From positions 1 through 64,000 of the forward strand of contig NZ_JADKYP010000001.1 in assembly GCF_015354405.1 (NCBI RefSeq): a stretch of DNA of 64,000 bases. The letters run 5' to 3'. This DNA is from Nocardia sp. BSTN01. Lineage in GTDB: Bacteria; Actinomycetota; Actinomycetes; Mycobacteriales; Mycobacteriaceae. The position numbers and the translations under genes are program-made. Under the pieces are notes generated by a model that did no database searches, was not told the origin of the DNA, and saw nothing but the letters and a program-made list of their open reading frames with translations. Positions 1-64,000 of the stretch are shown in pieces. Position 1 is the first letter of the stretch. Each line of letters starts with the position of its first letter.

Positions 1-1346
1 TGCCGGCGCTGGCCCAGCCCGCCGCCGATCCGTTCACCGGATCGCCCGGCCTCGGCGACCCCTACTATCCCGATGACGGCAACGGTGGCTACGACGTGCA
101 GCACTACGACGTCGCCATCGATTACGACCCGCCGAGCAGGCATCTCACCGGCACGGCGCGGATCGACGCGGTGTCGACGCAGCCGCTGCGGGCGTTCAAC
201 CTCGACTACGCCGGACCCGCTGTGTCCAAGGTGTCGGTGAACAATCTGCCGGCGGGCTTCACCACCGGCGGTGAACACGAACTGACCGTCACACCGGCGC
301 TGCCGGTGCTGCCCGGGCTGCCGTTCACGGTGACGGTCGACTACGCGGGTAACGAATCCGACGACCCCGATTCCGGCTGGACGATCTCACCGAGCGGCGG
401 CGCCTTCGCGGCCGGTGAACCGCATTCGGCGACCACCTGGTACCCGCTCAACGACACCCCGGTGGACAAGGCCACTTTCGATCTGCAGGTGACGATTCCG
501 CAAGAGTGGCAAGCGGTGTCGAACGGCCTGCGGGTCAGCGATACCGTCGCCGGGGACAAGCGCACGGTGACGTGGAGTTCGAGCCATCCGTCGATCGGCT
601 ATCTCACCACGGTCGCGATCGACCACTTCGATTTCCTCGAACAGCGCCGCGCGAACGGCACTCCGCTGATCAGCGCCTTCGCGCCGGGTGCGGACAAGGG
701 CAGGGCACTCGAGCAGCGGCTGCCGGAGGTGCTCGATTTCCTCGAATCCCTCTACGGCCCCTATCCGTTCGAGAGCGGCGGCGGTATCTACGTCGACACC
801 GACCTGCATTTCTCGCTGGAGACCCAGACCCGGCCCATCTACGCGCCGTGGACCGATTTCAACACCGTCGTCCACGAGAACACCCATCAGTGGTGGGGCG
901 ATTCGATGTCGGTGCGGAACTGGTCGGATGTGTGCCTCAACGAATGCTTCGCCAGCTATACCGCCGATTATCTGTGGCCGGAACGGAAAGAGGGTAAGGA
1001 TGTCGATGCCCTCTACCGCCGCACGATCGCCAAAACCCTCGACAAGCCCGCCTACTGGGAGATTCCGCTGCAGAATCCCGGCGCCGGAAACGAATTCACC
1101 ACGGTGTATTCGCGCGGACCGTTGTTCCTGCACGCCCTGCGCCACGAACTCGGTGACGACGTGTTCTTTCCCGCGGTAGCGCAATTCGTGCGTTCTCACG
1201 CGTACGGCAACGCCTCCATGCCGGAATTCCGCAGCTTCATCCAAACGAAGACCGCGACGGATCTCAGCGGATTCTTCACCGCCTGGCTCGACACCACCAC
1301 CCCGCCGCCGGACGAGTACCTGTACCCGGGTTCGCTGCGCGGCTGA
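1..1346 (+). CDS. Secreted M1 family zinc metallopeptidase (5' end cut by window)
   Basis: Aminopeptidase N-type (M1) metallopeptidase that removes N-terminal residues from peptides, probably outside the cell. The frame is open from base 3, upstream of the first in-window GTG at 96. It begins with a residual signal-peptide end (ALAQPAADPF), so the true start lies outside the window. The zinc site HENTH is encoded at about 873-887, with the third ligand in the downstream motif NECFASY. This is the HEXXH-x18-E signature of gluzincins. The C-terminal domain is short and there is no ERAP1-like domain, as in the compact secreted actinobacterial M1 enzymes. A small hairpin lies just after the stop, and the next gene converges on it. 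Confidence 0.9.
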   Translation, partial: PALAQPAADPFTGSPGLGDPYYPDDGNGGYDVQHYDVAIDYDPPSRHLTGTARIDAVSTQPLRAFNLDYAGPAVSKVSVNNLPAGFTTGGEHELTVTPALPVLPGLPFTVTVDYAGNESDDPDSGWTISPSGGAFAAGEPHSATTWYPLNDTPVDKATFDLQVTIPQEWQAVSNGLRVSDTVAGDKRTVTWSSSHPSIGYLTTVAIDHFDFLEQRRANGTPLISAFAPGADKGRALEQRLPEVLDFLESLYGPYPFESGGGIYVDTDLHFSLETQTRPIYAPWTDFNTVVHENTHQWWGDSMSVRNWSDVCLNECFASYTADYLWPERKEGKDVDALYRRTIAKTLDKPAYWEIPLQNPGAGNEFTTVYSRGPLFLHALRHELGDDVFFPAVAQFVRSHAYGNASMPEFRSFIQTKTATDLSGFFTAWLDTTTPPPDEYLYPGSLRG

Positions 1347-1377
1347 TCCGCTGATGTCGCCGAAGATGCTCGGCGGC

Positions 1378-1393
1378 AATCGCTTTCGCGATT
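1378..1393. terminator. Short hairpin between two convergent genes
   Basis: The arms AATCGC and GCGATT enclose a TTTC loop (GAAA on the minus strand) and are followed by ATTATTA. The hairpin sits between two convergent stops, so it may serve both. The 6-bp stem is weak for a terminator. Confidence 0.35.
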
Positions 1394-1394
1394 A

Positions 1395-2183
1395 TTAGTC
1401 CAGCTCGTCCACGCGCTGCTGCGCCTGCTCCAGTTCGGTATCGGCTCGTCGCAAGGCCGCTTCGGCGGAGGTCAGCCCGGCGGCGGCGAATCGGCGGGAT
1501 TCCTCGGCCTGCGCGAGTTCGTCGCGCAACGCGGTGATCCGCTCGTCCAGCGCGGCCACGTCGGAGCGCTGCCGTTCGAGGTCGGCAGCCGTCGAATCCC
1601 GTTCCACCCGAGCGGCTTCCAGCGCTTCCCGGGCGGCGGCCAGCTCCTCGGCGCCGGTGTCGGCCGGTGCCTCGGTCCGCTCATCGGGAACGGCGGCCAA
1701 GGCGGGCCCGGCCGGGCCGAAACCGGCGTAGTCGACCGCGGCGGTCAGTACGCCGGCACGGACCTGGTCGGTCACCTCCGGATCCGCCAGTGCCGCATTG
1801 AGGGTCTGCGCGACCTCGCGCAACACCGGCTCGGTGAGCTTCTTCCCCGCGTCCGAGACGAGGCGAGCGGCCTTGTCCGTCAACGCGTTCACCGCTGTGC
1901 GGCGTTGGTCGGCGAGGGTGCGCATCCGGTCGGCGGACAGGGTGCGCTGCGCCTCGCGCAACGCCTCGCCGAGATCCAGCAGTGCCCCCAATTCCTGGGT
2001 TGCCTTGTGCGCCAGCAGATTCACCGCCCACGCCGCGACGGTCGGACGTCGCAGCCGCGATATCGCCGTGGCCAGCTGTTTATCGCCGTTCGCGCGCGCG
2101 GTGCGGACCGCTTCGTCGCGAGCGGCCACGAATTCGGCGGGGTCGAGGGCGTAGAGCTCTGCGGTTGTCTGCTCGAGCTTCAT
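1395..2183 (-). CDS. Hypothetical coiled-coil protein
   Basis: 262-residue soluble protein with no family that I recognise beyond actinobacterial hypotheticals. Residues 1-150 are helical and Leu/Ala/Arg-rich, with a conserved-looking stretch RRPTVAAWAVNLLA near residue 50. Residues about 180-262 are a continuous heptad-type coiled coil (repeats such as LDERITALRDELAQAEE). There is no signal peptide or membrane segment. ATG at 2183. It converges with the M1 peptidase and has no obvious operon partner. A structural or scaffolding role would be a guess. Confidence 0.75.
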   Translation of the reverse strand: MKLEQTTAELYALDPAEFVAARDEAVRTARANGDKQLATAISRLRRPTVAAWAVNLLAHKATQELGALLDLGEALREAQRTLSADRMRTLADQRRTAVNALTDKAARLVSDAGKKLTEPVLREVAQTLNAALADPEVTDQVRAGVLTAAVDYAGFGPAGPALAAVPDERTEAPADTGAEELAAAREALEAARVERDSTAADLERQRSDVAALDERITALRDELAQAEESRRFAAAGLTSAEAALRRADTELEQAQQRVDELD

Positions 2184-2274
2184 GCTGCAGAGCGTAACGA
2201 TTCGGGCGAGGATATCGACTACAGATCGCGCGTGCGCGGCTGCACTCGCAGTTATTCGAAAGGTGTATCGGATC

Positions 2275-2373
2275 GTGAATTATTTCGGGCTCCTGCTACT
2301 CAACCACCTGCTGCCCAGCATCGTGGACTATTCGCTGATGGGTATGTACGGCCTGCACTCGCTGCACATGTGA
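2275..2373 (+). CDS. Candidate 32-residue hydrophobic peptide
   Basis: Open frame from a GTG at 2275 (an in-frame GTG also at 2263) to TGA at 2371-2373. It encodes a Leu-rich peptide ending in HSLHM. A purine-rich GAAAGG lies about 11 nt before 2275. A G/C hairpin follows immediately, and lppU-like coding starts 87 nt later. It could be a small membrane peptide, a leader, or a chance frame. Confidence 0.25.
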   Translation: MNYFGLLLLNHLLPSIVDYSLMGMYGLHSLHM

Positions 2374-2380
2374 GGCAGGA

Positions 2381-2398
2381 CCCGCCCGGCAGGGCGGG
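2381..2398. terminator. G/C hairpin before the LppU-like gene
   Basis: CCCGCCC, loop GGCA, GGGCGGG, 8 nt after the stop of the small candidate ORF. There is no T-run. It could be an intrinsic terminator or a stabilising 5'-UTR hairpin for the lipoprotein gene that starts at 2460. Confidence 0.4.
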
Positions 2399-2459
2399 CG
2401 GGTATCCTCCCCACCACGTTCGCCATAGGTGAGCGGCTCGGCGAGAAAGGTTTTCGTAG

Positions 2460-2978
2460 GTGAAGTTCGCAGGACCGAGACCGGTCAAGGGTCTCGTGCT
2501 GGCGCTCATGGCGGTCGCCGCCCTGACTGTGACCGGCTGTTCGATGTTTTCCGATGCGGCAAAATCCGATACCGCCCGCGCGAAGGTCGGTGACTGCATC
2601 AATGTGCTGGAGGGATCGCCCGCAGATTCCAAGACCGAGCCGGTGGACTGCTCCTCGGCCAAGGCCGTCTACACGGTGAAATCTACCTCCGACAAGAAGC
2701 AGGACTGCGGGACCGAATTCTCCTCCTACGAGGAGACCTTCAACGGCGGTACCACCGCGTTCCTGTGCCTGGCGCCCAATCTCAAGCAGGGCAGCTGCTA
2801 TCACGAGGACAAGACGACCGGATACTCCTATGCCGAGTGCGACTCGGCGGAGGCGACGGTCAAGGTTGTGAAGCGGGTCGACGGCCAGAACGACGAATTC
2901 CTGTGCGACGCGAATTCGACCTTCCTGACGCTCTCGGAGCCCAAGACCACGTTCTGTCTGGCCAACCCCAAGAGTTGA
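2460..2978 (+). CDS. LppU-like lipoprotein
   Basis: 172-residue exported lipoprotein. The signal peptide ends in the lipobox LTVTGC, so Cys27 is the predicted lipidated residue and the protein should be anchored on the outer face of the membrane. The mature part carries several cysteines (GDC, VDCSS, DCGTEF, FLCLAP, GSCYH, AECDS, FLCDA, TFCLAN), suggesting multiple disulfides, as in the LppU/septum-associated DUF families of Mycobacteriales. GTG start at 2460 with AAAGG about 10 nt upstream. In M. tuberculosis the XPB helicase gene lies at the corresponding position beside the Rv0862c homologue. No biochemical function is known to me. Confidence 0.75.
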   Translation: MKFAGPRPVKGLVLALMAVAALTVTGCSMFSDAAKSDTARAKVGDCINVLEGSPADSKTEPVDCSSAKAVYTVKSTSDKKQDCGTEFSSYEETFNGGTTAFLCLAPNLKQGSCYHEDKTTGYSYAECDSAEATVKVVKRVDGQNDEFLCDANSTFLTLSEPKTTFCLANPKS

Positions 2979-3015
2979 GCCCACTGTCGGAGTCGGGCCC
3001 GCTGTCAGCCGCGGG

Positions 3016-5370
3016 TCACGACTCGACCAGGGCCACCGAAGCGATCCGGTGCAAGGTGAAGTGCCGGATCGCGCCGGTGTCCGGATCGGTCGCATCCAGC
3101 TGACCGCCGGCCACCCGCACCGGTTCCACGATGCGCTGGGTGGCCACGCCCTGGGCGTCCACATAACCGATGTGCACCGGGCGGCGCACCCGCACCGCCA
3201 GTTGCAGCAGCGCCAGCGTGGCCGCGGTACTCGTGCGGGTGCCGTCGCTGCGGACGCGCTGCCCGGACCGGCTGCGGGCGGCCTTCTCCCCGGCGCGTAG
3301 TTCGCCCACCAGCAGCCGCAGCTGTTCGGCACTGGGCGGGGTGGGCCGCCAGGCGTGGCGTTCGTTCGGCCGGGTGGGCAGCCGCGCCCCGCGCGGGCGC
3401 AGATCCACGATCGCCCCCGACGAATCCTCGCCGGCCGGGCTGAAACCCGCCGCACGCAGCCGCTCCAGCACTTCGCCCAGCGGCGCCTGTGAGATCGCCA
3501 CCGTCGGCGCGACGGCGCGCAGCGCCAGCTCTGCTGCCACCGGTGCGGCCAGTACCTCGGCCAGCAGCGCCGGATCCTCACTGCGCACGAACGATTGCGC
3601 CATCCCGGCACGCAAGCGTCCGTGCCGGCGTGCCACATCGTCGATCAGGTACGTCAGCGATTGCGGGACCGGGGTGCGCGAATGGGCAGTGAACAGCTGA
3701 TGCAGTTCGGCGGCGGTCATGCCGGCGTCGAGCGCCCGGCGCACCGATCCTTCGCCGATGCGGTAGACGGTGGCCGCGCCCGCGGATTCGATATCGGCGA
3801 CCAGGGCGATGCGCTCACGCAGTTCCGGCACGAGCGGACCCGGGGCGACCACGGTCAGATCGGCCTGGACGAGCACATGATCGACCGGCTCGGGCAGCGC
3901 CGCGTCCATCTCGGCCTCGGCGTCGGCGACGGTACCGTGCAGCAGCGCCCGGCCCGCGGAGGTCAGCGCGCCGCGGCCGACGACGCCCAGCGCCGCCGCC
4001 TCCGACAGCGTGCGCTCGACCGCCTCGATCCGGAAATGTCTGCGCCGCCGCGGCATTCGCCAACTGAGCACGCGCGCCACATCGGCGGCCGTGATCCCCG
4101 TACCCGGGGGAAACTCCGCGGTCACCGCCAGAATCGCGCGCCGATCGGGGACCGCGTGTGCCGTGCGCAGCTCCGCCGAGAGGGCGGCCAGCGGTTTGTC
4201 GTTCACATCGCGCAGGCCGATCATCCAGGGGAATCGGTCCAACTCCAGCCAGGCGTGGGCGAGTACCGTCCATCGGCGCGCCGCCGGACCCTCCAGCCAG
4301 CCGTCCGAGGCGATCGTGGGCGCCCAGTAGTCCTCACCGGCGTCGTTGTCCGGTGGAGGTTCGGGAATTCCCTTGTCCAGCAGCCGGGCTGCCGCCAGCA
4401 CCTCTACGAGCAGCCCGACCCGGGCCTCGTCGAGTCCGGTCTGTTTGGCGATGCGCCGCAGTTCCCGCACACCCAGGCCGCCCGCGCGCAGCACCGGAGC
4501 CGGCAACTGGGAGAGAACCTCCAGGATGTCGCCGGCGTGGCGCAGCAACTCGCCGACCTCACCGGCGGCCGCGGCGTTGACATCGGCGGCGGAGTGCTCG
4601 CGGGTCTGCGGCTGCGGGGGTGTGAGCACATGGGGATCGGTGACCGGCTCGCGCCGCAGCACCTGGCCGACGGCCGGCGGGAGTTCGACCGTCTCGTCGT
4701 CGATCCAGATCAGGAGTCGGCGGGCCAGCAGCCGTTGGATGGGCCGCTCCGGATCGGTGCCGGGCGCGGCGTCACGGGTGCGGCCACGGGGACCGGTGGT
4801 CGCCAGCTTGTCGAGCAGAGCACGTTCCGCGCCGCCGATCTCGCGCAGCGCCGCCTCGATCTCGGGTTCGGTCAGTGCGTCGGGGAGTTCCGTGGTGGCG
4901 CCCATCTGCCACGGCAGGGCCTCGGGCGCGGCGGCAACGACGAACAGATCGTCGGCGCCCCACACCAGCGCGCGCTCGATCAGGCGCGCGAGCGCGGTGT
5001 CGACGGTCGCGGCGGATACCCGATCGGCGAGCAGTTCGTGCAGGCGCCCGCGGGGCAGCGGTCGCTCTTGGCGACCGCCGCCGAATGCGTTGTGCGCGGC
5101 GAGGGTTTCGATGACGGCGAACTCGAGTGTGTTCAGATCGTCGGCGGCGCGCAGCACCGACGCCCGCTGTTCCGCGCGGGCGGCCAGTACGGTCATCGAA
5201 CCGGGCAACGGCACGGCGAGATCGGGGCGCAAACCCAGTAGCCGGACGAGATCGTCGTCGCTGCGGGAGCTCAGCCAGTCGGTGAGTGTGCCGAGCTCGG
5301 CGGGTCCGGCGTCGGCCCCGGAATGCGTCCCGGCGCCGTCGTCGGAGGCTCGGGCATCGGTCGTGGTCAT
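3016..5370 (-). CDS. XPB/Ssl2-helicase-associated protein (Rv0862c-like)
   Basis: About 784-residue protein of the actinobacterial helicase-associated family, homologous to M. tuberculosis Rv0862c. It comprises winged-helix-like repeats (for example residues 95-150 and 430-480), an Arg-rich central part, and a C-terminal WYL-like stretch with [13 protein letters not shown] followed by [14 protein letters not shown] prefer the ATG at 5370 (MTTTDARA) because the ATG at 5397 would run almost into the divergent gene that starts at 5412. The function is not established in detail; it is thought to accompany the XPB-type DNA repair helicase. No helicase gene is adjacent here, unlike M. tuberculosis. 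Confidence 0.8.
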
Positions 5371-5411
5371 CCAATCCAGACTACGGCGAGCGAACATGCC
5401 AGAATGAGGCC

Positions 5412-5600
5412 GTGGTGAACAAATCGAAGAAACCCTACGTCGACAACGGCTGGCCCCAGGTGGACCACGGTGACCACGCGGTCACCGAATTGTCGTCGAC
5501 CCGTTCCGGTGGCCTGTCGCCCTACGGCGAGGACACCGAGTTTCCGGTGCCGGCTGACACCCTGCCCTACGTGCATCCGCACACGGTGGTCAACCGCTGA
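5412..5600 (+). CDS. Small conserved protein (Rv0863-like)
   Basis: 62-residue acidic/polar protein starting at tandem GTG codons (5412 and 5415) with GAGG just upstream. It contains [20 protein letters not shown] and a Pro/Asp-rich second half. It is divergent from the helicase-associated gene in the same arrangement as Rv0862c-Rv0863 of M. tuberculosis, which supports it as a real gene. There is no signal peptide or membrane segment. Function unknown. It is followed within 8 nt by a strong hairpin. Confidence 0.75.
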
Positions 5601-5607
5601 CGCGAAC

Positions 5608-5651
5608 ACGAAGAAGGCCCGCATTCCGGTAGGAGTGCGGGCCTTCTTCGT
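5608..5651. terminator. Perfect 16-bp stem terminator after the Rv0863-like gene
   Basis: Arms at 5608-5623 (ACGAAGAAGGCCCGCA) and 5636-5651 are exactly complementary around a 12-nt loop. Position and strength fit the terminator of the plus-strand gene ending at 5600. It can work in both directions. Confidence 0.8.
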
Positions 5652-5694
5652 ATCCGGGGTCTCGTCGCGCACGCGGAGTTCGCCGCCTCGGTAC

Positions 5695-5734
5695 GCAGAG
5701 AAGGCCCGCATCGCGAGATGCGGGCCTTCTCTGC
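5695..5734. terminator. 18-bp stem with GCGA tetraloop, terminator of rpfA
   Basis: Arms 5695-5712 and 5717-5734 pair perfectly around a GCGA tetraloop. It lies 22 nt beyond the rpfA stop at 5757. Its arms share the core GAAGGCCCGCA with the hairpin at 5608-5651. Confidence 0.8.
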
Positions 5735-5756
5735 AGGGGGAAACTATCTGAGTGGT

Positions 5757-6607
<851 letters not shown>

Positions 6608-6834
6608 GGGGTCCGTACCCGCGGGGCGAGGCTCGGTGCGGCGGGCCGGTGGTGCCGGGATGTCCCGGCTGCGATAGACGGTACGACGATCCGGCTGAAA
6701 AATCACTATTTGGTAACCGGTGTGTATGGCCGGTCGTACTGTGCCGCAAGCTCTTCCGAATCCACGTCTGTGCAGGTGAGTGCGGCGTGTCACGTTCGAG
6801 TGCGGGTCGTGACCGCGGCGTTATCGCGTCGTTA
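6608..6834. other. Gene-free stretch upstream of the rpfA riboswitch
   Basis: About 230 nt between the riboswitch and the CRP-type site. It holds an A/T-richer patch near 6698-6715 (GAAAAATCACTATTTGG) and an inverted repeat GTCACG-N13-CGTGAC at 6789-6813. The rpfA promoter must lie here or just beyond, but I cannot place it. No supported ORF. Confidence 0.4.
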
Positions 6835-6850
6835 TGTGACGAAGGTCACA
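6835..6850. promoter_or_regulatory. CRP/GlxR-type operator, perfect palindrome
   Basis: TGTGACGAAGGTCACA matches TGTGA-N6-TCACA exactly and is symmetric over 16 bp. It lies 228 nt upstream of the riboswitch and 437 nt upstream of the rpfA start. It also sits 32 nt beyond the stop of the membrane-protein gene at 6882-7115. In M. tuberculosis the cAMP receptor protein Rv3676 is known to control rpfA, which makes this placement meaningful. I could not assign the -10/-35 with confidence. Confidence 0.7.
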
Positions 6851-6881
6851 CGTGTAACCGCCCGGCGTGTTGGGGATACGG

Positions 6882-7115
6882 TCAGCGAGCGCGCCGGCCC
6901 GACCAGAGCGCGAACGCGATCGCGAGCAGCAGGCCGAGCGGAGTCGCCGCCATCGCCACCAGATACAGCCACAGCGGCGGATCCTCGTCGGTCAGGATCG
7001 GCGTGAGGAAAATGGCGACGATCGCGAGCACGCCGACCGCGAACAGGCCCACGGCCACCCGCAACAGCACGTCGCTGGAGCCCCGGGGTGTGCGGGGCGA
7101 GGAGGAGTCAGGCAT
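6882..7115 (-). CDS. Small two-helix membrane protein
   Basis: 77-residue protein with a short polar N-terminus (MPDSSSPRTPRGSSD), two transmembrane segments (about residues 17-39 and 46-70) and a basic tail SGRRAR that should stay in the cytoplasm. I chose the ATG at 7115 because a GAGGAGGA-rich stretch lies around it and the frame upstream is atypical. It occupies the position of Rv0870c between rpfA and cspB in M. tuberculosis, but I cannot confirm homology. Function unknown. Confidence 0.65.
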   Translation of the reverse strand: MPDSSSPRTPRGSSDVLLRVAVGLFAVGVLAIVAIFLTPILTDEDPPLWLYLVAMAATPLGLLLAIAFALWSGRRAR

Positions 7116-7139
7116 GGGTGCACCGTAAAACGGATGTGC

Positions 7140-7165
7140 TTGCCTTATCCCCACCGGGGTAGACT
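7140..7165 (+). promoter_or_regulatory. Possible cspB promoter
   Basis: TTGCCT at 7140-7145 and TAGACT at 7160-7165 lie in front of cspB. The 14-nt spacer is shorter than ideal, so the -10 is the better-supported part. It would give a leader of about 150 nt, a feature typical of cold-shock genes. Confidence 0.3.
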
Positions 7166-7321
7166 CGAACCAATCGCGTCCTGCATAGCTGTGTGGGGCG
7201 CGTTCTTTTCGCACAGAGATAGGTTCCGGCGTTCTGCCGGGACCTACGTCCGTGTCCGGGGTCGTTCGACGTCCCGCGGGATTCGGACGGACCGGACAAC
7301 GATGACGAACGGGTGAGCGCA

Positions 7322-7750
7322 GTGCCGACCGGCAAGGTGAAGTGGTACGACGTCGACAAGGGCTTCGGCTTCCTTTCCCAGGATGAGGGCGAGGACGTCT
7401 ACGTTCGGTCGTCCGCCTTGCCCAAGGGTGTCGACGCGCTCAAGCCCGGCCAGCGCGTGGAGTTCGGGATGGCCGCCGGTCGCCGCGGCCCGCAGGCGCT
7501 GAGCCTGAAGCTGCTGGACCCGCTGCCCTCCGTGCGCAACGCGCAGGGGCGCAACGACCGCGTCCGCAAGGAGGCTCCGGCCCATCCGCGTAAGGCGCCC
7601 GACGACCTGCACGGAATGATCGAGGACATGATCACTCTGCTGGAGGCGACGGTGCAGCCGGAGCTCCGCAAGGGCAAGTACCCCGATCGCAAGACCGCGC
7701 AGCGGATCGCCGAAGTGGTGCGCGGGGTGGCCCGCGAACTCGATCACTGA
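7322..7750 (+). CDS. cspB: Cold-shock protein with C-terminal extension (CspB-like)
   Basis: 142-residue cold-shock-domain protein. Residues 1-65 form the CSD ([19 protein letters not shown] carries RNP1, [13 protein letters not shown]2), which binds single-stranded nucleic acid. The C-terminal ~60 residues are an added helical domain ([18 protein letters not shown]), as in M. tuberculosis CspB/Rv0871 rather than the 67-residue CspA type. The family begins [10 protein letters not shown], so I favour the GTG at 7322 over the upstream in-frame GTG at 7313. A long untranslated leader precedes it, which may fold as a thermosensor. Acts as an RNA chaperone in the cytoplasm. Confidence 0.88.
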
Positions 7751-7784
7751 GTTCGCGAGCACCGCATTCGCGAGCGGACCGTGG

Positions 7785-8324
7785 TCACGCGGCCTTGATC
7801 GACCACGCCTGATACGGCGAGAAGGCTTCGTTGCCGGCCTCGTCGCGCACGAGCAGCAGCAACTGCACCTCGACGCCGATCAGGCGCAGGTTCGGTTCGG
7901 GATGGCTGTCCACCGTCACGGCCAGGGTGCCCTGCGGGTAGTCCCGGTACGACGCCAGGTGCTGCACGGTCTTACCCGGATTGTCGATCTGCTGGTACTC
8001 CAGCACCATCACCCAGGGCGCGTCGGCGATGTGCCGCGGTAGCGACAGCTGCACCGGATAGCCCAGCGGCGGATTCAGTTCCGCGGTGATCTCGGTGCGC
8101 TTGCAGTCGGGGGAGACGCGGCCGTGCGGATCCGGTTCGCCGATCGTGCAGTACAGATAGGGCGGAACCGTCACGGTTCTGCCGTGCGCGTAGGCGGTGA
8201 CCGTGGGATCGGCCTCGTGCGCGTTGTGCACCGCCACCGCCACGATGCCGGCGACGGCCGCGGCGACGACCAGAACTGCCGCCAGGGCCAGCGCGAGGAT
8301 CGTGCGGGTGCTGGGCTTGGTCAC
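7785..8324 (-). CDS. DUF2771 exported/membrane-anchored protein (Rv0875c-like)
   Basis: 179 residues. One N-terminal hydrophobic segment (about residues 8-31) acts as a signal peptide or anchor, followed by a beta-rich extracytoplasmic domain with two cysteines (YLYCTIG and SPDCKRTE) likely to be disulfide-bonded. It matches the DUF2771 family of Mycobacteriales. It starts at a GTG that overlaps the stop of the MFS gene by 4 nt (GTGA), so the two are translationally coupled. Function unknown. The pairing with the MFS-like protein is conserved as Rv0875c-Rv0876c, which suggests a joint role. Confidence 0.8.
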   Translation of the reverse strand: MTKPSTRTILALALAAVLVVAAAVAGIVAVAVHNAHEADPTVTAYAHGRTVTVPPYLYCTIGEPDPHGRVSPDCKRTEITAELNPPLGYPVQLSLPRHIADAPWVMVLEYQQIDNPGKTVQHLASYRDYPQGTLAVTVDSHPEPNLRLIGVEVQLLLLVRDEAGNEAFSPYQAWSIKAA

Positions 8325-10090
8325 TGTGGCTGTTTTCCTGTCGCTAGGGGGACTTCCTGCTTGACGTGCTGCGGACGGTTACCGCCCAAACCGGGGAGCA
8401 GCGAATGCCCACGGTAGCTCACGAAGGTTTGCGCCAAACCGAGCGCCAGGACCGCGGTGACCACCGCGAAACCCTCCCAGTACACGGTCGGCAGCAGCAC
8501 GCCGCCGGCGCCGCCGACCACCCAGGACAACTGCAGCACCGTTTCCGAGCGCCCGAATCCGGAGGCGATCGATTCCGGCGGCAGATCGTCCTGGATCGAG
8601 GCGTCCAGCGAGACCTTGGCCAGTGCGCTGGCACAGGCCGCCACCAGCGCGGCGACCGCGGCGCCGATCAGATTGTCGAGCAACATCGCGACGACGGCGA
8701 CGGCGGTGCACGCCGCGGTGCACTCCACGACGATCAGCGACGGCCGGCCCAGTTTCAGCCGGGCGCCGGTCGCGTTGCCGGCGAAGTTGCCGATCGCCGC
8801 GGCCGCGCCGACCAGTCCGAGCATCGCGGCCTGCTGCACCGGGCGGTGTTCGGTCGATTTGGCGACGAAGGCCACATAGAAGGTGAGGAAGCCGGTCAGC
8901 ACCCGGATCGCGCTGTTGCCCCACAGTCCGGTGACCACCGACCGGCCCAGCGGCTGCCGGCGCCGGCTCGGTTTCACCGTCGATTTCTCGCCGCGGTCCA
9001 GCACTTCGGTGCCACCGTCGCGGCTGTGGTAGCCCAGGGTCGCCGGCACCTCGCCCTCGGTGACCTCGACCCAGGACGGAATGCGCAGGCTCAGATAGGC
9101 CCCGGCCGCCGCGATCAGCGCCGCGAACATCAGCGCACCGACGGACCCGGCCACCGCGGCGACCGCGCCGGCCACCGCGCCCGCACCGAGCGTCCCGCCG
9201 ACCAGGCCGAATACGGTGAGCCGGGAATTGGTGCGGACCAGGTCGATCCCGGGCGGCAGCACCCGTGGCGTCACCGCGCTCTTGAGGACCGCGAACGATT
9301 TACTCGAGATCATCATGCACAGCGCCAGCGGGTACAGCGCCCAGCTGTCGAAATTGAAGATCAGCAGGATCGCGAAGACCACCCGGATCGCGAACGAGGC
9401 CGACAGCGCGAGTCTGCGCCCGCGTTGCAGCCGGTCCAGCAGCGGGCCGATCAGTGGCGCGATCACCGCGAACGGCGCGATCGTGATCAGCAGATACAGC
9501 GCCACCTTGGTCTTGGATTCGGCGGTGGCACTGGCGAAGAACAGCGTATTGGCCAGTGCCACCGCGATCGCGGCGTCGAGGGCGAAGTTGGCCATGGTCG
9601 CGTAAACGAGTGCGGTGAGCCCGGATTCGCCCGCGCCGTCGGCCCGTGCCGCGCGCTGGAAGGTGTGGAAACCCTTCTCGGTGAGGTCCCTGGTGCGCAT
9701 CGCCATCACCCGCGTCACCGTCATCTTGCGAGGGACGCGTTGGCGTTCGGCGATTTTCGCGTCCTTGGGCCGGGGACGCTCGGCCGCGCTCGGCGCCTCG
9801 GAGCTCCGGGCCTCGGAGCGCGGGGGCTCGGACGCGTCGCCGGAACGGTCGTCGCCGTGCGATCCGCGCGGGGGGAGTGCCCGCGGCGGTTCGCCCGACG
9901 CCATGCGCCGGGTCACGAATTCGGGCACGTCCGGTTCACCGTTGCGGCGCGGCAGCGGAGGCAGCGGCGCGGACGACGGGGCGTTCGGCGGCGGGTACCG
10001 GTCGTAGCCGGGATGCCGCCGGGTAGCGGGATACTCCTCGCCGTCCCACGGACCGGGTTCGGTGCCGGAGGGTTCGCGGGAGGCAGTCAC
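8321..10090 (-). CDS. MFS-type membrane protein with long cytoplasmic N-terminus (Rv0876c-like)
   Basis: About 589-residue integral membrane protein. The first ~150 residues are hydrophilic, Pro/Arg-rich and probably disordered. They are followed by about 12 transmembrane helices of the major facilitator type, split near residue 370 by a charged loop (KPSRRRQPLGRS). Start codons are GTG at 10090 (VTASREPS) or 10108; I use the inner one. The gene overlaps the DUF2771 gene by 4 nt. The substrate is unknown; Rv0876c is likewise uncharacterised. The long disordered N-terminus is unusual for an MFS transporter. Confidence 0.8.
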   Translation of the reverse strand: MTASREPSGTEPGPWDGEEYPATRRHPGYDRYPPPNAPSSAPLPPLPRRNGEPDVPEFVTRRMASGEPPRALPPRGSHGDDRSGDASEPPRSEARSSEAPSAAERPRPKDAKIAERQRVPRKMTVTRVMAMRTRDLTEKGFHTFQRAARADGAGESGLTALVYATMANFALDAAIAVALANTLFFASATAESKTKVALYLLITIAPFAVIAPLIGPLLDRLQRGRRLALSASFAIRVVFAILLIFNFDSWALYPLALCMMISSKSFAVLKSAVTPRVLPPGIDLVRTNSRLTVFGLVGGTLGAGAVAGAVAAVAGSVGALMFAALIAAAGAYLSLRIPSWVEVTEGEVPATLGYHSRDGGTEVLDRGEKSTVKPSRRRQPLGRSVVTGLWGNSAIRVLTGFLTFYVAFVAKSTEHRPVQQAAMLGLVGAAAAIGNFAGNATGARLKLGRPSLIVVECTAACTAVAVVAMLLDNLIGAAVAALVAACASALAKVSLDASIQDDLPPESIASGFGRSETVLQLSWVVGGAGGVLLPTVYWEGFAVVTAVLALGLAQTFVSYRGHSLLPGLGGNRPQHVKQEVPLATGKQPQ

Positions 10091-10180
10091 GATTCGATTC
10101 TCTCGCACTCGGACGGCGCGTGGACATCGGCCGGGCTGTGATCCGATGCGTGTCGGCCGCCGTCGTGGCGACCGTCGCGC

Positions 10181-10960
10181 TCACATCGGGACGAATCGGA
10201 CCTCGAACATGGTGGGCCAGTACTTTCCGGTGATCAGGAAGCGGTCGGTGCCGGGGATCTGGGCGATACCGTTGAGGACGTCGGCTCCCGTGCGCTCGGT
10301 GGGGCGCAGCAGGCCGCCGGCCTCGATCTCGGCCAGTACCGCGCCGCTGACGGGATCGATGTGCAGGATCTGATCGGTCGGCCACACATTGGCGTAGATC
10401 GAACCGTCTGCGGCGCAATCGAGTTCGTTGAGCCGGGCGTCGTGATGGCTGGTGAGCCGGATCGTGCCGGTCGTCGCGAAGGTGGCGGGGTCGCGGAAGG
10501 TGAGGGTGTCGCTGCCGTCGCTCATCACCACGCGGTCGCCGCGGGTGCACAGACCCCAGCCTTCCCCGTCGTAGTGGACGCGGCGGCGTTCGGCGAGCGT
10601 GCGCGGATCGCGGGCGAAGGCGGTCTCGTCCTTCCAGGTGAGTTGCCAGACGGTGTCCCCGGCGCGGGTGACGCCCTCGCCGAAGTAGTCGCCGGAGAGT
10701 GTCGCGGCGGCGATCGGCGCGCCGGTGGCGAGATCGGTGGCCCGCACTCCGGAGTCGCCTTCCATCCCGGTGCTCTCGTAGAGAACCGTGCCGTCGACCT
10801 CGAGTCCCTCGGTGAACGCGGCGCGGTCGTGCGGGCGGGTGGCGACCACCTCGACCCGCAGGCGCGCAGTGTTGTCGTCGCGCTCACAGGCCGTGGCGGA
10901 CAGCATTGTGGACGCCGCGATCAGCACTGCTGCGGCCGCCGCACGGCGTTGGCATTTCAT
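10181..10960 (-). CDS. Glutaminyl-peptide cyclotransferase-like lipoprotein
   Basis: 259 residues. The signal peptide ends at the lipobox SATAC, giving a lipidated Cys near residue 25. The mature part is a beta-propeller of the plant/bacterial glutamine cyclotransferase family, seen as AFTEGLEV, LYESTGMEGDSG, QLTWKDETAF, YDGEGWGLC, LNELDCAADGSIYANVW and LNGIAQIPG-type blades. The family converts N-terminal Gln to pyroglutamate. ATG at 10960, diverging from the DUF3027 gene 17 nt away. The substrate in this organism is unknown. Confidence 0.88.
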   Translation of the reverse strand: MKCQRRAAAAAVLIAASTMLSATACERDDNTARLRVEVVATRPHDRAAFTEGLEVDGTVLYESTGMEGDSGVRATDLATGAPIAAATLSGDYFGEGVTRAGDTVWQLTWKDETAFARDPRTLAERRRVHYDGEGWGLCTRGDRVVMSDGSDTLTFRDPATFATTGTIRLTSHHDARLNELDCAADGSIYANVWPTDQILHIDPVSGAVLAEIEAGGLLRPTERTGADVLNGIAQIPGTDRFLITGKYWPTMFEVRFVPM

Positions 10961-10977
10961 ACGGCAAAATGTAGGAC

Positions 10978-12720
10978 GTGAGCGCAGTGTCTGTTTCGGA
11001 GTCCGGCGTGCGACCGATCCTGGCGGAGGCGGTCGACCTGGCTCGCCGTGCGCTCCTGGAGTTGCAGCCCACGGGTGTGGGCGAACATCTGGGCGTCACC
11101 GGCGAGAACGAGTGTGCGGCCACCCATCACTTCGCCGCGACCCTGCCGGGGTACCGCGGCTGGCAATGGGAGGTCGTGGTCGCGGCCGCGCCCGATGCCG
11201 AGTACGCGACGGTCAGCGAGTCCGCCCTGCTGCCCGGGCCCGACGCTCTGGTGGCGCCGGACTTCGTGCCGTGGGATCAGCGCATCCGCCCCGGCGATCT
11301 GGCCCCCGGCGATCTGCTCGCCCCGCGCGTCGACGATCCGCGCCTGGTGCCCGGATATCTGGAGACCGGCGACCCGGTGGTCGACGAGGTGTGTGAGGAG
11401 ATCGGCCTCGGCCGCCGTCAGGTCCTCAGCCGCGAGGGCCGCGTGGAGGCCGCCGAGCGCTGGTACTCCGAATTCGGTCCCGACACCGAGATGGCGCGTT
11501 CGGCCCCCGGAACGTGCGGAGTCTGCGGCTTCTTCGTGCCCCTCGCCGGCGCCCTGCGCGCCGCCTTCGGCGTCTGCGCCAACGCGATGGGCGCCGACGG
11601 CCGGGTGGTCCACGTCGAATACGGCTGCGGCGCGCACTCCGACACCGAAATGCCCACCGGTGCCGGCTCCCCGCTCTACGAGGCCTACGACGATGCCGCG
11701 ATCGAGGTCGTGCCCGCCGAGGAATTGACCGCGCGGGACGGATCCGCGGAGGCGGAACAGTCCTCCGCCGCCGCGAGATCGGATGCACAGGACTCCGCAG
11801 GAGACGCTGCCGATTCGGCAGCAGTGATTGCCATCGACGCCGGAGAACCTTCGAGCGCCGATCCGGAGACGGAAAAGGGTGGACCCGCGGGCACCGACAC
11901 GCCCGCAGCGTCGACCGCGGCCGGCGGAGGCGCTGCCGAGACCGAAACGCCGTCGAGCCCGGCGGGCGACGCCCACGGTGTCGGCGACACCGGAACGGCC
12001 GCCGACGCACCGACCGACACCGGCGCGGCCGCGCCCGAGCATCCCGGCACCGATCCCGCGCCGAAAGACGTTGCCGCCGAAGGTGTTCGGAGCGGTGTCG
12101 AATCGCCGTCGACCACCGTGGACGACGTCTCCGCGACCGCCGACCCTGCCGCACTCGACGCCGATCGCGCTCCCGCGACCCACACCGTCGGCGAGCCTGC
12201 CGAAACGGCTCCGGCTGCCGGCGCGGCAGCTGTGCGCGAGCCGGCCGATTCGGCTGCTGCTTCGCCCGAAACCGCCTCGGACTTTTCTTCGGCCGTCGAG
12301 GCGCAGGAATCGGGCACCGCCGCCACCGTCGCCGATGCTGAAGGGAAGACCGGCAGCGGAGGCACGGTGTCGGCATCGAACACCGAGACCGGCGCTCGAG
12401 CTGTCCAGGCAGACGAGGTTGCCGCCGCGACCGCCGCGTCTGGTGAACCCGACGCCGATCACGCTCGTGCGTCGGACACCGTTCCCGCTGGCGGTACGGC
12501 TGAGGTAGCGCCCGCAGCCGACGACGCTCCAGCCGAGGTGACGGCCCTGAGCACTGCCGCTGACACGCCCAATACTGCCGCTGACGCGGTCACCGGTGAA
12601 ACGGCTCCGGCTGCCGAGTCCGGCGCGGCCGGCGCCGAACCGGTTCGCTACAGCGATGCCTGGGCGGTGTCCGCGGTGCGGGTGCAGCCGGGTGAGGCCG
12701 GGGCGGCGGAGGAGAACTGA
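10978..12720 (+). CDS. DUF3027 protein with ~330-residue disordered tail
   Basis: 580 residues. Residues 1-235 match the DUF3027 family (M. tuberculosis Rv0877), including a Cys-rich motif (TCGVCGFF, FGVCANAMG, EYGCGAHSD; about residues 180-222) that could bind zinc. From about residue 245 to the end the sequence is almost only Ala, Glu, Asp, Thr, Ser, Pro and Gly, strongly acidic and without predicted structure. It ends in a short conserved-looking RYSDAWAVSAVRVQPGE. Rv0877 is about 262 residues, so the extension is an expansion inserted before the normal C-terminus. GTG start at 10978. The ATPase gene follows after 26 nt. Function unknown. Confidence 0.8.
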   Translation: MSAVSVSESGVRPILAEAVDLARRALLELQPTGVGEHLGVTGENECAATHHFAATLPGYRGWQWEVVVAAAPDAEYATVSESALLPGPDALVAPDFVPWDQRIRPGDLAPGDLLAPRVDDPRLVPGYLETGDPVVDEVCEEIGLGRRQVLSREGRVEAAERWYSEFGPDTEMARSAPGTCGVCGFFVPLAGALRAAFGVCANAMGADGRVVHVEYGCGAHSDTEMPTGAGSPLYEAYDDAAIEVVPAEELTARDGSAEAEQSSAAARSDAQDSAGDAADSAAVIAIDAGEPSSADPETEKGGPAGTDTPAASTAAGGGAAETETPSSPAGDAHGVGDTGTAADAPTDTGAAAPEHPGTDPAPKDVAAEGVRSGVESPSTTVDDVSATADPAALDADRAPATHTVGEPAETAPAAGAAAVREPADSAAASPETASDFSSAVEAQESGTAATVADAEGKTGSGGTVSASNTETGARAVQADEVAAATAASGEPDADHARASDTVPAGGTAEVAPAADDAPAEVTALSTAADTPNTAADAVTGETAPAAESGAAGAEPVRYSDAWAVSAVRVQPGEAGAAEEN

Positions 12721-12746
12721 CGAGCGCGAGCGGGGGAGCCGTAAGG

Positions 12747-15629
12747 GTGACGGAGGATCCGTTCGGCACCGCGGACTTGCGTGCGGGAGTGCTGACCGCA
12801 TGGCGGAATTCGCCGACTCGCCTGCGCGAGGATGCCGCCACCGAGGCTGATCTGGTCCGGGCCGGGTATCGCGATCGGTTGCTCACCGAGCTGGCGCAGA
12901 ACGCCGCCGACGCCGCTGTCAAAGCCGGAGTGTCCGGCCGGGTCTCGGTGTGGCTGCGGGGCCGGGCTCTGCATATCGCCAATACGGGCGCCCCACTGGA
13001 TCTTTCCGGCGTGCACGCGCTGACGGCGTTGCGGGCGTCGGGCAAGACGGGCACGGCGGTCGGCCGGTTCGGTGTCGGGTTCACGGCGGTGCTCTCCGCC
13101 GGTGACGAGGTGGAATTTCGTTCCAGCACGGGATCTCTACGATTCTCCCGTGCGCAGACTCTGACCGAACTGCGCGACAACGGTATCGACATCCCCGTCG
13201 GCGCGGACGGCCCCGCCGTCCCCGTGCTGCGCTTGGCCTGGTCGGTGGCGGTCGCCCCGGAGCCCGGTTACGACAGCGAGATCGTGGTCTGGCTCCGCGA
13301 GGACGTCGACGTCGCGGACCTGCTCGCGGCCATGCGGGCCGAGGCGGTGGATCTGCTGCTGGAACTGCCGGGACTGCATACGATCCGGATCGGGGACGAC
13401 GAATCCTGGCGCGCGGTGGAGGAGGCGGGTAACGGCCTGCAGCAGATCTGCATCACCGCGCCCTCCGGCGAGGACTTCCGGTGGTGGCAGTACACCACCG
13501 AGCGGGCGCGCTGGCTGCTTCCGATGCGTGACGGCCGGGCCGTCGCGGCGCCCGCCGATGTGCTGCGCGCGCCGACCCGCACCGACGAGGAACTGTCCCT
13601 GCCCGCCCTGGTGATCGCCGATATCGCCCTGCAACCGGATCGGCGCCGGCTGATGCCCGGCGCCCGCGTGGGCGAATTGGCCGAGGGCTATGCGGATTTC
13701 GCCCGCGCCCTGCCGCCGGAGGATCGGCTGGTGCTGGTTCCGGCGCCCGGTTTCGCCCGCAGCGAGGCCGACGGTCTGCTGCGCGAGGCGCTGGTGAACG
13801 AGTTGCGCGTACATCCCTGGCTTCCGGTGCTGGCCGATCTCGACAGCGACTCCGCCGACAGCGCGTCCGCCGATTTCGACGCCGCGATCACGCCGCCGGG
13901 TGTCGGCGACGCGATGCGTACCGGCGCGGCGCCGCTGTCTGCCGACGTCGCTCGGCTGTCGAGCGCAGCCGGGCCGCGGCGCGCCGACGCGGCTCCGAAT
14001 CGCGCGAGCGTATTCCTCGGCGTCACAACGGAACTGGCCGGTCTGCTGGCGGGTCTGCTCGGCCCGCTGGTGATCCCGGAGCTGTCCGGTCGCGCCTGCG
14101 CCGAACTGCTGGGCGTGCTGGACGTGCATCGCATCGGCCTGGCTCGTGTGGCCGAGCTGACCGGAAGTGTGCAGCGCCCGCCGCAGTGGTGGTATTCGCT
14201 CTACGACGCGCTGGAACCGTTCGTGACCGATCCGCTCGCGGCCGAGGAACTGGGTGCGCTGGCCGTGCCGCTCTCCGACGGCCGGCTGGTCACCGGCCCA
14301 CGCACGGTGGTGCTCGACGATCAGCTCGAGGAAGCGGTGGCGGTGCCGTGGGCGCGGCTGGTCCATCCGGAGGCCGCGCACGAGCTGCTCGGCCGGCTCG
14401 GCGCGCAGCAGGCGGGGGTCGAGGATCTGCTGACCGATACCACGCTGCGCGCCGAACTGGACTATCGGTCCGACGACGAGGACCTGCGCGAGGCGGTGCT
14501 CGGCCTGGCCGCCCACCTGCCGCCGGACACCACGCTACCGACCTGGCTCGGCGCGCTCGAATTGCCCGACGCCACCGGCGAATTGCGTCCGGCCGACGAA
14601 CTTCTGCTCCCGGATGCGCCGCTGGCCGAGGTGCTGATCGCCGATTCCCCGTTCGGCACGCTCGACACCGCTGTCGCGCAGCACCATCCGGCCGCGGCGT
14701 TGCGTGCGATCGGCGTCGGCTGGGGATTCACCGTCGTCACCGAGACCGATCCCACCGGTCCCGACCACGACCTCGACGACGAGGACCGCTGGTGGCAGGG
14801 GCTGCCCGAGGATCCGCCGGAGTTCGCGGCGGTGCGGGATCTGGATCTGGTCGCCGACGATGCGTGGCCGCGGGCACTGCGGCTGCTGCTGTCCGAACCG
14901 GCTACCCGCGGCCTGCTCGCCGACCGCGACGGCTACACCGCGTGGTGGCTGCGCCGGCACGCACGGGTCGACGGCCGTCCGCTCGGCGTGTATCGGGCCG
15001 GATCGGATCCGGTGTTCGCCGATCTGCTGCCCCAGTTGCCGGGTTTGTCCGCGGCCGATCTGGCGGCCCTCGACGCGGTGCTCGCCGACCCGGCGAACAT
15101 CACCGCGGACCTGGCCGCGGCCCTGCTCGAGGCCCTGGCCGATCCGGCGAAAAGGCCCACCCCCGAAGCGGTTTCGCAGACCCACCGCCGGCTCGCCGCG
15201 GCCGTGCCGCAGCTGGATCTCGACGAGATCGGCGTGCCGGAACGGGTGCGTGCGTTGTCGGGGGCGGTGATCGATCCCGATCGGGCGCTGGTCCTGGACC
15301 GCCCCTGGTTCGGCCTGGCGCTGCCGCCGGATCGCCTGGTCGCCGGCGATATCGAGCATGCGGGCGAGCTGGCCACGCTGCTCGATGTGGCCGCTGCCTC
15401 GGAGGCGGTCCATGCCGAGGTGCTCGGCGCCGGAAAACGCACGACCTGGGCGGACGAGCCGCTGGGTGTGTTGTTGCGACTCCAGTTCGGATTGCCGCCT
15501 CTAGCGGGTGAGCTGGTCCTGCACGATCGGCTGGAGGTCCGGCTCACCGGCGCCTACGAGGCCACCGTGGCCGTGCCGTGGTGGCGTTCGGGCGACACCA
15601 CCCACGTGCAGCGGCAGCCGAGTTCGTGA
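12747..15629 (+). CDS. Sacsin/Hsp90-like GHKL ATPase, large
   Basis: 960-residue protein whose first ~200 residues form a GHKL ATP-binding fold: LLTELAQNAADAAVKAG is the N-box (motif E-x2-N-x2-D), IANTGAPLD the next motif, and GRFGVGFTAVLSAGDEVEFRS the G-box. This is the sacsin-N type found in actinobacterial proteins annotated as Hsp90-like. The rest is Leu/Ala/Asp-rich and helical, with a disordered linker around residues 365-420. GTG start at 12747. It follows the DUF3027 gene by 26 nt, so the two are probably co-transcribed. A chaperone role is an inference from the ATPase family; clients are unknown. Confidence 0.8.
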   Translation: MTEDPFGTADLRAGVLTAWRNSPTRLREDAATEADLVRAGYRDRLLTELAQNAADAAVKAGVSGRVSVWLRGRALHIANTGAPLDLSGVHALTALRASGKTGTAVGRFGVGFTAVLSAGDEVEFRSSTGSLRFSRAQTLTELRDNGIDIPVGADGPAVPVLRLAWSVAVAPEPGYDSEIVVWLREDVDVADLLAAMRAEAVDLLLELPGLHTIRIGDDESWRAVEEAGNGLQQICITAPSGEDFRWWQYTTERARWLLPMRDGRAVAAPADVLRAPTRTDEELSLPALVIADIALQPDRRRLMPGARVGELAEGYADFARALPPEDRLVLVPAPGFARSEADGLLREALVNELRVHPWLPVLADLDSDSADSASADFDAAITPPGVGDAMRTGAAPLSADVARLSSAAGPRRADAAPNRASVFLGVTTELAGLLAGLLGPLVIPELSGRACAELLGVLDVHRIGLARVAELTGSVQRPPQWWYSLYDALEPFVTDPLAAEELGALAVPLSDGRLVTGPRTVVLDDQLEEAVAVPWARLVHPEAAHELLGRLGAQQAGVEDLLTDTTLRAELDYRSDDEDLREAVLGLAAHLPPDTTLPTWLGALELPDATGELRPADELLLPDAPLAEVLIADSPFGTLDTAVAQHHPAAALRAIGVGWGFTVVTETDPTGPDHDLDDEDRWWQGLPEDPPEFAAVRDLDLVADDAWPRALRLLLSEPATRGLLADRDGYTAWWLRRHARVDGRPLGVYRAGSDPVFADLLPQLPGLSAADLAALDAVLADPANITADLAAALLEALADPAKRPTPEAVSQTHRRLAAAVPQLDLDEIGVPERVRALSGAVIDPDRALVLDRPWFGLALPPDRLVAGDIEHAGELATLLDVAAASEAVHAEVLGAGKRTTWADEPLGVLLRLQFGLPPLAGELVLHDRLEVRLTGAYEATVAVPWWRSGDTTHVQRQPSS

Positions 15630-15641
15630 TACGCGACGCGG

Positions 15642-16268
15642 CTATTTCGCGTAGGTGGTGATCATTTCCGCCAGCACGTCGAGCTGAGTGCGGACCGCCG
15701 CGCTGTCGTCGTCGACGAGCCAGCGCAAAACGATTCCGTCGATGACATTCAGGGTGAATCGGCTCAACGTCTGAACCGGAATTCGCCATTCGGTTCCGGT
15801 GGCCACGCGCCCGTGCTCGAGGACGTCGGCGACCGTGGCGTCGTTGAACAGATACTGTTCGCGCGCGATCGCGAGTTTCGCTGGGGTCTGCTCACTTTCA
15901 CGCAACGCGTAGGTGGTGGTTTCGTAGGTGAGCAGTTGTCGTTGCGGTGTGGATTCGATGTTCAGCCAGAGCAGTTCCAGGCTGGCGCGCACCAAATTTT
16001 GAAGGGATTCTTTTCCACTTCCGACTCCCTGCCAGACCGTTTCATTGGTCTCGACGGAATCGCGCAATTCCATCGACAATGCTTTGACCAGCTCGGTCAT
16101 CAGCGCATCTTTGTTTTCGAAACAGTAATGCACCACGCCGAGCGATACCCCGGCCGCCTGCGCGACATCGCGCGTAGTTACCCCGGCGACGCCCTTTTTC
16201 TCCGCGAGGCCGATGGCGGCCTCGATGAGGTGGGCTCGTCGTTCTTCGACGCTCAATCGGGAGGACAC
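15642..16268 (-). CDS. TetR family transcriptional regulator
   Basis: 208-residue repressor-type protein. The N-terminal HTH spans about residues 10-55 (IEAAIGLAEKKGVAGVTTRD and QAAGVSLGVVHYCFENKDAL). The C-terminal 140 residues form the helical ligand-binding and dimer domain. The GTG start at 16268 is decided by the promoter: TTGACT (16304-16299), 17-nt spacer, TTAACT (16281-16276), then 7 nt to GTG, with no Shine-Dalgarno, so the mRNA is predicted leaderless. It converges with the sacsin-like gene; the target is unknown. Confidence 0.88.
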   Translation of the reverse strand: MSSRLSVEERRAHLIEAAIGLAEKKGVAGVTTRDVAQAAGVSLGVVHYCFENKDALMTELVKALSMELRDSVETNETVWQGVGSGKESLQNLVRASLELLWLNIESTPQRQLLTYETTTYALRESEQTPAKLAIAREQYLFNDATVADVLEHGRVATGTEWRIPVQTLSRFTLNVIDGIVLRWLVDDDSAAVRTQLDVLAEMITTYAK

Positions 16269-16275
16269 GGAAGCG

Positions 16276-16304
16276 AGTTAAGCCGCCAGGACGCGATGAG
16301 TCAA
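16276..16304 (-). promoter_or_regulatory. Near-consensus sigma-A promoter of the TetR gene, leaderless
   Basis: On the minus strand: TTGACT (16304-16299), 17-nt spacer, TTAACT (16281-16276). The transcript would start at or next to the GTG at 16268. Confidence 0.65.
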
Positions 16305-16355
16305 TTCGCACACTGTAAAGTCGGCGCGCTCGGGCGTGGCGCGTGCCGGCCGGTG

Positions 16356-16592
16356 TCACAGCCCTTTCTGCGCGCCTTTGTCACCTCTACGGGCGCCGCG
16401 GCGCTGAATCACGAAAATGCTGTAGCCGAGCAGTCCCACGCCGAGCCCCATCAGACAGATCGGCCGCGCGTCGGCCCAGCTGTCGTTGCACCAGACCACG
16501 ACCGTGGCCACCAGCCACACCAGCGAGCCGACCGCCAGCACGGGACGTGGATCGGTCAGCCGCGGCGGGATCTCGGGCACCTCGGGGGTCAC
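16356..16592 (-). CDS. DUF2530 small membrane protein (Rv0879c-like)
   Basis: 78 residues from the GTG at 16592 (VTPEVPEIPP), or 90 residues from an ATG at 16628. Two hydrophobic helices (about residues 18-38 and 46-66) follow a Pro-rich N-terminus, and the C-terminus is basic (RRGARRGDKG). It matches the DUF2530 family. It is divergent from the MarR gene, as Rv0879c is from Rv0880. A perfect palindrome between the two genes may let MarR control both. Function unknown. Confidence 0.75.
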   Translation of the reverse strand: MTPEVPEIPPRLTDPRPVLAVGSLVWLVATVVVWCNDSWADARPICLMGLGVGLLGYSIFVIQRRGARRGDKGAQKGL

Positions 16593-16622
16593 GAAGTCAA
16601 CGATAGCGGCGGGAACGGCGAA

Positions 16623-16634
16623 CCACATATGTGG
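16623..16634. promoter_or_regulatory. 12-bp palindrome, candidate MarR operator
   Basis: CCACATATGTGG is perfectly symmetric and lies between the divergent DUF2530 and MarR genes, centred 17 nt before the MarR -10 box (TATCGT, 16642-16647). That is the usual position for autorepression. Confidence 0.5.
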
Positions 16635-16641
16635 TGTCACG

Positions 16642-16647
16642 TATCGT
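16642..16647 (+). promoter_or_regulatory. -10 box of the MarR gene, leaderless
   Basis: TATCGT, 8 nt before the GTG start and with no Shine-Dalgarno. No clear -35 element. Confidence 0.45.
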
Positions 16648-16655
16648 TTGCCTCT

Positions 16656-17093
16656 GTGACAACGCCTTCCGATATCCGCGCGCTCGCCGGTGAACTGTCC
16701 CTGGCGGTCGTGCGGCTGACGCGCCATCTGCGCGGCCGTCGCGCCGACGCGCAGATCTCGCTCACCCAACTGTCGGCTCTGGCGACCCTGGCCAGGGACG
16801 GGGCGATGACTCCCGGTGTGCTCGCCGCCAAGGAGCGGGTGCAGCCTCCCTCGATGACGCGAGTGATCGCCTCGCTCTCGGAACTGCAGCTGGTCAAGCG
16901 CGATCCGCATCCCACCGACGGCCGCCAGGTCATCGTGTCGCTGTCGGACGCCGGCAAGGCGCTGATCCAGGACGAGAACAACGCCCGCGAGGCCTGGATG
17001 TTCGATCAGCTGTCCGGTCTGACCCCCGATCAGCTACGGGTGCTCGACGACGCGGTCTCGATCATGAAGCAGCTGGTCGCCGACTCGGAGTAG
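16656..17093 (+). CDS. MarR family transcriptional regulator (Rv0880-like)
   Basis: 145 residues. The winged helix-turn-helix is seen at SLTQLSALATLARDG, RVQPPSMTRVIASLSELQL (recognition helix) and RDPHPTDGRQVIVSLSDAG (wing). Flanking helices form the dimer interface. GTG at 16656 is decided by the -10 TATCGT 8 nt upstream and by the family length (~143 residues for Rv0880). Probably autoregulated through the palindrome at 16623-16634. The ligand is unknown. Confidence 0.9.
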   Translation: MTTPSDIRALAGELSLAVVRLTRHLRGRRADAQISLTQLSALATLARDGAMTPGVLAAKERVQPPSMTRVIASLSELQLVKRDPHPTDGRQVIVSLSDAGKALIQDENNAREAWMFDQLSGLTPDQLRVLDDAVSIMKQLVADSE

Positions 17094-17120
17094 GGTCCGT
17101 CCGGCGTCCTGAGGTGGGCG

Positions 17121-17519
17121 TCAGGCCACGAAAGCGTGGTCGCTGGAGACGATTTCACGCCCCAGCGGCATCAGCGAGACCGGGATGAGTTTCAGGTTGG
17201 CCCAGCCGAACGGAATCCCGATGATCGAGACGAACAGCGGAATACTGGTGACCAGGTGTCCGATCGCCAGCCAGAATCCCGCGAAGATCACCCAGATGAT
17301 GTTGCCGATCAGCGAGGGAGCCCCCGCTCCCGGCTTGGCCACCACCTCCCGGCCGAACGGCCACAGCACATAGGCGCCGATCCGGAACGACGCGATCCCG
17401 AACGGGATGGTGATGATCAGGATGCAGCAGAGGATTCCGGCCAGGAAATAACCCACCGCCAGCCAGAACCCGGCGAAAATCAACCAGAGCACATTCAGTA
17501 CGAACCGGATGATGGTCAC
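17121..17519 (-). CDS. YccF domain membrane protein
   Basis: 132 residues with two copies of the YccF repeat: LNVLWLIFAGFWLAVGYFLA then GNIIWVIFAGFWLAIGHLVT, each followed by IPFG. Each repeat contributes two hydrophobic segments, giving about four membrane helices. I chose the GTG at 17519 (VTIIRFVLN); the frame upstream is Arg-rich and non-coding in character. YccF proteins are inner-membrane proteins of unknown function. Confidence 0.85.
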   Translation of the reverse strand: MTIIRFVLNVLWLIFAGFWLAVGYFLAGILCCILIITIPFGIASFRIGAYVLWPFGREVVAKPGAGAPSLIGNIIWVIFAGFWLAIGHLVTSIPLFVSIIGIPFGWANLKLIPVSLMPLGREIVSSDHAFVA

Positions 17520-17707
17520 GTACCCAGCATGCCAGGGCGGTGCCGCTCTCACCAGACGTGACCGGAGTGCATGTGAACGAGCCCGGCGCCGCCGCGAGCC
17601 GTTCATGCGACGCCGGACCGTGCGCCGTCCGCCGGCCCGGTGCTTTCCGACGCCGCGGCGCCCGCATCAGCCGGGGAGCATCGAGATCCTCGCCGCCGGG
17701 CGCCCGC

Positions 17708-18910
17708 TCAGAAGAACCAGCCGAGGACAGGTTCGCGCTCGGCCCGGAACGCGCGGTCCACATCTGCGACGATCCGGGGGCTCTTCGCGCGCAGCCGGTT
17801 CGCGCCGGCGAAGGTGCGGGCGGAGTAGGCGCCGAGGTACAGGCTGCCGAGGACATCGATGCCGAGCTCGAGGTCGGGGGCACGCGTCGTGGGTTCGCAT
17901 TCGGCTCTCCCGTCGCGCACGCGCAGGGCGAAGGTGCCTCCGGCATGGCGGAACGGATCGTCCACGGCGACAACGACCTCCAGATCCGTCTCGTAGTCCC
18001 GGGCGGACAGGGCGGCGGGAACGTCCATCGCCCGTGCCCACAGCCCGTCGTGCCGGCTGACGGTGCGGACCAGACGGGAGTCGGTGAGCAGGTGGGGCAG
18101 CGGGTCGTCGTCGGCGATGGTCGCGGTGACGGTGTCCACCAGGTCCAGCCCCAGCAGCGCCCGCCACAGGGCCGCATGCGCCTCGGCGGTGACCGCGCGC
18201 AGTTCCACCACCTCGGCGGTGAGCTTGCGCGGTTCCGGGTTGTCGTAGCGGTAGAGCGCGTATCCGTCGGGATGGGTGAGGGCGTACAGGGCGGCCTGGC
18301 CCCCGCTGCCGACCAGCTGGATCAACCACGCCGAATGCGGGCGGGCCTGGGCGCCGGGGACCAGTCGCCGCCAGCGGTCGTAGATGCCGGGCGCCACGGC
18401 GATCGCGTCGTCGAGCGAGCTCAGGATCACGCCGCCGGGATCCGGCGCGTTGGGCAGGAACTCGGCGAATCGCCGGTCGATGGTGATGCGGTTCTCCACC
18501 ACACACGCCCCGTAGCCGAACCGTCCGTAGATGGTGGCCCGGCTGGCGGTGAAGATGGTCAGCGGCAGCCCCGCGGCCTCGGTGCGCTCGTGCAGTTCGG
18601 TGTACATCGCGCGCAGGATCCCGCGACGGCGATGGGTCGGCGCCACCGCGACACCGGCCACGCCGCAGACCTCGACGGGATGCGGACCGGGCACCGTGAG
18701 CGTCATCGTGGTGTCCCGGGTATGCCCGACGATCCGGTCGCCGTCCACGGCCACGAGCGCGCGCTCGATCGGGAACAGTTTCAACCGCTGCGCGGTGACG
18801 ACCGGGTCCTCGCGGGGCGAAGCGCCGAAAGCGTTCGACAACAGCAACCCGATACCGGGAATGTCCTCCTCGGTCGCGGGCCTGAGCGTGACCTCTGATG
18901 CGATCGCCAT
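17708..18910 (-). CDS. eis: Eis-like GNAT N-acetyltransferase
   Basis: 400-residue protein matching the Eis family, which acetylates amines on aminoglycosides and protein lysines using acetyl-CoA. The N-terminal GNAT domain has the acetyl-CoA motif VAGVAVAPTHRRRGILRAM (about residues 88-106). A second GNAT-like domain follows, then a C-terminal sterol-carrier-like domain. The protein ends ...VLGWFF, consistent with the Eis C-terminal carboxylate taking part in catalysis. ATG at 18910. Length agrees with M. tuberculosis Eis (~402 residues). The gene is at a different location from Rv2416c, so orthology is likely but not proven. Confidence 0.85.
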   Translation of the reverse strand: MAIASEVTLRPATEEDIPGIGLLLSNAFGASPREDPVVTAQRLKLFPIERALVAVDGDRIVGHTRDTTMTLTVPGPHPVEVCGVAGVAVAPTHRRRGILRAMYTELHERTEAAGLPLTIFTASRATIYGRFGYGACVVENRITIDRRFAEFLPNAPDPGGVILSSLDDAIAVAPGIYDRWRRLVPGAQARPHSAWLIQLVGSGGQAALYALTHPDGYALYRYDNPEPRKLTAEVVELRAVTAEAHAALWRALLGLDLVDTVTATIADDDPLPHLLTDSRLVRTVSRHDGLWARAMDVPAALSARDYETDLEVVVAVDDPFRHAGGTFALRVRDGRAECEPTTRAPDLELGIDVLGSLYLGAYSARTFAGANRLRAKSPRIVADVDRAFRAEREPVLGWFF

Positions 18911-19076
18911 ACCTCGACCATCGCACGGCGCCCCGATCCGGCGCACCAGGATTTTCATGAGGGTGCCATGCGTGAATACAAAGAAAACACCCCCGAGACC
19001 GTGCACCCTGATGGGTTTAGGCCCAGGGGGCCGAAACCCCGCCGAAGCGAAGGCCGAAAATACTGCCGAAAATACA

Positions 19077-19115
19077 GATCCGGGCCTGCCGTCCCCTCCG
19101 AGGCAGGCCCGGATC
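19077..19115. terminator. 14-bp perfect stem-loop
   Basis: GATCCGGGCCTGCC (19077-19090) pairs with 19102-19115 around an 11-nt loop. It lies between the gltA2 3' end and the eis 5' end on the minus strand, with no adjacent gene end. It could end a small RNA or be a second terminator after gltA2. Confidence 0.45.
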
Positions 19116-19276
19116 CGGCGTCCCGGTATAGGTTCCGGGTCGCGACAATGATGGTGCCGGGGCGCCCCAGTGAGCCGCTTAACGTGCGCTTGTAGTCGTG
19201 CGCGAATCCCTTTGCGGCGCAGGGTCCACCGATGTGGAACAGCGAAACGCCCTGCGCGACAACAACCCTCGACATG

Positions 19277-19314
19277 CACGAAGCCCGCCTTCCGAATGGA
19301 AGGCGGGCTTCGTG
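19277..19314 (-). terminator. gltA2 terminator
   Basis: A 17-bp perfect stem (19277-19293 with 19298-19314, arm CACGAAGCCCGCCTTCC) with a 4-nt loop, 10 nt beyond the gltA2 stop. Confidence 0.8.
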
Positions 19315-19323
19315 GCAGGTGAT

Positions 19324-20679
<1,356 letters not shown>

Positions 20680-20824
20680 GGAAGGATCCCTCTCAGGCTA
20701 GAACCGTAGGCGTCGGGCGCGGTCGGCGTCCGGCGCACTTGTCTCAACGCTAGCCGCTCACCGGTAGCGCCGATCCGTGAGGGTCGTCATCTGCTACCTC
20801 ACGGTCACATGTGTGCGATGTGAG

Positions 20825-20859
20825 CTCGCGGGCCCCACTGTGCTAGTGGCCCGCGCGAG
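20825..20859 (-). terminator. Terminator between MFS gene and gltA2
   Basis: CTCGCGGGCC...CACT / AGTGG...CCCGCGCGAG forms a long G/C stem with small bulges around a 5-nt loop, 4 nt past the MFS stop. Confidence 0.55.
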
Positions 20860-20862
20860 TGC

Positions 20863-22242
20863 TCACGAGTGCTGATCGGCCGGAATCTCGGCGTGGACGC
20901 GGGGAACGCGGTAGCGGACGAAGGCGGGGAAGACGGCCGCGGCGATCAGCACGCCGATCACCACCAGGACCCCACCACCGGCCGCCGCCACCGCAGTACC
21001 CATGGCGGCCGCGGTGAAACCGTGGGCAACATCACCGATGCGGGGTCCACCGGCGACGACCACGGTGAACACACCCTGCAGCCGCCCGCGCATCTCGTCG
21101 GTCGCCACCTCCTGCAACATGCTGGTACGCAGCGCCGCGGAGAACATGTCGACCGCGCCACCGAAGGCCAAGCAGGCCAAGGCGATCCACAGTCCGACCC
21201 CGACGCTCAGCTGATGGCCGGTGGCGCCGACGGCGAGTCCGAAGCCGATCATCGCCACACCCCACAGCGCGATGCACACGACCACGGCCATGCCCTGGCG
21301 CCGCACGTGGCCGAGCCATCCGGAGAACACGCCGCCGGCGACCGCACCCGCCGACATCGCGGCGAAGAGCAGGCCCAATGCCACACCGCCGGTCACCGGA
21401 TCGCCGAAGGTGTCGTGCGCCATCTGTGGGAACAGCGCCCGCGGCATGCCGAACACCATCGCGATGATGTCGACGGCGAAGGAGGCCAGCAGGATGGGCT
21501 GGGTGGACAGATAGCTGAAACCCTCGACGACCGTGCTCAATCCGGCCTTGCGGGCCACTCCGGTCGGCGGGACGGCGGGCAGCCGCCACACCGCCCACAG
21601 TGTGGCCAGCAGGGCGATGGAGTCGAGCAGATACAACATCGACAGTCCGGTCACCGGAATCAGCGCGCCCGCGAGTACGGGCCCGGCGATGGCGCCGAAC
21701 TGCATGACGGTCATGTTCAGCGAGTTGGCGGCCGGGAGCAGATCACCCGGCAGCAGTCGCGGAATGATGGCCGCGCGGGTCGGTTGATTCATCGCGAAGA
21801 ACGCCTGTTGCACCGCGAAGAGTCCGAGCACCAGCCAGACGTTGTTCACCCCGGCCGCGGCCTGCAGCCAGAACGCCACCGAGGTGAGTCCGGTGCCGGT
21901 GCTGGTGATCAGCAACAGGGTGCGCCGGTCCATGACATCGGCGACCGCGCCGCCCCACAGGCCGAAGACGATCAGCGGCACCAGGCCGAAGATCCCGGCC
22001 AGGCCGACATATCCGGAGCTGCCGGTGATTTGGTAGATCTGCTGCGGAACCGCGACCACCGAGAGCTGAGCTCCGATGACGGTGACGATATTGGTGACCC
22101 ACAGCCGCCGGAAATCGATATCGCGCAACGGTGCGACATCGGCGAGCACCTTCACCACGGCCGGGCTTTCACCACGGCGCGGCGTCTTCGAGAAATCATC
22201 CCATGAATATAGCCGGTGCCGGCCGATCCGCGACTCGGGCAT
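20863..22242 (-). CDS. MFS exporter (EntS/MFS_3 type)
   Basis: 459 residues from the ATG at 22242; GTG codons at 22158 or 22155 (VVKVLADVAPL) are alternative starts nearer the family norm. About 12 transmembrane helices, with the MFS loop motif VADVMDRRTLLL between helices 2 and 3 and NQPTRAAIIPRLLP after helix 4. This is the pattern of EntS-like multidrug or siderophore exporters. It lies 27 nt downstream of pdxH on the same strand and is probably co-transcribed with it. The substrate cannot be told from sequence. Confidence 0.85.
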   Translation of the reverse strand: MPESRIGRHRLYSWDDFSKTPRRGESPAVVKVLADVAPLRDIDFRRLWVTNIVTVIGAQLSVVAVPQQIYQITGSSGYVGLAGIFGLVPLIVFGLWGGAVADVMDRRTLLLITSTGTGLTSVAFWLQAAAGVNNVWLVLGLFAVQQAFFAMNQPTRAAIIPRLLPGDLLPAANSLNMTVMQFGAIAGPVLAGALIPVTGLSMLYLLDSIALLATLWAVWRLPAVPPTGVARKAGLSTVVEGFSYLSTQPILLASFAVDIIAMVFGMPRALFPQMAHDTFGDPVTGGVALGLLFAAMSAGAVAGGVFSGWLGHVRRQGMAVVVCIALWGVAMIGFGLAVGATGHQLSVGVGLWIALACLAFGGAVDMFSAALRTSMLQEVATDEMRGRLQGVFTVVVAGGPRIGDVAHGFTAAAMGTAVAAAGGGVLVVIGVLIAAAVFPAFVRYRVPRVHAEIPADQHS

Positions 22243-22269
22243 ATCGCCCGTCGCGGCGGGGATTCCGGG

Positions 22270-23043
22270 TCAGGGTTGCAGCCGTTCGATGCGGGCGGAG
22301 CCGATCGCGGCCGGTCCGTCCGGCAGCGTCATCCGGATACGGTTGTGCAGCCGGCTGCGCCGGCCCTGCCAGAATTCGATCTGTTCCGGACGCAGGATGT
22401 AGCCGCCCCAATTGGCCGGGACCGGAATCTGTTCCACGCCGTCGAAACGGGACGTGACGTCGGCCAATGCCCGATCCAGATCCTCCCGCGAGGCCACCGT
22501 GCGCGATTGGTGCGAGGCCCACGCGCCCAGTTGCGAATTGCGCGGGCGTGAGCGCCAGTACGCCGTGGTCACCTCCGTGGAGACCTGGTCCACCGGGCCG
22601 CGCAGCGTCACCTGCCGGCCCACCTTGGGCCAGGCGAAGGTGGCCGACGCATACGGCACCGCGTGGAGTTGATCACCCTTCGCGGAGTCGTAATTCGTGT
22701 AGAAAGTCACACCCTCCGCGGATACCCCCTTGCACAGGACCGTGCGTGAGGCGGGGCGCGGGCCGGCGTCGGTGAGCTCGACCGTGGCCAGCACCATCGC
22801 GTTGGGTTCGGTGATACCGGCGTTGGTGGCGAGCTCGATCCAGTTGCGCAGCAACGGTTCCCAGCCGTCGGCCGGCCAGCTCTCGGTCAGGTCCGGATCG
22901 CCGCCGTATTCGGCCCGCATCGCGGCGATGTCGACATCGACGCGGGGTACGGCCCCGAAGCGGTCCGGCAAAGTCGATGAATTCGCGGTCGGAAGACCCG
23001 ATTCGCCCCCCGCTGAGCCCGGTGAATTCTGCTCCTCGCGCAT
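22270..23043 (-). CDS. pdxH: Pyridoxamine 5'-phosphate oxidase
   Basis: 257-residue FMN enzyme that oxidises pyridoxine or pyridoxamine 5'-phosphate to pyridoxal 5'-phosphate. FMN/PLP motifs are visible: [48 protein letters not shown], and the C-terminal [14 protein letters not shown]. The start is the ATG at 23043, fixed by a -10 TAACGT 7 nt upstream and no Shine-Dalgarno. The first ~35 residues are polar and disordered. It supplies the cofactor of SerC encoded nearby and is probably an operon with the MFS gene. Confidence 0.93.
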
Positions 23044-23050
23044 GGTCCAA

Positions 23051-23056
23051 ACGTTA
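23051..23056 (-). promoter_or_regulatory. -10 box of pdxH, leaderless
   Basis: TAACGT on the minus strand, exactly 7 nt from the ATG. A small hairpin CCCCAGTACTGGGG lies just upstream (23058-23072). There is no good -35. Confidence 0.45.
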
Positions 23057-23114
23057 CTCCCCAGTACTGGGGGGATAAGGTTGCAGGTGATCGGCCGGAG
23101 TGGCATACGGCCGC

Positions 23115-23203
23115 ACAGCACCACCCCGGCCGAGCCGGGACAGCACCACCCCGGCCGAGCCGGGACAGCAACACCCCGGCCGAGCCGGGACAGCAACACC
23201 GCG
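23115..23203. repeat. 25-bp tandem repeat, 3.5 copies, before citA
   Basis: Units at 23115-23139, 23140-23164 and 23165-23189 differ at one position (ACAGCACCACC or ACAGCAACACC followed by CCGGCCGAGCCGGG), with a partial fourth copy to about 23203. Each unit contains the small hairpin CCCGGC-CGA-GCCGGG. The array ends 48 nt before the citA start. Confidence 0.9.
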
Positions 23204-23250
23204 TGGCCGCCCACAGATCGTGCGGCCCGATTTGCAAGGAGAGTCACAAC

Positions 23251-24393
23251 ATGACTACCAGCGCTGCGGCTCCTACTGGTCCGGCCGTACCCCCCGATTT
23301 CGTCAGTGGCCTGGAAGGCGTGGTGGCGTTCACCACCGATATCGCCGAGCCCGACAAGGACGGCGGCGCGCTGCGCTACCGCGGTGTCGACATCGAGGAC
23401 CTGGTCGGTAACCACGTCACCTTCGGTGACGTCTGGGCACTGCTGGTCGACGGCCGCTTCGGGCAGGGACTGCCGCCCGCCGAGCCGTTCCCGCTGCCGG
23501 TGCACACCGGCGACGTGCGCGTCGACGTGCAGGCCGGTCTGGCGATGCTCGCCCCGATCTGGGGCTACCAGCCGCTGCTGGACATCGACGACGCCACCGC
23601 CCGCGAGAACCTCGCGCGCGCGTCGGTGATGGCCCTGTCCTATGTCGCGCAGTCCGCCCGCGGCATCTACCAGCCGGCCGTGCCGCAGAAGGACATCGAC
23701 GAGGCGAGCACGATCACCGAGCGCTTCATGCGGCGGTGGAAGGGCGATCCGGATCCGCGGCACGTCGAGGCCATCGACGCCTACTGGGTGTCGGCCGCCG
23801 AACACGGTATGAACGCCTCCACCTTCACCGCGCGCGTGATCGCCTCGACCGGCGCCGATGTGGCCGCCAGCCTCTCCGGCGCGATCGGCGCCATGTCCGG
23901 CCCGCTGCACGGCGGCGCCCCCGCGCGAGTGCTGCCGATGATCGAAGAGGTCGAAAAGACCGGCGACGCACGCGGTCTGGTGAAGGGCATCCTCGATCGC
24001 AAGGAGAAGCTGATGGGCTTCGGCCACCGGGTCTACCGGGCCGAGGACCCGCGCGCCCGGGTGCTGCGCGCCACCGCGAAGCGGCTGGACGCCCCGCGCT
24101 ACGAGGTCGCCGCCGCGCTCGAGCAGGCCGCGCTGACCGAACTGCGCGAACGTCGCCCCGACCGCGCCATCGAGACCAACGTCGAGTTCTGGGCCGCTGT
24201 GATCCTGGACTTCGCCGAGGTGCCGGCGCACATGATGCCGGCCATGTTCACCTGTGGCCGCACCGCGGGCTGGTGTGCGCACATCCTCGAGCAGAAGCAG
24301 CTGGGCAAGCTGGTGCGCCCGGCCGCGATCTACACCGGACCGGCGCCGCGCACCGCGGAATCCGTGCCGGGTTGGGACACCGTCGTCCGATAG
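23251..24393 (+). CDS. citA: Citrate synthase / 2-methylcitrate synthase-like (CitA)
   Basis: 380-residue second citrate synthase, shorter than GltA2. Active-site motifs are [15 protein letters not shown] (His), [17 protein letters not shown] and [13 protein letters not shown] (Asp region). It matches CitA/Rv0889c of M. tuberculosis; the related PrpC enzymes use propionyl-CoA, so some 2-methylcitrate activity is possible. ATG at 23251 with AAGGAG 9 nt upstream. Divergent from pdxH. The intergenic region carries a 25-bp tandem repeat that may affect transcription. It is followed by a terminator and is therefore probably monocistronic. Confidence 0.9.
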
Positions 24394-24412
24394 CTGCGGG
24401 CCCATCACCGTT

Positions 24413-24445
24413 CGAGCGCCTCCGCGATTTCTGCGGAGGCGCTCG
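24413..24445 (+). terminator. citA terminator
   Basis: CGAGCGCCTCCGC (24413-24425) pairs perfectly with 24433-24445 around a 7-nt loop, 20 nt after the citA stop. Confidence 0.7.
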
Positions 24446-24473
24446 TCGCTTCTCTGCCGTAGCATCTGCTCGC

Positions 24474-25364
24474 GTGGGTGGTGCAGAACTGTCGCGACGT
24501 CGGCTTCTGGCAGCGGGCGCGGCGGTCGCCGCGGGTTTCGCCGCAGCGGGATGCGCTACGGCCGAAGGGAATTCGTCGGTCAAGACGATCATCTCCACCG
24601 CGCCGCCCGCACCGGTGCGCCCCTCGGTTCCGTCGGCGGCGAGTCCGGCGACGGCGGCGCTGTCCGCCCAGCCCGATCCGGTGGCCGTGGCCGCGCGCTA
24701 TGCCGGCCGGCAGCCCACCGGATGGGGGATGGACCTGCCCGGCATCATCACCTCGATCCCGGCGCAGGGTAAGCAGATGGCGCTGACCTTCGACGCCTGC
24801 GGCGGCCCGGACAACGACGAGATCAACACCGAGCTGATGAATTACCTCGTCGCCCACGACATTCCGGCGACGCTGTTTCTCAACAAGCGCTGGATCGACG
24901 CCGACCCGGGCCGGGCCGAGCAGTTGGCCGCCAACCCGTTGTTCGAACTCGCCAACCACGGCACCCGGCACTGTCCGCTCTCGGTCACCGGCCACACCGC
25001 CTACGGCATCGCCGGCACCGCGTCCCCGCAGCAGGCGATCGACGAGGTGTGGGGCAATCACGAGCGGCTCACCCGGCTGCTCGGGCATCCGCCGCGATTC
25101 TTCCGCGCGGGCACCGCGCACTACGACGAGGTGGCGGTCGCGATCGTGCGGGATCTGGGGGAGACACCGGTCGGTTTCAGCATCAACGGTGATGCCGGCG
25201 CGACCTTCTCGGCCGCGCAGGTGCGCACCGCGATGTCGGCGGCGCAGCCCGGCGCGATCTCGATCGCCCATATGCACCGCCCGAAATCCGGTACCGCCGA
25301 GGGGATGTCGGTGGTCCTGCCGGTATTGCGTTCGCGCGGTTTCGAATTCGTCAAACTGCCCTGA
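24474..25364 (+). CDS. Polysaccharide deacetylase (CE4), Tat lipoprotein
   Basis: 296 residues. The twin-arginine signal ([12 protein letters not shown]) leads to a lipobox AAAGC at about residue 27, so it is a Tat-exported lipoprotein. A Thr/Pro/Ala-rich linker precedes the NodB-type deacetylase domain from about residue 95. Metal-site motifs are ALTFDACGG (Asp), HGTRH (two His), [11 protein letters not shown] and [10 protein letters not shown]. It probably removes acetyl groups from peptidoglycan or another surface glycan. GTG at 24474. Followed by a convergent gene. Confidence 0.88.
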
Positions 25365-25372
25365 TTCGCGCC

Positions 25373-27445
<2,073 letters not shown>

Positions 27446-27470
27446 TCGCCACAGCGCTCGGATAAAAGCT

Positions 27471-27515
27471 CGCGAAAGTCGCGGAATTTCGTCACCGAAA
27501 TCCGCGGCTTTCGCG
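27471..27515 (+). terminator. serC terminator
   Basis: CGCGAAAGTCGCGGAATTTCG and its near-exact complement (one bulge, one mismatch) around TCAC, 25 nt after the serC stop, followed by TTTAC. Confidence 0.75.
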
Positions 27516-27740
27516 TTTACGCTGTTGTGGTGTGCGCCAACCGAAATCGTGCCGGAAGTTTGCCGGGGCGCGGGCCGGTGAGCGTGGAAACAGAGCAGAT
27601 TAGTCGTCCCCCGCACCGCGGCGGTAGATTTCAGGCCGCGTGTCTTGCCACACGAATCTCAGAAGTGCACTACTGTTCCAGAACGTGGGCGGTGTCGCGA
27701 GCTAGTTGGTGCTCGGCGCAGCTGTGATCGACGCAGCGAT
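27516..27740. other. Upstream region of sepH without a gene
   Basis: About 225 nt. It holds a stretch ending at a good SD box. Possible short frames here lack coding character. No hairpin or repeat stands out, and I could not place a promoter with confidence. Confidence 0.4.
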
Positions 27741-27748
27741 AAGGAGGT
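27741..27748 (+). promoter_or_regulatory. Perfect Shine-Dalgarno of sepH
   Basis: AAGGAGGT, 4 nt before the GTG at 27753 (8-9 nt from the core GGAG). It decides the start against the upstream in-frame codon at 27645. Confidence 0.8.
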
Positions 27749-27752
27749 AACG

Positions 27753-28844
27753 GTGCGTGAACTTCGAGTGATCGGATTGACGCCCGATTCCGCGCACATC
27801 GTGTGCGTCGATGCCGAGACCGGTCAGAAGTACCGGCTCGCCGCCGACGAGAAGCTGCGTGCCGCCGCGCGTGGAGACCTTGCCCGATTCGGCCAGATCG
27901 AGATCGAAACGGAGGCGACCATGCGTCCTCGCGATATTCAGGCTCGGATCCGTGCCGGTGCGTCGGTGGAGCAGGTCACCGAGGAGTCCGGTATGCCGGC
28001 CAGCCGGGTGGAGCGTTTCGCCTACCCCGTGCTGCTCGAGCGTGCCCGCGCGGCCGAACTGGCGCAGAAGGCGCATCCGGTGCGCAAGGACGGTCCCGCG
28101 GTGGAGACGCTGATCGAGATCGTCTCGGCCGCCTTCGCCGAGCGCGGCCACAATATCGATATCGCCGAATGGGACGCCTGGAAGGACGAGAAGAACTACT
28201 GGGTGGCCCAATTGCAGTGGCAGGCGGGCCGTTCGGTGATCGCCGCGCACTGGCGCTACCAGCCGGACGCGCACGGCGGCTCGGTGGTGCCGCTCGACGA
28301 TCCGGCCTCGGACCTGATCGATCCCGATTTCGGCCGCGCGCTGCGCGGGCTGGCCACCATCCTGCCGGAGCCGGCGCCCGAGCCCGCCCCGGTGGTGGAA
28401 CCGGTGTCGGCCGGCCCGGTTCAGACCACCGCGGTGGCCGAGACCGGCGAGGCCGGTTTCGACGAGTACTTCGAGCAGCGGGCCGCCGTGGGCGGCACGG
28501 CGGTTCCGGTCAGCGCCAAGAGCACTGTGGCGGCGAATCCGCCGAGCACGACGGCGGCGTCTCCCACTGCCCCGGCGCTCCCGGCCGCGCCGGCCGCCGC
28601 GGCTCCCGCCGCCCCGGCCGAGCCGTCCGAGCCGTCCGAACCGGCCGCTCCCGCCGCGGATCCCGAGCCTGCCGTCGCCCCGGAGCCGGAGCCGGCCCCG
28701 GCCGCGAAGTCCACCGCCGCGGCAGCGAACGCCAAGCCCGAGAGCAAGCCCGCGCCGCAGAAGACGGCCCGGGCCAAGCGGGGTAAGGCGCCGATGCCGT
28801 CCTGGGAGGATGTGCTGCTCGGCGTCCGTAGCTCCGGGCACTGA
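27753..28844 (+). CDS. sepH: Septation protein SepH
   Basis: 363 residues. The N-terminal DUF3071 domain (about 1-170) contains a helix-turn-helix-like segment (MRPRDIQARIRAGASVEQVT to MPASRVERFAYPVLLERAR). It is followed by IDIAEWDAWKDEKNYWVAQLQW and an Ala/Pro/Glu-rich disordered stretch of ~150 residues, ending in a short conserved tail APMPSWEDVLLGVR. SepH stimulates FtsZ assembly through the N-terminal domain in Streptomyces and mycobacteria. It lies next to serC as in M. tuberculosis (Rv0883c). Cytoplasmic, acts at the division septum. Confidence 0.92.
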   Translation: MRELRVIGLTPDSAHIVCVDAETGQKYRLAADEKLRAAARGDLARFGQIEIETEATMRPRDIQARIRAGASVEQVTEESGMPASRVERFAYPVLLERARAAELAQKAHPVRKDGPAVETLIEIVSAAFAERGHNIDIAEWDAWKDEKNYWVAQLQWQAGRSVIAAHWRYQPDAHGGSVVPLDDPASDLIDPDFGRALRGLATILPEPAPEPAPVVEPVSAGPVQTTAVAETGEAGFDEYFEQRAAVGGTAVPVSAKSTVAANPPSTTAASPTAPALPAAPAAAAPAAPAEPSEPSEPAAPAADPEPAVAPEPEPAPAAKSTAAAANAKPESKPAPQKTARAKRGKAPMPSWEDVLLGVRSSGH

Positions 28845-28867
28845 AGTATTCCGGGCACTGAGTATTC
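28835..28867. repeat. Short tandem duplication over the sepH stop
   Basis: CCGGGCACTGAAGTATT (28835-28851) is repeated as CCGGGCACTGAGTATT (28852-28867). The sepH TGA lies in the first copy. Confidence 0.8.
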
Positions 28868-29182
28868 CGGTCGCGCATCGATCCGGGTAACCACGTCGAA
28901 TTCGCGGCGGAGGCACCGGTCTCCGCCGCGAAGTGCGTGTGGCGGTTCGCTGATGACTCCCGTTCGGGCCCGTTGCCGCCGGAATGTTGGGAAACGGGGG
29001 TTGACACGCGCGGCAGAAGTCAGAAGCGCCGGTGTTTCCGCTGTTGGGGGAGTAGATTTTTCGTGTGCGCCCGATTCTCGGCGGACGCACAGCGAGCAGG
29101 CCGCGGCGGCGGATGTGGTTCGGCTCCCGCGATTGCTCGGGAGTAACCACGCTTACCCGTTCGAGCTCGGGAGGTGTCGCAG
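28845..29182. other. 338-nt gene-free region after sepH
   Basis: It holds the second copy of the stop-codon duplication, a 12-bp stem (TTCGCGGCGGAG at 28902-28913 with 28922-28933, loop of 8) that is probably the sepH terminator, and the upstream region of the next gene with GGGAGG about 8 nt before its start. The promoter was not resolved. Confidence 0.5.
28902..28933 (+). terminator. sepH terminator candidate
   Basis: Perfect 12-bp stem, 8-nt loop, 58 nt after the sepH stop; no T-run. Confidence 0.6.
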
Positions 29183-29914
29183 GTGCCATCCACAGCCTCG
29201 TCGATCTGGTACGTCGACGACCCGGATCCGGCGGCGGTCCTGCGCTCGCACCCCGATCCCGATCCGGAGGCCGCGCTCGCGCTGGCCAAACAGCTCAATC
29301 CCGGCCACGACGTGGTGCCCGCCGCCTCCGGCACCCTGAAGGTCTGGGCCGGCCCCGATCCCGGCTCGATGTACATCGGCTGCTTCCCGGGCGTCACCGT
29401 GGTCTGCACCGTGCAGGCGGCGCGCAGCCATCCGACCCGGCTGCCGGAACTGCTCATCCGGCCGCTGGCCTCCGAGCACACCTATCTCGTGTCCTACGAC
29501 GTCCCACTGGGCTGGGGCGCGTTCGCGCATTGGGAGCGCGGCGAATTCCGTCGCGCCTTCAGCGCCACCCGGGTCAACATCGTCGAGGACGAAGGACTGC
29601 CGCTGGTATGGGAGCGCCCGTACTGGGCCGGCGACCATCCGGTCCGGCTGCGGCCCGGTGATTTTCCGGATCCGCAGATCCTGCCGTTCGATCCGCCGGA
29701 ATTCGCCGACGCCGCGAACGAGGAGTGGCTCGGATTCCGTTATCGGGCGGGCGCTTGCGGTGACGCACTGATTCCGGACCGGATCGAGGTGTGCGGATTC
29801 AGCCTCTATCCCGCCGGGCAGGCGCCCGCACCGGCGACGCGGGAGACGTCGGTGACGATTCCGGCGAGTAAGCGCTGGTTCGGCTGGCTGCGCGGCCGCG
29901 ACCGCGTGTTGTGA
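29183..29914 (+). CDS. Conserved hypothetical protein (DUF6928-like)
   Basis: 243 residues from the GTG at 29183, chosen because GGGAGG lies at the correct distance; an in-frame GTG at 29174 would overlap it. The opening SSIWYVDDPDPAAVLR... and LAKQLNPG resemble DUF6928-type actinobacterial proteins, which start with a strand and a D-x-D-P segment; this assignment is tentative. It is rich in aromatic residues and Pro, with no signal peptide or membrane helix. It ends in a basic KRWFGWLRGRDR. Function unknown. Convergent with the DUF2537 gene. Confidence 0.7.
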   Translation: MPSTASSIWYVDDPDPAAVLRSHPDPDPEAALALAKQLNPGHDVVPAASGTLKVWAGPDPGSMYIGCFPGVTVVCTVQAARSHPTRLPELLIRPLASEHTYLVSYDVPLGWGAFAHWERGEFRRAFSATRVNIVEDEGLPLVWERPYWAGDHPVRLRPGDFPDPQILPFDPPEFADAANEEWLGFRYRAGACGDALIPDRIEVCGFSLYPAGQAPAPATRETSVTIPASKRWFGWLRGRDRVL

Positions 29915-29923
29915 TCGCGAAAC

Positions 29924-30226
29924 CTAGTGGGCCGCAGCGTCGATCAGCAGCACGACCCAGCCGATCAGTACCCCGGCACCGAGTCCGGCGAGCACCCAGC
30001 GGGTGACCGGTGTGTGGCGCCAGCGCCACGCGGTCGGTGCGGTACCGGCGACGGCGATCACGTTCACCGCCACCGCGAGCGTCCAATGGACATGGGCCAG
30101 TGCGACACCGAACGAGTACACCCCGGCGGCGGTCAGCGCGGCGACGAAGACGGTTACGGCGATGCCCGCCGCCCACGGTGTCGGTTCGCCGGGGGTGGCT
30201 TCCGGGCGGCCGAGCGGTCGATTCAC
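29924..30226 (-). CDS. DUF2537 membrane protein (Rv0882-like)
   Basis: 100 residues with three hydrophobic helices (about 20-38, 44-60, 78-97). GTG at 30226 overlaps the stop of the methyltransferase gene by 4 nt (GTGA), so the two are translationally coupled. The pair matches Rv0881-Rv0882. Function unknown. Confidence 0.82.
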   Translation of the reverse strand: MNRPLGRPEATPGEPTPWAAGIAVTVFVAALTAAGVYSFGVALAHVHWTLAVAVNVIAVAGTAPTAWRWRHTPVTRWVLAGLGAGVLIGWVVLLIDAAAH

Positions 30227-31026
30227 GAGGTCCGCACCCTTTCGTAGAAGGCCATCGCGGCCGCAGTCGCGACATTGAGCGAATCGGTGCCGGGGGTCAT
30301 CGGGATCCGGGCGCGAATATCGGTGGCGCGCATGGCCGCCTCGGTCAGACCGGGGCCTTCCGCGCCGAGCAGCAGCGCCACCCGGTCGCCGGTCATCGCG
30401 GTCGCCAGATTCACCGCCGCCGGATTCGGCGTCAGCGCGATGATCCGGAACCCGAGCTCGCGCAGCGTATGCAGTCCGTCGGGCCAGGTCGGCAGCGACG
30501 CGAACGGTACGCGCAGCACGTGTCCCATCGACACCCGCACCGCGCGGCGGTACAACGGGTCGGCGCAGCGGTCGCCGAACAACACCGCGTCGGCGCCGAG
30601 TCCGGCCGCATTCCGGAAGATCGAGCCGATATTCTCGTGATCGTTGACGCCCTCGAGCACCGCGACCGTGCGGGCCGTCTCCAGGATTTCCTCGGGCAGC
30701 AGTTCCGGCGGGCGGAAGGCGGCGGCGAGTACGCCGCGATTGAGATGGAATCCGACGATCTCGGCCATCACCTCGGCGCCGACGCGGTAATAGGGGACGT
30801 CCACACCGGCGAGGTCGGGGGCCAGCTGATCGAAGCGGCGACCCACCCCGAGCAGGGCGAACGGCTGGAAACGCGAGGCCAGCATGCGCTGCACGACCAC
30901 CACGCCCTCGGCCACGACCAGGCCTTTCCCGCGCGGAAGGTCGGGCCGCCGGTCGGCCGAGTTGAGGTCGCGGAAGTCGGCGACCCGAGGGTCGCCGGGG
31001 TCGACGATATCGATCACGTGGGCCAC
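30223..31026 (-). CDS. TrmH/SpoU family RNA 2'-O-methyltransferase (Rv0881-like)
   Basis: 267 residues of the SPOUT superfamily, transferring methyl from S-adenosylmethionine to a ribose 2'-OH of rRNA or tRNA. An N-terminal substrate-binding domain (~1-105) precedes the knotted catalytic domain. Motif 1 is NDHENIGSIFRNAAGLGADAV, motif 2 is VALLLGAEGPGL, and motif 3 is IPMTPGTDSLNVATAAAMAF. GTG at 31026. Coupled with the DUF2537 gene. The exact RNA target is unknown; annotation as 23S or tRNA enzyme would be a guess. Confidence 0.9.
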   Translation of the reverse strand: MAHVIDIVDPGDPRVADFRDLNSADRRPDLPRGKGLVVAEGVVVVQRMLASRFQPFALLGVGRRFDQLAPDLAGVDVPYYRVGAEVMAEIVGFHLNRGVLAAAFRPPELLPEEILETARTVAVLEGVNDHENIGSIFRNAAGLGADAVLFGDRCADPLYRRAVRVSMGHVLRVPFASLPTWPDGLHTLRELGFRIIALTPNPAAVNLATAMTGDRVALLLGAEGPGLTEAAMRATDIRARIPMTPGTDSLNVATAAAMAFYERVRTS

Positions 31027-31165
31027 GGCAACCTATCCTGCACCCCGGCCGCGTATTCGGCCGAGCCAACTGTCGTGTGAAACACGGTTTGGCGGGCAAC
31101 GCTATGGTGAACTCTTTATTGGTTTATCCACAGAACGATTTATCCATCGCAACGGAAGAGGACGC

Positions 31166-31528
31166 ATGACCAAGCCGGAAGTCGAGTTCCAGGAAGGCCC
31201 CGCGCCCACCACGCTGGAAGTGCAGGATCTGGTCGTGGGCGACGGAGCCGAGGCCGTACCCGGCGGCACCGTGGAGGTGCACTACGTGGGCGTCACCTAC
31301 GACACCGGCGAGGAATTCGATTCGTCCTGGAACCGTGGCGAATCCATCACCTTCCCGCTGCGCGGCCTGATCCAGGGCTGGCAGGATGGAATTCCCGGGA
31401 TGAAGGTCGGCGGCCGCCGCCAGCTGACCATCCCGCCGGAGCTGGCCTACGGTCCCGAGGGCTCGGGACACCCGCTGTCGGGCAAGACGCTGATCTTCGT
31501 CATCGATCTGCTGAACGTCGTCGAATAA
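31166..31528 (+). CDS. FKBP-type peptidyl-prolyl isomerase
   Basis: 120-residue single-domain FKBP that speeds cis-trans isomerisation at proline. Core motifs: VEVHYVGVTYDTGEEFDSSW, FPLRGLIQGWQDGIPGMKVG, RRQLTIPPELAYG, and the C-terminal TLIFVIDLLNV. There is no signal peptide, so it is cytoplasmic. ATG at 31166 with GGAAGAGG upstream. Its stop lies only 6 nt from the stop of the truncated YhgE-like gene coming the other way. Confidence 0.95.
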   Translation: MTKPEVEFQEGPAPTTLEVQDLVVGDGAEAVPGGTVEVHYVGVTYDTGEEFDSSWNRGESITFPLRGLIQGWQDGIPGMKVGGRRQLTIPPELAYGPEGSGHPLSGKTLIFVIDLLNVVE

Positions 31529-31534
31529 GGACGT

Positions 31535-32701
31535 TCACTGCCGGACGATCTCGACCGGATCGGACAGATTCGTCGCCAGGACGGACTGCTGGGATGTGCT
31601 GTGTGCCGGTAACGCGGTGAGGGCTTTGCCGGTTTGATCGGTCAGATTCGTCGAAATCTGCTGCATCTGGGTGACCCCGCCGGTCACCGCCTGCAGCGCA
31701 CCCTGCAGTTGCGTGCTCGCCTGATCGGCGAGCCGCGGAATCTGCCCGGCCAGGGCGGCGCCCTGGTCCAGTTGGGCGGTGGCCGAGGTCAGCCGGTTCG
31801 CGGCATCGCGCAGGATGGTGCCGAGGCCGGTGTTCGGATCGGTACTGCTCCCGGTCAGCCGGGCGACGCCCGCGAGTTGGGTATCGGCCTGCCCGGCGAT
31901 CGAGCGCAGCGCCTCGAGCTTTCCGATGATGTCGGTGAGCTGAGGATCCGCCGCGAACGGCAGCGCTCGCAGCAGCGGCAGGACCTGGTCGAGCCCGGTA
32001 CTCATCGCGTTCGCACCGGCACTGATCTGCCCGATGGTCAGCCCGGTGGCGTCGAAGGCACCGGCCATGTTCTCGGCCTGATTCGTCGCCTGACCCAGGG
32101 TGCTGTGTACCTGGCCGAGCTGCGAAGTCAGCGTTGCCGCACCGGATTTCGCGGAATCCAGGAAACCCAGCATCTGCTGGGCGCCGCCGGTGAACTGTCC
32201 GGCGGCGTCGGAGGCCGTCCGCACGCCCGCGTCGAGCAGCTGGGACGTGAAGGCGGCCTGCTGCATCGAACCGCGCGCGTTCGCGATCGCGGCCAGGGTC
32301 TGATCCACGCCGGCGGCCGCGATGCGCCGCGTCACCGCCGCGACCGCATCGTCGACCGCGGCGGTGTCGGCGTGCTCGTTGGTGGCCACGGTCAGCTGTG
32401 CCCGATGCGGTTGCGCCGTGGCGAGGGTGGCCAACGACGAACTGAGGTCGGCGGGCAGGGTGATCACCGCGGCGTGATCGGTGGTGCGGGCGCCCGGTTC
32501 GGCCACGGTCCAGGTGTCGTCCTCCGATCGCAGCGCCGTCACGATGCGGGCTCCGGCGGGACCGGTATCCGCGTTGACGATCGCGATATCGGTCGGCGCG
32601 GCACCACCGCGGGTGGCGGCGATCACCCCACCCGTCACCGCACTGGCGACCACCAGGGTCACCACACCGAGCACTGTCCAGCGAAAACGTCTAACTGCCA
32701 C
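31535..32701 (-). CDS. YhgE/Pip-like protein lacking the C-terminal membrane domain
   Basis: 388 residues. A single N-terminal membrane segment (FRWTVLGVVTLVVASAVTGG) is followed by the YhgE/Pip N-terminal domain (PTDIAIVNADTG..., VTLPADLSSSLATLATAQP) and a long helical region with repeated Gln/Ala/Leu (ANQAENMAGAF, QLDQGAALAGQIPRLADQA). In complete family members a multi-helix membrane domain follows the segment equivalent to SVLATNLSDPVEIVRQ. Here a TGA stops the frame exactly there, 6 nt from the FKBP stop. GTG at 32701. Either a degraded gene or a single-span form with an altered role. Confidence 0.75.
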   Translation of the reverse strand: MAVRRFRWTVLGVVTLVVASAVTGGVIAATRGGAAPTDIAIVNADTGPAGARIVTALRSEDDTWTVAEPGARTTDHAAVITLPADLSSSLATLATAQPHRAQLTVATNEHADTAAVDDAVAAVTRRIAAAGVDQTLAAIANARGSMQQAAFTSQLLDAGVRTASDAAGQFTGGAQQMLGFLDSAKSGAATLTSQLGQVHSTLGQATNQAENMAGAFDATGLTIGQISAGANAMSTGLDQVLPLLRALPFAADPQLTDIIGKLEALRSIAGQADTQLAGVARLTGSSTDPNTGLGTILRDAANRLTSATAQLDQGAALAGQIPRLADQASTQLQGALQAVTGGVTQMQQISTNLTDQTGKALTALPAHSTSQQSVLATNLSDPVEIVRQ

Positions 32702-32777
32702 GCCGTTCGACGGTAGCGACGGTGAATGCGCAAGTACTGGCGGATATCTGAGGGTTCTGTGAGGGAACTCGGACGAA

Positions 32778-34160
32778 TCAGATGTCCGGCGGTGGCGGTG
32801 CGGACATCGGACGGTCCGGCAATTCCAGCACCAGGCGCACTCCGCCCAGGGTGCCGTCGTCGAAATAGGCTCGGCCACCGTGCAATTGGGCCTGCTGCGC
32901 GACCAGGGCCAGGCCCAGTCCGGAGCCGCCCTTGGTGGCGTTGGCGCCGCGGATGAAGCGGTCGAAGACGGTCCGCCGTTCCTCGGCCGGGATGCCCGCG
33001 CCGTTGTCGTCGACCGAGATCACGATCCATCCGTCGGGACGGCGATGCGCCGACACCAGGGCCTGGGTGGCGCCGCCGTGGCGGGCGGAATTGGTGAGCG
33101 CGTTGTCGATCGCCAGCCGCAGTCCCGTCGGCAGGCCACGGGTGATCAGTTCGCGATCGGTGTCGATGCGGACGGTGAGTTGCGGGAAGTGGCGCATCGC
33201 ATCGTGGGCGGCGTGGTCGACGAGATCGCCGACATCGGTTTCGACGTGGTCGCGTTCGTCGGTCAGCTCGCCGGCGGCGAGCCGTTCCAGTGCCGCGAGC
33301 GTGGCCTCCACCCGGCCCTGACTGCGCTGCAGATCGCCGAGTATCTCCGCGCGCTGCTGTTCGTCGAGGTCCAGGGTGCGCAGCACCTCGAGGTCGGTGC
33401 GCATCGCGGTGAGCGGAGTGCGCAGTTCGTGCGCCGAGACGGCGGCGAAATCGCGGGCCGTCTCGAGTGCCGCCGCGGTTTCGGCCTGGGCGAACTGCAC
33501 TCGCTCCAGCAGCGAATTGACTGCCTCGGAGAGCTTTTCGGCCTCCCAGACGCCGGATCCGTCCACCCGGACCTCGGCGGTGCTGGTGCCGCTGCGCGCA
33601 CTCACCTGCCGGGTGAGATCGCGGATCGGGCGCACCGCGCCACCACCGAACACCCAGCCCAGCCCCGCCGCCGCCGCCACCGCCAGCCCGGCCGCGAACA
33701 GCACCCAGCGCCGCTGCTCGGACATGGTGTGATAGGCGTCGGTCAGCGGGATCGCGATCGATACGGTCCGTCCCTCGGGCTGATTCTCGGTCGTGGTCAG
33801 CACCCGGAACGGCGTGCCGTCCAGCGTGACCGTATGTGAACCCGGGTCCTCGGCCGGGAGGCGCACGCTGGTGGAGGCGATGATCTCACCGTGGTCGCGG
33901 ACCGTCACCGCCATATCCTTGTTCGGGGTCACCAGCGACAGCACCCCGACCGCGATGAGCGGCTGCATCAGCACGATGCGCGAGGCGATGTTCAGTTCCT
34001 GATCGGCCTGGGCGAGATTGTTACGGCCCAGTGCCACCACCGACACCCAGCTCAACACCGCGGTGATGATGATCGCGCCCAATGCCGCCGCCCCGGCGAC
34101 CCTGGTGCGCAGCGAATAGGAGTGTCGCAGCCCGAAGCGCCGCCGTCCCGGTGCGGTCAT
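32778..34160 (-). CDS. prrB: Sensor histidine kinase PrrB
   Basis: 460-residue membrane kinase of the PrrAB two-component system. Two membrane helices (about residues 18-42 and 160-182) flank an extracellular sensor domain, followed by HAMP. The phospho-acceptor His is in FAAVSAHELRTPLTAM, the N-box in AIDNALTNSARHGG, and the G-boxes in VDDNGAGIP and GGSGLGLAL. ATG at 34160, 37 nt after the prrA stop, so it is an operon with prrA. Matches Rv0902c. In mycobacteria PrrAB is essential or growth-linked, with roles in adaptation to intracellular or low-oxygen conditions. Confidence 0.92.
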   Translation of the reverse strand: MTAPGRRRFGLRHSYSLRTRVAGAAALGAIIITAVLSWVSVVALGRNNLAQADQELNIASRIVLMQPLIAVGVLSLVTPNKDMAVTVRDHGEIIASTSVRLPAEDPGSHTVTLDGTPFRVLTTTENQPEGRTVSIAIPLTDAYHTMSEQRRWVLFAAGLAVAAAAGLGWVFGGGAVRPIRDLTRQVSARSGTSTAEVRVDGSGVWEAEKLSEAVNSLLERVQFAQAETAAALETARDFAAVSAHELRTPLTAMRTDLEVLRTLDLDEQQRAEILGDLQRSQGRVEATLAALERLAAGELTDERDHVETDVGDLVDHAAHDAMRHFPQLTVRIDTDRELITRGLPTGLRLAIDNALTNSARHGGATQALVSAHRRPDGWIVISVDDNGAGIPAEERRTVFDRFIRGANATKGGSGLGLALVAQQAQLHGGRAYFDDGTLGGVRLVLELPDRPMSAPPPPDI

Positions 34161-34197
34161 CCCGCACCGGCACAGGTCGTTTCGGCGGGCGCACCGG

Positions 34198-34902
34198 TCA
34201 TTTCGGCATCCGCAGCACGAAGCCGACGCCGCGGATGGTGTGCAGCAGCCGGGGAGTGCCGTCGGCCTCCAGTTTGCGACGTAGATAGCCGACGAAGACG
34301 TCCACCACATTGGTGTCCGCGGCGAAGTCGTACCCCCACACCAGCTCCAGCAGTCGTTCCCGGCTCAATACCACCCCGGCATTGCGGGCCAGTGTGGACA
34401 GCAGTTCGAATTCTCTTTTGGTGAGCTCGATTTCGTTACCGTGCAGCAGGGCGCGGTAGCCGGCCACATCGATTTCCAAGGGGCCCAGGGTGATCGAGCC
34501 CGGCGCCGCGGCGGGGGCGGTATCGGTGCGGCGGCGCAGCAGCGCCCGGATCCGCGCTACCAATTCGGCGAGGACGAACGGTTTCACCAGATAGTCGTCC
34601 GCCCCGGATTCCAGTCCGGCGATCCGGTCGCCGACCGAACTGCGCGCCGAGAGCACACAGATCGGCACCTCGTTCCCCATCGCACGCAGCGCGGTCACCA
34701 CGCCGGCGCCGTCGAGCACCGGCATGTTCATATCGAGCACGATGGCGTCGGGCGACTGTTCGGCCACGCTGCGCAGGGCCGCGGCGCCGTCGCGGGCGAT
34801 GACCACCCGGAATCCGGACAGTCGCAAGCCGCGTTCCACCGAGGACAGCACATCCTCGTCGTCGTCGACCACCAGCACCGTCGGATTCTCGCTGCTCGCC
34901 AC
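34198..34902 (-). CDS. prrA: Response regulator PrrA
   Basis: 234 residues. The receiver domain (~8-122) has acidic residues DDDED at 13-17, phospho-acceptor Asp57 in [13 protein letters not shown], Ser/Thr in VLSARS, and Lys in YLVKPF. An OmpR-type winged helix follows at about 138-232 ([38 protein letters not shown]). GTG at 34902. A -10 TACACT 7 nt upstream and no Shine-Dalgarno indicate a leaderless mRNA. Upstream of prrB in the same operon. Confidence 0.95.
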
Positions 34903-34909
34903 GGTGTGC

Positions 34910-34915
34910 AGTGTA
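34910..34915 (-). promoter_or_regulatory. -10 box of prrA, leaderless
   Basis: TACACT on the minus strand, 7 nt before the GTG. The region upstream has a G/C stem (34923-34956) that could be the terminator of the hemophore-like gene. Confidence 0.5.
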
Positions 34916-34922
34916 ATTTGAC

Positions 34923-34956
34923 CGCGCGGCCCCGGGGGTGGCCCGAGGCCCGCGCG
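34923..34956 (-). terminator. Candidate terminator of hemophore-like gene
   Basis: CGCGCGGCC pairs with GGCCCGCGCG, one bulged base. It lies 22 nt past the hemophore-like stop (34979) and just ahead of the prrA promoter. Confidence 0.4.
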
Positions 34957-34978
34957 AGTTGCCGATCCGGCGCCCGGA

Positions 34979-35359
34979 TCAGTAGTTGTGGCAGGAATCG
35001 GCGACTTCCTGAATCGTCTGGCTCAGCCCGGCGGCCCGCGGGTCCTGCTGGGCGCGCTGCGCCTCGTCCGGATGCTGGGCCAGATACTGCTGGAATTCGG
35101 CGCGGCGCTGTTCCACCGGCTGATCGAATTTGGCCTTCAGCTCGGCCTTCTGGTCCGGGTTGTTGTCCAGGATCGAGGCCAGCTGCGGCGCCTTGTCGTG
35201 CAGGGCGGCGTCGACCTGAGCGAAGCTGCAGGTCGAATTCAGCAGCGGCGCAACCAGTTCGGTCGGACCCGCCGATGCGGTGGCGGGGACCAGCAGGGCG
35301 GCCCCGGCGGCCAGGCCCGCGGCGGTGAGGATGGTTGCGGCAAATCCGCGAATGCGCAT
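34979..35359 (-). CDS. Secreted hemophore-related protein
   Basis: 126 residues. The signal peptide ([18 protein letters not shown]...) ends after about residue 32 (ATASA). The mature ~94-residue helical domain has one Cys near each end ([13 protein letters not shown] and VADSCHNY), forming the expected disulfide of the hemophore-related (Rv0203-like) family. It also carries the motif [17 protein letters not shown]. Rv0203 carries haem outside the cell; no obvious haem ligand Tyr/His/Met trio can be verified here. ATG at 35359. Upstream of prrAB on the same strand. Confidence 0.8.
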
Positions 35360-35495
35360 GATTCTCTCTCCCTGTGCGTCGGCACGTACGTGTCCGGCAC
35401 GGTATCGCCGGAGTCTGGGGCGTGCGTGAACCGATTCTGAGAAGACTCTGAACCGGGCCCGGACCGGGCGCGCGCCCGACACTCGAATGCCCCGA

Positions 35496-37607
35496 TCAGG
35501 AACCGATACTCGAGCCGTTCGTACTCGCCGCCGGGTCGGCCGTGTGCTCCGCGGCCGGGTCGGCGGTCGGATCGGTCCCGGCGAGCAGTTGGTCCTCCAG
35601 CGCGATGAGCACCGCGGGATCCTCGATGGTCGCCGGCATCTCCCAGGTCTCGCCCGAGGCGATCTGGCGGATGGTGCGGCGCAGGATCTTTCCGGATCGG
35701 GTCTTCGGCAATGCCCGGACCACCGTCACGTCGTGCAGGGTCGCGATCGCGCCGATCTGCTCGCGCACACGGGCGATGATCTCGGCGCGCAGCTGCGCCA
35801 GTTCGATGTCGACGCCGTCCTTGAGCACCACGTAGGCGATCGGCAGCTGCCCCTTCAGTTCGTCGGGCACTCCGATCACCGCGGTTTCCGCGACCGCCGA
35901 ATGTCCCGAGATCGCGGCCTCGATGCCGCCGGCCGAGAGCCGATGGCCGGCCATATTGATCACATCGTCGCTGCGGCCGAGGACGTACAGATACCCGTCC
36001 TCGTCGAAATAGCCGGAGTCGCCGGTCAGATAGTGGCCGGGGTAGGTCGAGAGATAGGAGCGGCCGAAGCGTTCGTCGTCGCGCCACAGGCCCGTCAGCG
36101 AGCCGGGCGGGAGCGGGAGGCCGATCACGATATTGCCCTCGGCGCCGGTGGCCACCGCATCGCCTTCGTAGTCGAGGACGCGCAGCCGGTAGCCGGGTAC
36201 CGGAACCGAGGCCGAGCCGGGTTTGATCGGCAGTTGCTGCAGGCCGAGCGGGTTGGCGCACACCGGCCAGCCGGTTTCGGTCTGCCACCAGTGGTCGACC
36301 ACCGGGCAGTCGGGCAGGTCGGCCAGCACCGTCTCCCGGGTCCACTCGTAGGTGGCCGGGTCGAGCCGTTCGCCGGCGCAGAACAGCGCGCGCAGCGAGG
36401 ACAGATCGTGGCGGCGGGCCAGCGCGGCATCGGGATCGGCGCGGCGGATCGCGCGCAACGCGGTGGGGGCGGTGAACATTACGTGCACCCCGTACTGCTC
36501 GACCAGCCGCCAGTAGGTGCCGGAGTCGGGCGTACCGATCGGTTTGCCCTCGAACAGTACGGTCGTCGCGCCGACCAGCAGCGGGGCGTAGACGATATAG
36601 GAATGGCCGACCACCCAGCCGATATCGGAGGTGGTCAGCATCACCTGACCGGGGGAGACGTCGTAGATGTTGCGCATCGACCAGGCCAGCGCCACCGCGT
36701 GGCCGCCGTTGTCGCGCACCACGCCCTTGGGGTTTCCGGTCGTGCCCGAGGTGTAGAGGATGTAGAGCGGATCGGTCGCGGCCACCGGCACCGGGTCGGC
36801 CGGTTCGGCGTCGCGGACCATGTCCTCCCAATCCAGCCAGCGGGCGGCGATGGTGGCGGTGGAATCCGGCAGGGTGTCGGTGGCCGGCTGCGGGGCGGCG
36901 AACCGGATGGTCGGAAACCCCTCGCGCTGCTTCACGACCACATTGCGCGGCGCGGTGGTGTGCACCTGGTCGAGTGCCTGCAGCACGATCGGCGGGTACT
37001 CGAGGCGCTTGTTCGGTTCCAGGCCGCCGGAGGCGGTGACGATCAGGACGGGTTCGGCGTCGTCGATGCGGGCGGCCAGTTCGTGGGCGGCGAATCCGCC
37101 GAAGACCACCGAATGCACCGCGCCGATCCGCGCGCAGGCCAGCATCGCGATCACGGCCTCGGGGATCATCGGCATGTAGATCACCACGCGGTCGCCGGTA
37201 CGCACCCCGAGCCGCAGCATGGCACCGGCGAACCGGGCGACCTCGGCCAGCAATTCGGCGTAGGTGTAGACGACTGTGGCGCCCGTCATAGCGGAGTCAT
37301 ATATTAAGGCGGGCTGGTTCGCGCGACCGCCCGTTTTTTCGGAAATACCCGTTTCGGCGGCGGTATCGGTATCGTCGTTCGTCGAGGCGGGTTCCGCTGT
37401 GAGATCGCGCACATGCCGATCGAGGGCGTTGTAGGAGGTGTTGAGGCGAGCATCGGGAAACCACCGAGCCGTCGGTCGTGCCGTGGTATCGAGAATCTGT
37501 TCGGGCGCAACGTCCCAGCTGATCGCCTCGGACGCGCTACGCCAGAAGTCCGACGGGTCGACCAGGCTGGTCTGGTAGGTGGGCCGGTACTCCTGCTTCG
37601 CGTTCAA
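35496..37607 (-). CDS. prpE: Propionyl-CoA synthetase-like acyl-CoA ligase
   Basis: 703-residue AMP-forming acetyl/propionyl-CoA synthetase. Motifs: YTSGTTGNPKGVVRDNGGH (P-loop), DIGWVVGHSYIVYAPLLVG typical of PrpE, WWQTETGWP, DSGYFDEDGYLYVLGRSDD, and the acetylatable Lys in TRSGKILRR. The enzyme activates propionate (or acetate), feeding the methylcitrate cycle together with CitA/PrpC-type enzymes. Two departures from the usual ~630 residues: a disordered insert of ~27 residues near 72-98 and a Thr/Ala/Asp-rich tail of ~30 residues. ATG at 37607. It is divergent from the conservon. Confidence 0.88.
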   Translation of the reverse strand: MNAKQEYRPTYQTSLVDPSDFWRSASEAISWDVAPEQILDTTARPTARWFPDARLNTSYNALDRHVRDLTAEPASTNDDTDTAAETGISEKTGGRANQPALIYDSAMTGATVVYTYAELLAEVARFAGAMLRLGVRTGDRVVIYMPMIPEAVIAMLACARIGAVHSVVFGGFAAHELAARIDDAEPVLIVTASGGLEPNKRLEYPPIVLQALDQVHTTAPRNVVVKQREGFPTIRFAAPQPATDTLPDSTATIAARWLDWEDMVRDAEPADPVPVAATDPLYILYTSGTTGNPKGVVRDNGGHAVALAWSMRNIYDVSPGQVMLTTSDIGWVVGHSYIVYAPLLVGATTVLFEGKPIGTPDSGTYWRLVEQYGVHVMFTAPTALRAIRRADPDAALARRHDLSSLRALFCAGERLDPATYEWTRETVLADLPDCPVVDHWWQTETGWPVCANPLGLQQLPIKPGSASVPVPGYRLRVLDYEGDAVATGAEGNIVIGLPLPPGSLTGLWRDDERFGRSYLSTYPGHYLTGDSGYFDEDGYLYVLGRSDDVINMAGHRLSAGGIEAAISGHSAVAETAVIGVPDELKGQLPIAYVVLKDGVDIELAQLRAEIIARVREQIGAIATLHDVTVVRALPKTRSGKILRRTIRQIASGETWEMPATIEDPAVLIALEDQLLAGTDPTADPAAEHTADPAASTNGSSIGS

Positions 37608-37925
37608 CCGTATGACTCCCTGCCTCGCATCGATGCCCGCCTCGATAGATCAGCCTGATTGTGGCAGACTTCACGCGACGTCCGGGCGGGCGCCGCGACC
37701 TTTGATTTTGGCTGGAACAGCCAGGTCAACGGCTGGTGGTTGCCAAGAGGTCACACAAGAAGTTATTGATCCGTTAGAATCGCATGTCACCTATTTCGGC
37801 CGTCATGGACGCAATTTCTCGGCCAGCCGCAGTTCCCGGCCCGTTCTGCTTATCGAGCCGCGCGTGCGATCGTGGAGGCTCGCCGATGGCGCGTGGCTGG
37901 GGCCAGTTTGGAAAGTGAGTTGGAG
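37608..37925. other. 318-nt divergent region between prpE and the conservon
   Basis: It contains a TAGAAT -10 candidate at 37775-37780 for the conservon, an imperfect hairpin TGGCTGGAACAGCCA near 37709-37723, and the prpE upstream region. No coding frame with good codon use. Confidence 0.45.
37775..37780 (+). promoter_or_regulatory. Candidate -10 of the conservon
   Basis: TAGAAT, 146 nt before the ATG of the sensor gene. The -35 is unclear. Confidence 0.3.
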
Positions 37926-40900
37926 ATGCGTGACGCCGCTAGGCCCGTTGGGAAGCGCTGGGCGCTCGGCAACTGGGACCTGCGCTGGAAGGTTACGGCC
38001 GTGCTGGCCGTGCCGCTGCTCGTCGCGGTGGTACTCGGTGCTTCCAGGATCGCGTCCGAGTTCAGTGACTCGAGCCACCTGGATCAGGCGGTCGAGCACG
38101 TCGAGGCGATTCCGGCCGTCACCGGCCTGAGTGGTGCCGCGGCCACGGTCGCCGGTGGCCAGATGGCCGCGATCAGCCCGACCCAGTCACTGGTTCAGGA
38201 CGCGGACCTGACACGACTGGACGGTGCCATCCAGACCGCGCAGAAGGCCACGGCCAAGCTGGACGGCGTTCCGGGTGCGCGCGATGCGATCGAGCAGATG
38301 ATCAAGGGCGCCCAGACGGTGCGCGACCAGGGCACCAAACCCTCGCCGGTCCTCGCCGACGCGATCGCCCAGGAAGAGGCGATCCGCCAGAACAGCGTCC
38401 GCACGGTCGAGGAGATCGTCTCCACCATCTCCGACCCCGGCGTCGACGCGGCGAAGCTGCGCCTGGTCGACTCGCTGAACACCCGCGCGGTGATGGTCCA
38501 GGAGATCGCGGCCTCGGCCAAGACCCTGACCGGTGACGCCAAGGGCGGTCTGCACGACTTCCAGGTCGCCGGCAACACCGAGAAGTACATGCTGGACCTG
38601 CTGGCCAAGCGTCTGCCCGAGAACGATCCGACGATCGCCGAGCTGAACGGCTTGCTGCAGAACCGGATCACCATGACCAGCGGGCCGAACGTCGACGTCG
38701 GTCAGCTGCCGCTGATGGATATCAAGCAGTCGCTGGTCGACAGCCTGAACGGCTACACCAAGATCGTCGGTTCCTCGACCCAGGACATCACGTCGCGAGT
38801 GAACGACCTGGCCGGTAACGCCCGGGCCGGCGCTATTCAGTACGCGGTCATCGTCGTCCTGACGATTCTGGCCGCGCTGATCTTCGCCGTGCTGGTGGCG
38901 CGGGCCATGATCGTGCCGCTGCGCAAGCTGCGCCTGGCCGCGCTGCGCGTCGCCGAGCACGACCTCGGTTACGAGGTCTCGCGCCTGCGTGACGGCGCCA
39001 GCCCCGAGGATGTGCCGCTCGAGCCGATGCCGGTGCACACCGAGGAAGAGGTCGGCCAGCTCGCTCGCGCGGTCGACGACATCCACGGTCAGGCCCTGCG
39101 CTTGGCGGCCGACCAGGCCTCCATGCGTACCCAGGTCAACGATATGTTCGAGACCCTGGCGCGCCGGTCGAAGTCGCTGGTCGACCATCAGCTCTCGCTG
39201 ATCGAGGCGATGGAGTACGACGAGAAGGACCCGCGCCTGCTGGAGAACCTCTTCCGGCTCGACCACCTCGCCGCCCGTATGCGCCGAAACGGCGACAACC
39301 TGCTGATTCTGGCCGGTACCCGGCAGCGGCGCAGCAAGTCCGCGCCGGTCGAGATCGCGGACGTGCTGCGTGCCGCCATCTCCGAGGTCGAGGACTACGA
39401 GCGCGTGAAGCTGGGCGCCACCCCGCGCGGCGCCATCACCGAACCGGCCGCCTCCGACCTGGCGCACCTGTTCGCCGAGCTGCTCGACAACGCGCTGCGC
39501 GCCTCGCCGCCGGAGACCGACGTCAAGTTCACCTTCGCCCAGGCCCACGATCAGGGTCTGCTGATCGAGGTCGCCGACCGCGGTATCGGTATGCCGCCCG
39601 CGGAGATGGCATCGATCAACCGGCGCCTGGAAACGACCGCCGAGGTCGGCGCGGACACCGCGCGCCACATGGGTCTGTTCGTCGTCGGCCGGCTGGCCGA
39701 GCGGCACGGCCTCAACGTGCGCCTGCGCCCGACCTTCGACACCGCCCGCGACCCGGGCGTCACCGTCACCGTGCACGTGCCCAAGGCGATCATCGTGGCG
39801 CCGTCGGGTGGAGTGGTCTCGCTGCCGGATCAGTCCGGTGAGCAGGTGTCGGTGCCGCCCCAGCGGCCGTCCGCGGCGTCGTCGATGCAGATGCGCGGCG
39901 TCACCCGGACCCCGAGCGGCAACATGATGGTCACCGTGGATCCGGGCGTGAGCGGGCCGATTCCGATCACGCCGGCCGCGGATGCCGGCGACGACCGTAC
40001 GGTGCGCACCAACGGTGCCGCCGCGGCGGCGAACGGTTCGGCCGCGGGCGGACTTCCGCAGCGCCAGCCGGGCGGTGCGGTTCCGGGCGGCCTGCCGCAG
40101 CGGCAGCCGGGCGCCAACGGGCCGACCGCGCGTCATCCGCTCGCCGATGCCGAGCCCGGCACGGGCTTGCCGCAGCGTGAGCCGGGTGCCAACGGACCGC
40201 AGGCGCCCAAGGCGCAGCCGAACGCGAATCTGCCCCAGCGCGGCGGCTCCGCTACGGCGCAGCCCACCTCGGGTCTGGCGGCCAATATGCTCAAGCGTCA
40301 GCCGGGTGCGGCGGGTCAGCCGCCGCGGCCGGGCCGTCCGACGGGACTGCCGCAGCGGCCGCCGGCCGGCGGTAACGGCCTGTCGCAGCGCGAAGGCGGT
40401 CTGCCGCAGCGTGATTCGGGCTCGAGCCTGCCGCCGCGCGAAGGCGGTCTGCCGCAGCGCGGTGGCTCCGGCCTGCCGCCGCGTGCGCCCGCCGGTGAGG
40501 ACCGCCCCGCGGCGAGCCTGCCGGCCCGCGAACTCGGCGCCAACGGCCTGCCGCAGCGGACTCCCGGCACGAACGGCGCCCCGGCGCGCGAGGGTGGCCT
40601 CCCGCAGCGGGAATCCGCGAACGGTGGCCTGCCGCAACGGGAACCGTCCAACGGCGACCTGCCGCAGCGCGGCGCCGGAGGCGGCCTCCCGCAGCGGACC
40701 CCGGGTTCCAACGGCGCGCCGTCGCGCGAGGGTGCGCCCACCGGTCTGCAGCGCGATGGCGGCAGTGGTCTGCCGCAGCGGGACACCGGTAACGGCCTGC
40801 CGCAGCGGGACGCCGGTAACGGCCTGCCGCAACGGGATTCGGGCAGCGGTCTGCCGCAGCGCGGTGCCGGTGGCGGACTTCCGCAGCGTGAGGGCATCGG

Positions 40901-41561
40901 CGGACTGCCACAGCGCGACGCCGGAAGTGGTCTGCCGCAACGAGAGTCGAATGACGGTCTGCCGCAGCGTGCCCCGTCCACCGGCGGTCTGCCGCAGCGG
41001 CAACCGGGCGCCGGTCTGCCGCCGCGGCCGGAACCCACCCCGGGGCTGAGCCTGCCCGGACGTCATGCGCCGCAGCGGGACAGCTCCGCCGCGGACGCGA
41101 ATGCGGAATCCGGTGAGGGTCGGGAACGCGGCCGTCACAGCTACCGGTCGAACCCGCAGAAGACGGCCTCGTTCTTCCAGACCCGGCTGCAGCCCGCAGC
41201 CGACGCCGGCCCGTCGGAAGGGGGGAGTCCGATCTTCGCCGAGATGATGTCGGCGTGGCTCGCGGACCCCAACCCGGACCGGTCCCAAGTCGCCGCCTCC
41301 TTCGAATCCCCAGGTGACGAAGGCTGGCAGGCTGCCCGGCGGGCAGTGGAAACCTCGTCGGAGAAGCGGACGGCGGCCGGATTGCCGCAGCGCGATCCCG
41401 GTAATCGGCTGGTACCCGGTGGCGTCACCGGGCGGGCCGATCGGACGCCGAGCCGCGACCCAGAGTCGATCAGGTCAAGTCTGAGTCGTCACCAGCAGGG
41501 CGTCCGGGATGGCCGCGCAATGGGAGCAATGAACCTAACCGGAGATAAAGGAGACCGATGA
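37926..41561 (+). CDS. cvnA: Conservon sensor ATPase (CvnA-type, Rv3365c-like) with LPQR repeat tract
   Basis: 1211-residue membrane sensor. TM1 is at ~22-40. An extracellular nitrate/nitrite-sensing-like helical domain spans ~45-300, with TM2 at ~304-328. HAMP and a dimer helix follow ([20 protein letters not shown]), then a HATPase_c domain with N-box [17 protein letters not shown] (~512-525) and G-boxes VADRGIGMP and [14 protein letters not shown]. From ~709 to 1040 is a repeat tract with LPQR occurring 21 times (plus one near 1153). It ends in the conserved tail [34 protein letters not shown] at 37926, four-gene operon, ATGA overlap with the next gene. It lacks a standard H-box, as in conservons. 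Confidence 0.9.
40053..41030 (+). repeat. LPQR-coding repeat tract
   Basis: About 1 kb of imperfect repeats of GGL/NGL/SGL-PQR plus 3-12 spacer residues (ESANGG, DTGN, QPGAN). There are 21 exact LPQR copies here and near-copies LSQR, LPPR and LPAR. At DNA level the core is CTGCCGCAGCG(G/C). The composition is Gly, Leu, Pro, Gln and Arg. Confidence 0.92.
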
Positions 41562-41971
41562 ACCCCGATCTAGGTGGTACGAACCGTCAGCTGGATTGGC
41601 TGGTTTCGAACTTCGCCAACGAGGTTCCGGGCGTCGCTCATGCCGTGCTGGTTTCGGCGGACGGCCTGTTGATGGCCGCGAGCGCTCAATTGCCCGTCGA
41701 CCGTGCCGAACAGCTGTCCGCCGTGACCGCAGGTTTGGCCAGCCTCTCTGTCGGCGTTTCGAACCTGTTCGAAGGCGGCACGGTACTGCAGTCCGTGGTC
41801 GAGATGGAACACGGTTACCTACTGCTCATGGCAGTCGGTGACGGGTCCTATCTGGCCGTGCTGACGAACACGTCCTGCGATATCGGCCAGGTGGGCTACG
41901 AGATGGCCCTGCTGGTCGAGCGGGTGGGCCAGACAGTCCAGGCCACACCTCGCGTCACGATGGGTTCCTGA
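41558..41971 (+). CDS. cvnB: Roadblock/LC7 domain protein (CvnB)
   Basis: 137 residues forming one Roadblock/LC7 domain ([21 protein letters not shown], ...[25 protein letters not shown]). Such proteins regulate small GTPases; in conservons this subunit works with the GTPase CvnD. ATG at 41558 overlaps the sensor stop (ATGA). Matches Rv3364c. Confidence 0.93.
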
Positions 41972-41978
41972 TGGTGGG

Positions 41979-42353
41979 ATGGACATAGACAACCAGCACG
42001 TGGGGAGCGCCGAGCCCAGCCTCGTCCGTCCGTACTCGCTGACCGCCGGTCGTACGCGGCCGACGGTGGAGTTGGCATTGGAGGCGCTCGTCGCATCGCA
42101 TCCGGTCGCCCTAGAGCGGCAGTTCGAACTGACCAACATCGAGACGTCAATCGTGGAGTTGTGCAGAGAATCGCCATCTGTTGCGGAACTTGCTGCCCGA
42201 CTGGGTATTCCGATCGGGGTGGCTCGAGTGCTCGTCGCCGACCTCATCGAGGCGGGACATGTTCGAGTTTCGGCGACTTTGAAAGACGATTCGAGCGACG
42301 ATGAACGTCGCGAGCTGATCGAAAGGGTTCTCAGTGGACTCCGGCGTATTTGA
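41979..42353 (+). CDS. cvnC: DUF742 HTH-like protein (CvnC)
   Basis: 124-residue DUF742 protein: LVRPYSLTAGRTRP, then a winged-helix-like part ETSIVELCRESPSVAELAARL and IPIGVARVLVADLIEAGHV. ATG at 41979. Its 3' end overlaps cvnD by 20 nt. Third member of the conservon (Rv3363c-like). Confidence 0.92.
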   Translation: MDIDNQHVGSAEPSLVRPYSLTAGRTRPTVELALEALVASHPVALERQFELTNIETSIVELCRESPSVAELAARLGIPIGVARVLVADLIEAGHVRVSATLKDDSSDDERRELIERVLSGLRRI

Positions 42354-42936
42354 TTCGACGGCCCAGGTCGATACCCGCAACGCCAAGCCGACCTCCGCGA
42401 AGATCGTGGTGGCCGGTGGCTTCGGTGTGGGTAAGACGACCTTGGTCGGTGCTGTATCGGAGATTGTTCCGCTGCGCACCGAGGCTTTGGTGACCAACGC
42501 CAGTGTGGGCGTCGACAGCCTGGCCGCCGTGCCGACGAAGGCCACCACCACGGTGGCCATGGACTTCGGCAGGATCAGCCTCGCCGACGATTTGGTGCTT
42601 TATCTGTTCGGCACACCCGGCCAGTACCGCTTCTGGTTCATGTGGGACGACCTGATTCGCGGCGCCATCGGGGCGGTAGTGCTGATCGACACCAGACGGC
42701 TCGAGGATTCCTTCGCCGCCGTCGACTACTTCGAGGCTCGTGGACTGCCGTTCCTGGTGGCCATCAACGAGTTCGACGACGCACCGCGGTACCCCCTGGA
42801 GGACATCCGCCAGGCGCTGGCCGTCCCGGCGGACGTGCCGATCATGTCGATCGACGCGCGCCGCCGTGAGCCGGTGAAGCAGGCGCTGGTCTCGGTCACC
42901 GAGTACGCGCTGCGCAAAGTGGTTCAGGGTTACTGA
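42334..42936 (+). CDS. cvnD: Conservon GTPase (CvnD)
   Basis: 200-residue Ras-like GTP-binding protein. Walker A is GGFGVGKTT (28-36), switch II/G3 FGTPGQ, and the G4-like motif AINEFDD, with DARRREPV near the C-terminal end. It acts with CvnB as a membrane-associated switch. GTG at 42334, overlapping cvnC by 20 nt. Matches Rv3362c. Confidence 0.93.
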   Translation: MDSGVFDSTAQVDTRNAKPTSAKIVVAGGFGVGKTTLVGAVSEIVPLRTEALVTNASVGVDSLAAVPTKATTTVAMDFGRISLADDLVLYLFGTPGQYRFWFMWDDLIRGAIGAVVLIDTRRLEDSFAAVDYFEARGLPFLVAINEFDDAPRYPLEDIRQALAVPADVPIMSIDARRREPVKQALVSVTEYALRKVVQGY

Positions 42937-43017
42937 TACGCCGGCGACCGGCCGCACGACGCGGCCGCGTCGGCGCGCGGTGCCACCACGACCGCCGATC
43001 GCCCGGTCCGGCGCGGT

Positions 43018-43023
43018 TACGCT
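43018..43023 (+). promoter_or_regulatory. -10 box of accD3, leaderless
   Basis: TACGCT, 6 nt before the GTG at 43030. No Shine-Dalgarno, no clear -35. Confidence 0.35.
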
Positions 43024-43029
43024 CGGGGC

Positions 43030-44571
43030 GTGAAGATCTCGGCGCGTGAGTTTTTCGACGGTGTGCTCGATCCCGGTTCGTATCGCAGCTGGGATCGAGA
43101 ACCGATCGAGGTGACCACTGCGCCGGCGTATCGCGCGGAACTGACCGCCGCGGCCGAGCGCAGCGGCACCGACGAATCGGTGCTGACCGGTGAGGGACGG
43201 TTGCGCGGGCGGCACGTCGCGGTGATCGCGTGTGAATTCGGCTTTCTCGCCGGATCGATCGGCGTGGCGGCCGCCGAGCGGATCGTCACCGCCGTCGAAC
43301 GCGCCACCGCACTGGGTCTGCCCCTGCTCGCCTCGCCCACCTCCGGCGGAACCCGCATGCAGGAGGGCACGGTGGCCTTCGTGCAGATGGTGAAGATCGC
43401 GGGCGCGGTGGCCGCACACAAGTCGGCCGGCCATCCCTATCTGGTGTATCTGCGCAATCCAACGATGGGCGGGGTGTTCGCGTCCTGGGGTTCGCTGGGG
43501 CATATGACCTTCGCCGAACCCGGAGCGTTGATCGGATTCCTGGGGCCGCGGGTGTACGAGGCCCTCTACGACCGGCCGTTCCCCGAGGGCGTGCAGACCG
43601 CGGAGAACCTGTACCGCAACGGGGTCATCGACGGGGTGGTGCCGGTCCGGTTCTTCCGCCGGATCGCACACCGCGTGTTGAACGTCGCGATTCCCATTGC
43701 GGGCCAGGCGAATTCGCGACCCCTCGCTACATCCGCGCAGGCCGACCGAGCGGGTGCGCCGGGTGTGGGTCGAGTGGGCTCGCCGGGCGCTGAGGGAGCC
43801 GATACACCGGCGTGGGAGTCGGTGTTGATCTCCCGGGATCCCCGGCGCCCTGGCATTCGGGAGCTGTTGCGGCAGGCGACCGATCGGGTGCCGTTGAGCG
43901 GTACGGGGCAGGGGGAATCCGACCGCACCGTCGTCCACGCCCTGGCCCGCCTGCGTGGCGAGCCGTGCGTGATCTTCGGCCACGACCGGGCCGGCCAGAC
44001 CGGTGAGAACACCATGGGGCCGGCGGCATTGCGCGAGGCGCGCCGCAGTATGCACCTGGCCGCCGAACTTCGTATCCCGCTGGTCATGGTCATCGATACC
44101 GCGGGGGCGGCATTGTCGCAGGAGGCCGAGGAACGCGGCCTGGCCCCGGAAATAGCCCGTTGCCTGGCCGATCTGGTCACGCTGGATACGCCGACCGTCT
44201 CGGTTCTGCTGGGGCAGGGCACCGGCGGCGGCGCACTGGCGCTCCTTCCCGCCGACCGGGTCCTCGCCGCGACCCACGGCTGGCTGGCTCCCTTACCACC
44301 GGAAGGCGCCAGCGCCATCGTCTTCCGGGATACCGACCACGCGCCGGAACTCGCCGCCGCCCAACGAGTCGTCGCGGCCGACCTGCTCGCCGACGGTGTC
44401 GTCGACCGCATCGTCGCCGAGCGACCCGACGCTGCCCACGAACCGATCGACTTCTCCCGCCGCATGGTCGCCGCCATCGCCGGGGAACTCGGGGGCTTGC
44501 GAACACGGCCGACAGCCGAGCTGCGCGCCCTTCGCCACCGCCGCTACCGTCGGCTGGGCGTTCCCGGCTGA
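43030..44571 (+). CDS. accD3: Acyl-CoA carboxylase carboxyltransferase, fused beta-alpha type (AccD3-like)
   Basis: 513 residues with two crotonase-fold halves: beta-like ~1-225 (SPTSGGTRMQEGTVAFVQM, TMGGVFASWGSLGH, FAEPGALIGFLGPRVYE) and alpha-like ~255-500 (FGHDRAGQTGENTMGPAALR, VMVIDTAGAALSQEAEERGL, LLGQGTGGGALALLPADRVL). They are joined by a ~45-residue disordered linker (near 236-270). It transfers carboxyl from biotin to an acyl-CoA. It matches Rv0904c AccD3 in M. tuberculosis. There is no zinc finger, unlike E. coli AccD. GTG at 43030. Confidence 0.85.
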   Translation: MKISAREFFDGVLDPGSYRSWDREPIEVTTAPAYRAELTAAAERSGTDESVLTGEGRLRGRHVAVIACEFGFLAGSIGVAAAERIVTAVERATALGLPLLASPTSGGTRMQEGTVAFVQMVKIAGAVAAHKSAGHPYLVYLRNPTMGGVFASWGSLGHMTFAEPGALIGFLGPRVYEALYDRPFPEGVQTAENLYRNGVIDGVVPVRFFRRIAHRVLNVAIPIAGQANSRPLATSAQADRAGAPGVGRVGSPGAEGADTPAWESVLISRDPRRPGIRELLRQATDRVPLSGTGQGESDRTVVHALARLRGEPCVIFGHDRAGQTGENTMGPAALREARRSMHLAAELRIPLVMVIDTAGAALSQEAEERGLAPEIARCLADLVTLDTPTVSVLLGQGTGGGALALLPADRVLAATHGWLAPLPPEGASAIVFRDTDHAPELAAAQRVVAADLLADGVVDRIVAERPDAAHEPIDFSRRMVAAIAGELGGLRTRPTAELRALRHRRYRRLGVPG

Positions 44572-44687
44572 ACTTGCGGTCCCGTGTCCGGCCGTGCGGA
44601 CCGAAGCCGAGCCACAGGAGGTTGCCTGGTCACATGCGATACTGGTCGAGTCACATCAGTCGGTCACCAATGCGGAGCGAGGACTCG

Positions 44688-45287
44688 ATGACAGCCGATC
44701 CGATGCCGAGCGACGATCGCGCACGCCCGCGATGGCCCGTGCCGCCACCGGAGGGATACACCGCCGACGATCTCGAACGACTGCCCGACCTTCCCCCACA
44801 TACCGAGCTGATCGACGGGAGCCTCGTCTTCGTGAGCCCGCAGATGATGTTTCATATGCGCGTCATCAATTATCTGGCTCGAACGCTCGGTGACCAGGCT
44901 CCCGGCAACCTGGAGGTGTGCCGGGAAATGACGGTGACGCTCGGGAGCCGGCAACGCCCCGAACCCGACATCATGGTGGTCTCTGCCGAAGCCGTCGCCG
45001 ACTTGGCGACCACGACCTTCGCTCCGGACGACGTAGTTCTCACCGTCGAGGTGGTCTCGCCCGATTCCGAGGAACGCGACCGCAAGCGCAAGCCACTTCT
45101 CTATGCCGAAGCGGGAATTCCGCATTTCTGGCGGATCGAGAACGCCGACGACCGCGCCGTGGCCTACGTTTACGAACTGGACCCGGCTACCAAGCAGTAC
45201 GCGCTCACCGGCATCCATCATGATCGGCTGCACTTGCGTGTCCCTTTCGACATAGACCTCGATCTCGGCCGGGCAACCGAGCGCTGA
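44688..45287 (+). CDS. Uma2 family (DUF820) PD-(D/E)XK protein
   Basis: 199-residue protein of the Uma2 restriction-endonuclease-like fold. Typical motifs are HTELIDGSLVFVSPQMMFH, RQRPEPDIMVVSAEAV (Asp) and VVLTVEVVSPDSEERDRKRK (Glu then Lys). It ends with the IPHFWRIENAD segment usual in this family. ATG at 44688; GAGCGAGG just upstream. Such genes are common and often multicopy in actinobacteria, and the function is poorly known. This one separates accD3 from the echA6 neighbourhood, which is adjacent in M. tuberculosis. Confidence 0.85.
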   Translation: MTADPMPSDDRARPRWPVPPPEGYTADDLERLPDLPPHTELIDGSLVFVSPQMMFHMRVINYLARTLGDQAPGNLEVCREMTVTLGSRQRPEPDIMVVSAEAVADLATTTFAPDDVVLTVEVVSPDSEERDRKRKPLLYAEAGIPHFWRIENADDRAVAYVYELDPATKQYALTGIHHDRLHLRVPFDIDLDLGRATER

Positions 45288-45342
45288 CGTTCGGGGTTCG
45301 GCCGGTCGACCTCGTGCGATCCGAACACGCAGGTGCGCGTCG

Positions 45343-45371
45343 TTGACGGCTCGGCAAACCGCTTCTACGGT
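45343..45371 (+). promoter_or_regulatory. Sigma-A-type promoter of the aldo/keto reductase gene, leaderless
   Basis: TTGACG (45343-45348), 17-nt spacer, TACGGT (45366-45371), 7 nt to GTG 45379. The TTG of the -35 is in frame with the ORF but belongs to the promoter, so it is not the start. Confidence 0.65.
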
Positions 45372-45378
45372 CGGAACG

Positions 45379-46233
45379 GTGACCTTTCGCAGCGAGAGCA
45401 GCACAGTACCGTCGGTGATTCTCAACGACGGCCATCTGATTCCGAGGCTGGGCTTCGGGGTCTTCCAGGTGCCGGAGGGACAGACCTTCGACACGGTCAC
45501 CGCCGCGCTGGAGGCGGGGTACCGCAGCATCGACACCGCGGCGGCCTACGGGAACGAGGCCGAGGTGGGGCGGGCGATCGCCGAATCGGGGCTGGCGCGC
45601 GACGAGGTCTTCCTCACCACGAAGCTGTGGAATGCCGACCAGGGGTACGACTCGACTCTGCGCGCGTTCGAGGCGAGCATGGAGCGGCTGGGGTTCGAGT
45701 ATCTCGATCTGTATCTGATCCACTGGCCGGTCGCGAGCGCGGATCGCTATGTGGACACGTTCCGCGCGTTCCAGTCGCTGAAGACTCAGGGCCGCATCGG
45801 CTCGATCGGTGTCTCCAATTTCCAGCCGGAACACCTACGGCGACTGATCGGTGAGACCGGTGAGGTGCCGGCGGTGAACCAGGTGGAGCTGCATCCCGCG
45901 CTCGCGCAGAACACGCTGCGCGCGTTCCACGCCGAGCACGGCATCGCCACCGAGGCGTGGAGTCCGCTCGGCCAGGGCGCGGAACTTAAGGATCCGACGG
46001 TGGGCGCGGTCGCCGAACAGGTCGGCCGCACGCCCGCGCAGGTTCTGATCCGGTGGCACCTGCAGCTGGGCAATATCGTCATTCCGAAGTCGGTGAATCC
46101 GGAGCGCATTCGCGAGAACTTCGACGTGTTCACCTTCGAACTCGACGCCGAGCAGATGACCACCCTCAACGCGCTCGACACCGGCAGCCGCGTCGGCCCG
46201 GATCCCGACACGTTCGCGATGGGCCTCGACTGA
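45379..46233 (+). CDS. Aldo/keto reductase
   Basis: 284-residue NADPH-dependent reductase of the AKR5/2,5-diketo-D-gluconate reductase type. The catalytic tetrad is visible: Asp52 and Tyr57 (SIDTAAAYGNE), Lys82 (LTTKLW) and His115 (LYLIHWP). It also has IGVSNFQPEHL and the cofactor motif VIPKSVNPERI. (beta/alpha)8 barrel. GTG at 45379 is fixed by the promoter. Substrate unknown. Confidence 0.93.
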   Translation: MTFRSESSTVPSVILNDGHLIPRLGFGVFQVPEGQTFDTVTAALEAGYRSIDTAAAYGNEAEVGRAIAESGLARDEVFLTTKLWNADQGYDSTLRAFEASMERLGFEYLDLYLIHWPVASADRYVDTFRAFQSLKTQGRIGSIGVSNFQPEHLRRLIGETGEVPAVNQVELHPALAQNTLRAFHAEHGIATEAWSPLGQGAELKDPTVGAVAEQVGRTPAQVLIRWHLQLGNIVIPKSVNPERIRENFDVFTFELDAEQMTTLNALDTGSRVGPDPDTFAMGLD

Positions 46234-46274
46234 GGCGGCGCACCCGTTTCCCAGCGGGTGGCGGACCGAACCAC

Positions 46275-47606
46275 TCAGGGCAGCCCCAGGTAACGCGTGA
46301 GCTCCACCGCTGCGGCGCGTCCCGCTCGGTTGGCGCCGATGGTGCTTGCCGACGGTCCGTATCCGATCAGGTGGATACGCGGGTCGGCCGCCACCCGAGT
46401 CGCGAGCTGCCCCGTCATCGTGATGCCGCCGCCGGGCCCGCGCAGTCGCAGCGGTGCCAGGTGGTCGAGCGCGCTGCGGAAACCGGTGGCCCAGAGGAGC
46501 ACATCGGCGGCCCGGAAGCTGCCGTCGGCCCACCGCACGCCCTCCGGTTCGATGCGGGCGAACATCGGATGCCAGGTCAGCGCGCCGCGCGCCCGGGCGG
46601 CGCGAATCCGGTCGTCGACCGGCAGTCCGGTCACCGACACCACCGATCGCGGCGGCAGACCCCGTCGCACGCGGTCCTCGACCATCGCGACCGCCCGGCG
46701 GCCCTCGTCGGGCCCGAACGGACCCTCGCGCCAGCGCGGCTCCGTCCGCGACACCCACGTCGTGCTCGTGACCTGGGAAATCTCATCGAGCAGCTGAACC
46801 GCCGAGATCCCCGCGCCGACCACCACGACGTGCTTACCGGCGAACTCCGCCGCGCTGCGGTAGTCGTGGGCGTGCAACTGCCGCCCGGCGAAGGTTTCCG
46901 CGCCCGGATAGTACGGAATGAACGGCTTTTCCCAGGTGCCGGTCGCATTGATCACGCCGCGCGCGCGGAGCGTCTCGCCGGTGGCACCGGGTAATCCGGT
47001 CGCTGCATCCGTCGATCGCCGCGAATCGGCGGCCGCGGACGGCTCGTCGGGTGAGCCCGGATCGGTGAAAGCATCGCGAGGCGTCGATCCGTCCGGCTCC
47101 GCTGCCGTGCCGGCCTCGCGAGCCGTCGAGGGCAGGCCATCGTCGCCGGTAACGGGCGGCGGAACGACGGAAACTCCTGCAGCCGAGCGGTTTTCACCGG
47201 CCGCGGTTTCGACGTGCAACAGCCCGTCCACCGACGTCCCCGGACATGTTGCGGTGGTTGCCCGATCGCACACCACCCGGACCGACACCGGCCGGCGAAC
47301 CTGCAGGTCGAACCGCTTTTCGTACAGCTCGAAATAATGCGGCACCGCGGTGGCGGCGGGGACGGAATCCGAACCGGCCGGCAGGGTTTCGGTGAACGAC
47401 ATCCCCGGCAGGTCGTGCACGCGATTCACCGTGCTCAAAGTCAGTGAAGGCCAGCGGAATTGCCATGCGCCACCGGGGCCGGGCGAGTGGTCGACGATGA
47501 CGAAATCGACTCCGGGGGTCAATCCGAGCCGCCGCAGGTGATAGCCGACCGACAGTCCGGCCTGGCCGGCGCCGATCACCACAATCTCGAAATCGGGTGC
47601 GGTCAC
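46275..47606 (-). CDS. FAD-dependent NAD(P)-binding oxidoreductase (CzcO-like)
   Basis: 443 residues. FAD motif VVIGAGQAGLSVGYHL at the N-terminus, NADPH motif VVVGAGISAVQLL, FMO-like LLWATGFRSALDHL, and a C-terminal second FAD-binding segment (LIGYGPSASTIGANRAG). A ~70-residue Ser/Ala/Gly/Pro-rich disordered insert sits at residues 137-210, unusual inside this fold. GTG at 47606 is fixed by a promoter with -10 TACTGT 7 nt upstream. Substrate unknown. Divergent from echA6. Confidence 0.85.
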   Translation of the reverse strand: MTAPDFEIVVIGAGQAGLSVGYHLRRLGLTPGVDFVIVDHSPGPGGAWQFRWPSLTLSTVNRVHDLPGMSFTETLPAGSDSVPAATAVPHYFELYEKRFDLQVRRPVSVRVVCDRATTATCPGTSVDGLLHVETAAGENRSAAGVSVVPPPVTGDDGLPSTAREAGTAAEPDGSTPRDAFTDPGSPDEPSAAADSRRSTDAATGLPGATGETLRARGVINATGTWEKPFIPYYPGAETFAGRQLHAHDYRSAAEFAGKHVVVVGAGISAVQLLDEISQVTSTTWVSRTEPRWREGPFGPDEGRRAVAMVEDRVRRGLPPRSVVSVTGLPVDDRIRAARARGALTWHPMFARIEPEGVRWADGSFRAADVLLWATGFRSALDHLAPLRLRGPGGGITMTGQLATRVAADPRIHLIGYGPSASTIGANRAGRAAAVELTRYLGLP

Positions 47607-47613
47607 CGCCGTC

Positions 47614-47641
47614 ACAGTACGCGTCGGGTGCGTTGCGGCAA
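47614..47641 (-). promoter_or_regulatory. Promoter of the flavoprotein gene, leaderless
   Basis: Minus strand: TTGCCG (47641-47636), 16-nt spacer, TACTGT (47619-47614), 7 nt to GTG 47606. A plus-strand TACAGT at 47654-47659 may serve echA6; the two overlap around ACTGT-N9-ACAGT. Confidence 0.55.
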
Positions 47642-47733
47642 CTGTCCGGCGCATACAGTGGAGTCGATACCGACCGGCGGGTGCGGTGAGGTGCGCCCCC
47701 GGAAGAGAAACCGCGCGAATGGGGAGAGGTCAG

Positions 47734-48459
47734 ATGCTCGCAGTGAGCCGGGATGGTGACGTGGTCACCATCGAATTGCAGCGCCCGCAGCGCCGCAACG
47801 CCCTCAACGACGAGTTGGTGGCAGCGTTGCGCGAGGCCGTCACGTCCGCGGCGGCCGACGCGCGGGTGATCGTGCTGACCGGTCAGGGTCCGATTTTCAG
47901 TGCCGGCGCCGATCTGTCCGGCGTCTACTCGTCGGATTTCCTCGACGGACTGCTCGGTCTGTTGCACACCATCGAAACGGTCCCGGTGCCGGTGATCTCC
48001 GCCATCAACGGTGGCGCGCTCGGTGCCGGTGTGCAGCTGGCGCTGGCCTCTGACCTGCGGGTGATGGGCCCGGATTCCTATATCGCCATTCCGGCCGCCA
48101 AGCTGGGCATCTCCGTGGATCGCTGGACGGTGCGCCGGCTGGTCTCGCTGATCGGCGGCGGCCCGGCGCGGACCGTACTGATGGGGGCCGAGAGCGTATC
48201 CGCCTCCGACGCATACACTTTCGGCTTCGCCAACCGCCTCGGCACCCTGGCCGACGCGCAGGAATGGGCGAAGTCGATCGCGCAACTCGCCCCGCTCTCC
48301 CTGCGTCACCTCAAGCTGGTGTTCAACGACGACGGCACCCGCGGCGAGGACACTCCCGAGCAGCGCGCCGCCCTCGAGGCCGCCTGGCGCAGCGCCGACG
48401 CCGAGGAGGCGCGGCTGGCGCGGGAACAGAAGCGCGCGGCGAAGTTCGTGGGCCGCTGA
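47734..48459 (+). CDS. echA6: Enoyl-CoA hydratase/isomerase-like protein EchA6
   Basis: 241-residue crotonase-fold protein. The acyl-CoA-binding ADLSGVYS and oxyanion segments FSAGADL and GALGAGVQLALASD are present. The region AKLGISVDRWTVRRL is the EchA6-type signature and departs from the acidic residues of active hydratases. In mycobacteria EchA6 shuttles fatty acyl-CoA to FAS-II rather than hydrating it. ATG at 47734 with GGGGAGAGG upstream. It overlaps the next start (TGATG), so they are coupled. Matches Rv0905. Confidence 0.88.
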   Translation: MLAVSRDGDVVTIELQRPQRRNALNDELVAALREAVTSAAADARVIVLTGQGPIFSAGADLSGVYSSDFLDGLLGLLHTIETVPVPVISAINGGALGAGVQLALASDLRVMGPDSYIAIPAAKLGISVDRWTVRRLVSLIGGGPARTVLMGAESVSASDAYTFGFANRLGTLADAQEWAKSIAQLAPLSLRHLKLVFNDDGTRGEDTPEQRAALEAAWRSADAEEARLAREQKRAAKFVGR

Positions 48460-49610
48460 TGGCCGGCACCGAGATCGTCGCGGCCGCCCGCCGAGCGGCG
48501 CTGGCCGCGGCCGGGCTGGTCGGTTTGCGCTGGGTGGCCCGGGCGGCGTGGCGGATTCCCGTGGAGATGGGGGCGTCCGCCGCCGCCATCGCACCGCTGG
48601 CGACGCGGTCGGCGAGCTACCGCGACCGGCAGTTCCACAACACCGAACCCAGCAGCCAGATCACGCCCGGCTCGGGCGCGTCGCTGCTGCTGTCGGCACT
48701 GACCCGTCGCGATGTGGGGCGGCCACCGGCGGAAATCCCGCTGGCGAGCGCCGAACATCCCGAGCAGGCGGCCGAGCTGGCGGTGACCTGGTTCGGCCAC
48801 GCCACCGCGCTGATCGAGGTCGACGGCTACCGCATCCTCACCGATCCGGTGTGGAGCGAGCGGGTCTCGCCGTCGCCACTGGTCGGCCCGGCCCGGCTGC
48901 ATCCGGTGCCCGCGCCGCTGTCGTCGCTGCCCGCGCTGGACGCGGTGGTGATCTCGCACGATCACTACGACCATCTGGACCGTGAGACCGTGCGCGCGCT
49001 GGTGGCCGGTCAGGACGCACCGTTCGTGGTGCCGATCGGCATCGGCGCCCATCTGCGCAAATGGCAGGTGCCGGAGGAGCGCATCATCGAATTGGATTGG
49101 AACACCTCCACATCCATCGCCCGCCCGGGGCGCGGTGAGCTCACCGTCACCTGCACCGAGGCGCGGCACTTCTCCGGGCGCGGCTTCACCCGCAACACCA
49201 CGCTGTGGGCGTCGTGGGTCTTCGCGGGTCCGCGTCGACGAGCATATTTCGGCGGCGACACCGGATACACGAAGGCGTTCGCCGAAATCGGCGCCACCTA
49301 CGGGCCGTTCGACCTGACCCTGCTGCCCATCGGCGCCTACGACGTGCACTGGCCGGATGTGCACATGAATCCCGAGGAGGCGGTGCGCGCCCACGCCGAC
49401 GTGTGCGTCGGCGACGCCGAATACGGCATGTTGGTGCCGATTCACTGGGCCACGTTCAACCTGGCCTTCCACGGCTGGTCGGAACCGGTCCGCAGACTTG
49501 TTGCGGCGGCGCGTGCAGCGGGTACCCGGGTGGTGGTGCCGCTTCCCGGCGGGCGGATCGATACCGATGCGGTATCGCCGCAGGTCTCCTGGTGGGAGGA
49601 TGTGCGCTAG
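48459..49610 (+). CDS. Metallo-beta-lactamase fold hydrolase (Rv0906-like)
   Basis: 383 residues. An N-terminal hydrophobic stretch (~10-40) may anchor it. The metal motif is VVISHDHYDHLD, with later ligands in TEARHFSGRG, RAYFGGDTGYTKAF and VPIHWATFNLAFH. This resembles the NAPE-PLD/UlaG-type lactamase superfamily, so a phospholipid or ester substrate is possible. ATG at 48459, overlapping echA6 by one base. Operon with echA6. Matches Rv0906. Confidence 0.88.
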   Translation: MAGTEIVAAARRAALAAAGLVGLRWVARAAWRIPVEMGASAAAIAPLATRSASYRDRQFHNTEPSSQITPGSGASLLLSALTRRDVGRPPAEIPLASAEHPEQAAELAVTWFGHATALIEVDGYRILTDPVWSERVSPSPLVGPARLHPVPAPLSSLPALDAVVISHDHYDHLDRETVRALVAGQDAPFVVPIGIGAHLRKWQVPEERIIELDWNTSTSIARPGRGELTVTCTEARHFSGRGFTRNTTLWASWVFAGPRRRAYFGGDTGYTKAFAEIGATYGPFDLTLLPIGAYDVHWPDVHMNPEEAVRAHADVCVGDAEYGMLVPIHWATFNLAFHGWSEPVRRLVAAARAAGTRVVVPLPGGRIDTDAVSPQVSWWEDVR

Positions 49611-49642
49611 CAACGCAGTCGACGAGTGAAGGAGTGGGCTTC

Positions 49643-49927
49643 ATGAGTTTGATGGATACGCTCAAGGGTCTGGTGGGTAAGGGCCGCGACGCGGCCTCGC
49701 AGAACGCGGACAAGGTGTACGGAGCGGTCGACAAGGCCGGTGGCTTCGTCAACGAGAAGACCGGGGGCAAGTACTCCGATCACATCGACAAGGGCACCGA
49801 GGCCATCAAGAAGAACATCACCCAGCAGGGCGGCAAGACCCCGCCGCCGGCGCCCGAGCCGCCCGCCGCGCCCCCGCAGACTCCGCCCGCCACGCCGCCG
49901 CAGGCGCCGCAACCGCCGGAGGGCTGA
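49643..49927 (+). CDS. Rv0909-like (MT0933-type) antitoxin with Pro-rich tail
   Basis: 94 residues. The first ~60 match the small antitoxin family (MSLMDTLKGLVGKGRDAASQ, DKVYGAVDKAGGFVNEKTG, YSDHIDKGTEAIKKNIT). The last ~30 are nearly all Pro, Ala and Gln. SD GAAGGAG before ATG at 49643. In M. tuberculosis Rv0909 pairs with the toxin Rv0910; no toxin follows here, because a terminator and ligD come next. Confidence 0.8.
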   Translation: MSLMDTLKGLVGKGRDAASQNADKVYGAVDKAGGFVNEKTGGKYSDHIDKGTEAIKKNITQQGGKTPPPAPEPPAAPPQTPPATPPQAPQPPEG

Positions 49928-49977
49928 GGGCGAGGCGGGATGCCCGGTTCGCCCGGGCTCACTCGCCGATCGACGAC

Positions 49978-50020
49978 GGGTACCGGCCGGAGGTTCACTC
50001 CTCCGGCGGTGCCCGTTTTC
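49978..50020 (+). terminator. Terminator of the antitoxin-like gene
   Basis: A G/C stem GGGTACCGGCCGGAGG with CCTCCGGCGGTGCCC (one bulge, one G-T pair), loop TTCACT, followed by GTTTTC. It ends 5 nt before the ligD -10. Confidence 0.75.
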
Positions 50021-50024
50021 GCTT

Positions 50025-50030
50025 TACACT
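50025..50030 (+). promoter_or_regulatory. -10 box of ligD, leaderless
   Basis: TACACT, 6 nt before ATG 50037. The preceding terminator fills the -35 position. Confidence 0.4.
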
Positions 50031-50036
50031 GCGACT

Positions 50037-52394
50037 ATGGCGGCGCGCCGCGAGTTCGGGGGCATCGAGGTCGGTCTGACCAACCTCGACAAGGTGCTGT
50101 ACCCGGCGACGGGCACCACCAAGGGGGAGGTGATCGACTACTACACCGCCATCGCACCGGCTCTGCTGCCGCATATCGCCGATCGTCCGGTGACGCGTAA
50201 GCGCTGGCCCAACGGGGTGGGCGAATCCTCGTTCTTCGAGAAGAATCTGGCCGCGCACGCACCGAAATGGATCGAGCGGCGGCCGATGGAACATTCCGAT
50301 CGCCGGGTGAACTATCCGGTCATCGATTCGGTGGCCGGTCTGGCCTGGCTCGGACAACAGGCGTCGTTGGAAATCCATGTCCCGCAATGGCGTTTCGTCG
50401 ACGGCTCGCGCGGCCCGGCCACCCGCATCGTCTTCGACCTCGATCCCGGGCCCGGAGTGGAACTGGCCGATTGCGCATCGGTGGCGTTGTGGATTCGCGA
50501 TACCGTGCGCGACGCCGGTCTCGACGCCTATCCGGTGACCAGCGGCAGCAAGGGTATTCACATCTATGTGCCGCTGGATCGCGTATTGAGTCCCGGCGGC
50601 GCCTCGACGGTCGCCAAACAGCTGGCGACCGGGCTGGAGAAGCTGCATCCGACGCTCGTCACGGCGACGATGGCGAAGGCCGTGCGGCCGGGCAAGATCT
50701 TTCTGGACTGGAGCCAGAACAATCCGGCGAAGACCACCATCGCGCCCTATTCGATGCGCGGGCGCGAGCAGCCGACGGTGGCGGCGCCGCGCAGCTGGGA
50801 CGAAATCGCCGATCGACACCATCTGCGGCAGTTGCGTTTCGACGAGGTGCTCGAACGTTGGCGCTCCGACGGGGATCTGCTGGCGGGCCTGGATCCGCCT
50901 GTGGGCAGTGCCGGTGCGTCGGACCCGCTGCAGACCTACCGATCCATGCGTGACCCCGCTCGCACCCCGGAACCGGTTCCGCCCGGCCCGCCCGACCCCG
51001 GGGCGGGTGATCGCTTCGTGGTGCAGGAACATCACGCCCGGCGACTGCACTGGGACGTGCGGCTCGAACGCGACGGGGTGCTGGTGTCGTGGGCGGTGCC
51101 GAAGGGGCCGCCGACCTCGCCGTCGCAGAACCGGCTGGCCGTGCACACCGAGGACCACCCCCTGGAATATCTGCATTTCCACGGCACCATCCCGCGTGGC
51201 GAATACGGGGCCGGGCAGATGACGATCTGGGATACCGGCACCTACGACACCGAGAAGTGGCGCGCGGACGAGGTGATCGTCCAGTTTCACGGTGAGCGCC
51301 TCAACGGCCGCTACGCCTTCATCCGCACCGATGGCAAGCAGTGGTTGATGCACCTGATGAAATCACAGGCCGCCGAGCCGGAAGAGGATGCGGGACAGGG
51401 CGGTTCGAGCGACGGGCAACACGGTGCCCTGCCGGACGGCGCCGCCGAACGTCGGCGTGGCGGTTCCGAAACCGGTGCCGCGAACCGTGAATCCGCCGCG
51501 CGGGCGGGGGCCGAGTTTCCGCGCGGGCTGTCACCGATGCTGGCGACCTCCGGAGATGTGGCGAAACTCGGCGCCGGGGACTGGGTCTTCGAGACCAAAT
51601 GGGACGGTTTCCGGGTCATCGTCGAAATCGATGACGACAGCGTGGTGATCCGCAGCCGTGCGGGCAATACCGTCACCGGCCGCTATCCGCGGATCGCCGA
51701 GCTGGGGCGGCAACTGCGGGGGCATCGGCTCGTGCTCGACGGCGAAGCGGTCGTGTCCGATGCCGAGGGCGCGTCGAATCTTGCTCTGCTGCAGGCGGAT
51801 CCGGCGCTGGCGGACTTGGTCGCGTTCGACGTGCTGTATCTGGACGGCACCTCGCTGCTGCGCAAGCGCTGCGCGGATCGGCGGCAGGTGCTGGAGGCGC
51901 TGGCCGAGGGCGTGCCCTCGCTGCTGGTTCCGCCGCGTCTGGACGGTTCGGGCGCGGACGCCCTGGAGTACAGCCGCGAGCATCGTCTCGAGGGGGTCGT
52001 CGCCAAACGCAAGGATTCGGTCTACCTGCCCGGCAAGCGCGGCCAGTCGTGGATCAAGACCCGCAACTGGCGCACCCAGGAGGTGATCATCGGCGGCTGG
52101 CGGCGCAGCGCCGCAAGAGAATTCGCCTCCCTGCTGGTGGGCGTGCGCCACGAAGGGGAGCTGTACTACATCGGTCGCGTGGGCACCGGCTTCAGCGATC
52201 GCGAGATGTCGGACCTGACCGCGCGGCTGCGTCCGCTGCGCCGCAAGACCAGTCCCTTCGCCAACGAACTGACCGCCGACGAACGCAAGGATGCCGTCTG
52301 GGCGACGCCGAAGATGACCGGCACGGTGCGGTATATGAACTGGACCGAATCCGGGCGGCTGTGGCATCCGGCGTGGGTGCCGGAGCACGAGTAA
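50037..52394 (+). CDS. ligD: ATP-dependent DNA ligase LigD (Pol-PE-ligase)
   Basis: 785-residue multidomain enzyme for non-homologous end joining. The polymerase/primase domain is at ~1-290 (RIVFDLDPGPG with the metal Asp pair, TSGSKGIHIY, RPGKIFLDWSQNN). The 3'-phosphoesterase domain is at ~325-445 (FVVQEHHARRLHWDVRLE, AVPKGPPTSP, FHGTIPRGEYGAG). A disordered ~60-residue linker follows, then the ligase domain from ~500, with adenylation Lys521 in FETKWDGFR, EGVVAKRKDS and WIKTRNW. The domain order is that of M. tuberculosis Rv0938. The partner Ku is not in the window. Confidence 0.95.
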   Translation: MAARREFGGIEVGLTNLDKVLYPATGTTKGEVIDYYTAIAPALLPHIADRPVTRKRWPNGVGESSFFEKNLAAHAPKWIERRPMEHSDRRVNYPVIDSVAGLAWLGQQASLEIHVPQWRFVDGSRGPATRIVFDLDPGPGVELADCASVALWIRDTVRDAGLDAYPVTSGSKGIHIYVPLDRVLSPGGASTVAKQLATGLEKLHPTLVTATMAKAVRPGKIFLDWSQNNPAKTTIAPYSMRGREQPTVAAPRSWDEIADRHHLRQLRFDEVLERWRSDGDLLAGLDPPVGSAGASDPLQTYRSMRDPARTPEPVPPGPPDPGAGDRFVVQEHHARRLHWDVRLERDGVLVSWAVPKGPPTSPSQNRLAVHTEDHPLEYLHFHGTIPRGEYGAGQMTIWDTGTYDTEKWRADEVIVQFHGERLNGRYAFIRTDGKQWLMHLMKSQAAEPEEDAGQGGSSDGQHGALPDGAAERRRGGSETGAANRESAARAGAEFPRGLSPMLATSGDVAKLGAGDWVFETKWDGFRVIVEIDDDSVVIRSRAGNTVTGRYPRIAELGRQLRGHRLVLDGEAVVSDAEGASNLALLQADPALADLVAFDVLYLDGTSLLRKRCADRRQVLEALAEGVPSLLVPPRLDGSGADALEYSREHRLEGVVAKRKDSVYLPGKRGQSWIKTRNWRTQEVIIGGWRRSAAREFASLLVGVRHEGELYYIGRVGTGFSDREMSDLTARLRPLRRKTSPFANELTADERKDAVWATPKMTGTVRYMNWTESGRLWHPAWVPEHE

Positions 52395-52588
52395 CGAAAC
52401 CAACCGAGCCGGTGGAACGTTCGCGAGAAGCCGCTGTGGCGGATCGGGCGCGACGGCCGACGTGGGTTTTCGGAGCTGCCATGGGCGTGCGGACGGAGCC
52501 GCGGGCAAAGGCGATGCAGCAGAACGGTAAGCCGACGACCGCGACCGGCGGGTCGCGGTCGTCGCGCGATGGGCAGACGAGAGTGACC

Positions 52589-53233
52589 TCAGTTCGTGGC
52601 GGTGCCACTCCACTTGGTCGTGCCGGCCGGGGCAGCCAGGGTGCTGATGAGATCGACACCGGCGATGATCAAGGCGGGACCGCCGACCACGATGGTGCCG
52701 ATGATTCCACCCACGGCAGCCCCCGCGATCACGCTGGCGATTACTCCCGGACCGGCGACGATGCCGGTCAGCCCGACCAGCGCGCCGATAGCCGTTCCGA
52801 TGAAGCTGCCGATGGCGGTCGCGATTCCGAATTGTGTTGCGAACGCGTTCATCGCGCTCTGATTCTCCAGCAGCGACGCCACCGGCATCACCGGTGCGGG
52901 CCGGGCCGCCGCGGCGTCCTTCACCACGGTCAGATCCAGAACCCGGGCGTCGTTGCGCACCTGGTGGGCCATGGGGTACTCCAAGCCGTCCTGCCGGAAC
53001 GACAGCGGCAGCGTGACGAGTGTCGCGCCGCCGGCGTCGGTGACGTCGACGGTGCCGCGGTCCGCGTCGACGCGGAAAAAGCCGCCGTCGAGGGTGGTTT
53101 CGACGGTGTTGCCCGTCAGGTGGGTTTCGTAGCGCACCGTGGGTGCGCCGGTATCGGCATGGACGGTACCTGCCCCGAGGGCAACGGCCACCACTGCCGG
53201 AAGGGCAACAGCGGCGAACTTGCGCAGAAACAT
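52589..53233 (-). CDS. Secreted protein with glycine-zipper C-terminus
   Basis: 214 residues from the ATG at 53233 (MFLRKFAAVALP); an in-frame ATG at 53251 is an alternative. The signal peptide ends at about residue 26. The middle ~100 residues are beta-rich. Residues ~125-190 are a chain of Gly/Ala/Ile-rich hydrophobic segments (IGSFIGTAIGALVGLTGIVA, IASVIAGAAVGGIIGTIVVG) typical of a glycine zipper or pore-forming stretch. This type of secreted protein is common in Nocardia (DUF8020-like, tentative). Function unknown. Confidence 0.7.
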   Translation of the reverse strand: MFLRKFAAVALPAVVAVALGAGTVHADTGAPTVRYETHLTGNTVETTLDGGFFRVDADRGTVDVTDAGGATLVTLPLSFRQDGLEYPMAHQVRNDARVLDLTVVKDAAAARPAPVMPVASLLENQSAMNAFATQFGIATAIGSFIGTAIGALVGLTGIVAGPGVIASVIAGAAVGGIIGTIVVGGPALIIAGVDLISTLAAPAGTTKWSGTATN

Positions 53234-53475
53234 TCCGGTTCCAATCTCCATCAGGAAGACATTCGGCAGCCGAAAACGACGCGCGCTGAGAACCCCATAC
53301 CCCCGACGTATCTCAACCCCTGCGCGTGGAGCCGTGGTCCGGCTAACTCACGGAAATAACCGTACCTTCACTCGGTCGCAAAGTGGAGCGAATTCGATCC
53401 GCTGACTTGGTTTTTCGCAAAGCGAACATGTTTGCCCGCTTCTGTTGTAGATTGCTGGCTATTTGCTTCGGCGAG
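53234..53475. other. Intergenic region between glycine-zipper gene and ecfT
   Basis: About 240 nt. It contains a hairpin TTCGC-AAA-GCGAA at 53414-53426 within an A/T-richer stretch (53380-53475). The promoter of the glycine-zipper gene should lie here. Confidence 0.35.
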
Positions 53476-54213
53476 TTACAGCAACACGCCGAATGCCGCC
53501 GCGCCGCCGCATACGACCACCGAGACGATCAGGGCGAGGTAATCGGTGCGGTGGGGTCCGGCCGGATGGGCGGTCAATTCGCCCGTCCCGCCGCGTGCCG
53601 TGATGGCCTCACCCAATTCGCCGGCCCGGCGGGTGGCGACGGCCATGGCCGCGGTGAGAATGTCCACGAGCGGATTCGCGGCTCCGCGCGCCATGGAACC
53701 GTCCTTGGGACGCAGCCGGCGGGCGGCGCGCAACACCCGGATCTCGTCCATCAGCAGCGGTAGCCCGCGCAGGGTCAATGCCACGACGACCGCCCACTCG
53801 TCCACCGGAATCCGCAGAACGCGCAGCGGCGCACCGAGTTTGGCGAGGGCGGGGGCGATTTCGCTCATCGGGGTGGTCCACGCGATCAGGAACGAGGTGG
53901 TCAGCAGGATCAGCCCGAACAGGGTGACCTGGACATACCGCAGGACGGCGCTTGCGCCGGTGGGGATGGTGATCAATCCGCCGAGCGCGATCAGCGCCCA
54001 GAACCACCACGGCAGCCGCGGCAGTGTGCCCAGCGGCAGCCGGGCGGCCAGTCCGATCACGATCAGGAAGGCGACCACCACACCGAGGACCGGCCACGTG
54101 GGCTGCAACATCAGCAGCACGCTGATGAAGAAGGCGACGATCATCTTGGTTCCGGCCCAGAGTCGATGGATGGGGCTGTCGACCGGAACTTCGCGCAGCA
54201 GGACCATACTCAT
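53476..54213 (-). CDS. ecfT: ECF transporter transmembrane component EcfT
   Basis: 245 residues with ~5-6 membrane helices. The two Arg-containing coupling motifs are RVLRAARRLR and GEAITARGG. It couples the ATPases to the substrate-binding S component in energy-coupling-factor vitamin importers. ATG at 54213 overlaps the stop of the fused ATPase gene by 4 nt (ATGA). Matches Rv2325c. Substrate unknown. Confidence 0.88.
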   Translation of the reverse strand: MSMVLLREVPVDSPIHRLWAGTKMIVAFFISVLLMLQPTWPVLGVVVAFLIVIGLAARLPLGTLPRLPWWFWALIALGGLITIPTGASAVLRYVQVTLFGLILLTTSFLIAWTTPMSEIAPALAKLGAPLRVLRIPVDEWAVVVALTLRGLPLLMDEIRVLRAARRLRPKDGSMARGAANPLVDILTAAMAVATRRAGELGEAITARGGTGELTAHPAGPHRTDYLALIVSVVVCGGAAAFGVLL

Positions 54214-56489
54214 CGCGCACCTCCGAGGGCGTCGCCGTGCCGGCCCCGGCTGTGCCGCTTCCGGCCCCGCGCCCGGTCGGGTTCGGGGCGAGCGCCGTCC
54301 GTCCCCGCCTGAACGGGTTCGGACCGCGTGCCCGCGATCCCGGCGTCCCCGCGCCCGTCGCCGTCGGCGGGCGGACCTACCAGCGGTTCGGCCGGCCCCG
54401 CAGACGCCGCCGGGGCGCCGGCGGTATTCGCCGGACTGTCGGCGGCGGCCGCGACGGCGGGCAAAGTTTCCAGAATCAGGCCGGATTGCAGGTGGACTGT
54501 GCGGTCGCAGACACTCTCCATATCGGCCACGTCGTGTGAGATGACGATCAGCGTCAGTCCCGAATCCCGCAGCCGGGCGAGCAGTTCCACCACTTCCGCG
54601 CGGCCCTGCGGATCGAGTCCGGCCAGGGGTTCGTCGAGCACCACGACCTGCGGGCGGCTGGCGACGATCGCGGCGAGGACCACGCGCTTGGCCTGACCAC
54701 CCGACAGTTCCTCGATCGAGCGTGAGGCCATCGCCCGGTCGAGCCCGACCGCGTCGAGGGCCCGGCCCACCGCGCCGGAGCCGGTGCCGTGCCCGCCCCA
54801 GTCCTCGATCTCGGCGCCGACGGTCTGGCGCTGCAGTTGCAGCCGGGAATGCTGGAAGGCCAGCTCGACCGCGCCGATGCGCTTGTGGACCGGCCGGGAT
54901 CCGGTGTAGTCGCACAGCCGGCAACTGCCGGTGGTCGGCACGACGAGTCCGGCCATGATCCAGGCCAGGGTGGATTTTCCCGACCCGTTGCCGCCGACCA
55001 CGAGCAGCGTCTCGCCGCGGTGGACGGTCAGATTCACCCCGCGCAACGCGGTCGCCGCCCACGGGGTGCCGCGATTGTAGGTGTGGCGCACATCCCGCAG
55101 TTCCAGCAGCGGTTCGCCGATCGGGCAGCGCCGCAGATTGCGTACCGGGCGCGGCCAGGTCGGCAGATGCTCGACCTGGCGGCCACCGGAGAGATGGATG
55201 ACCCGGTCGGCGGCCGCCGCGTCGGCCTCGTGGTGGGTGACCAGGACGACGGCCATCCGGTGCCGGGCGGGCAATCCGGCCAGCAACGCGACCAGTTCGC
55301 GCCGACCGTCCGGATCGATCATCGAGGTGGCCTCGTCGGCCACGAGCAGTGCGGGATCACGTGCCAGGGCGGCCGCCACCGCCAGTCGCTGTTGCTGGCC
55401 GCCGGACAGGGTCGCGGTCTCCGCGCCGCCGAGCCCGCTCAGCCCGACCTCGCACAGCAGCGCCTCCACGTCGACGGCCCGCGCGGCCTCGGCGGGCAGG
55501 CCCCACACCACGTCGTCGGCGACCAGGACTCCGAGTGTCTGGCTCTCTGGCCGCTGCAGCACCAGCGCGGTGCCGCCGATCACGCCGAGCCCCGCCGAAC
55601 CGGGACGTTCGACCGTGCCGCCGGTGGGCGGAAGTCCGGCCAGCAGGCGGGTCAGCGTGGATTTACCGGATCCGTTGTGGCCGACGACCGCGACGAATTC
55701 GCCGATCTCGACGCTGAGGTCGATATCGGTCAGCGCATCGGCACGCGCCCCGGGATAACGGAAGGACACGCCGCGCAACCGCACCGGCACCGGCGCGACC
55801 GCCCGCGTATCGGCCGGCGCCTCCAGCCGATCCCGCCCCGGCAGCCACTCCAGCCGATCCAGGACCGATCCGAGGACGAACCAGGAGAACACCGCGGTGA
55901 AGACCACGCCGAGGAACACGCCGCCGCCGATGTAGAGCCACCACCAGGCCAGCACGCTGTCGGTCACCGAGACGACACCGTTGCCCAGCGATTCCAGCTG
56001 TTGCTGCCGGGAGAGCATGTGATCGATGCCCTGGGCGATATTGCGCACGTTGTCGAAGACGAGCCGGCGCGAGGCGGCGAACAGGAAGAGCATGCCGACC
56101 GAGAACGCCGCCCAGATCAATCCGGCCAGCGACGACAGGCACAGCACGGTGATCAGTCCGCGCCGCCGCCGTTTGACGGTGCCGATGATGCCGCCGATCG
56201 TCGCCGCGCTGACCACGGTGGCCGCCGGCACCAGACCGGCGGCGACGAAACTCACCAGGGTCGCGGCGACGGTCGCACCCAGGATGGCGCGCAGCCGGTA
56301 GCGCTGCGCCAGCAGACCCATCGGCACCGCGGCGACCAGATTGAGGGCCGCCGCGTAGGGCACCACCGAGCCGATGGTCACCAGCCCGACGGTCACCCCA
56401 CCGAGGACCGCCGCGGTGGCGAGTTCGACGGGGCGCAGCGGGCCGTGAGCGATTCGCGGCTCGGCGCCGGCGGATAGGGGCGCGGTCAC
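54210..56489 (-). CDS. ECF transporter: fused S-like component and two ATPases
   Basis: 759 residues. Residues ~15-220 hold about six membrane helices (an S-component-like domain). ATPase A1 is at ~240-460: GHNGSGKST Walker A, LSGGQQQRL signature, LLVADEATSMIDP Walker B. ATPase A2 is at ~470-690: GGNGSGKST, LSGGQAKRV, VVVLDEPLAGLDP, ISHDVADME. A disordered C-terminal ~80 residues ends in RGRKRHSRGRHGDALGG. One polypeptide thus combines three usual ECF parts, as in Rv2326c. Operon with ecfT. The substrate, probably a vitamin, cannot be named. Confidence 0.9.
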   Translation of the reverse strand: MTAPLSAGAEPRIAHGPLRPVELATAAVLGGVTVGLVTIGSVVPYAAALNLVAAVPMGLLAQRYRLRAILGATVAATLVSFVAAGLVPAATVVSAATIGGIIGTVKRRRRGLITVLCLSSLAGLIWAAFSVGMLFLFAASRRLVFDNVRNIAQGIDHMLSRQQQLESLGNGVVSVTDSVLAWWWLYIGGGVFLGVVFTAVFSWFVLGSVLDRLEWLPGRDRLEAPADTRAVAPVPVRLRGVSFRYPGARADALTDIDLSVEIGEFVAVVGHNGSGKSTLTRLLAGLPPTGGTVERPGSAGLGVIGGTALVLQRPESQTLGVLVADDVVWGLPAEAARAVDVEALLCEVGLSGLGGAETATLSGGQQQRLAVAAALARDPALLVADEATSMIDPDGRRELVALLAGLPARHRMAVVLVTHHEADAAAADRVIHLSGGRQVEHLPTWPRPVRNLRRCPIGEPLLELRDVRHTYNRGTPWAATALRGVNLTVHRGETLLVVGGNGSGKSTLAWIMAGLVVPTTGSCRLCDYTGSRPVHKRIGAVELAFQHSRLQLQRQTVGAEIEDWGGHGTGSGAVGRALDAVGLDRAMASRSIEELSGGQAKRVVLAAIVASRPQVVVLDEPLAGLDPQGRAEVVELLARLRDSGLTLIVISHDVADMESVCDRTVHLQSGLILETLPAVAAAADSPANTAGAPAASAGPAEPLVGPPADGDGRGDAGIAGTRSEPVQAGTDGARPEPDRARGRKRHSRGRHGDALGGAR

Positions 56490-56571
56490 GGCTCAAGTCT
56501 GCCAGCACCGGCGGACCGCGGGACGGCACTCGCCGGGGCGAAGGGCTCGCGCGGACCGCCTGCGCTGGTCA

Positions 56572-58047
56572 TCACGTGCGGACCGGTTCCGGTGCGCGCA
56601 GCATGTAGTCGTCCGGATTCAGCGACCGGGTGCGCAGGCGGTACGAGGTGACGGTGCCGGGCCAGTTGTTGGTGATCCGCCCGGCGGCATTGCGATACCA
56701 GCTCGAGCAAGCGGTCCACGGCGTGCGCAGCAATCGGTGCTGGGTGTGCGTATCGAAGGCGGCCGCGGTCTCGGGCTTCACCTCGAGACAGGATCCCGGA
56801 TGTTCGCTCAGATAGCCGACGGCCTGCCGGATGTAGCGGGCCTGACATTCGATCATGTAGATGATCGAGCCGGTGCCCAGATTGGTGTTGGGTCCGTACA
56901 TGAGGAACAGATTGGGGAATCCCGGCACCGTCATCCCGAGATAGGCCCGGGCGCCCTCGGCCCACACCTTCTCGAGTTCCGCGCCGTCGCGCCCGAATAT
57001 CCGGATCGGCCAGAGGAATTCGCTGCCCTTGAAGCCGGTGCCGTAGACGATCACATCGGCCGGGTGCACGGTCCCGTCCGCGGTGCGGACGCCCTCGGGC
57101 ACCACCTCGGCGATGGGCTCGGTCACGACGTCCACATTCGGCCGCACCAGCGCCGGGTAGTACTCGTTGGAGAACAGCACTCGTTTGCACAACACCGGAT
57201 AGTCGGGGGTCAGCTTCGCGCGCAAGTGCGGATCGGGGACGTCGTGGCGAAGGGCGCGGGTACCCAGCCAGGTGGCGATGCGCCGGATCGGCGGTACCGA
57301 GGTCAAGCCCAGGGAGAAGAACTCCAGGAAGCACCACACCCACAGGCGCTGGGCCAGCCGCAGGCCGGGGACGTGTGCGAACAGGGCGTGATGGATGGGC
57401 CGGTACTCGCGATCGGTGCGCCGCACCACCCAGGCGGCGGTCCGCTGGAACAGCGTCAGCCGCGCTACGTCGGGGGCGATGGTGGGCACGAATTGGATTG
57501 CGCTGGCGCCGGTTCCGATCACCGCGACGCGCTTGCCGGCGAGATCGACGTCATGTTCCCACAGCGCGGAATGGAACGACGGCCCGGCGAACGTCTCGAT
57601 ACCCGCGATGTCGGGCATCCGCGGGCGCGACAGCTGCCCGACCGCGCTGATCAGCACGTCGGCGGATCGGACGTCGCCGTCGGCGGTGCGGACCGTCCAC
57701 TGCCCGCCGTGTTCGTCGAAGCTCGCCTCGGTGACCTCGGCGCCGAACCGGATCCGCTCGAGCAGCCGGTGTTTCGTCGCCACCGTATGCAGATAGCCCA
57801 GGATCTCGGCCTGACCGGAGTAGCGATGCGGCCAATCCGCTTTCGGTTCGTAGGAGAAGGAGTAGAGCGGGGAGGGGACGTCGCAGGCCGCGCCCGGGTA
57901 GGTGTTCTCCCGCCACACCCCGCCTAGGTCGCTCGCCCGCTCCAGAATCGTGATGTCGTCGAAACCGTTGCGCTGCAGCTCGATTGCCACACCGAGTCCC
58001 CCGAACCCGGCTCCGACGATGACGACCGACGGCTTGGTAGCGGGCAT
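56572..58047 (-). CDS. Flavin monooxygenase, Baeyer-Villiger-like
   Basis: 491 residues. FAD motif VVIVGAGFGGLGVAIEL, then GVWRENTYPGAACDVPS typical of Baeyer-Villiger enzymes, the fingerprint-like segment FAGPSFHSALWEHD, NADPH motif VAVIGTGASAIQFV, and YGTGFKGSEFLWP. The family oxidises ketones to esters or hydroxylates substrates, including steroid and alkane derivatives. The fingerprint usually ends in WP or WD; here it is WE, so specificity may differ. ATG at 58047. Confidence 0.85.
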   Translation of the reverse strand: MPATKPSVVIVGAGFGGLGVAIELQRNGFDDITILERASDLGGVWRENTYPGAACDVPSPLYSFSYEPKADWPHRYSGQAEILGYLHTVATKHRLLERIRFGAEVTEASFDEHGGQWTVRTADGDVRSADVLISAVGQLSRPRMPDIAGIETFAGPSFHSALWEHDVDLAGKRVAVIGTGASAIQFVPTIAPDVARLTLFQRTAAWVVRRTDREYRPIHHALFAHVPGLRLAQRLWVWCFLEFFSLGLTSVPPIRRIATWLGTRALRHDVPDPHLRAKLTPDYPVLCKRVLFSNEYYPALVRPNVDVVTEPIAEVVPEGVRTADGTVHPADVIVYGTGFKGSEFLWPIRIFGRDGAELEKVWAEGARAYLGMTVPGFPNLFLMYGPNTNLGTGSIIYMIECQARYIRQAVGYLSEHPGSCLEVKPETAAAFDTHTQHRLLRTPWTACSSWYRNAAGRITNNWPGTVTSYRLRTRSLNPDDYMLRAPEPVRT

Positions 58048-58128
58048 GCGCGCGCTCCTCGAATCGAGAACAGTATCTCCACTGTAGGCGCGTGCCGCCG
58101 GCTCCGAACCCCGTTCCGCGAACCCTGC

Positions 58129-58908
58129 TCAGCGCGGTTGTACGCGGATCCGCCCGCCCATCGGCACGGTACGAACGATCGAGGTCAGCCGCCGATCCGC
58201 GACGGCGTGCAGCACCACGGACGGGTCGGGCGCGTAGTCGATCGGAACGTCGCCGGGCTCCTCGACCTCCCATGCCCCGCCGATGGCCGAGGCCACACTG
58301 GGCGCCACCACCAGCTGCCGCCCGCCGAACAGCGTCGTGCCCATGGCGTGCATATGGCCGGTGAGCACGCCGAGAATTCGCGCGTCACCGGCGATGGTGC
58401 GTTCCAGCCGCTCCGGATCGGCGAGCCGGATCGGGTCGACCACCGTGGAGTACATCGGCACCGGCGGGTGATGCATCGCCACCAGCACGGAGGCGTCCGC
58501 GGGCGTGGCGGCCAGCAACCGGTCCAGCCACGCGTAGGTAGGTTCGCCCAGCTCACCGCCGCCCGAGCCGGGAATCGTGGAATCGAGCAGTGCCACGGTG
58601 AGCTCGCCGATCTCGACGGCCTGGTTGATCGGCCCGTCCTCGGCGGGGCCGTCGAGCAGCGTCCGGCGCAGATTCGCGCGGTCGTCGTGATTGCCGGGCA
58701 GGACGTACAGCGGGATGTCGGTGGTCAGCGATTTGCGGGCCTGCTCGTACTGGGCGAGGGTGCCGGATTCGGTGAGGTCGCCGGTGACGAGGATGGCGTC
58801 GGGCCGGCGCGGTAATCGGTCGAGGTAACCGAGGACGGCGGCGACTCGTTCGGCGTTGCGCGGATCCAGATCGAAGTGAGTATCGCTGAGCTGTGCCAAC
58901 AGAATCAT
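58129..58908 (-). CDS. Metallophosphoesterase (CpdA-like)
   Basis: 259 residues. Calcineurin-type metal motifs in order: LSDTHFD, VTGDLTESG, LPGNHDDR, VAMHHPPVPM and VLTGHMHAMG. The closest type is the class III cyclic-nucleotide phosphodiesterase CpdA/Rv0805; it could degrade cAMP or a related molecule. ATG at 58908. If it hydrolyses cAMP, it would influence the CRP site upstream of rpfA, but that is speculation. No neighbour helps. Confidence 0.85.
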   Translation of the reverse strand: MILLAQLSDTHFDLDPRNAERVAAVLGYLDRLPRRPDAILVTGDLTESGTLAQYEQARKSLTTDIPLYVLPGNHDDRANLRRTLLDGPAEDGPINQAVEIGELTVALLDSTIPGSGGGELGEPTYAWLDRLLAATPADASVLVAMHHPPVPMYSTVVDPIRLADPERLERTIAGDARILGVLTGHMHAMGTTLFGGRQLVVAPSVASAIGGAWEVEEPGDVPIDYAPDPSVVLHAVADRRLTSIVRTVPMGGRIRVQPR

Positions 58909-59095
58909 GGCGTCCGCTTTCTCGTGGGATCGCACCGTTGCGCCCGTCGCCGGGAACGACCTGTGCGAGCCCGTGTGGAATCGGCCCCCGGGTGTGATCG
59001 CTTCGGCCGCATGCGTGCCGATACGGCACTTGTCCAGAGTAGAAGGTCCTCAGCGTGCCGTCTGCGTGACGGACGCCACCTTTTATAGCGAACCG

Positions 59096-59872
59096 CTATT
59101 CCGCGGCGATCCGTTCGAGCAGGCCGGCCGGATTCTCGAGGATCGGTTGCGACCCCGTCGAGAAGAAATCCGCACCCGGCGTGGCGGTCAGCGCGAGTTC
59201 GGAGTCCGGGCGCCAGGGCGCCTCCACCCGCAACGACAGCGAATGCAGATGGGTGCGCGCGTACTCACCCGATTTGTCGAACAGCGGATCACCGGCGATC
59301 GGATAGCCGATCCAGGCCAGATGGACCCGGATCTGATGCCGCCGGCCGGTGATCGGCCGGGCCAGCAGGATCGTGTGCCGGTCGGTCCGCGCCACGGTGG
59401 TGAACTCGGTCCGGGACGGATAGTTCTTACCGGCCAGCAGATCGCCCTCGTCGACCGTCCACAGCTGCCCCTCGCGCCGGATGGTGTCCCGGGGGGCCGC
59501 GATCCGGACCCGGTTCTTGCGACCGACACTCAACGGCAGGTCGATGACGCCGGTATCGGGCAGATCGGTGGCGGCCGTGACGACCAGATACCGTTTGTCG
59601 GCCGTGCGCTTGGTGAATTGCCTGGTCAGGCCGCCGTGGGCGGTCAGGTCCTTGGCGAACAGCACGAGACCGGAGGTGACCTTGTCGATGCGGTGCACCG
59701 GGTAGAGGGTGATTCCCTCCGCCGCGGCCAACTCGACCAGGTCGGTGTCGTGGCGTTCCCCGGTCACGGCGATACCGGCCGGCTTGTTCAGCGCGATGAC
59801 CGCCTCGTCCTCGTCGACGAGGCACTGCTGCGCCAGTTGCTGCCAGCCCATCTCCACCGGGTGCTTCTCCAC
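59096..59872 (-). CDS. RluA family pseudouridine synthase
   Basis: 258-residue pseudouridine synthase. Catalytic Asp63 is in YPVHRIDKVTSGL; other motifs are NKPAGIAVTGERH, KRYLVVTAATDL and GRRHQIRVHLAWIGYPIAGDPLFD. There is no S4 RNA-binding domain. It isomerises uridine to pseudouridine in rRNA or tRNA; the target position is unknown. Confidence 0.92.
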   Translation of the reverse strand: MEKHPVEMGWQQLAQQCLVDEDEAVIALNKPAGIAVTGERHDTDLVELAAAEGITLYPVHRIDKVTSGLVLFAKDLTAHGGLTRQFTKRTADKRYLVVTAATDLPDTGVIDLPLSVGRKNRVRIAAPRDTIRREGQLWTVDEGDLLAGKNYPSRTEFTTVARTDRHTILLARPITGRRHQIRVHLAWIGYPIAGDPLFDKSGEYARTHLHSLSLRVEAPWRPDSELALTATPGADFFSTGSQPILENPAGLLERIAAE

Positions 59873-59942
59873 CGGGCCAGATTAGTGGGCGGCTCGATGG
59901 CCGAATATCGCCAGGAGGGGTGGGTGTGTCCTCCCCGCTGTG

Positions 59943-61742
59943 CTAAAGCCAGGCGTCGTCGAGGTCGGTCGTGGTGCGATCCATCGCGTCGAGCAGATCG
60001 AAAAGCGGTGCGGTGCGAGGCAATTCCCAGTGGAAGAAGTACCGTGCGGCGGCCCGTTTGCCGCGGTGGAAGTCCTCGGATCCGCGGGCGGCGGCCACCG
60101 CCTGCTCCAGCCAGATCCAGGCCAGCACGACATGTCCGAACGCCTCCAGGTAGGCGGACGAATTGGCCAGTGCCGCTTCCGGATCGGCGTCGCGCCACAC
60201 CGTGGCGGTGGTGGTCGCGATGCGTCCCGCGGCCGCGGCCAGCGCATCGGCGAAATCACCGAGTTCGCCGTCGCCGGTCGCGCGGGCGCGGTCGACCGTT
60301 TCCCCCATGGTGTCGAGCAGCAATGTCAGCGCGGCACCGCCGTCCGCGACCACCGCCCGGCCGAGCAGGTCCAGACTCTGAATGCCGTGTGTCCCTTCGT
60401 GAATCGGATTCAGGCGGTTGTCGCGGTAATGCTGTTCGACGTCGTAGTCGCGGGTGTAGCCGGCGCCACCGTGCACCTGGATGGCGAGGTCGTTGGCGGC
60501 CAGGCACCACTGGCTGGGCCAGCTCTTGGCGATCGGGGTCAGCACCCGCAGCAGGAGAGCGACGCGCTGCGCCTCCGCGGCGTCCACGGCGCTGCGCTGA
60601 CGATCGATCAGCGTGCCGCAGTACAACTGCAGGCCGAGTGCGCCTTCGGCATACGCCTTCTGCGCCAGCAACATTCGGCGCACATCCGGATGTTGCGCGA
60701 TCGGGACCTGCGCGCTCGCACCGCCCTTCGCGGTCACCGGGCGGCCCTGCGGCCGATTGCGGGCATAGTCGAGCGCCTTGAGGAAGCCGGTGTATCCCAG
60801 CGCGGTGGCGGCCAGACCGACGCCGAGGCGCGCCTCGTTCATCATGTGGAACATGTAGGTCAGTCCGCGATTGGGCTCACCCACCAGGTAACCGACCGCG
60901 CCCGGCGCGCCGCCGGGGGTGAACGCGCCGTCGCCGAAGACCGGCGCCGTGTTCACCGTGCCGCGCCAGCCCATCTTGTGGTTGATCCCGGCCAGCACCA
61001 CATCGTTGCGCTCGCCGAGCGAACCACCCTCGGCGGGAAGGTATTTCGGCACGATGAACAGGGAGATGCCGCGCGTTCCGGCATCCGATCCGGGAATGCG
61101 CGCCAGGACCAGATGCACGATGTTCTCCGACAGGTCGTGGTCTCCGCCGGAGATCCACATCTTGCGGCCGAACAGCCGGTAGGTGCCGTCGTCCTGCGGC
61201 ACGGCCTTGGTGGTGATGTCGGCCAGTGAGGAGCCCGCCTGCGGTTCCGACAGCGCCATCGTGCCGAAGTAGCGGCCGGTCAGCATCGGCCGCACGAACC
61301 GGTCGAGCTGATCCGAATCAGCGTGTGCGGCCAGGAGATTGGCATTGCCGATGGTCAGCAGCGCATAGCTGGCGGTCGCTACATTGGCGGCGTAGAACCA
61401 TGCCATGCACGCGGTGAAGACGGTGTGCGGCAATTGCATACCGCCCACTCGCTCGTCCATCGCGGCCCCGACGAATCCGGCCTCGGCGAAGGCCGACAGC
61501 GCCGTCGCCACCTCCGGAATGATGTGCACCTTGTCGCCGTCGAAGGTCGGCTCGTGCAGATCGCCCTGGCGGTTGTGCGGGGCGAAATACTTCTCGGCCA
61601 GTTCCCGGCTCAGTGTGAGTACCTGATCGAAGGTTTCGCGGCTGTGCTCCCGATAGCGCTCGCGCTCGGTCAGCCCGGTCACGTCGAGCCACTCGTAGAG
61701 CAGGAAATCGAGGTCGCGGGCGGACATGATGAGCGAATCCAT
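59943..61742 (-). CDS. Acyl-CoA dehydrogenase (FadE5-like, long form)
   Basis: 599-residue flavoprotein that forms a trans-2 double bond in acyl-CoA. N-terminal helical domain, then the FAD/acyl-binding beta domain (MALSEPQAGSSLADITT, KMWISGGDHD, HKMGWRGTVNT), then the C-terminal helices with the likely catalytic Glu in NPIHEGTHGIQSLDLLGR. An extended C-terminal portion places it with the ~600-residue mycobacterial FadE5-type enzymes. ATG at 61742. It follows the TetR gene by about 100 nt on the same strand and may form an operon with P450 and TetR. Confidence 0.9.
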   Translation of the reverse strand: MDSLIMSARDLDFLLYEWLDVTGLTERERYREHSRETFDQVLTLSRELAEKYFAPHNRQGDLHEPTFDGDKVHIIPEVATALSAFAEAGFVGAAMDERVGGMQLPHTVFTACMAWFYAANVATASYALLTIGNANLLAAHADSDQLDRFVRPMLTGRYFGTMALSEPQAGSSLADITTKAVPQDDGTYRLFGRKMWISGGDHDLSENIVHLVLARIPGSDAGTRGISLFIVPKYLPAEGGSLGERNDVVLAGINHKMGWRGTVNTAPVFGDGAFTPGGAPGAVGYLVGEPNRGLTYMFHMMNEARLGVGLAATALGYTGFLKALDYARNRPQGRPVTAKGGASAQVPIAQHPDVRRMLLAQKAYAEGALGLQLYCGTLIDRQRSAVDAAEAQRVALLLRVLTPIAKSWPSQWCLAANDLAIQVHGGAGYTRDYDVEQHYRDNRLNPIHEGTHGIQSLDLLGRAVVADGGAALTLLLDTMGETVDRARATGDGELGDFADALAAAAGRIATTTATVWRDADPEAALANSSAYLEAFGHVVLAWIWLEQAVAAARGSEDFHRGKRAAARYFFHWELPRTAPLFDLLDAMDRTTTDLDDAWL

Positions 61743-61843
61743 ATCCCAAGCCTCCTGGGCAACGCCCGTGCGCGCAAGGGTGCGCGCGTGTGGCCGTCGC
61801 CGAGACGGCTCCGGGGCGGCGCCGTCGGGCCGCGCAGGTGTGC

Positions 61844-62422
61844 TCAGCCCGACCGGGCGACGAGGGGAGCGATGAAGCGCTCCAGCATGTCGCGCTCCTC
61901 GTCCTCGTCCCGGCCGGGCACCGTGAGCAGGGAGACGATGATGCGGGTCAGCCAGCGGGCCAGCCGGGTCCAATCCTCGTGTGCCTCATCGGGTCCCGAG
62001 GGCGTTTCGGTGGCGAACAGCGAGCGGGCGATGGCCTCGATCACCTCGGAGGTCTGGGCGATCTGCAGCGTGGCCCCGGCGTCGTCGGGCCGGAACCACG
62101 CGATCAGCAGGGGATCCGAACGCACCGCGCGCAGGCTGGCCAGCACCCCGGCGACGGCGCGTGCACCCGGGTCGGCGATGGCCCCGATCTCGGCGGTCAC
62201 CCGGGCGCCCACTCGCCGTGCCTCACGATGCACATACGCCAGCTGCACCGCCTGCCGGTTGTCGAAGTAGCGGTACAGCGTCGCCCGGGAGCAGCCGGCG
62301 GCCTTGGCGATATCGCCCATCTGGGTCGCGTTCACGCCGCGTTCGGAGAACAGGCTCGCGGCGGCGTCCAGGATCCGTTCGGCCGCCTGCAGGGAGCGCG
62401 GATGCGCCAGCCAGTCGCTCAT
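61844..62422 (-). CDS. TetR family transcriptional regulator
   Basis: 192 residues. HTH at ~13-60 (AERILDAAASLFSERGVNAT, IAKAAGCSRATLYRYFDNRQ). The C-terminal helices form the ligand domain. ATG at 62422 overlaps the P450 stop by 4 nt, so it is translationally coupled with it. It may autoregulate the P450-TetR unit, competing or cooperating with the KstR-like box upstream. Confidence 0.9.
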   Translation of the reverse strand: MSDWLAHPRSLQAAERILDAAASLFSERGVNATQMGDIAKAAGCSRATLYRYFDNRQAVQLAYVHREARRVGARVTAEIGAIADPGARAVAGVLASLRAVRSDPLLIAWFRPDDAGATLQIAQTSEVIEAIARSLFATETPSGPDEAHEDWTRLARWLTRIIVSLLTVPGRDEDEERDMLERFIAPLVARSG

Positions 62423-63636
62423 GCCGCGACGATGGGGACGTGGACCGGCCAGCGCACGTAATTGCCCTCGGTGTATCGGACGCTGTCCAGATCCACGGAG
62501 AAGTCGGGGCAGCGGGCCAGCAGTTCCCGCAGCGCGATGGTGGCCTGCATGCGGGCGGCGGCCGCGCCGAGGCAGTGGTGGTTGCCGTTGCCGAAGGTGA
62601 GAATGTTCTTCGGATTGCGGGTCACATCGAGTTCGCTTGCGTCCGAACCGTATTCGCGCTCGTCCCGATTGGCCGACGCGTACAGCATCAGCACCCGCCG
62701 GCCCGCCGGAATGGTGACGCCCTCGATGTCGACATCGCGGGTGGTGGTGCGGGCCAGGCCTTGCACCGGGGAGGTCATGCGCAGGAATTCGTCGACCGCG
62801 CCCGGGATCAGGCTCGGATCGTCGAGCAGGCGCTGGCGCTGCTCGGGGTAGCTGGTCAGCAATTGCACCGCCCCGCCCAGGTTTCCGGTGGTGGTGTCGT
62901 TGCCGCCGGTGATCATCGTGAACGCGAAGCCGATGATCTGCAGGATTTCGCCGAAGTCGCCGTCGGCGCCCAGTCCGGAGGCGACCAGATGCGAGACCGT
63001 GTCGTCCGCCGGTTCGCGTTTGCGCTTCTCGATCATCGCGATGAAGTACTGGGTCAGCTCACCGACCGCTTCCTGCGCATGCTCGATGCCGCCGGTCGCC
63101 GAGGCCGCCACGATCGCCTCGCTCCATCGGTCGAACTGTGCCCGATCCTCTTCCGGCACACCGAGATAATGCGCCACCACCATGGTCGGCAGCGGTTTGA
63201 ACAACTCCACCGAGATGTCACCGCCACCGGCCGCGCGCAGCTTCTCGAGCCGCTCGATCACGAACGCCTCCACCGCGGGCCGGATCTCCTGGACCTGCCG
63301 CGGCGTGAAGCCCTTGGCCACGCGGCGCCGGAAAACGGTGTGCTCGGGCGGATCGGTGAAGACGAACGGCCGGTTCTCGCCGAGCCCGATCTCGCTGAGG
63401 TTGTTGTAGTCGACCGTCAGGCCCTGGGCGGAGGAGAACGTCTCGGGATCGCGCACCGCCGCATAGATATCGGCGTAACGCGACAGGACGTAGTAGTCCT
63501 CGTGCGGGCGGCTCTCGGTGACGACGTGGTGTACCGGATCGGATTCGCGCAGAGCGGCGTACATCGGCCAGGGGTCTCGCCAGGATTCGCCGGACCGCAA
63601 GGTGAAGCGTGCCTCGTGAGACATCGTCTTGCTCAT
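62419..63636 (-). CDS. Cytochrome P450
   Basis: 405 residues from the ATG at 63636; in-frame ATGs at 63624 and 63666 are alternatives. The I-helix oxygen motif is FTMITGGNDTTTGNL, the K-helix ExxR lies in VDEFLRMTSPVQG, and the haem loop FGNGNHHCLGAA places the Cys ligand at about 355. Soluble bacterial class I P450 that needs ferredoxin and reductase not encoded nearby. A KstR-like operator 34 nt upstream suggests induction by sterol or cholesterol breakdown products. Confidence 0.93.
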   Translation of the reverse strand: MSKTMSHEARFTLRSGESWRDPWPMYAALRESDPVHHVVTESRPHEDYYVLSRYADIYAAVRDPETFSSAQGLTVDYNNLSEIGLGENRPFVFTDPPEHTVFRRRVAKGFTPRQVQEIRPAVEAFVIERLEKLRAAGGGDISVELFKPLPTMVVAHYLGVPEEDRAQFDRWSEAIVAASATGGIEHAQEAVGELTQYFIAMIEKRKREPADDTVSHLVASGLGADGDFGEILQIIGFAFTMITGGNDTTTGNLGGAVQLLTSYPEQRQRLLDDPSLIPGAVDEFLRMTSPVQGLARTTTRDVDIEGVTIPAGRRVLMLYASANRDEREYGSDASELDVTRNPKNILTFGNGNHHCLGAAAARMQATIALRELLARCPDFSVDLDSVRYTEGNYVRWPVHVPIVAA

Positions 63637-63669
63637 GTATCGACGGTAAGACAAATCCTTGTTCATGTC

Positions 63670-63683
63670 TAGAACGTGTTCCA
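63670..63683. promoter_or_regulatory. KstR-like operator upstream of the P450
   Basis: TAGAACGTGTTCCA fits TNNAACNNGTTNNA, the consensus of KstR that represses cholesterol catabolism genes in mycobacteria and rhodococci. The arms TAGAAC/GTTCCA match in 5 of 6 positions. It is 34 nt before the P450 start. Confidence 0.55.
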
Positions 63684-63792
63684 TGGAATCGCGAGCCGCC
63701 GGCCGCCGGGTCGCCGCTCCCGATACCGGGCGACCGGCCGGTGAGATCGGTACTGTGGGCTCACCAGCGCCGCCCTCGGACAAGGAGCGCCC

Positions 63793-64000
63793 ATGCGAAC
63801 CGGTCCCGCTCTGCGAGAGTTCTTCCGGCGCAAGCCGATCGACCAGATCCAGGACGAATCCGCCACCACTCTGCATCGCACGCTGGGGCTGTGGCAGCTC
63901 ACCGCCATCGGGGTCGGCGGGATCATCGGCGCCGGCATCTTCACCCTGGCCGGTGCGGTCGCCAATCAGACCGCCGGCCCGGCCGTGCTGGTCTCCTTTC
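63793..64000 (+). CDS. Amino-acid permease, APC family (3' end cut by window)
   Basis: The first ~69 residues of an amino acid/polyamine transporter. A polar N-terminus (REFFRRKPIDQIQDESATTL) is followed by GLWQLTAIGVGGIIGAGIFTLAG, the family hallmark of the first helix with its GxGIGAGIF-type substrate-binding loop. ATG at 63793 with CAAGGAG upstream. Divergent from the P450 gene. The frame continues past the window. Confidence 0.88.
   Translation, partial: MRTGPALREFFRRKPIDQIQDESATTLHRTLGLWQLTAIGVGGIIGAGIFTLAGAVANQTAGPAVLVSF

Follow-up and report, generated by a model that had tools for sequence, protein, structure and literature searches.

A conservon locus with a repeat array in its sensor kinase

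The window analysed here is a stretch of 64,000 nucleotides from Nocardia sp. BSTN01 (positions 1 to 64,000 of contig NZ_JADKYP010000001.1). It contains four successive genes whose products matched HATPase_c, Robl_LC7, DUF742 and ATP_bind_1 in Pfam, the gene layout of a conservon (Table 1). On the basis of these matches, the locus beginning with the gene at 37872-41561 was assigned as a cvnABCD conservon with a CvnA-type kinase, in agreement with the original prediction from the sequence alone. The fourth gene was designated cvnD following the gene order of published conservons. The start codon of cvnA was taken as the listed GTG, and the true start may lie slightly downstream. The open reading frame at 43030-44571, which follows the conservon, presumably encodes a protein resembling acetyl-CoA carboxylase carboxyltransferase.

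Table 1. Features of the conservon locus and of its sensor kinase (positions in the window)
Feature	Position	Strand	Description
cvnA, conservon sensor histidine kinase-like protein	37872..41561	+	1229 aa; open reading frame, HATPase_c match, HAMP below cut-off
HAMP region	38892..39077	+	residues 341-402; below the Pfam cut-off
HATPase_c domain	39453..39788	+	residues 528-639; Pfam
LPQR array	40053..41000	+	21 exact LPQR and variant LPxR copies; linker predicted to be unstructured
Conserved C-terminal tail module	41136..41558	+	residues 1089-1229; three short predicted helices (low-confidence model); alignment A1
Last LPQR	41382..41393	+	position of the conserved C-terminal LPxR of the family (available text of PMC4316618)
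cvnB, roadblock/LC7 protein	41558..41971	+	PF03259 (Robl_LC7); candidate motif partner
cvnC, DUF742	41979..42353	+	PF05331
cvnD, conservon small GTPase	42334..42936	+	PF03029 (ATP_bind_1) match

A recount of the motifs in the kinase gave exactly 22 LPQR, 21 in the array and one in the conserved tail that follows it, so that the number, the places and the preserved tail were all as originally predicted. Twenty of the 22 copies are GLPQR, and the total of LPxR motifs is 27. Degenerate copies are also present in the tract, including LPPR (three times), LPAR, LSQR, LQR and LKR among others. The spacing of 3-12 residues given in the prediction had to be corrected, as the first 20 inter-motif gaps range from 5 to 35 residues and seven of them exceed 12; a regular repeat of 9-10 residues was found only in the last block, with motifs at residues 967-1040.

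The array was far beyond chance expectation. Shuffling the composition of residues 721-1060 (20000 shuffles) yielded 0.05 LPQR on average and never more than 2, compared to the 21 observed, and an origin as a chance product of composition was ruled out. A DNA-level element was also rejected, as codon choice in the motif is close to that in the remaining linker (CTG, 0.63 vs 0.57; CAG, 0.87 vs 0.91); the exceptions were Arg CGT (0.46 vs 0.22) and Pro CCG (0.83 vs 0.68), both higher in the motif. The third candidate discarded was a genome-wide repeat. A degenerate DNA pattern for GLPQR gave 83 matches in the 7.79 Mb genome, 20 in cvnA and the rest scattered, and no second cluster of the pattern was detected elsewhere in this genome. 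The other 63 matches were regarded as background because the reversed control pattern gave 80.

An AlphaFold model of residues 628-1229, built on a shallow alignment of 17 rows, showed the array without secondary structure and three short helices in the tail, with a mean pLDDT of 43 for the whole model. In the monomer model of the short-tailed relative L280 (39 rows), the kinase was predicted confidently, the LPxR motif fell in a low-confidence stretch (pLDDT about 52), and a C-terminal helix was placed at residues 396-419. As the confidence is low and the array alignment shallow, these models are consistent with, and do not by themselves establish, disorder of the array and the motif. A search of solved structures with a profile of the kinase plus tail (28 sequences) gave best stretches that reached no further than profile position 318 and lay within the kinase. 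Separately, a block of 25 residues in the interval between kinase and array (residues 672-696; 39885-39959) consisted mostly of invariant columns in 17 Nocardia rows and was modelled as beta strands with modest confidence.

The repeated unit corresponds to the LPxR signature of conservon kinases

Wuichet and Sogaard-Andersen (2014; PMC4316618) described an LPxR that is conserved in the extension at the C-terminus of conservon kinases, and called its Arg notable. Judged by sequence comparison, the unit of the array is the core of this signature, a relation to the whole kinase family that had been missed in the prediction. The kinase of the window belongs to the same family and has the C-terminal extension and the fixed-Arg core, and its last copy at 41382 lies within the shared tail profile at the published place. 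The available text of that paper describes the motif and not an array, while the window kinase carries 22 LPQR (27 LPxR), mostly in the linker upstream. A search of open-licence papers likewise found no description of an LPxR array. The LPxR motif is thus already known, and what is new is its copy number in the array.

Conservation of the motif was evaluated with alignment A2, in which 39 of the 42 prepared rows were used (L278, which has no LPxR, L298 and L299 were left out). The Arg was identical in all 39 kinases and the L and P in 37, with the middle residue free. With a profile of the last 141 residues (alignment A1), relatives were detected in 15 of the 31 genera sampled from the family and in 23 of the 103 sampled from the class. 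The 47 loci outside Nocardia carried GLPxR-x-P-x-x-x-L-V-P-G or a sequence close to it, and between 1 and 15 LPxR were counted in the stretch retrieved for each, although the presence of LPxR in these relatives is not independent evidence since the search profile contains the motif. One or a few copies are usual in the family, without being a defining trait. The window kinase has 27 LPxR, whereas the median among the 67 sampled kinases with CvnB downstream is 2. In one genus, evolution has thus increased the number of tail motifs by a factor of about ten or more, and this suggests that the motif makes a functional contact. In two other families, the kinases L247 (f18) and L293 (f17) each have nine LPxR behind the kinase domain.

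Distribution of the array in Nocardia

In contigs of named Nocardia, the kinase core of the window had matches with as much as 99% identity, and a match was found in all 149 Nocardia genomes, in collections that hold about one genome per species. Copies were counted in the genus, as had been suggested with the prediction. All 31 near-closed genomes, defined by five contigs or fewer and therefore less prone to assembly error, carry the array with 8 to 42 LPQR (median 24), and near relatives differ in number. The 80 named Nocardia loci comprised 48 whose C-terminus was intact, which had 12 to 34 LPQR (median 24), 30 cut by a contig end and two with a broken frame. The array had been called unusual, on the understanding that one motif at one copy number in most conservon sensors of the genus would make it an ordinary family feature. 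It is not unusual within Nocardia, and its presence in 31 of 31 genomes brings it close to an ordinary feature of the genus; the motif is indeed genus-wide, but the copy number is not the same. A paralogous conservon kinase in the same genome (L208) has two LPxR.

Of the 30 contigs ending inside the gene, 28 ended no earlier than residue 676, either within the array or immediately ahead of it, showing that draft assemblies often break at the array and hence often miss it. In the two draft genomes with a broken frame (L042 and L060), the break is located inside the array and reflects either an assembly error or a real frameshift.

Rapid turnover of copies and purifying selection on the motif

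Near relatives showed large differences in copy number, with 21 vs 25 LPQR at 99.4% kinase identity and 42 vs 22 at 93.5%, and some indels between them corresponded to whole 9-residue units. The array copy number changes quickly, and it appears to have grown and shrunk across Nocardia.

The L, P and R of the Nocardia motif copies are under purifying selection. Nine disjoint pairs from Nocardia were compared: the motif L/P/R codons differed by 245 synonymous and 52 amino-acid changes and the spacer codons by 888 and 767, respectively, in pairwise alignments that may favour motif-to-motif matching. Amino-acid change affected 5.3% of the motif L/P/R but 13.7% of the L/P/R elsewhere in this linker. 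Five single-pair tests with the window gave three significant results (p 0.013, 0.001 and 0.002) and two non-significant ones (0.16 and 0.23).

On a tree of CvnB-C-D, high copy numbers were seen in g20 (10-13 LPxR), g27 (11-15) and Nocardia (20-48). The group g31 (2 LPxR) was sister to Nocardia, and g10, g22 and g23 (3-6) were near g27. The genus g29, which we take to be Mycobacterium, had 2-3 LPxR in its five loci on this tree. Nocardia and g27 were placed apart with low-copy groups between them, on a tree where some deep nodes are weak. This topology calls for three gains, or for two gains with one loss, and indicates that LPxR was amplified in two or more lineages within the family; the minimum is given as two and not three, since a gain before the split of g20, g31 and Nocardia followed by a loss in g31 fits the tree equally well. 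Outside this family, 11 kinases of f19, presumably a Streptomyces-like family, had 0-5 LPxR and no array.

The fast change in copy number agrees with one part of the prediction, a tract that expands and shrinks by slippage. Simple slippage of an inert tract is insufficient as an explanation, because the motif codons resist amino-acid change. We accordingly consider it improbable that the array is an inert linker growing and shrinking by replication slippage or recombination: the quick variation and the whole-unit indels would suit such a linker, but the codons gain synonymous and few amino-acid changes, the motif is family-wide, and the array occurs in more than one lineage.

LPxR co-occurs with CvnB

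Kinases were sampled by the kinase domain only, which gave 115 matches in 12 genomes. We examined 85 of these together with L211 from another genome (86 loci), and subsequently the 25 weakest matches; the window itself, three matches at contig ends and G516:C378 were left out of the sample. Three of the 86 loci were set aside, two with a broken frame (L238 and L227) and one with a masked stretch (L248). LPxR was present after the kinase domain in 65 of the 67 kinases with CvnB downstream, compared to 10.3 expected from shuffling, and in 59 of the 67 it was located within the last 150 residues. By comparison, the motif was found in five of nine kinases with CvnC/D and without CvnB, and in two of seven kinases without any conservon neighbours. 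The 25 weakest matches all had CvnB, and 23 carried LPxR (2.4 expected). When pooled, 88 of 92 kinases with CvnB (12.7 expected by shuffling) and seven of 16 without it had the motif (Fisher 1.6e-6, a value not corrected for relatedness, the orthologous loci in this count not being independent).

The same survey bears on the possibility that the docking partner of the motif is not CvnB but CvnC (DUF742) or a protein from outside the conservon, which we judge unlikely. Its persistence in five of the nine loci with CvnC/D and without CvnB would be explained by such a partner, as would the interaction of CvnA9 with CvnC9 (PMC8510531, available text). On the other hand, the other four of those nine loci lack LPxR, and the motif is kept in three of three loci where CvnB was found and no CvnC or CvnD (L255, L259 and L277), as well as in L310. 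The five retaining loci also mean that CvnB is not singled out by co-occurrence. A mutual-information scan looked in CvnB, CvnC, CvnD and the kinase for residues that vary together with the motif type, and it favoured no partner.

In seven loci (L237, L267, L273, L307, L308, L211 and L213), no CvnB, CvnC or CvnD was found within 3 kb downstream, and the tails of these kinases are only 8-85 residues long.

The array as a probable docking tail

Multivalent docking on a conservon partner, among the functions put forward in the prediction, is the best-supported reading, with partner, affinity and effect inferred. We propose, at a probability of about 0.5, that the array forms a disordered tail on which conservon partners dock at many sites, the roadblock protein CvnB being the most likely of them. 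The LPxR signature would have been amplified in the long and probably disordered linker that joins the kinase domain to the C-terminal tail, each LPxR serving as a docking site for CvnB or a CvnB/C/D complex. With 20-48 copies, the tail could tether the switch multivalently and so concentrate it locally at the membrane sensor. The principal site may be the last copy together with the helices flanking it, and the array would extend it by adding avidity. CvnA9 has been reported to interact with CvnB9 and CvnC9 (PMC8510531, reporting Komatsu 2006), and in mycobacteria the CvnB homologue acts as a GAP on the conservon GTPase (PMC9769811; PMC13343842), both according to the available text of these papers. 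Taken together with the co-occurrence, these reports make docking of LPxR on CvnB or its complex the simplest account.

A different role would be a catalytic one, in which the Arg of LPxR acts in trans on CvnD in an arginine-finger-like or GAP-assisting manner and the array multiplies this activity. The Arg is the invariant position in the 39 aligned kinases, and the available text of PMC4316618 describes Group 2 MglA/MglB as lacking a conserved arginine finger and cautiously notes the LPxR Arg in this connection. This role is nevertheless quite unlikely. MfpD, the mycobacterial CvnB, alone stimulates MfpB and its Arg mutants change nothing (PMC9769811, available text), which shows that GAP activity in vitro does not depend on the kinase tail and weakens the idea accordingly. 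In addition, L and P vary hardly more than R, as suits a docking motif.

Regulation of the kinase by its own tail, with LPxR docking on the kinase or its dimer partner, has in its favour that the two are parts of one chain. It is hardly probable, as the L280 monomer model leaves the motif in its low-confidence stretch after the confident kinase, and five of the seven kinases without conservon neighbours lack LPxR.

The proposal in the prediction that an Arg-rich tract binds anionic lipid or forms condensates appears very improbable. Residues 721-1060 contain 36 R+K, which speaks for this proposal, but also 23 D+E, and Asp or Glu directly follows 592 of the 974 LPxR motifs in 31 Nocardia genomes. 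Charges therefore alternate in the tract, and acidic residues adjoining the motif weaken both forms of the proposal. Selection moreover favours L and P as well as R.

Relation to known conservon systems

The window locus can be compared with conservons studied elsewhere. The mycobacterial mfp conservon (MfpB, C, D and E; PMC13015309 and PMC9769811) has the same gene order and families as the window, and its MfpD (CvnB) is the GAP for MfpB (CvnD) (PMC9769811). Unlike the kinase tail of the window, the C-terminal extension of MfpE is described, in the available text of PMC13015309, without notable sequence conservation. In the window, an mfpA-like gene was not apparent immediately behind cvnD. 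Cvn8 and Cvn9 of Streptomyces coelicolor likewise consist of a CvnA kinase with the partners CvnB, C and D, for which a membrane complex model has been presented (PMC13343842 and PMC8510531, available text). How conservon kinases talk to the GTPase module is regarded as an open question (PMC13343842, available text). The array makes the function of the already described LPxR motif directly testable, and a repeat peptide would be a simple and sensitive reagent for finding the partner of the motif. If the docking reading is true, the array would be a bacterial example of signalling tuned by short-linear-motif valency.

More tentatively, the Nocardia sensor may be a multivalent scaffold, in which 20-48 LPxR on a disordered tail gather many roadblock/GTPase complexes. 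A one-to-one receptor would thereby have become a signalling hub with its gain set by copy number, a state possibly reached independently in at least two lineages. The genome of the window contains seven roadblock genes and seven kinase matches, so there is no excess of roadblock genes that could occupy the array. In one sampled conservon (L332), two successive CvnB matches follow the kinase.
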